Shown here piece after piece: positions 1 to 19,391 of a stretch of 19,391 nucleotides of DNA. Every line of letters starts with the position of its first letter. Positions within the stretch are counted from its first letter, which is position 1. This DNA is from Clostridia bacterium (lineage in GTDB: Bacteria > Bacillota > Clostridia > Oscillospirales > CAG-272), in the NCBI GenBank assembly GCA_017411935.1, contig JAFQPC010000169.1, positions 1 to 19,391 of the forward strand. The letters run 5' to 3'. Both the position numbers and the translations under genes were made by a program. A model generated the notes under the pieces. The model had not been told where the DNA came from and made no database searches. It was given only the letters and a program-made list of their open reading frames with translations.

Positions 1-1576
1 CCTTGCGGCGAACCACTCCGATGATCTTTTTGAGGGGATGCTGAAGCTCCATCGGGTCTATCTTATAGTTCCCTTTGGCAACCTCTGCCTCACGAACAAC
101 TTCCTTGTCGCTGTGCACGTCTCTGGTAGGAACGAGAACGACGTCGCCTTCCTCTACGGTGTTTCCGTCGGGATCATAGCGGTAGGTCTTATCTCTTTCT
201 TTCCAAACAACATCAATGGCATCAACAAAGCCTTCGTCGCATTCTTCCACTTCGGGAATGGTTGCGAGAATATCTGCAATTTCTTCATCCTCTTCGGTTT
301 CCACCACTACCTCGGGGATCTCATCCTCGGGCGCTTCGATCTCGACCTCGGGTTCTTCGACCACGGTTTCGATTTCCGTCTCGGGCTGTTTTGGTGCCGC
401 GGGAGTTACCACGACCTTCACCACGGGGCGAACGAGATTGGTAATGTTCGGGGTCACAATCGTTGCGGGAGCGCTCTCCTGCATCGACTCGACCTCGGGT
501 TCTTCATATCCGTCAACCTTAATCTCATAGAGATACAAAAGCTTACTGTCCGTAGGAATCATAAACTTCGCGCAGGTCTTATCGTCGTTTTCATACATCA
601 GAATCGGCGCTTGGATCGTATCGCGAATCTCGAGCATTTCTTCAAAGGTATCGACCTGAATGATCTGATAACCGTTTGTCTTAAAGAGATTTTTGATCTT
701 CTGGATATAGGACTTATACTGCGACTGAATCTTCTTGACACGTGCGGTATACGTAATATCGGGCGTTCTGGTGAGACAGATAAACGCTACCAGAAGCAGG
801 ATCATCAAACCGTCAAGCACGCCAAGCACGATTGCGGTGGTCTTAAATGCCTCACTACCCAGACCGCGGGTACAAGCGATCATTTTCGTTTCTCCCTCGG
901 GAACGGTAGAGGTCATTTCAACATTGACCGTTTTCGTCGTCAGAGGTATACGAAGCTCGGAAGTATAGGTATCTACCGCACTTCCCGAAAAGGCATCACA
1001 GTCACTGAGAACATCGACCTCGAGCGTCAGGATAATGTTGCTCGTAGTATTCGTCAGAGAATACGTTTCAAGAAACTTATTGGCAAGGTCGTTGTATTCG
1101 TCGTAATTAATTACAACGATCTCGTTGATCCGCAGATTTTTTGCACTGTTTTGTGATTTGTTCTGCACGTTGACCAACTCTTGCTCGGGATTGAAGATCG
1201 CAACCTCGGAAGTATTATCAATGATCTCCAGCGTGGATTTGATCTTGTAAGAATAACGGTAATTGACGTCATCCGCATCCATCTGAATATCATACGTGAA
1301 ATCCGCGATGATCTTGTCGATCAGCGAAGCAACGTAAGATTGATCCTTGCCAAGATACGATTCCTCAAAGAATTCGTTTTGCTTCAAAAACACGTTATAG
1401 TCGATACTTCCGCTTTCGCTGTATTCGACATAATACTTTTTATTGAGCTGTATGGAAACGATTGCTGAGATCAGCACGGCAACCGTCAGTACAATGACAA
1501 TGACGGACTGTACAAAGATCCATTTCTCACGGTTTTTGCGATATGTCGCGCGGCGTTTCTTTTCCTTTTCCGGCAT
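1..1576 (-). CDS. DUF5305-like two-TM protein next to signal peptidase, 3' end outside window
   Basis: This gene is open from an ATG at 1576 to the left edge (525 codons, no stop), so its C-terminus is missing. A strong AAAGGAGG site precedes the ATG, and the gap to the upstream signal peptidase gene is 26 bp, so the two are cotranscribed. Seen: a basic N-terminus, TM helix at about residues 19-44, a roughly 200-residue extracytoplasmic region starting with VEYSESGSIDYNVFLKQNEF, a second TM at about 247-268, then a cytoplasmic part. Residues 395-450 are a Glu/Pro/Val-rich acidic linker, and a small domain around 465-525 contains EEGDVVLVP. The N-terminal pattern resembles the DUF5305 family, which is known to occur beside S26B signal peptidases. 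Its function is unknown; I infer an accessory or anchoring role in SipW-dependent export. The family call is moderate, the reading frame is firm. Confidence 0.8.
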   Translation of the reverse strand, partial: MPEKEKKRRATYRKNREKWIFVQSVIVIVLTVAVLISAIVSIQLNKKYYVEYSESGSIDYNVFLKQNEFFEESYLGKDQSYVASLIDKIIADFTYDIQMDADDVNYRYSYKIKSTLEIIDNTSEVAIFNPEQELVNVQNKSQNSAKNLRINEIVVINYDEYNDLANKFLETYSLTNTTSNIILTLEVDVLSDCDAFSGSAVDTYTSELRIPLTTKTVNVEMTSTVPEGETKMIACTRGLGSEAFKTTAIVLGVLDGLMILLLVAFICLTRTPDITYTARVKKIQSQYKSYIQKIKNLFKTNGYQIIQVDTFEEMLEIRDTIQAPILMYENDDKTCAKFMIPTDSKLLYLYEIKVDGYEEPEVESMQESAPATIVTPNITNLVRPVVKVVVTPAAPKQPETEIETVVEEPEVEIEAPEDEIPEVVVETEEDEEIADILATIPEVEECDEGFVDAIDVVWKERDKTYRYDPDGNTVEEGDVVLVPTRDVHSDKEVVREAEVAKGNYKIDPMELQHPLKKIIGVVRRK

Positions 1577-1602
1577 TTCAGTAAACCTCCTTTCTTCAAA
1601 TT

Positions 1603-2730
1603 TTATTTACTGCCCTCAAGCAGTTCTCTGAGCCATAGGGTGGGAAATCCTACGTAAGCGATCTTCGTAGAAGTCGTACCAACGATCTCTCCGTCGGTCA
1701 CATATCCGATGTCAATCGAATTGTTGGCGTCACCCTTGGTATAGTAACGAATTTCGCCACCGATATGCTCGATGTCCACAACTCTGTGGACGATTTTGTT
1801 TCCGTCTCTCAGAAAGACAATGACTTGTCCCTCTTGGATGGTTTGATCATCGTACCTCTCGTAGATGACCAGATCGCCTTTGTTGATCTCTCCCGTCATA
1901 CTTTCGGTCGCAATGACAAGCGCGCCGAAGCGGAATTGACAGGATACCAACGCGGCGAAGGATGCGCCCACGATCATCGCAAGCGCGATACTGATGGCGG
2001 AAAGCTTTTTCCTTTTTTGCAGGGCAAGCTTCTTTTTCTTTTCAAAGAGTGCCGACATCAGCGCCAATAGAATGAGCGGTAAAAAGATTTTGATACACGC
2101 GAGCAGCGCATCCGACATTGCCGTAACGTTTGGAACGAAGTAAATATACAGCGTCGTAATGATACGGTAAACAATATTGGGGAGTGCGCCGAATCGGCGG
2201 GATACAAAATGATAATAGATATTTGCGCTCAGTGCGGGAAAGAGGGTCAGACCCACCAGATCCATAAACTGATTGAATCCGGTAATTCCCGCCAAATTAG
2301 AAAATGCAAGGATCTCCGCAAGCACGCAAGACAGATACGTTATCACGCTTGCGAAGGTGTTTTTCTGCGCCAGAAATACGGCGCGAATGAGTTCGGTGGC
2401 AACGATGATGACCACCAGGGGAAGCACTGTCGTCAGAAGGATCTTGACGTTTACAAAATAGGGATTTTTGTGAAAGCCGAAGAAAATACCTGTCAGTTGA
2501 ATGGCAAGGGCGTACATCGCGCCGATGATTGCCGAAAGCAGGAGCACCTCTTTCTTTTGAATCGAAAGCGAGCTTCTCTTTCTAACGAACAGAACGGTAA
2601 TGACCGTCAGTGGAAGCAGCAAGCACGCCGCAACGATCTTACTGCTTCCGAGCTCTACAAAGAAAGCGAGAGCAAGAGCCGCAAAAATTATAATAGATAA
2701 TCCCAAAATGACTTTTTTATCTCGATTCAT
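1603..2730 (-). CDS. SipW-type signal peptidase I (S26B) with polytopic N-terminal region
   Basis: This 375-residue integral membrane serine protease should cleave the signal peptide of the SipW-dependent type protein encoded just upstream. The peptidase domain is C-terminal: ATESMTGEINKGDLVIY carries the nucleophile Ser277, KIVHRVVDI carries His315 in place of the bacterial-type Lys, and TKGDANN supplies Asp334. Ser/His/Asp is the archaeal/ER-type (S26B) arrangement. Ordinary SipW proteins are about 190 residues; here about 240 extra N-terminal residues form roughly six or seven hydrophobic segments (about 7-25, 32-49, 61-84, 95-120, 126-148, 155-172, 186-226) before the basic stretch EKKKKLALQKRKK and the helix (about 243-263) leading into the catalytic domain. 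The start ATG has a GAAAGGAG site. It is the second gene of the operon beginning at 3357. Confidence 0.88.
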   Translation of the reverse strand: MNRDKKVILGLSIIIFAALALAFFVELGSSKIVAACLLLPLTVITVLFVRKRSSLSIQKKEVLLLSAIIGAMYALAIQLTGIFFGFHKNPYFVNVKILLTTVLPLVVIIVATELIRAVFLAQKNTFASVITYLSCVLAEILAFSNLAGITGFNQFMDLVGLTLFPALSANIYYHFVSRRFGALPNIVYRIITTLYIYFVPNVTAMSDALLACIKIFLPLILLALMSALFEKKKKLALQKRKKLSAISIALAMIVGASFAALVSCQFRFGALVIATESMTGEINKGDLVIYERYDDQTIQEGQVIVFLRDGNKIVHRVVDIEHIGGEIRYYTKGDANNSIDIGYVTDGEIVGTTSTKIAYVGFPTLWLRELLEGSK

Positions 2731-2774
2731 TTTGCGGCTCCTTTCTCAAAAATTCAATGCTTTGTTTGTTGGTA

Positions 2775-2788
2775 TTTGATCGATCAAA
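2775..2788. repeat. 14-bp perfect palindrome after the TasA-like stop codon
   Basis: TTTGATCGATCAAA lies 2 bp beyond the stop codon of the TasA-like gene and 44 bp before the signal peptidase start. There is no T-tract on the minus-strand side and no promoter in the gap, so it is not a clear terminator. It could be an RNA-processing or stability site that sets unequal amounts of the fibre protein and the peptidase. Confidence 0.5.
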
Positions 2789-2790
2789 AT

Positions 2791-3357
2791 TTACGGTGCG
2801 TCAACGAAGTTCAGGTGAACCGAAGCAGCCTCGAGAGTAATTCTCTGGGTTACGGTCTGCTTCAGCGTAACAACGATCGTCACGGTAGCGGTCTTACCGG
2901 GAGCGAGCGTGATGTGATCGTCCTCAGCCCAAACCTTACCGCTCTCGTCGTGGGTTACCGTAACGGTCTTGGTGAAGTAATCCGAAACAACACCGGGGGT
3001 GCTCGTGCCATCACCGATGAAGAGCAAGCCTTCGGTCAGCGAAAGACCGGTCAGCTCGGCGTTAACGTCTGCCGTGTTGTTGGTAACAACATAGGTCAGC
3101 GTTACGTTATCATTCTGCTTGGAAAGACCCTTTACTTCATAGTTTGCCGTGGTCTTGGAAGCAGCGATGGATGCGGTTGCCTTAGCGTCATCCGAGCTGT
3201 CTGCCGAGGTAAATTCGATCTTAAAGTCATCGTTGTTGGGGTTCAGGATCGCGGTACTCGAGATGATCAATTCGCGGGAAAGTGCTGCGTAACCGATACC
3301 GAGCATCAGCGCTGCTACAAGCAGAAGCGAGATAATGAGTGTTCTTCTCTTTTTCAT
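2791..3357 (-). CDS. TasA/camelysin-like protein with SipW-dependent type signal peptide
   Basis: This 188-residue exported protein begins MKKRRTLIISLLLVAALM and continues GIGYAALSREL, the form of signal peptide recognised by SipW-type peptidases. The mature part is Thr/Ser/Val-rich with alternating beta-strand patterns (VTLTYVVTN, TATVTIVVTLKQ), like the beta-sandwich of TasA/CalY matrix fibre proteins. Those proteins are typically 190-260 residues, so this one is at the short end. I chose the ATG at 3357 because GGAG lies 9 nt upstream; an in-frame start at 3456 would put 33 unrelated residues before the signal peptide and fall inside the promoter. The signal peptidase and DUF5305-like genes follow in the same operon. 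Likely roles are extracellular fibre, biofilm matrix or surface protein; the exact role cannot be read from the sequence. Confidence 0.85.
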   Translation of the reverse strand: MKKRRTLIISLLLVAALMLGIGYAALSRELIISSTAILNPNNDDFKIEFTSADSSDDAKATASIAASKTTANYEVKGLSKQNDNVTLTYVVTNNTADVNAELTGLSLTEGLLFIGDGTSTPGVVSDYFTKTVTVTHDESGKVWAEDDHITLAPGKTATVTIVVTLKQTVTQRITLEAASVHLNFVDAP

Positions 3358-3446
3358 GGTTTGTGTCTCCTTTGATTTAGAAAATTTTTGAGCGTTCCCT
3401 ATCCACTCAATTTGCCCAAAAATCCTTTTTTGAGCTTTGTATCCGT

Positions 3447-3479
3447 ATTTTACCATCGGATGACTACAGTATGACTACA
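3447..3479 (-). promoter_or_regulatory. Promoter with SARP-style direct-repeat operator
   Basis: Read on the minus strand, TGTAGTCAT occurs twice exactly (3471-3479 and 3460-3468), 11 bp apart, followed after 7 bp by TAAAAT (3447-3452) as the -10 box. There is no good -35 hexamer. Direct repeats at 11-bp spacing that replace the -35 and lie about 8 bp before the -10 are the known operator layout of SARP-type winged-helix activators. The response regulator with such a domain is encoded immediately upstream. The leader of about 85 nt that follows contains a stem-loop at 3414-3435. Confidence 0.65.
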
Positions 3480-3486
3480 AAAAGGA

Positions 3487-3536
3487 AAAAAATAACACCA
3501 AAACGAAAAATTTTTTTCGAAATGGTGTTATTTTTT
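3487..3536 (-). terminator. Intrinsic terminator of the kinase/response regulator operon
   Basis: AAAAAATAACACCA (3487-3500) pairs with TGGTGTTATTTTTT (3523-3536), with an inner CGAAAAA/TTTTTCG extension. The outer T-run abuts the response regulator stop codon and the inverted copy gives the U-tract on the minus strand. It separates the regulatory operon from the export operon. Confidence 0.8.
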
Positions 3537-4342
3537 TATTTTGTCAGCTTTTGCAACTGATTTTCGAGGTATCCTACGGTAAATTCCGCCCACGAGTAGG
3601 CGCTCATATACTGCCCCGTAAAGGAATTGATGGCTTTCGTGTCTCCCTCAAGGAATCGGTAATAATCGCAGTCCACGATCTTGGTATTGACGAGAATTCC
3701 CTGTCGGTTTTTCAGGATCAGATCATTGATTCCGACGCTGTTCAGACTCTTGACAAGGCTTGCGATATAGACCTGCAAATTCTTTTGCTTGGTTCGGTCG
3801 TATTCCTCGTCCTCCCACAGCATTGCCGCAAGCTCGGTATAGGTTGCCGACGTGCCTCTTTTATCCACGAGATACGCGAGGATCTCCTTGGCTTGCTTTC
3901 TTTCAAACTTCAAGGGCGTTCCGTCGACAAACACGTCAAAATTGCCAAAGGTTAAAATCTTGATCCGTTTTTCGGGATTCCACTCGATGGGATTGCGAAG
4001 ATTTTCGAGCTCGGTTCGGATCGCTTCGGGGGTGACGGGTTTTAAGACGTATCCGCTCATCCGAAGGTCGATTCCCTCTTTCATATATTCCGAAAAGCCC
4101 GTGGCAAAGACGATATTGACCTTGGGGTTGAGCTTTTTGAGGTCGAGTGCCAGCTCAATTCCGTTCTTTTCGGGGAGATGGATATCGAGAAATGCGACGT
4201 CGATCTTCGTTTTCGTTGCAGTATCAAGCGCACTTTGCACGTCACGGCAAAGATAGACGGTCGAACCTCCTGCCACCGCTTCGAGTGCGCGTTTCATCAA
4301 TTCGAGCGCATAATATTCGTCATCGACTGCTAAGATGTTCAT
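3536..4342 (-). CDS. Response regulator: receiver domain plus SARP-type winged helix
   Basis: This 268-residue cytoplasmic response regulator has a receiver domain at residues 1-117: acidic pair D7/D8, phospho-acceptor D53 in AFLDIHLPEKNG, T81 and K101 in VLKPVTPE. Residues 127-230 form a winged helix of the SARP/OmpR type: KILTFGNFDVFVDGTPLKF opens the beta-sheet, then RKQAKEILAYLVDKRG, TYTELAAMLWEDEEYDRTKQ and NLQVYIASLVKSL. The C-terminal 40 residues are a shortened helical tail rather than a full bacterial transcriptional activator domain. The start overlaps the kinase stop by 4 bp, so translation is coupled. The partner kinase is LytS-like, which usually goes with LytTR or AraC regulators, so a SARP output is less common. 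The likely target is the export operon promoter at 3447-3479. Confidence 0.9.
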   Translation of the reverse strand: MNILAVDDEYYALELMKRALEAVAGGSTVYLCRDVQSALDTATKTKIDVAFLDIHLPEKNGIELALDLKKLNPKVNIVFATGFSEYMKEGIDLRMSGYVLKPVTPEAIRTELENLRNPIEWNPEKRIKILTFGNFDVFVDGTPLKFERKQAKEILAYLVDKRGTSATYTELAAMLWEDEEYDRTKQKNLQVYIASLVKSLNSVGINDLILKNRQGILVNTKIVDCDYYRFLEGDTKAINSFTGQYMSAYSWAEFTVGYLENQLQKLTK

Positions 4343-5616
4343 CGCCGCATTCCTTTCTTTTTCTTCTTTTTCGGGATTTCGATCGTTACTCTCGTTCCTA
4401 CCCCCACGGTACTCTTAACACTCAACTCACCGTGGCACATTGCCGCAATTCTGCTACGCACGTTTTCAAGTCCCACGTGCTTTTCGGTGGATTCAAAATC
4501 AAAGCCGATTCCGTCGTCGATGATCTCCACAACGTAATGCGTCTCGGTATCATAGGTAGAGATCTTCAGCGTTCCGCCCTCTGCTTTTTTGGTAATGCCA
4601 TGCTTGACGGCATTTTCTACGATGGGCTGTACCGACAGCGGCGGGAGTTCGAACTCCTTACACTGAATGGAATAGAGCACGTTCAGTCGTTCTCTGAATC
4701 TCGCCTTTTCAATTTTTAAGTAGCACTCCACGTGACTGAGCTCCTGCTCAAAGGGCACCATCGTCTCGCCTGTCACGTTGGAAAGATTCTGACGCAGATA
4801 GCGCGAGAAATCAATGGTCAGGTATTTTGCCTGATTAGGAGAAACGTCACACATCGACGCGATGGTAGAGAGCGTATTATAAATAAAATGAGGATTGATC
4901 TGTGAGAGCATCAATGCGTTGTGTTGTGATTGAATCAGCTTTTGCTTTTTGAGATAGATACTCGTATAGATGACGAGAACGCTGACGGTCAGTCCCACGT
5001 AGGTCAAAGACAAGCCGTGAACGGTATAGTCCAATATGATTCCCGCCACGGGAAAAAGCGTATATAACACGAATGCCATTCGATTAATTTTTGTCGATCT
5101 TCGTGCAAATGCCGCCATCAAAACGATGGCAAAGAACGAAAGGATGGGAAAGGCAAGATAGACAATCCCCATTGCGACATTCTCGGTTTGATGCCAATGA
5201 CTTTGATGATTGAGCGAAAACGCATATCCAAAGAAAGCGTTTCCGATGGAAAAGAGCATCGAGAAGACACACAGCACGCGAAAGATCTTTAAGATCACCG
5301 ATGCCGCGCGACTGCTTTCGTAGAGATTCTCCTTGAGGTATCCCATAAAGCAGAAGATCGCCGCTTGCCCCGCGCACGACGCGACGGTGTTGGAAATCAC
5401 GGTCATCGTAGAGAGCGAAGCATTGCCTTCCCCCACCCAACTGACAATATCGGCAATCAGGGCGACAATGACCGAACAAAGCAAAAACAGAAAATGTCTT
5501 GTTTTGACCGTTTGATTCAAAAATTCTTGAAAACAAGACGCAAACACGATCAGTGTCACAAGCAGCGCAAATGCATCGAGCGCAATATTCATATAAGGAA
5601 AGTAAATATCTGCCAT
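4339..5616 (-). CDS. LytS/YesM-type membrane sensor histidine kinase
   Basis: This 425-residue sensor kinase should autophosphorylate on His and pass the phosphate to the adjacent response regulator. Residues 1-222 hold about six or seven hydrophobic helices with short loops and no large extracellular domain, suggesting a membrane or small-molecule signal. The His_kinase domain has SQINPHFIYNTLSTI with phospho-acceptor H243, followed by the ATPase domain: N-box PIVENAVKHG (N335), DDGIGF (367-372), GLENV (382-386) and VGVGTRV. The start ATG at 5616 has a GAAAGGAA site and a promoter directly upstream. The Lys-rich C-terminus overlaps the next gene by 4 bp. Which signal it senses cannot be read from the sequence. 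Confidence 0.92.
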   Translation of the reverse strand: MADIYFPYMNIALDAFALLVTLIVFASCFQEFLNQTVKTRHFLFLLCSVIVALIADIVSWVGEGNASLSTMTVISNTVASCAGQAAIFCFMGYLKENLYESSRAASVILKIFRVLCVFSMLFSIGNAFFGYAFSLNHQSHWHQTENVAMGIVYLAFPILSFFAIVLMAAFARRSTKINRMAFVLYTLFPVAGIILDYTVHGLSLTYVGLTVSVLVIYTSIYLKKQKLIQSQHNALMLSQINPHFIYNTLSTIASMCDVSPNQAKYLTIDFSRYLRQNLSNVTGETMVPFEQELSHVECYLKIEKARFRERLNVLYSIQCKEFELPPLSVQPIVENAVKHGITKKAEGGTLKISTYDTETHYVVEIIDDGIGFDFESTEKHVGLENVRSRIAAMCHGELSVKSTVGVGTRVTIEIPKKKKKKGMRR

Positions 5617-5650
5617 CGTTGCTTCCTTTCTTTATTTATCCACTATTTTG

Positions 5651-5679
5651 ATTATATCACAAAGTTTGACCGATTTCAA
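5651..5679 (-). promoter_or_regulatory. Sigma-A promoter of the two-component operon
   Basis: On the minus strand, TTGAAA (5674-5679) is followed after 17 bp by TATAAT (5651-5656), 34 bp ahead of the kinase start codon. The -35 box lies 14 bp past the stop of the ABC exporter gene, and I see no terminator between them, so readthrough from the exporter operon is possible. Confidence 0.8.
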
Positions 5680-5693
5680 CACAAAAAGCAAAA

Positions 5694-7493
5694 TCAAACA
5701 AATTGCGAACGATACAGCGTGGAATAAAAGCCGCCTGCGCGGAGAAGCTCCTCGTGATTTCCCTGCTCGATGATGGCACCGTCCTTGACCACAAGAATCG
5801 TATCGGCATTCTGAATGGTGGAAAGTCTGTGCGCGATGATAAAGCAGGTCTTATTTTCCATCAGCTCGGTCATTGCGTTCTGGATCTGAATCTCGGTGCG
5901 GGAGTCGACGTTTGAGGTCGCCTCGTCGAGGATCAGGATCGGCGCTTTCGAAAGGAAGGCGCGCGCGATGGTGATCTGCTGCTTCTGCCCTTTGGAAATA
6001 TTGACACCGTCATCCGAGAGGATCGTATCGTATCCGTCGGGAAGGCTCTCGATATACGAGGCAATTCTCGCCGAGCGCGCCGCGGCGTAGACCTCCTCAC
6101 GGGTCGCGTCCTCTCTGCCGTAGACGATATTATCGTAGATCGAACCGCAGAAAAGCCACGTGTCCTGCAAGACCATCGTAAAGGCAAGGCGAAGATCTTT
6201 TCGTTTTATGTCAACGGAAGGAATTCCGTCGATGCGGATCTCGCCGCTTTGGCTGTCGTAAAACCGCATCAAGAGGTTGATGATCGTCGTCTTTCCTGCG
6301 CCCGTCGGTCCGACGATGGCGACCGTCTGCCCTTTCTTCGCGGTGACCGAAACGTTTTTGAGGATCGTTTTATCCTCGGTATAGCCAAAGGTCACGTCAT
6401 CAAGGCGAACGTCTCCCTCGACTTCGGCAAGCTCTTTGGCATCGGGAGCGTCTTCCTTTTCGGGCACTTCATCGAGAATGGCGAACACACGCTCCGCGGC
6501 GGAAAACGCCGACTGGAACTCGTGAAGAATATTGGAAAACTCGTTGATGGGTCCTGCAAATTTTCTGGAATACTGCACGAACTGCGCGACGCCGCCGAGT
6601 GTGATGAAAAAGGCAGAGGTGGCAAGGAACGTGCCGTTTTGCGAGTACATATAGAGAATGCCGCCCATCACTGCCACGAGGGTGAGCGAGATATTATTGA
6701 TGAGATTGATCGTCGGAAACAGAAGTGCTCCGCTATATTCTGCCTTATAAAAGGCATCCATTGCCTCGTCGTTGATCTTATTGAAGCGCGAGGAAATTTC
6801 TTCCTGTCTGCCGTATGCCGAAATGGTGCGTGAGCCTGTCAGCATTTCCTCGGCAAAGCCGTTGAGCTCGCCGTACTTCTTTGCCCTTTTCCGATAGAGC
6901 GGACGAACCACCCTCGAACGGTAACGGGTAAAGAGGATCGACACGGGTACGGTGAGGGCAAAAATGAGGATCATCGGCTTTGAGATCTGCCACATAAAGA
7001 CCAGTGAGCCAATGACGATATAAAGGCTCGTCATCACCTGAATAAGGTCGTGGGAGAGCGTACTGTTGATCGTATCAATATCGTACGACAGATGGCTGAT
7101 GATATCTCCCGTTGCGTGGGTATCGAAAAATCCGACGGGAAGCTGTGTCAGCTTTTCAAACACCTGCTTGCGCATCTTATAGATAATTCTCTGGCTCAGA
7201 TGGAGCATCACGATCGAGAGAACGTAGGCAAGAATGGCGGAGATAAGGTAGCAAGCGAGCATATAGCCGATATTTTCCCAAACAGTGGGAAAATCGACAC
7301 CGCGTTCAAACTCGATCGCGTCGATCGCCGCGCCCGAATATTTCGGTCCGAGGAGCGAGAGCTGATTGGAGCCAAGGGTCAAGAGAAGCGCGAGCAAAAA
7401 AAGCGGCCACTGTCCGAGGACGTACTTGCTAAGGCGCAAGAAGATGCCTTTTCTTGATCTTTTCGGTTCCTTTTGCGTCTGTTTTTTAGTCAA
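5694..7493 (-). CDS. ABC exporter half-transporter, catalytic-site subunit
   Basis: This fused permease-ATPase has 599 residues from the chosen start: six TM helices at about 30-310, then the nucleotide-binding domain with Walker A GPTGAGKTT (395), Q-loop Q443, signature ISKGQ (499-503), Walker B ILILDEATS with catalytic E524 and H-loop H555. The signature departs from LSGGQ. I chose the TTG at 7493 because GGGAGGTG lies just upstream and it overlaps the partner stop by only 8 bp; an ATG at 7541 has no such site and would overlap 56 bp. With the partner at 7486-9204 it forms a heterodimer of the BmrCD/LmrCD/TM287-288 type that exports drugs, peptides or lipids. It supplies the intact Walker B and His to the consensus ATP site. 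Confidence 0.92.
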   Translation of the reverse strand: MTKKQTQKEPKRSRKGIFLRLSKYVLGQWPLFLLALLLTLGSNQLSLLGPKYSGAAIDAIEFERGVDFPTVWENIGYMLACYLISAILAYVLSIVMLHLSQRIIYKMRKQVFEKLTQLPVGFFDTHATGDIISHLSYDIDTINSTLSHDLIQVMTSLYIVIGSLVFMWQISKPMILIFALTVPVSILFTRYRSRVVRPLYRKRAKKYGELNGFAEEMLTGSRTISAYGRQEEISSRFNKINDEAMDAFYKAEYSGALLFPTINLINNISLTLVAVMGGILYMYSQNGTFLATSAFFITLGGVAQFVQYSRKFAGPINEFSNILHEFQSAFSAAERVFAILDEVPEKEDAPDAKELAEVEGDVRLDDVTFGYTEDKTILKNVSVTAKKGQTVAIVGPTGAGKTTIINLLMRFYDSQSGEIRIDGIPSVDIKRKDLRLAFTMVLQDTWLFCGSIYDNIVYGREDATREEVYAAARSARIASYIESLPDGYDTILSDDGVNISKGQKQQITIARAFLSKAPILILDEATSNVDSRTEIQIQNAMTELMENKTCFIIAHRLSTIQNADTILVVKDGAIIEQGNHEELLRAGGFYSTLYRSQFV

Positions 7494-9204
7494 GGAAAGC
7501 ACCTCCCATCTGCGAATCGCTGATTTCTTTGTACTCGGCACAGCACTTCAAGAGTTCTTCGTGCTTGCCGCTTCCGATGATGGCACCGTCCTCGATCACG
7601 AGGATATGGTCGCAGTTTTTGACCGAGCTCACACGTTGCGCGACGGTAATGACTGTCGCGTCGGGCAGCGCCTCACCAAGGGCACGGCGGAGATTTGCAT
7701 CTGTTTTATAGTCCAGCGCCGAGGAAGAATCGTCGAGGATCAGAATTTCGGGGTGTCCCGCGATGGCTCGCGAGATCAACACACGCTGACGCTGACCGCC
7801 CGAAAGATTCGTTCCGCCCGTGCTCACGCCGTGAGCATAGCCATCGGCAAAGGACGAAATAAAATCGTGTGCTTGCGCGATCTTTGCCGCCGCCACGATC
7901 TCGTCAGCGGAAATCTCGCGTCCAAAGCGAATATTTTCCTCGATCGAATCGGCGTAGAGAAAATCGTTCTGAAATACCACGCCAAACATCGCGGTGAGCT
8001 CCTCTTGCGAATAGGAGCGAACGTCCTTGCCTTTGATACGAACGATTCCCTCTCTCGGGTCGTAGAAGCGCATCAAAAGACGAAGAAGCGTAGATTTTCC
8101 GCTTCCCGTCGCGCCAATGATGCCGAGAGTTTCGCCTTTTTTGAGCGAGAAAGAGATGTTTTTAAGGTTGTCCTTTTTCCCAAGATACGAAAAGCTGACG
8201 TTCTCAAACGAGACGTGCTGTGTTGCGTCTCCCTTTCCGTCGTCTTCATAGTGTGCAAGCTCGCTGACGTTCTCCATCACCAGAGAAATTCGCTTGGCAG
8301 ATGCGGCGCACTTGGTGTACATCACGAACATTCTTGAGAGTGACATCATCGCCATCGAAATGAGAGTAAAATACTGCATAAACGCGATGACTGTGGTGGC
8401 AGATGACGTTCCCTTAGAGACAAAATAGGCGCTGACCGCAATGACTGCGACGATTCCTATATTCATCAAGAGCGTCATAATGGGATTGACCACGCCCATG
8501 ATCACGCTGGCTCTCGTCTCATTTTTCTTGAGCGCAAGATTTGCCTTGTCGTAACGTTCATTCTCATAGTCGACCTTGGAAAGGGCTTTGATGACGCGGA
8601 TTCCCTGCGCGTCCTCACGGACGACTCTCACCATTCCGTCGACCGACTGCTGTACCTTTGAATAGAGCGGCACACCCTTTCGCGAGATACTGTACACAAC
8701 GATAAAGATGAGAGGCAAGGTCGCGATCATCACGAGCGCGAGCTTTCGGTCCATCATCATCGTAATAAGGATTCCACCGAGAAGAAGAATGGGGGCGCGA
8801 ATGCCCATTCGTTGCATCATTCCGATAAAATTCTGCACGTTATAGGTATCCGAGGTGATCCTCGCTTCGAGCGAGGGAATGGTAAATTTGTCGGTGCTTC
8901 TTGCCGACAGGTGGAGCGTTTTGGAAAAGAGCTCCTTTCTCATTCGCGTGGCAAAGATCATCGTAGTCTTTGCCGCCATTCGGTTGGCAATGATGTTACC
9001 AAGGCTTGCGATGACGGCGCAGAGTGCCATCACGATGCCGTAGAAAACGATCTGCTTGACGTCGTTCGATTGGATAACGTTTTCAAGGATATGCGACAGA
9101 AAAAACGGGATCATCAGCTCGGCAAGCGTGCCGACGATCTTAATGAGCGTTCCTACCGTGATCCTTGTGCGCAACGGTTTTAAATATGTCAGTACCCACT
9201 TCAT
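7486..9204 (-). CDS. ABC exporter half-transporter, degenerate-site subunit
   Basis: This 572-residue fused permease-ATPase has six TM helices at about 15-300, then Walker A GATGSGKST (364-372), Q412, a canonical LSGGQ (467-471), Walker B ILILDD with D492 where catalytic Glu is expected, and Q523 where the switch His is expected (ITVAQRVSS). The missing Glu and His mark the degenerate ATP site of heterodimeric exporters, while the intact LSGGQ completes the consensus site of the partner at 5694-7493. Its start overlaps the MarR stop by 4 bp (ATGA), with a GAGGAA site upstream, so the three genes are one translationally coupled operon. The substrate is unknown; a MarR-controlled pump suggests efflux of a toxic compound. 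Confidence 0.93.
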   Translation of the reverse strand: MKWVLTYLKPLRTRITVGTLIKIVGTLAELMIPFFLSHILENVIQSNDVKQIVFYGIVMALCAVIASLGNIIANRMAAKTTMIFATRMRKELFSKTLHLSARSTDKFTIPSLEARITSDTYNVQNFIGMMQRMGIRAPILLLGGILITMMMDRKLALVMIATLPLIFIVVYSISRKGVPLYSKVQQSVDGMVRVVREDAQGIRVIKALSKVDYENERYDKANLALKKNETRASVIMGVVNPIMTLLMNIGIVAVIAVSAYFVSKGTSSATTVIAFMQYFTLISMAMMSLSRMFVMYTKCAASAKRISLVMENVSELAHYEDDGKGDATQHVSFENVSFSYLGKKDNLKNISFSLKKGETLGIIGATGSGKSTLLRLLMRFYDPREGIVRIKGKDVRSYSQEELTAMFGVVFQNDFLYADSIEENIRFGREISADEIVAAAKIAQAHDFISSFADGYAHGVSTGGTNLSGGQRQRVLISRAIAGHPEILILDDSSSALDYKTDANLRRALGEALPDATVITVAQRVSSVKNCDHILVIEDGAIIGSGKHEELLKCCAEYKEISDSQMGGAFLD

Positions 9205-9641
9205 TTGCTTTCCTCTTGGTTCTCAATGATCTCTCTTGCGCGTGTCTGCATCCGTTCGAGCACCGAATAAAAGATCGCAAGCTCCTCCTCGGGGATCCCC
9301 TCGGAGAGAAGCGCTCTCCATTCGCGAGACACCGTCTTGACCTCGGGTAGGATGGCAAGCATTTTTTCGGTCGGAGCAACCGAAAAATAGCGTTTATCAT
9401 TCGGCAGAGGCGTGCGGGTGATGTACCCTTTTTCCTCAAGACAGTTGAGATTTCTTGCCACGGTGCTTTTGTTGAGGCAAAGCTCGCGTGCTAAATCTTC
9501 CTGGGAGCACCCGGGAGCGCGGCAGATCGCGAGAACAAAGGAATACTGCCCCATTTGCAGATCGTCCGCCGAGATCCTTTCGTGCCGATAGACCGCTTGG
9601 GATCGGCTGATATTGTTCAGCATTTTCATAAATTTTGGCAT
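9201..9641 (-). CDS. MarR family transcriptional regulator of the ABC exporter
   Basis: This 146-residue cytoplasmic regulator has the MarR layout: an N-terminal helix, a winged helix at about 35-95 with SQEDLARELCLNKSTVARNL as the HTH, and the wing TRTPLPNDKRYFSVAPT with the family's typical DKR. Long C-terminal helices (about 100-140) would form the dimer interface. The ATG at 9641 follows GAGAGGG. Its stop overlaps the first exporter gene by 4 bp. MarR proteins next to pumps usually repress their own operon until a ligand binds; the inverted repeats between this gene and its promoter fit that. Confidence 0.93.
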   Translation of the reverse strand: MPKFMKMLNNISRSQAVYRHERISADDLQMGQYSFVLAICRAPGCSQEDLARELCLNKSTVARNLNCLEEKGYITRTPLPNDKRYFSVAPTEKMLAILPEVKTVSREWRALLSEGIPEEELAIFYSVLERMQTRAREIIENQEESK

Positions 9642-9659
9642 AAATCCCTCTCAAAATCA

Positions 9660-9721
9660 ATAGTTTCTCTTGCAACAGTTTCGTATGCAACTATTATAGC
9701 AGTTTTTTTCGAAAAAGTCAA
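9660..9721 (-). promoter_or_regulatory. Promoter and likely MarR operator of the exporter operon
   Basis: On the minus strand, TTGACT (9716-9721) and TATAAT (9693-9698) are 17 bp apart, close to consensus. Downstream of and touching the -10 lies an inverted repeat: ATAGTT (9660-9665) with AACTAT (9689-9694), and inside it TTGCA (9670-9674) with TGCAA (9686-9690). The position across the transcription start suits repression by the MarR protein encoded next. Confidence 0.8.
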
Positions 9722-9730
9722 GAAGAACTG

Positions 9731-9766
9731 AAAAACTCCTTGAAAACATTTTTTCAAGGAGTTTTT
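9731..9766 (-). terminator. Intrinsic terminator after the lipoprotein gene
   Basis: A perfect 16-bp stem, AAAAACTCCTTGAAAA (9731-9746) against TTTTCAAGGAGTTTTT (9751-9766), has a 4-nt loop and T-runs on both sides. It closes the XRE-lipoprotein operon and insulates the MarR promoter next to it. Confidence 0.88.
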
Positions 9767-9813
9767 CGTATGGAAAATTTAAAGCTTCACCGTGAATATT
9801 TTGATAAAGTGAA

Positions 9814-11364
9814 TTATACCGTAAATGTTTTTTTAGTTCCGATATATTTTAAAATCTCTTCTACGGAATATTGTTGTTGTTCTTCTTCGATCAAATCAAT
9901 TTTTTCAGCGTATTCATCGGTTAATTTTGTGAGGTTACTTGTACTGATGTTAACAGAAACTGTAACGTCATTCTTATCCTCGACATCTTTAACAAGATCC
10001 TCATAGACCTCTTCCTGAACGAAAAGCATTGGAACCTTCAGCTCTACTTTTTCATAGCTATCGTTTTCGGCATCATAATAATAAAAATACTGCGTTCTGA
10101 ATTCAATGTCAAAACGACGGGATGCTGCCTTTAGTCCACCGGAAAGTCCGTAGTTCTTTACATTCCACGCGGAAGACGATCCGTTAATATAAATTGTATC
10201 TTTGTCCTTTGTCGATGCGGCGGGAATATGTTTGATCGAGGTAATTCCGCCGATATCCTCCAAATCAAACCAAAGCGTATTATAAACAATTCCGCTGAGA
10301 CTTTCTTTCACCTCATAAGCGATCATTTTTCCGGTAGCTACCGAATACAGCTCGCAGATATAGCCATCAAACAAAGCCATACCGCTTGCCTTATTTCCAA
10401 CCACTGTTACATAATCTTCGGTAATGTAGAAATCAGAAATACTAGACAATTCCACTGTCGAAATCGTAAGATACTCATAGATATGACCGGTGATGCTTCC
10501 ATCGGAATTTTCAACAATTTCAAAGAACGCCCGACGACCGACATCAATATCTTCTAAATCAAAATATTTGATTGCAAATGTATACCGATTTTGATTGACC
10601 GTATATGCAACTGCATTTGCATCTCCTATTTGGATACGAACATTTTTCTCTTCTGTATCAATATCCATAGACAAAGCAATTTGTATACTTTGTTCACCCA
10701 AATCAAAAATGCTGACCGTATAGTCTAACACATAATATATCGTCTCCTGAGTACAATGAATAGTAACCGTATAGATACCGTCTTGAAATACGTAGTGCAC
10801 CGTTTCTGTGGGATTTTCATCAATATAATTGTTAAAAGCTGTTACGGATACAGTAGCAAGATTATCGATGACCGAAAGAACAAGGAAGAACTTCTGTGCT
10901 TCCGATATGTTTTCAACCGTCATATTCCACTGCTCTCCGATTCCGTTTTTAGGAATATCCGAAACCGAAACAAAATTAGAATAATTCAAATCGACAGAAT
11001 CTTTATTGATTAAATTTTCTGCATATTCCGAGCGCAATGTTTCGGGAATAATGGAACTGGGATTCCAGTGGTAACCTTTCAATAACGTATTTAAACAAGC
11101 AACAAAATCCACTTTTTCATTAGGAGACTCGGGCGTTTCGTCGCCACCGTCAGGCGTTTCGTTGCCACCGTCAGGTGTTTTGTCGCCGCCATCAGGCGTT
11201 TTGTCGCCACCGGGGGCTTTGTCATCATTAGATGAAATATTATCATTGGCATTATCGAGAGTTGTATTTGTAGTTTCTGTTGCAGAATCCTGTTCCTCTG
11301 ATACACATGCGACAAAGGAAAGTAAAAAAGAGAAAACTAAGACGATAGATAAAAGTTTTTTCAT
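9814..11364 (-). CDS. Predicted lipoprotein with Asp/Thr/Pro/Gly repeat linker
   Basis: This 516-residue exported protein has a lipoprotein signal peptide, MKKLLSIVLVFSFLLSFVAC, with lipidated Cys20. Residues 21-90 are a disordered acidic linker with four or five copies of a seven-residue GGDKTPD-type repeat. The rest (about 95-516) is a beta-rich domain with many Asp/Tyr and alternating strands and no motif I recognise. The ATG at 11364 has an AAAGGA site. It lies 33 bp after the XRE regulator gene with no terminator between, so both share the promoter at 12282-12310. The usual reading is a surface-anchored protein on a flexible stalk; binding target unknown. Confidence 0.8.
   Translation of the reverse strand: MKKLLSIVLVFSFLLSFVACVSEEQDSATETTNTTLDNANDNISSNDDKAPGGDKTPDGGDKTPDGGNETPDGGDETPESPNEKVDFVACLNTLLKGYHWNPSSIIPETLRSEYAENLINKDSVDLNYSNFVSVSDIPKNGIGEQWNMTVENISEAQKFFLVLSVIDNLATVSVTAFNNYIDENPTETVHYVFQDGIYTVTIHCTQETIYYVLDYTVSIFDLGEQSIQIALSMDIDTEEKNVRIQIGDANAVAYTVNQNRYTFAIKYFDLEDIDVGRRAFFEIVENSDGSITGHIYEYLTISTVELSSISDFYITEDYVTVVGNKASGMALFDGYICELYSVATGKMIAYEVKESLSGIVYNTLWFDLEDIGGITSIKHIPAASTKDKDTIYINGSSSAWNVKNYGLSGGLKAASRRFDIEFRTQYFYYYDAENDSYEKVELKVPMLFVQEEVYEDLVKDVEDKNDVTVSVNISTSNLTKLTDEYAEKIDLIEEEQQQYSVEEILKYIGTKKTFTV
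11129..11212. repeat. 21-bp tandem repeat coding for the lipoprotein stalk
   Basis: Four 21-bp units start at 11129, 11150, 11171 and 11192, each close to TCAGGCGTTT followed by TGTCGCCACCG, with a partial fifth unit after them. They encode the seven-residue GGDKTPD repeats just after the lipidated N-terminus. Copy number could vary between strains by slippage without breaking the frame. Confidence 0.85.
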
Positions 11365-11397
11365 AATACTGGTTGTCCTTTCTAAAAGATAAAAATA

Positions 11398-12228
11398 TCA
11401 ATCAAAATAACTTTTTTCGGGGTGTTTAATATTGGTGATAATGGCATATGGATATACAAAAACAGAAACCAATCCTCCAATCAACAATGCCAAAATAAAC
11501 ATTACGATACCAATCACAATTCCCAAAATAAAGGACAAAAGCTTCATCGCAATAAACCACAAGCAACCATCTACGTCAAGCGTAAAAATCAATGCCGGAA
11601 ATTTTATGCTCCACTTGGCAATTTTCAAAGCCATCAGCCCAACAAAGTTATTGTTCAAAAAACAGCACGAAACAAATGTAAACATAGAAAGAGAAAACGC
11701 TATCGCGTAAATTCTCATATTTGTTTCCGCCAAAGCGGTATTCCACATACTGAAAGTAGCACTCAGAAAAATCACCGCCGCAAGTGTTCCAAAGATAAAC
11801 GCTCGAATTCGTCGGTTTCTTCCAATTCTCAAAACCTCCGAACGATTCTTTTCTTCCTTTGATTGATGGCATTTGGAACACAACACCTTGTTACCGATTC
11901 GAACGATTTCTTCAGACTCATAGATCGGGTTATTACATTCTTCACAAACTGCCAAAAATTGACGGGGCGGAGCCTCTGTCTGATATGTTTTTTCATTCTT
12001 TTCTTCTTGCAAAGCTTGTTCCGGTATTTCTTTTGATTCAAGCCCTAAAATTTCATCAGCTGTAACGTCAAAAATTTTTGCCAATTCCAAAATTGTACCG
12101 ATTGAGGGTTCCACCTCATCATTTTCCCATCGGGAAACTGCCTGTGCTGACACGAATAATTTATCCGCTAAATTTTTTTGTGTCATTTCGTGTTTTAACC
12201 GCAATCTTTTAATATTAGCGCCAATCAT
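11398..12228 (-). CDS. Membrane-anchored XRE regulator with zinc ribbon
   Basis: This 276-residue protein has an N-terminal XRE/Cro HTH at about 3-58 (MTQKNLADKLFVSAQAVSRW then END, the usual recognition helix pattern), a linker, a zinc ribbon with Cys95, Cys98, Cys117 and Cys120 (CEEC and CSKC), and about four TM helices at 143-162, 172-190, 195-215 and 228-258. I chose the ATG at 12228 because GGAG lies 10 nt upstream; a TTG two codons earlier is only 4 nt from it. It heads the operon with the lipoprotein gene. The layout suggests a DNA-binding protein held at the membrane that senses envelope state; the regulated genes are probably its own operon. Confidence 0.85.
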   Translation of the reverse strand: MIGANIKRLRLKHEMTQKNLADKLFVSAQAVSRWENDEVEPSIGTILELAKIFDVTADEILGLESKEIPEQALQEEKNEKTYQTEAPPRQFLAVCEECNNPIYESEEIVRIGNKVLCSKCHQSKEEKNRSEVLRIGRNRRIRAFIFGTLAAVIFLSATFSMWNTALAETNMRIYAIAFSLSMFTFVSCCFLNNNFVGLMALKIAKWSIKFPALIFTLDVDGCLWFIAMKLLSFILGIVIGIVMFILALLIGGLVSVFVYPYAIITNIKHPEKSYFD

Positions 12229-12267
12229 AATCAAAATACTCCTTTTTCATCGTGATAATTTGTTGGC

Positions 12268-12310
12268 TTCAACATACCTCTATTATAAACGAACTGTTGA
12301 AATCGGTCAA
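12268..12310 (-). promoter_or_regulatory. Promoter with inverted repeat upstream of XRE-lipoprotein operon
   Basis: On the minus strand, TTGACC (12305-12310) and TATAAT (12282-12287) have a 17-bp spacer. An inverted repeat, TTCAACA (12268-12274) with TGTTGAA (12295-12301), brackets the -10 box, which fits autoregulation by the XRE protein. Confidence 0.75.
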
Positions 12311-12370
12311 TAAACAAGTAGAGGAATTACTAAACGGTTTGTGGAAAAAGTCGAAAATAGCATTAAAAAA

Positions 12371-12392
12371 GGTGCATCAATAGCGATGCACC
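12371..12392 (-). terminator. Hairpin with U-tract downstream of the nested repeat
   Basis: GGTGCATC (12371-12378) pairs with GATGCACC (12385-12392) across a 6-nt loop and is followed on the minus strand by TTTTTT (12365-12370). No gene ends here: the nearest upstream minus-strand gene already has its own terminator at 12621-12653. It would end a short transcript coming from the repeat at 12415-12520. Confidence 0.55.
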
Positions 12393-12414
12393 GAAAAATG
12401 CATCTTCCGTAACG

Positions 12415-12520
12415 TTGCTACACAATTACTTTTCCCATTTGTGAAACGGAAAAAAGGAAAACGCACTTTTACCAAAGTGTTTTTCCACAAATGAGACTGA
12501 TATATGTAATTGTGTAGCAA
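12415..12520. repeat. 106-bp nested inverted repeat, MITE-like
   Basis: The outer arms TTGCTACACAATTAC (12415-12429) and GTAATTGTGTAGCAA (12506-12520) are perfect inverted repeats. Inside them CATTTGTG (12436-12443) pairs with CACAAATG (12486-12493), and GGAAAACGCACTTT (from 12456) pairs with AAAGTG plus TTTTTCC (12474-12486), closing on a TACC loop. The whole unit folds into one long hairpin. I see no target-site duplication and no transposase. Confidence 0.75.
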
Positions 12521-12620
12521 TTTTATTTTATCAAATTTTTCTGTGCTTGTCAACAATTTGTTGAGCAAAATTCGAAGCAATTGGACAATATCTTTTTTAT
12601 AAACAGAAAAATAAAATAAA

Positions 12621-12653
12621 AATTCGCCGTGAAGTTGTACTTCACGGCGAATT
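12621..12653 (-). terminator. Intrinsic terminator of the nagA-ROK operon
   Basis: A perfect 14-bp stem, AATTCGCCGTGAAG (12621-12634) with CTTCACGGCGAATT (12640-12653), has a 5-nt loop and a T-rich tail on the minus strand. The motif TCACCTTAGTGA (12658-12669) lies between it and the ROK stop codon, like the 3' ends at 16822 and 18455. Confidence 0.88.
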
Positions 12654-12684
12654 AAGCTCACCTTAGTGAAAGATTTTTCATCAA

Positions 12685-14070
12685 TTACTTGATATTGGGA
12701 AGGCTTGCTGCTGCGATCGACTGACCGACACGGCGGCTGCTCTCGTCGGGAAGATGGATGGTGATCTTCTCTGCGAGCTCGGGGAATTCCTCGGCAAGAA
12801 CCTTCTGTGCGTTCTTATGAAGAATGCTTCCGCCCTCACCCGACGATACACGACCCATCAGCAGTACGTGCTTGATATCGTAGAAGATTGCGTAGTAAGC
12901 AACTGCATATCCGAAATATGCGCCAATCGTCTCGTAGATCTTTGCCGCACGCTCGTCGCCCTGTGCCATCAGACCCTGAACGACCTTGAGCTTCTCTGCG
13001 GGAGATGCGCTCTCGTCGAGCTCAATTCCTGCCGCGGGAGCAAGCTTGATGACCGAATCCTGCGAGAAGTACTTGACTCCGCAACCGTAGTCGCCCGACC
13101 ACTCGTCAAGCATTGCCTCTTTGTTATAGTCTGCGGGAACGAACGCAAGCTCGTTGAGCCAGCCCGTGATGTTTCCGTTGCCGTCGACGTATCCGCCTGC
13201 TTCACTCGTACCCATTGCAACACCGAGAACGTTGGTGTCGCCAAGGTCCATCGCACCTGCCAGCGCCGTAACGTCACCGTCATTCGCGACCTCGATCGGA
13301 ACGTTTCCGAGTTCCTTCGCAATATCGGTATAGATATTCTTAACGACCTTCTCGAATGCTTCGGGATTTTCGTTCTTTACCTTGAGGAAAAGCGACGAGG
13401 TCATAATGCGATTTCCGATAACAACGCCTGCGGTAGAAACACCGATCGCGTCAACTCTCGGCATCTTGGAAGCCGCGGTCTTCATTGCGTCCATAATTCC
13501 CTCGTAGTGATACTGGGGATCGTTCTGAAGCTTGGGGAACCAAACGACTTCTTCGGAATAAGTAGCCTCGCCCTCGACGACAGCACTGACCTTACGGTCA
13601 CTTCCGCCTGCGTCAAAGCCGATACGGCAACCGTCGAGATGTCTGCCAACGGGGGCTGCCGTCTCGTTTGCCACGGGAGCTTCTTCAAAGGGAACGTGAA
13701 TGACCTCAAACGGAGCTTCGTACACACCCGACATAAAGTCGCGGTCAAATGCGCGGATACCCGTTTCGGTGTAATCTGCCTTGATCTGATCTGCGATCAG
13801 CTTCGAGCCTGCGATAATGATCTTGTATCCGCCGCGCGTCCAAAGAAGCGTCTTGACGATTCTCTCGACAAACTCGTGGTTCTCTTCATCGTGTCCCGTA
13901 CCGTCCTTGAATACCTCTACGGTAAATACCGAAGTCAGACCGTTGTTTCTTTCCAGACCGATCGTCAGCTTCTGTCCGCCCTCAGCCTTGACTGCCGCTT
14001 CAAAATCGCGGTATACGATCGCCATCGGCATAAAGCCGGGATCGAGGGGTGCATTTACTTTAAGCTTCAT
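12685..14070 (-). CDS. ROK family sugar kinase-like protein with N-terminal extension
   Basis: This 461-residue protein has a ROK fold in residues 148-461: phosphate-1 motif FDAGGSDRK (152-160), the putative catalytic Asp in VANDGDVTAL (D264), phosphate-2 motif MGTSEAGG (286-293) and a C-terminal adenosine-binding part (HVLLMGRVSSGEGG). ROK kinases are usually about 300 residues; the first 145 here are an extra alpha/beta domain I do not recognise. The CxCGxxGC zinc motif typical of ROK kinases is absent, with only YGCG near 329-331. Its start overlaps the nagA stop by 11 bp. Beside nagA, a role as an N-acetylhexosamine kinase or a regulator of amino-sugar use is reasonable; the substrate is inferred only. 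Confidence 0.83.
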   Translation of the reverse strand: MKLKVNAPLDPGFMPMAIVYRDFEAAVKAEGGQKLTIGLERNNGLTSVFTVEVFKDGTGHDEENHEFVERIVKTLLWTRGGYKIIIAGSKLIADQIKADYTETGIRAFDRDFMSGVYEAPFEVIHVPFEEAPVANETAAPVGRHLDGCRIGFDAGGSDRKVSAVVEGEATYSEEVVWFPKLQNDPQYHYEGIMDAMKTAASKMPRVDAIGVSTAGVVIGNRIMTSSLFLKVKNENPEAFEKVVKNIYTDIAKELGNVPIEVANDGDVTALAGAMDLGDTNVLGVAMGTSEAGGYVDGNGNITGWLNELAFVPADYNKEAMLDEWSGDYGCGVKYFSQDSVIKLAPAAGIELDESASPAEKLKVVQGLMAQGDERAAKIYETIGAYFGYAVAYYAIFYDIKHVLLMGRVSSGEGGSILHKNAQKVLAEEFPELAEKITIHLPDESSRRVGQSIAAASLPNIK

Positions 14071-15211
14071 AAATTGTTTTTCCTTTCTTGATGGTTCTTA
14101 TGATATTGATATTTGCATCCGTAATAATGATGTCCGCATCCTTGCCCTCTTCGAGCGAGCCCAAACGGTCTCCACAGCCGATTGCGTTGGCAGGGTTGAG
14201 AGATGCCAGTTTGAACACTTCGTTGACGGGAAGATTGGTGTAATCAAGCACGTTCTTGACTGCCGAGTTGAGCTTCAGAACGCTTCCTGCGATCGTTCCG
14301 TCGGCAAGACGGCACTCGATTCCCTTCAGGAAGATCGGCTGTCCGCCCAGATCGTATTCGCCGTCGGGCATACCGCCCGCACGGGTACAGTCGGTGATGA
14401 GCACCATCTTATCGCCCTTGACCTTAGCGATGATCGAGTAAAGACCGGGATTGATGTGGAAGGTATCCGCAATGACCTCGACCGAAACGTTCTCGGATGC
14501 GAGTGCCGCACCGACCACGCCGGGGTTTCTGTGCGCCAGCGCCGACATTGCGTTGAAAAGGTGCGTTGCGTGGTTGACTCCGTCCTTTGCCGCGCTCATT
14601 GCTTCCTCAAAGGTTGCGTCGGTATGTCCCATCGAAACGAGCACGTCCGATTCTGCCGCAAGCTTCTTAATGCACTGATGATCCTTGTCCATCTCGGGCG
14701 CGAGCGTGACAAGCTTGATGATATCCGAATGCTCGATGATGAAATCGGCATCGGGTACGAGAATATTCTCTGCTGCCTGAGCTCCCTTCTTCGAGGGATT
14801 GATGAACGGACCCTCTGCGTGAACGCCGAGGATCTCCGCGCCGTCCCAAGTCTTGCTTTCTTCCTTGAGAGAGCGAACCGAGTTCAGTGCCGCGATGATC
14901 TCGTCCTTGGCAACCGTCATCGTGGTGGGAAGGAACGCCGTAACGCCGTTCTGTGCCACGCCGTATGCCATCTTCTTCACGCCTTCGGGCTTCGCGTCAC
15001 TGGTATCCTCGCCAAAGCATCCGTGAATATGGATATCTACGAGACCGGGAGCAACGTAATTTCCGTTTGCGTCAATGATCTTCGCATCAGCGGGAACCGA
15101 TTCTACAAGACCGACGATCTTTCCGCTGTCGCTGTCAAACACAAGAGACTTGCCGGATACGACGGCATCGGGAAGCATGATTTTACCGTGGATAATGTAT
15201 GTCAATGCCAT
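14060..15211 (-). CDS. nagA: N-acetylglucosamine-6-phosphate deacetylase
   Basis: NagA removes acetate from GlcNAc-6-phosphate, giving glucosamine-6-phosphate for glycolysis or cell-wall synthesis. The protein has 383 residues, the usual length. Visible amidohydrolase motifs are VDIHIHGCFG (H61, H63), GVHAEGPFINP (metal-binding E133), SMGHTDAT (H196), NHATHLFNAM (H217), DTFHINP (H252) and LITDCTRAGG with catalytic D274. The ATG at 15211 follows AAGGAG at good spacing. It is the first gene of an operon with the ROK protein; nagB is not in the window. The promoter region carries a palindrome and paired direct repeats that point to control by a sugar-responsive regulator. Confidence 0.96.
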   Translation of the reverse strand: MALTYIIHGKIMLPDAVVSGKSLVFDSDSGKIVGLVESVPADAKIIDANGNYVAPGLVDIHIHGCFGEDTSDAKPEGVKKMAYGVAQNGVTAFLPTTMTVAKDEIIAALNSVRSLKEESKTWDGAEILGVHAEGPFINPSKKGAQAAENILVPDADFIIEHSDIIKLVTLAPEMDKDHQCIKKLAAESDVLVSMGHTDATFEEAMSAAKDGVNHATHLFNAMSALAHRNPGVVGAALASENVSVEVIADTFHINPGLYSIIAKVKGDKMVLITDCTRAGGMPDGEYDLGGQPIFLKGIECRLADGTIAGSVLKLNSAVKNVLDYTNLPVNEVFKLASLNPANAIGCGDRLGSLEEGKDADIIITDANINIIRTIKKGKTIYEA

Positions 15212-15247
15212 AAGTTATACTCCTTATTTTATTTTATTATTAATTTT

Positions 15248-15274
15248 AGTATATCAAAAAAATGTGAACATTTT
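15248..15274 (-). promoter_or_regulatory. nagA promoter with 16-bp palindromic operator
   Basis: TATACT (15248-15253 on the minus strand) is the likely -10. The -35 is poor. The spacer region is filled by the perfect inverted repeat AAAATGTGAACATTTT (15259-15274), placed where a repressor would block RNA polymerase. Confidence 0.55.
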
Positions 15275-15296
15275 GTGACTTCCCACGGTGTTTTCG

Positions 15297-15332
15297 GGGT
15301 ATTTTTTGAGCATCTTGTGGGTATTTTTTGAG
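15297..15332. repeat. Paired 14-bp direct repeats upstream of nagA
   Basis: GGGTATTTTTTGAG occurs at 15297-15310 and again at 15319-15332, a 22-bp period or about two helical turns. They sit 44 bp or more upstream of the nagA -10, where an activator dimer could bind the same DNA face. Confidence 0.6.
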
Positions 15333-15383
15333 TATTTTATTGCTTTTTTGATTTAAATTTTATAAAGAAACCGTTATCCGTGC

Positions 15384-15418
15384 AAAAAAGCAGGTAGGCG
15401 ATTACCTACCTGCTTTTT
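15384..15418 (-). terminator. Intrinsic terminator of the PepSY-like lipoprotein gene
   Basis: GCAGGTAGG (15390-15398) pairs with CCTACCTGC (15405-15413), with A6 and T5 flanks that continue the stem and supply the U-tract. It directly follows repeat copy C on the minus strand. Confidence 0.85.
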
Positions 15419-15464
15419 GGTGCGCATCTTCACGAAGTTGCCATGATAGTATCGTCAGCTTGGT
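15418..15464 (-). repeat. Repeat copy C: deleted tRNA-Leu-like 3' end element
   Basis: This copy shares CTTCACGAAGTTGCC and a diverged TGAT-GTA-CGTCA-CTTGGT block with copy A (16760-16835), and keeps the terminal CGCACCA, but lacks the T-loop and the anticodon-stem part. It starts 7 nt after the stop of the gene at 15471 and runs straight into the terminator. Confidence 0.65.
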
Positions 15465-15470
15465 AAAAAA

Positions 15471-16178
15471 TTAGCCCTTACCGTGCAAGTAATATGGAAC
15501 AACGATTTCTCCCGTGTATTTATCTACCCATCTTTCTGTAGAATAAGAATAATGATCGACGACGTATTTTTCAATGACGATAACGTAAATATGCTCGGGG
15601 GACGGGACGTTAACTGTGTGCCTAACGCGGTATTCGTTTTCTTCATTTTCAAAATCCATATATTCACAATCGTTTTTGGCAATTTCTATCGCTTCCTCGA
15701 CGGGAATACCCTTTCCGTTCGGATCGTATGTAGACGCTGTAATTTCTCCCGTAAAAGCATTCACCAAGATTTGATCATGTGTGTTGATGTGATACGGCGG
15801 CATACTTTCATAACCATCCATGCCACCACCCGAGTTCCATTCGACTTGAAAGGCAAAGCGATAATGATCCGTTTCAGAATTAGGTGTGTCGATCAACACG
15901 ATTTTGGCGGTGAAAATTGTTCCGGCAGAATGCTCCTTTCTACCGTCTTGGTTATCCCAATATGCGTTTGCCAAATTCCACGCTTGTTCCGCGGTGATGG
16001 GATACGTCTGCATAGCCGTTTCATTATCTGAAATCTGTGCCGAAGTATGATCGCCATCAACCGAGTCGGAATCGGAATTTTCATTTTGCGAAAGTGTGTC
16101 TTGAGCTTCGTTCAATTCACAAGAAACCAGCGATAATATCATCATCAAACAAAGAAAAAAGGCAATAAATTTTTTCAT
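15471..16178 (-). CDS. Predicted lipoprotein with PepSY-like repeats
   Basis: This 235-residue exported protein has a lipoprotein signal, MKKFIAFFLCLMMILSLVSC, with Cys20. A Ser/Asp-rich linker follows to about residue 58. The rest has two stretches in the style of PepSY domains: an AEQAWNLANAYW helix followed by strands ending NAFTGEITAST, then PVEEAIEIAKNDC with strands ending WVDKYTGEIVVPYY. PepSY-type lipoproteins often act as peptidase inhibitors or membrane sensors, but the match is by pattern only. The ATG at 16178 has AAGGAG and a near-consensus promoter. It is monocistronic, ending in repeat copy C and a terminator. Confidence 0.8.
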   Translation of the reverse strand: MKKFIAFFLCLMMILSLVSCELNEAQDTLSQNENSDSDSVDGDHTSAQISDNETAMQTYPITAEQAWNLANAYWDNQDGRKEHSAGTIFTAKIVLIDTPNSETDHYRFAFQVEWNSGGGMDGYESMPPYHINTHDQILVNAFTGEITASTYDPNGKGIPVEEAIEIAKNDCEYMDFENEENEYRVRHTVNVPSPEHIYVIVIEKYVVDHYSYSTERWVDKYTGEIVVPYYLHGKG

Positions 16179-16210
16179 GAAAACTCTCCTTGTTTTTATC
16201 TCTCAATGCT

Positions 16211-16239
16211 ACTATAGCATATCAAAAAATCATTGTCAA
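16211..16239 (-). promoter_or_regulatory. Sigma-A promoter of the PepSY-like lipoprotein gene
   Basis: TTGACA (16234-16239) and TATAGT (16211-16216) on the minus strand are separated by exactly 17 bp, 32 bp ahead of the start codon. Confidence 0.85.
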
Positions 16240-16326
16240 GACGGTGGGGAAAAGTTTTTTTAAAAGGCACTTTTTTATGTCAAAGTGGGGAAAAAATCCT
16301 AAATTTTAAAAATTGGTGTGATCTAT

Positions 16327-16362
16327 ACTGCGGGGAAAAGGACTGTGAACTATGTTTCGCTT
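16327..16362 (-). repeat. Repeat copy E: degenerate tRNA-Leu-like 3' end
   Basis: On the minus strand this copy reads AAAGCGAAACATAGTTCACA, then GTCCTTTTCCCCGCAG. It matches copy D over about 33 bp but has lost the CCA end and has no strong terminator stem directly after it; only a weak CACTTT/AAAGTG hairpin lies further on, near 16269-16286. Confidence 0.6.
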
Positions 16363-16370
16363 TCTTTTCA

Positions 16371-16540
16371 ATCACGGCGAAGCCGTGGATGGAATCCGCA
16401 ACTTGTTGCGGTATGGAATCAATGCGGAGCATTGTATGGCATCGAGCCGCAAGAATACACCTTTGGTGATGCCATACGCCTTTGGCAATTCCATACACTA
16501 CACAAGTGCATTGATGCCATACCAAGCCTGCGGCTTGGAT
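16371..16540. repeat. Array of mini-hairpins joined by TATGGMATC connectors
   Basis: Short stem-loops alternate with a conserved connector. Stems include CCGCAA/TTGCGG (16396-16411), CAATGC/GCATTG (16420-16434), CACC/GGTG (16458-16468), GCC/GGC (16478-16486), CACT/AGTG (16496-16508) and CCAAGCC/GGCTTGG (16522-16538). Connectors are TATGGAATC at 16412, TATGGCATC at 16435, and the inverted form GATGCCATA or ATTCCATA at 16468, 16488 and 16513, so the array is roughly symmetric. No gene is supported here: the 659-bp gap 16179-16837 holds this array, copies A, D and E and two terminators. Confidence 0.75.
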
Positions 16541-16542
16541 AG

Positions 16543-16572
16543 AAAAAAGACCGTTGTAAAACGGTCTTTTTT
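16543..16572 (-). terminator. Intrinsic terminator after repeat copy D
   Basis: A perfect 13-bp stem, AAAAAAGACCGTT (16543-16555) with AACGGTCTTTTTT (16560-16572), has a GTAA loop. It is symmetric in its A/T tracts, so it could act on both strands, and it directly abuts copy D. Confidence 0.8.
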
Positions 16573-16574
16573 CT

Positions 16575-16618
16575 TGGTGCGGGTAAAAGGACTGTGAACC
16601 ATGTTTCGCTTCGCTCAA
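16575..16618 (-). repeat. Repeat copy D: tRNA-Leu-like T-arm and CCA end
   Basis: On the minus strand this copy reads GAGCGAAGCGAAACATGG, then TTCACAGTCCTTTTACCCGC and ACCA. It keeps the acceptor 3' strand TACCCGC, discriminator A and CCA of a leucine tRNA, but the T-loop is 8 nt instead of 7 and the 5' part is unrelated to tRNA. Hairpins follow upstream of it at 16620-16646 and 16694-16710. Confidence 0.7.
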
Positions 16619-16720
16619 CGGCAAGTTTGCTTTCGCAAACATTGCCCGCCGCTTGATTGTTTTTCTAACTTTGAAAACTTTGCTTGCGGCGGGAAGCTTC
16701 TGCGAAGCTTTACCCGCGTC

Positions 16721-16760
16721 AAAAAGAAACACCAAGGCGTTTGCCTTGGTGTTTCTTTTT
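16721..16760 (-). terminator. Intrinsic terminator after repeat copy A
   Basis: A perfect 18-bp stem (16721-16738 with 16743-16760; core ACACCAAGGC with GCCTTGGTGT) has a GTTT loop and A5/T5 ends. It follows the CCA of copy A without a gap. Confidence 0.88.
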
Positions 16761-16835
16761 GGTGCGGGTAAAAGGACTTGAACCTTCACGAAGTTGCCCC
16801 CACTAGAACCTGATGGTAACGTCACCTTGGTGAAA
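16760..16835 (-). repeat. Repeat copy A: tRNA-Leu(CAG)-like 3' half
   Basis: On the minus strand, positions 16760-16812 look like the 3' half of a leucine tRNA: CAGG and TCTAG of an anticodon stem, a long variable arm, the T-arm GAAGG-TTCAAGT-CCTTT, acceptor strand TACCCGC, then ACCA. The 5' half of a tRNA is missing; in its place is TCACCAAGGTGACGTTACCA, which recurs in copies B and C. It begins about 3 nt after the stop of the gene at 16838 and ends in a terminator. Confidence 0.75.
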
Positions 16836-16837
16836 AG

Positions 16838-17242
16838 TCATAACAATTTTTCTAATTGATAAATTGCCATCTTTGGGGTTAGAACATTGATATTAACCTT
16901 CAATAAAAGTTCATATATATCCCCAAATACGCCAAAAATTCTCGATATCTCAGACATAAGATCTTCCTTTAATACGACATTTCCTTTATTCCTGACACAA
17001 GTAACTCCCATCACAGAAAGGTTATCATAATCTATCAAGAATTTATCAAACGTTAATATTCCATTGAGTCTCATTAGAAACTCTGAAGTTGCTTCTATGT
17101 TTGAAATTCCAAAATGCTCTAATGATATAACAATTGTATAATCTTCGTTATCTACAGCAATACGAACCGTTCCTGTTATCGGTATAAAATCTTTGGCAAT
17201 TGTTTGATGGGGGAGAATAATAAAACCGTTATAAACATTCAC
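16838..17242 (-). CDS. YbjN-like protein, N-terminus lost to a frameshift
   Basis: The frame is open for 134 residues from a GTG at 17242, which has no ribosome binding site. The same frame is open further upstream to 17314 without an ATG, and reads ILKIFDNLGIEYRVNVYNGF, coherent protein that continues into this ORF. A well-placed ATG with AAGGAG at 17307 lies in another frame, so a one-base indel near 17278-17286 probably split a gene of about 156 residues. The alpha-beta pattern (amphipathic helix, GIEYRV strand, VRIAVDNEDYTIVIS strands, EFLMRLNGILTFDKFLID, final helices) resembles YbjN / type III secretion chaperone-like folds. That is pattern matching only. It ends directly in repeat copy A. 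Confidence 0.55.
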   Translation of the reverse strand: MNVYNGFIILPHQTIAKDFIPITGTVRIAVDNEDYTIVISLEHFGISNIEATSEFLMRLNGILTFDKFLIDYDNLSVMGVTCVRNKGNVVLKEDLMSEISRIFGVFGDIYELLLKVNINVLTPKMAIYQLEKLL

Positions 17243-17274
17243 TCGATACTCAATACCTAAATTGTCAAATATTT

Positions 17275-17307
17275 TTAAAATGCTTTGATAAATTTTTCTG
17301 AATACAT
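17275..17307 (-). pseudogene. Detached N-terminal codons of the frameshifted YbjN-like gene
   Basis: The ATG at 17307 has AAGGAG at 7-8 nt spacing and encodes MYSEKFIKAF before a TAA at 17275-17277. It starts 10 bp after the upstream zinc-ribbon gene. Shifting by one base near 17284 joins MYSEKFIK to SILKIFDNLG of the downstream frame, which is why I read it as the true start of the gene at 16838. Confidence 0.5.
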
Positions 17308-17317
17308 TTTAATCTCC

Positions 17318-17932
17318 TTAAGAATTTAAAAAATAAAAGTTGTCGTAGCCGTTTCTTGCCATTTTTGCTAATTCCAAAGATGGTATACTATAAAAGTTGG
17401 TTTCGGATTCTATTCCTTTAAAATGTTCGTAGGAAAAAAGCTTTATTTTTGTTATCGTGTCTACGAAGTATTTGGGTTGCATAATAATAGAATATGGAAT
17501 GAAAAATAAGGGAAAATTAGAAAATCCATATTCAGCCAAATTCATATCGTTAATACTGTAAAAATAATAAGATTTGGTCTTTTCATGTTTCGCATAATAC
17601 CACTTTGGTTCGCGAAGTATAATACGCTCTATTTCGTCCTCTACGGTTATGTTTTTATTGCAAAACAAATCGTCGTTTTCTGAAATAGGTATCAAAAATA
17701 AGCATAATCCTCCGCCTTTAAACTGAATTGCATATGGGTATATAGTACATTTTTTTGCATTGTTATCACTGTATAATTCGCGTATATTATCGGGATTAAA
17801 ATGTTCAACAGGGTGGTTGCCTTTGGTAATATCGTTTCGCGTTGTTATTCCGTCTTGTGATGCTCCACAATAAGAGCAAATCTTTTTATTTGCGGATATA
17901 CTTTTTTTACACTTGATACAGGTTACCAACAT
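17318..17932 (-). CDS. Hypothetical protein with N-terminal zinc ribbon
   Basis: This 204-residue protein begins with a zinc ribbon, MLVTCIKCKKSISANKKICS then YCG (Cys5, Cys8, Cys19, Cys22), typical of small zinc-ribbon leaders. The rest is rich in Tyr, Phe and Ile (IYPYAIQFKGGGLCLFLIPI, NFPLFFIPYSIIMQ) and may form a beta-rich domain. I recognise no family. The ATG has AAGGAG, and a TTGACA-17-TATCAT promoter lies upstream, divergent from the small XRE gene. It forms an operon with the frameshifted gene 10 bp downstream. Its base composition is visibly more AT-rich than the nagA and ABC regions, which suggests acquired DNA. Confidence 0.75.
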   Translation of the reverse strand: MLVTCIKCKKSISANKKICSYCGASQDGITTRNDITKGNHPVEHFNPDNIRELYSDNNAKKCTIYPYAIQFKGGGLCLFLIPISENDDLFCNKNITVEDEIERIILREPKWYYAKHEKTKSYYFYSINDMNLAEYGFSNFPLFFIPYSIIMQPKYFVDTITKIKLFSYEHFKGIESETNFYSIPSLELAKMARNGYDNFYFLNS

Positions 17933-17965
17933 TTTGAATTCTCCTTATACTTTAACTGCATTTAT

Positions 17966-17994
17966 ATGATATCACATGTTCTTAAGTTTGTCAA
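17966..17994 (-). promoter_or_regulatory. Sigma-A promoter of the zinc-ribbon gene
   Basis: TTGACA (17989-17994) and TATCAT (17966-17971) on the minus strand have a 17-bp spacer. TGATATCA, a perfect 8-bp palindrome, overlaps the -10. Confidence 0.82.
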
Positions 17995-18023
17995 GTGCTA
18001 TTTATCTCTCTTGATAAATATAA

Positions 18024-18045
18024 ACCTTTAATAATAAGGTATAAT
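18024..18045 (+). promoter_or_regulatory. Promoter -10 and candidate operator of the small XRE gene
   Basis: TATAAT (18040-18045) is a good plus-strand -10; TTGATA at 18011 is 23 bp away, too far for a normal -35. The inverted repeat ACCTT-7-AAGGT (18024-18040) abuts the -10 and is a candidate XRE operator that might also affect the divergent gene. Confidence 0.5.
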
Positions 18046-18068
18046 ATCATAAAAAGGAGGAACTAAAA

Positions 18069-18359
18069 ATGACATATAATATCGCAGATAAAATAAGATA
18101 CTTGCGTGACAAGGCAGGATTTACACAGACAGACCTTGCTAAGCGTTTGGGAATTTCAAGAAGCGCAGTGAACTCTTGGGAAATGTCACTTTCTTCCCCC
18201 TCGTTATCAAACATCATAGAAATGACACAAATCTTTCACGTCAGTGCGGATTATCTTTTATTCGATTCTGATAAAATGATGATCGACATTTCTTCTCTCG
18301 ATAATGACGAGAGAGAAATCATTGTAAAATTGGTAGCTTGTATGGAAAAGAATAAATAA
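18069..18359 (+). CDS. Small XRE family transcriptional regulator
   Basis: This is the only supported plus-strand gene. The 96-residue protein has an XRE/Cro HTH at about 8-62: RYLRDKAGFTQTDLAKRLG then ISRSAVNSWEMSLSSPS, ending in VSADYLLF. The C-terminal 30 residues form a short helix (DNDEREIIVKLVACMEKN) that may dimerise. AAAGGAGG lies 8 nt before the ATG. It is divergent from the zinc-ribbon operon across a 136-bp region, the usual layout for a repressor that controls its neighbour and itself. It ends in a terminator shared with the convergent gene at 18477. Confidence 0.92.
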   Translation: MTYNIADKIRYLRDKAGFTQTDLAKRLGISRSAVNSWEMSLSSPSLSNIIEMTQIFHVSADYLLFDSDKMMIDISSLDNDEREIIVKLVACMEKNK

Positions 18360-18393
18360 AAAAGAAGAATCACAATTGTGATTCTTCTTTTTT
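18358..18393. terminator. Perfect palindromic bidirectional terminator
   Basis: A 36-bp uninterrupted palindrome centred at 18375/18376 (arm GAAGAATCACAA with A-run before it and T-run after) lies between convergent genes. It overlaps the XRE stop codon on the left and abuts repeat copy B on the right. Confidence 0.88.
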
Positions 18394-18394
18394 T

Positions 18395-18467
18395 GTGAAG
18401 GTAAATGGTCTTGAACCTTTACCAAGGAACTACGATTAGAACATGCTGGTAACATCACTTGGGTGAA
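18395..18467 (-). repeat. Repeat copy B: diverged tRNA-Leu-like element
   Basis: On the minus strand it reads TTCACCCAAGTGATGTTACC, then AGCATGTTCTAATCG, a variable part, then AAAGGTTCAAGACCATTTAC and CTTCACA. It aligns along its whole length with copy A but the acceptor strand and CCA have decayed. It begins 10 nt after the stop of the gene at 18477. Confidence 0.65.
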
Positions 18468-18476
18468 CTAATATTA

Positions 18477-19070
18477 TTACTTTAATTTGTTTTTAGGCTT
18501 GGGATTGGAATCTTTAATCCGATCAATAAATTGTTCTATAATCGGATACCCGCCAGCGGTATGACGAAATTCTGCTAGGGTACATCCTTTTTTTACATCA
18601 TTCAAAAACTGAAATTGTTGCTCAATAGTTTCAGTATCAACAATTCCTAAATTCCACGATACCAACATAGTTTCTAACGTATTTAAGTAAGTTATTACAT
18701 GCCATCTCAATTCAGTTAATATTTTACCGTCCACAGTTTTACTATTTTTCAGGGAACAATTAGCACAATGGCTACTGTCAATAGGACAAAATTTGCATAT
18801 ATCTTTCTTAATATCATCAGAAACATCAAAGGCTTGATGCTCATATAATTTTTGACATTGATCGGTGTTCAATTTGCGAGCAACTTGTTCAGCTATGCAA
18901 GTATCCTTTTTTAAAGAATTACACCATGTTGCCATAAATTGTGTGGTGTTTTCACGACGACGCTCTTCATGTTGTTGTTTTATTTGTTTTCTCAGTAAAT
19001 AGATTTGAATTATAACTAGAAAAGCTGTAATAATTAAAATAATTAGTTCTAAAATCGCCACACAAAGCAT
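18477..19070 (-). CDS. Single-TM protein with Cys cluster, possibly DUF4760-like
   Basis: This 197-residue protein has one N-terminal TM (about 5-26, ILELIILIITAFLVIIQIYL) followed by a basic, coiled segment (RKQIKQQHEERRRE), then a mostly helical cytoplasmic domain. CKFC at 92-95 and CANC at 102-105 form a likely zinc site, with further Cys at 50, 58 and 72. The part around RWHVITYLNTLETMLVSWN and the TM-plus-helix layout resemble DUF4760 proteins, whose function is unknown. The ATG has AAGGAG and its own promoter. The gene ends in repeat copy B and the palindromic terminator. AT-rich composition suggests acquired DNA. Confidence 0.78.
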   Translation of the reverse strand: MLCVAILELIILIITAFLVIIQIYLLRKQIKQQHEERRRENTTQFMATWCNSLKKDTCIAEQVARKLNTDQCQKLYEHQAFDVSDDIKKDICKFCPIDSSHCANCSLKNSKTVDGKILTELRWHVITYLNTLETMLVSWNLGIVDTETIEQQFQFLNDVKKGCTLAEFRHTAGGYPIIEQFIDRIKDSNPKPKNKLK

Positions 19071-19104
19071 ATTTATCTCCTTAATAATTTATTTATTTTT
19101 ATCC

Positions 19105-19133
19105 ATTATACAACATATTTCAAGAAAATTCAA
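19105..19133 (-). promoter_or_regulatory. Promoter of the single-TM Cys-cluster gene
   Basis: TTGAAT (19128-19133) and TATAAT (19105-19110) on the minus strand have a 17-bp spacer, 34 bp ahead of the start codon. Confidence 0.8.
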
Positions 19134-19216
19134 CATGTTTTTACAAAATAACTGTTAAAATCATTTTTTAGTTAGACTTTTTTCAAAGAAGTTGCGTGTC
19201 TGCCAACAATTTTTAA

Positions 19217-19265
19217 AAGATAAAAGCCTCGAAAACGTAGTGTTTTCAAGGCTGATTTTTATCTT
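19217..19265 (-). terminator. Terminator-like hairpin from an upstream unit beyond the window
   Basis: AAGATAAAAGCCT pairs with AGGC and TTTTATCTT, and an inner GAAAAC/GTTTTC stem closes on a 5-nt loop. Between it and copy F lie smaller stems (GTGCTG/CAGCAC, GACAGC/GCTGTC). The 321-bp stretch 19071-19391 holds only this, the promoter at 19105 and copy F; no gene. Confidence 0.55.
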
Positions 19266-19347
19266 GTTCGCTAAATTGTACCATCGGGTGCTGAACAAAG
19301 AAATTCGGCAGCACTGACAGCGACTATTGGCTGTCGGCACTGCCGAC

Positions 19348-19391
19348 TGGTGCGGGTAAAAGGACTATGAACCATGTCTCGCTTCGCTCAA
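19348..19391 (-). repeat. Repeat copy F: tRNA-Leu-like end, cut by window edge
   Basis: On the minus strand it reads TTGAGCGAAGCGAGACATGG, then TTCATAGTCCTTTTACCCGC and ACCA. It is nearly identical to copy D (16575-16618), including the 8-nt T-loop, and reaches the right edge of the window. Confidence 0.7.

Follow-up and report, generated by a model that had tools for sequence, protein, structure and literature searches.

Copies A, B and C in the window, the whole stretch of 19,391 nucleotides analysed here, are probably (at a probability of roughly 0.8) attR junctions of mobile gene cassettes inserted site-specifically into the anticodon loop of tRNA-Leu(CAG), by way of a serine integrase and with a spare tRNA. 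Each copy is a hybrid on the minus strand, where a conserved non-tRNA arm (TTTCACCgAGGTGACGTTACCA) abuts the stop codon of a gene and is joined to the 3' half of tRNA-Leu(CAG) at a point within the anticodon loop. The original prediction grouped these copies with three further sequences (D, E and F) as six copies of one element in a single orientation; the positions and the shared orientation stand, but the tRNA parts read on the minus strand and two classes are present, A, B and C being alike and D, E and F separate, with only 61% identity between A and D. Copies A and B share 76% identity over 79 nt, and copies D and F 95% over 44 nt. On the minus strand as well, D, E and F contain T-arm/acceptor scraps of a tRNA 3' end adjoining a dispersed hairpin repeat, and are a phenomenon separate from the A, B and C junctions. 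As proposed earlier, B is decayed (HMM score 59.7 bits) and C is heavily deleted (HMM E 0.017); the latter may be an attR-type junction, as judged from this match and for the rest by eye. No tRNA was identified in the window by ARAGORN or by Rfam at the gathering score, while the Rfam matches at a permissive threshold were set aside as chance-like hairpins only.

On the minus strand, the array runs from the contig end through F, cassette 1, B, cassette 2, A, the D repeat, cassette 3 and C to the chromosome, and comprises the following features:

19348..19391 (minus): copy F, a D-type scrap cut by the contig end
19191..19253 (minus): start of cassette 1, a terminator region whose 63 nt match the G008 sequence directly past the tRNA at 93.7% identity
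18477..19070 (minus): cassette 1 gene, 197 aa, DUF4760 (PF15956), with its stop 7 nt ahead of the B arm
18393..18469 (minus): copy B, decayed attR-type junction
18358..18393 (minus): intrinsic terminator after B, dG -17.7
18069..18359 (plus): small HTH_3 regulator, antisense inside cassette 2
17318..17932 (minus): cassette 2 gene, 204 aa, with a zinc-ribbon-like start (weak, below the Pfam cut-off)
16838..17242 (minus): cassette 2 gene, 134 aa, with its stop abutting the A arm
16760..16841 (minus): copy A, attR-type junction, with an arm shared with relatives (about 16814-16837), the core TCAGG (16809-16813) and a tRNA-Leu(CAG) 3' half, as in the intact G015 tRNA, running to CCA at 16760
16720..16757 (minus): intrinsic terminator after A, dG -26.0
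16575..16725 (minus): copy D, a hairpin-rich dispersed (REP-like) repeat with a T-arm/acceptor tRNA scrap at its end (16575-16600)
16540..16574 (minus): terminator after D, similar to a terminator 3' of an attR in G005
16327..16362 (minus): copy E, a decayed D-type scrap
15471..16178 (minus): cassette 3 gene, 235 aa, lipoprotein-like by eye
15418..15472 (minus): copy C, putative attR-type junction, heavily deleted, directly after the stop of the cassette 3 gene
15383..15417 (minus): intrinsic terminator after C, partly by eye
12685..15211 (minus): chromosomal flank, the same DNA as after tRNA-Leu(CAG) in G015, with genes that are presumably nagA-like (14060-15211) and kinase-like (12685-14070)

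The G008 reference used for the start of cassette 1 is the sequence after the tRNA of an integrase-bearing element, which is present at 19191-19253 of the window and in 11 other genomes (36 compared). The cassette 3 gene has no Pfam match; DNA similar to it recurs in cassettes of other genomes. In cassette 2, the 134-aa gene together with its arm and 3' half is 91% identical to a cassette of G024. Copy A is identical to the tRNA-Leu(CAG) of G015 over 56 nt, which begin with TCAGG of the anticodon loop and extend 2 nt beyond CCA. The earlier suggestion of a mobile or recombining module serving as a recombination site is borne out by this copy, a junction whose sides match two different relatives: the intact G015 tRNA aligns with the window from TCAGG on, the G024 cassette aligns up to CCA, and the breakpoint falls within the tRNA part. 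We conclude that three integrase-less cassettes have accreted at tRNA-Leu(CAG) in the window, and an intact copy of this tRNA would be expected just past base 19391, at most a few hundred bases away.

Four site types of one reaction are found across the genomes, not together in one, namely attB (the tRNA), attR (arm and 3' half), attL (5' half and inverted arm) and attP (arm and inverted arm). At the sequence level, the junction is composed of arm P, TCAGG and the tRNA 3' half, and its reciprocal junctions, an unreacted attP and an intact attB are present in relatives. The attP and attB sites differ and share a very short core (TCAGGT, about 6 bp), hybrid attL and attR sites exist, and the attR arm contains an inverted repeat and has an inverted partner. 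The attP is found in one of the 395 family genomes, G442, with 3 mismatches to the pattern, while attL is present in G005, G401, G325, G011 (two in tandem), G008, G151 and G349. The alternative that the cassettes carry a 3' half only was set back, if not wholly discarded, by the junctions of 5' halves with inverted arms.

The integrase family located near these sites contains the Resolvase, Recombinase and zinc-ribbon domains (PF00239, PF07508 and PF13408) in all four full-length homologues tested, and its size of about 500–600 aa and domain content are those of large serine integrases. Members of at least 65% identity occur in five genomes. Four of these have the integrase less than 1 kb from tRNA-Leu(CAG): the distance is 111 nt in G008, and 189, 258 (a fragment) and 974 nt for three of the four relatives of the G008 integrase (65–75% identity). 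The fourth relative is instead 4.2 kb from an attR. The family is rare (4/395 family genomes at ≥65% identity, G008 having been found separately), and no serine recombinase match was obtained in the window's own assembly, which is 67% complete. A relaxase adjoins the integrase in G184 and G349, the combination that characterizes an IME, while the relaxase match of G151 is truncated and below the cut-off. No relatives of the integrase were found in viral contigs, and its best identity to phage records is 30%. Three more distant integrases (31% identity) are present in G191, G218 and G240.

The serine integrase would perform the recombination, and the element would bring a spare tRNA with leader and terminator, since the roughly 6 bp common to attP and attB would not suffice to rebuild the split tRNA. 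Integrase-less cassettes with the same sites would be moved in trans and pile up. A terminator follows each CCA, since the 3' half would once have ended a functional tRNA gene, which had a terminator of its own. The spare copy is best illustrated by G151, where the split halves, located on different contigs as attL and attR, rejoin to tRNA-Leu(CAG) and give no tRNA in ARAGORN when taken alone. The rejoined tRNA is not identical to the intact copy near the integrase, both being Leu(CAG) and differing in the acceptor stem; a split resident tRNA and an element-borne tRNA of the same isotype are thus found together, and the intact copy is probably the rescue tRNA. Among the four rejoined tRNAs tested, one gave no tRNA (G005, with its outermost, truncated junction). 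Such a spare tRNA may be a way of making the element indispensable to the host.

A different agent, a tyrosine integrase or the host Xer, might insert cassettes carrying a tRNA 3' half in their own site (P/3' half) and rebuild the tRNA each time, in the manner of classical islands targeted to tRNA genes. This is unlikely, even if it accounts for the arrays without a clear attL (9/12 loci) and for tRNA variable-arm alleles being swapped among elements, and even if an Xer-like recombinase is read in 21 of the 30 genus genomes and is the only PF00589 match in the array genomes G006 and G024 (both incomplete). Tyrosine recombinases were dropped as the driver for lack of linkage and retained as a rival: in 30 genus and 21 family genomes, the PF00589 matches are more than about 20 kb away from the known sites, except in G291, where the match is about 1.5 kb from attR and in opposite orientation, and some others are 24–58 kb away on array contigs (G001, G005, G015 and G017). 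Furthermore, the 5' halves fused to an inverted arm, the dyad attP and the split tRNA of G151 beside a different intact copy are left unexplained. Other integrases occur in scattered places. Of those inspected on array or tRNA contigs, the ones in G017 and G015 have, by eye, type I restriction specificity genes as neighbours, and one in G005 looks part of a separate element.

Insertion by the serine integrase may also take a stricter form, for which the chances are somewhat below even, where each cassette consists of cargo and a portable tRNA-Leu gene, its insertion splits the working tRNA at the anticodon, the incoming tRNA replaces the resident and the cassettes nest. The 5' halves would then pile up upstream and the 3' halves downstream, and the leucine tRNA of the cell would be that of the newest cassette. 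Consistent with this are G011 (two tandem attL, the contig ending at the tRNA), G401 (one attL, one attR), G325 (two attL, one of them decayed, and two attR) and, in part, G005 (one attL, two attR), while G001, G019, G026 and G198, among others, require attL loss. A clear attL upstream of the tRNA is present in 3 of the 12 array loci showing that region (G005, G325 and G401), and strict nesting is thus unproven; in the other nine, either attL has often been lost or many cassettes entered by a tRNA-rebuilding route. Direct repeats of 38 nt about 128 nt apart would favour slippage and hence such loss. No DNA of excised circles was seen. If true, nested cassettes would form an integron-like gene capture system with the tRNA as its platform.

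Further copies, the lack of which in the genome was given as grounds to reject the original prediction, are many in relatives; in the genome's own 67%-complete assembly, matches outside the window comprise a real tRNA-Leu(TAG) and two of 14–15 nt. In relatives, one to four junctions of arm and 3' half lie downstream of an intact tRNA-Leu(CAG) with cassettes between them. That the copies arose from one tRNA locus, by chance decay or through homologous recombination that duplicated it, is scarcely credible: B, C and E are decayed and D, E and F reflect another repeat family located at a tRNA 3' end, but the conserved non-tRNA arm matches 26 of 395 family genomes and 11 of 71 genera (reversed control pattern, 0), the breakpoint is common and the cargo differs between copies. 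Sequence comparison shows that the arrays lie downstream of an intact tRNA on the tRNA strand, and one serine integrase family is found near tRNA-Leu(CAG) or attR. Among the HMM matches sharing a locus with an intact tRNA, 19/20 are downstream on the tRNA strand, and the 20th is a reversed attL arm. A scan with the arm only, without the tRNA part, gave 19 sites in 12 of 147 genomes and no other tRNA target: by coordinates, each site coincides with one that the tRNA-Leu search had given, the reversed arm of G011 included. Scans for the arm in viral contigs gave nothing. The arm may serve as a simple marker for locating such arrays.

The predicted context of stop codons and terminators exceeds chance in 34 genomes, which were selected for holding the arm and contain 53 HMM matches, a reversed arm included. 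In 32 of these matches the arm lies no more than 25 nt from the end of an ORF of at least 60 aa on the same strand (random positions, 21/265), and a strong terminator-like hairpin (dG ≤ -12) follows CCA in 39/52 (random positions, 11/265). This location after stop codons and before terminators is also that of a functional 3'-UTR module, whose tRNA-like end and terminator would protect or process mRNAs. Such a function, proposed in the original prediction, is very improbable, as the copies contain only half a tRNA, several are decayed, and the arm, with its inverted repeat and inverted partner, looks like a DNA site. ARAGORN identifies no tRNA in the element by itself, and the supposed tRNA-like fold is no better than that of shuffled sequence (z +0.45; 131/200 shuffles fold at least as well).

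Islands targeted to tRNA genes are usually credited to tyrosine integrases, by which the tRNA is restored. In the present case, tRNA-Leu appears to be broken by a serine integrase and made good by a spare gene, a pattern that would amount to a clear rule for the use of tRNA genes by serine integrases. Stripped-down cassettes, often with a single gene, use the same site and may constitute a gene-capture platform in uncultured herbivore-gut Clostridia. In integrons, cassettes that often have a single gene form an array, and a short conserved site for recombination adjoins the stop codon at the end of each. The present arrays share this organization, but their site is half a tRNA and their recombinase is of the serine rather than the tyrosine type; no PF00589 match, as expected for an IntI tyrosine integrase linked to the array, lies inside the array loci. 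The tRNA-dependent lysogeny of actinobacteriophages, as outlined in the source, involves phages using tyrosine integrases, in contrast to the serine integrase, relaxase-bearing elements and arrays of small integrase-less cassettes found here (PMC10865867). The present system works like the published tRNA-dependent integration but is not a member of it, having a serine integrase instead of one from the tyrosine family. It resembles the serine-integrase IMEs and ICEs of Firmicutes in its Resolvase, Recombinase and zinc-ribbon protein, relaxase, very short direct repeats and split target gene, but the targets given in the portions of those papers used here code for proteins (rumA, mutT and hsdM, for instance), while the target here is a tRNA gene with a spare copy (PMC5704250, PMC4701971). 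As in the CIMEs and site-specific accretion outlined there, integrase-less elements would keep att sites and stack in tandem, but the present cassettes often have one or two genes, with a stop abutting the site and up to four consecutive junctions (PMC5704250). Of the attL and attR that a CIME keeps after losing its integration genes, attR is present and attL is clear in the three of 12 array loci named above. Additive flexible genomic islands (Alteromonas, PMC4119200; Methylophilaceae, PMC10872708) and tycheposons (via PMC10872708) likewise use a tRNA as insertion target and repeat tRNA 3' ends (52 nt of Leu-tRNA and 20 nt of tRNA-Lys), while a split tRNA, a rescue tRNA, a conserved palindromic arm and a serine integrase are not among the features in the parts of these accounts drawn on here (PMC4119200, PMC10872708). 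The literature searched gave no description of a tRNA being split by a serine integrase and backed by a spare copy. Among ten proteins scanned for defence genes, only HTH domains and the cargo of G442, which we take to be HipA-like, were identified.

In the window, copy A runs on the minus strand from a gene stop through an arm (CTTTTCACCAAGGTGACGTTACCA) and the core TCAGG into TTCTAGTGGGGGCAACTTCGTGAAGGTTCAAGTCCTTTTACCCGCACCA and a terminator; from TCAGG onward it is made up of the 3' half of tRNA-Leu(CAG), and the preceding arm is non-tRNA sequence. The original prediction had treated six related sequences as copies of one tRNA-derived element. Copies A, B and C do represent one junction type, B and C being decayed (C a weak profile match), but D, E and F are short T-arm/acceptor scraps that end a hairpin repeat. 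The flanking chromosomal genes are nagA-like and kinase-like. The window is the end of a contig in a 1.3 Mb, 67%-complete assembly of 217 contigs, in which a DNA search did not find tRNA-Leu(CAG); a contig broken at the repeat would account for this.

The breakpoint of copy A is defined by two relatives. In G015, which has an intact tRNA-Leu(CAG), the tRNA 3' half with its CCA, the following terminator and the D repeat share 88% identity over 274 nt with the A-to-D stretch of the window; this alignment begins exactly at TCAGG, its first 56 nt are identical, and the chromosome further on is 87% identical over 2.6 kb. On its other side, A matches a cassette of G024 across gene, arm and 3' half (91% over 559 nt), with the alignment ending at CCA. 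Copy A is therefore a cassette joined to a former tRNA tail, as G015 and G024 match its two sides.

With up to 3 mismatches allowed, the arm-plus-core pattern has 36 sites, distributed over 26 of 395 family genomes and 11 of 71 genera, while a reversed control pattern gave no site in the same 395 genomes. A shorter exact arm pattern matched 21 stretches among GTDB genome contigs. The titles of all 21 name Clostridia, Oscillospiraceae or Clostridiaceae MAGs, and sheep, goat or deer gut is the source of many. The named records encountered are MAGs; many of the genomes used are incomplete. An HMM search of 34 genomes, which were selected for holding the arm, gave 53 matches at E ≤ 0.01, one being a reversed arm. 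In these genomes, 32 of 53 matches have the end of a same-strand ORF no more than 25 nt from the arm (21 of 265 random positions), and in 39 of 52 cases a strong terminator-like hairpin comes after CCA (11 of 265 random positions). The occurrence of arms and junctions is not due to chance.

Loci of 13 genomes carry the intact tRNA-Leu(CAG) and at least one junction on one fetched piece, and all 19 junctions at these loci lie downstream of the tRNA, on its strand, at a distance of 0.8–8.5 kb. A 20th match (G011) is an arm alone, upstream and reversed, later recognised as attL. Four junctions are spread over two pieces of one contig in G017, and four also occur in G290, where the tRNA is outside the view. 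The cargo of these arrays is mixed, comprising AraC regulators, FGGY kinase, esterase, YitT, GH39 and beta-lactamase-family proteins, as well as lipoprotein-like genes (judged by eye) with a common leader peptide; many of the 30 cargo proteins scanned have no Pfam match. In the lipoprotein-like cargo (L054, L056, L059, L062, L157 and window 15471–16178), a leader like MKKxIAFLLCLMMILSLFSC is nearly constant, while the bodies differ. A multi-gene antisense operon, in some cases with an AraC-type gene, lies between junctions or beside the tRNA (L055 4204–9886, L064, L075, L067), and its recurrence in arrays of several genomes indicates that cassettes can reach about 6 kb. Other copies of the tRNA-Leu(CAG) 5' end, which either form inverted foldbacks or break within the D-loop or at position 8, each precede the intact tRNA (L054, L056, L057, L061, L067, L217, L221–L224, L158); they look like additional small insertions at that tRNA.

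In G005, G401, G325, G011 (twice, in tandem), G008, G151 and G349, the intact tRNA is preceded by attL, a tRNA 5' half that terminates in TCAGG and is fused to the inverted arm. The arrangement arm-TCAGG-inverted arm (attP) has one match in the 395 genomes, with 3 mismatches to the pattern; this site, in G442, has a HipA-like gene on one side and an intact tRNA-Leu(CAG) on the other. A HipBA-like pair (L227 1665–3067) ends at this only full dyad site found, which may be a circle, tandem or deletion product. Judged by sequence, attB (the intact tRNA), attP, attL and attR (the junction) of what would be one reaction all exist, but spread over genomes.

In G151, the attL 5' half starts with GCGGATG and the attR 3' half, on another contig, ends with CATCCGC-ACCA; rejoined in a script, the halves are recognised as tRNA-Leu(CAG), and either half alone is not. 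The rejoined halves of G401 and one of two G005 joins were likewise recognised as tRNA-Leu(CAG), the join with G005's outermost, truncated junction giving no tRNA. The intact tRNA that lies close to the integrase in G151 reads differently (GCAGGTG...CACCTGC), so the resident tRNA gene has been split and a different tRNA comes with the element. Cassette 1, between F and B, begins (window 19191–19253) with 63 nt that share 93.7% identity with the sequence immediately following the tRNA of the G008 element. Among 36 genomes compared, this post-tRNA sequence has matches in 11 more (10 with junctions, plus G023), lying 2–5 nt after a CCA in five places; this similarity ties the integrase-less cassette of the window to the integrase-bearing element.

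Serine recombinases were scanned for in 34 genomes, with matches in 25, and their coordinates were compared with known sites. Integrase-sized members lie within 5 kb of a site on the same contig in G008, G184 and G232. That of G232 (L229 5326–7966) is of a different kind; it directly precedes a lipoprotein-like cassette gene and attR, with mobilization-like genes (judged by eye) adjoining upstream. The G008 integrase (541 aa; Resolvase, Recombinase and zinc-ribbon domains) has relatives at 65–75% identity in four of the 395 family genomes. Four of these five integrases are near tRNA-Leu(CAG) and face it, at 111 nt (G008), 189 nt (G349), 258 nt (G376, a fragment) and 974 nt (G151); the fifth (G184) is 4.2 kb from an attR, and the 14 kb read there contain no tRNA-Leu. 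Relaxase genes adjoin the integrase in G184 and G349, thus the parent elements look mobilizable. Among 51 genomes scanned for tyrosine recombinases, only G291 has one closer than about 20 kb to a known site. Tyrosine recombinases inside type I restriction specificity loci, judged by eye (L154 4706–5512; L155 6220–7029, interrupted by a stop), are perhaps phase-variable shufflers.

The proposed mechanism builds on the established site anatomy, breakpoints, integrase linkage and one split-and-replaced tRNA. A serine integrase would act at these att sites; as they have only TCAGGT in common, the tRNA could not be restored, and a spare copy complete with leader and terminator would be needed. Small integrase-less derivatives, presumably moved in trans, would stack up, which would explain the terminator after most junctions and the stop codon before many. 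The weak point is the low attL count, as a clear attL is present in only 3 of the 12 array loci that show upstream sequence. The missing attL could have been removed by slippage between 38-nt repeats; alternatively, a 3' half carried by some cassettes may serve to restore the tRNA. The logic of tRNA-dependent lysogeny (PMC10865867) is the same as that of the mechanism proposed here, but with tyrosine integrases and phages. Stacking is described for additive islands at tRNA genes (PMC4119200 and PMC10872708) and for CIME accretion (PMC5704250), and serine integrases of ICEs and IMEs are described as targeting protein genes in PMC4701971 and PMC5704250. A literature search of one open-access library found no published account of this combination.

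Of 30 genus genomes, 26 were matched by a query of the hairpin repeat plus tRNA scrap; among the matches listed, the hairpin part itself was matched in 20 and the tRNA tail alone in 6. The repeat (core GGCAAYGTTTGCGAAGCAAACTTGCCGTTGAGCGAAGCGAAACAT; window 16575–16725, also L175, L178, L193 and L188) is dispersed, being present also at places away from tRNAs, with 27 matches in G007. At certain tRNA genes (Leu, Asn, perhaps Glu), the adjacent repeat contains a displaced duplicate of the 3' end of the tRNA.
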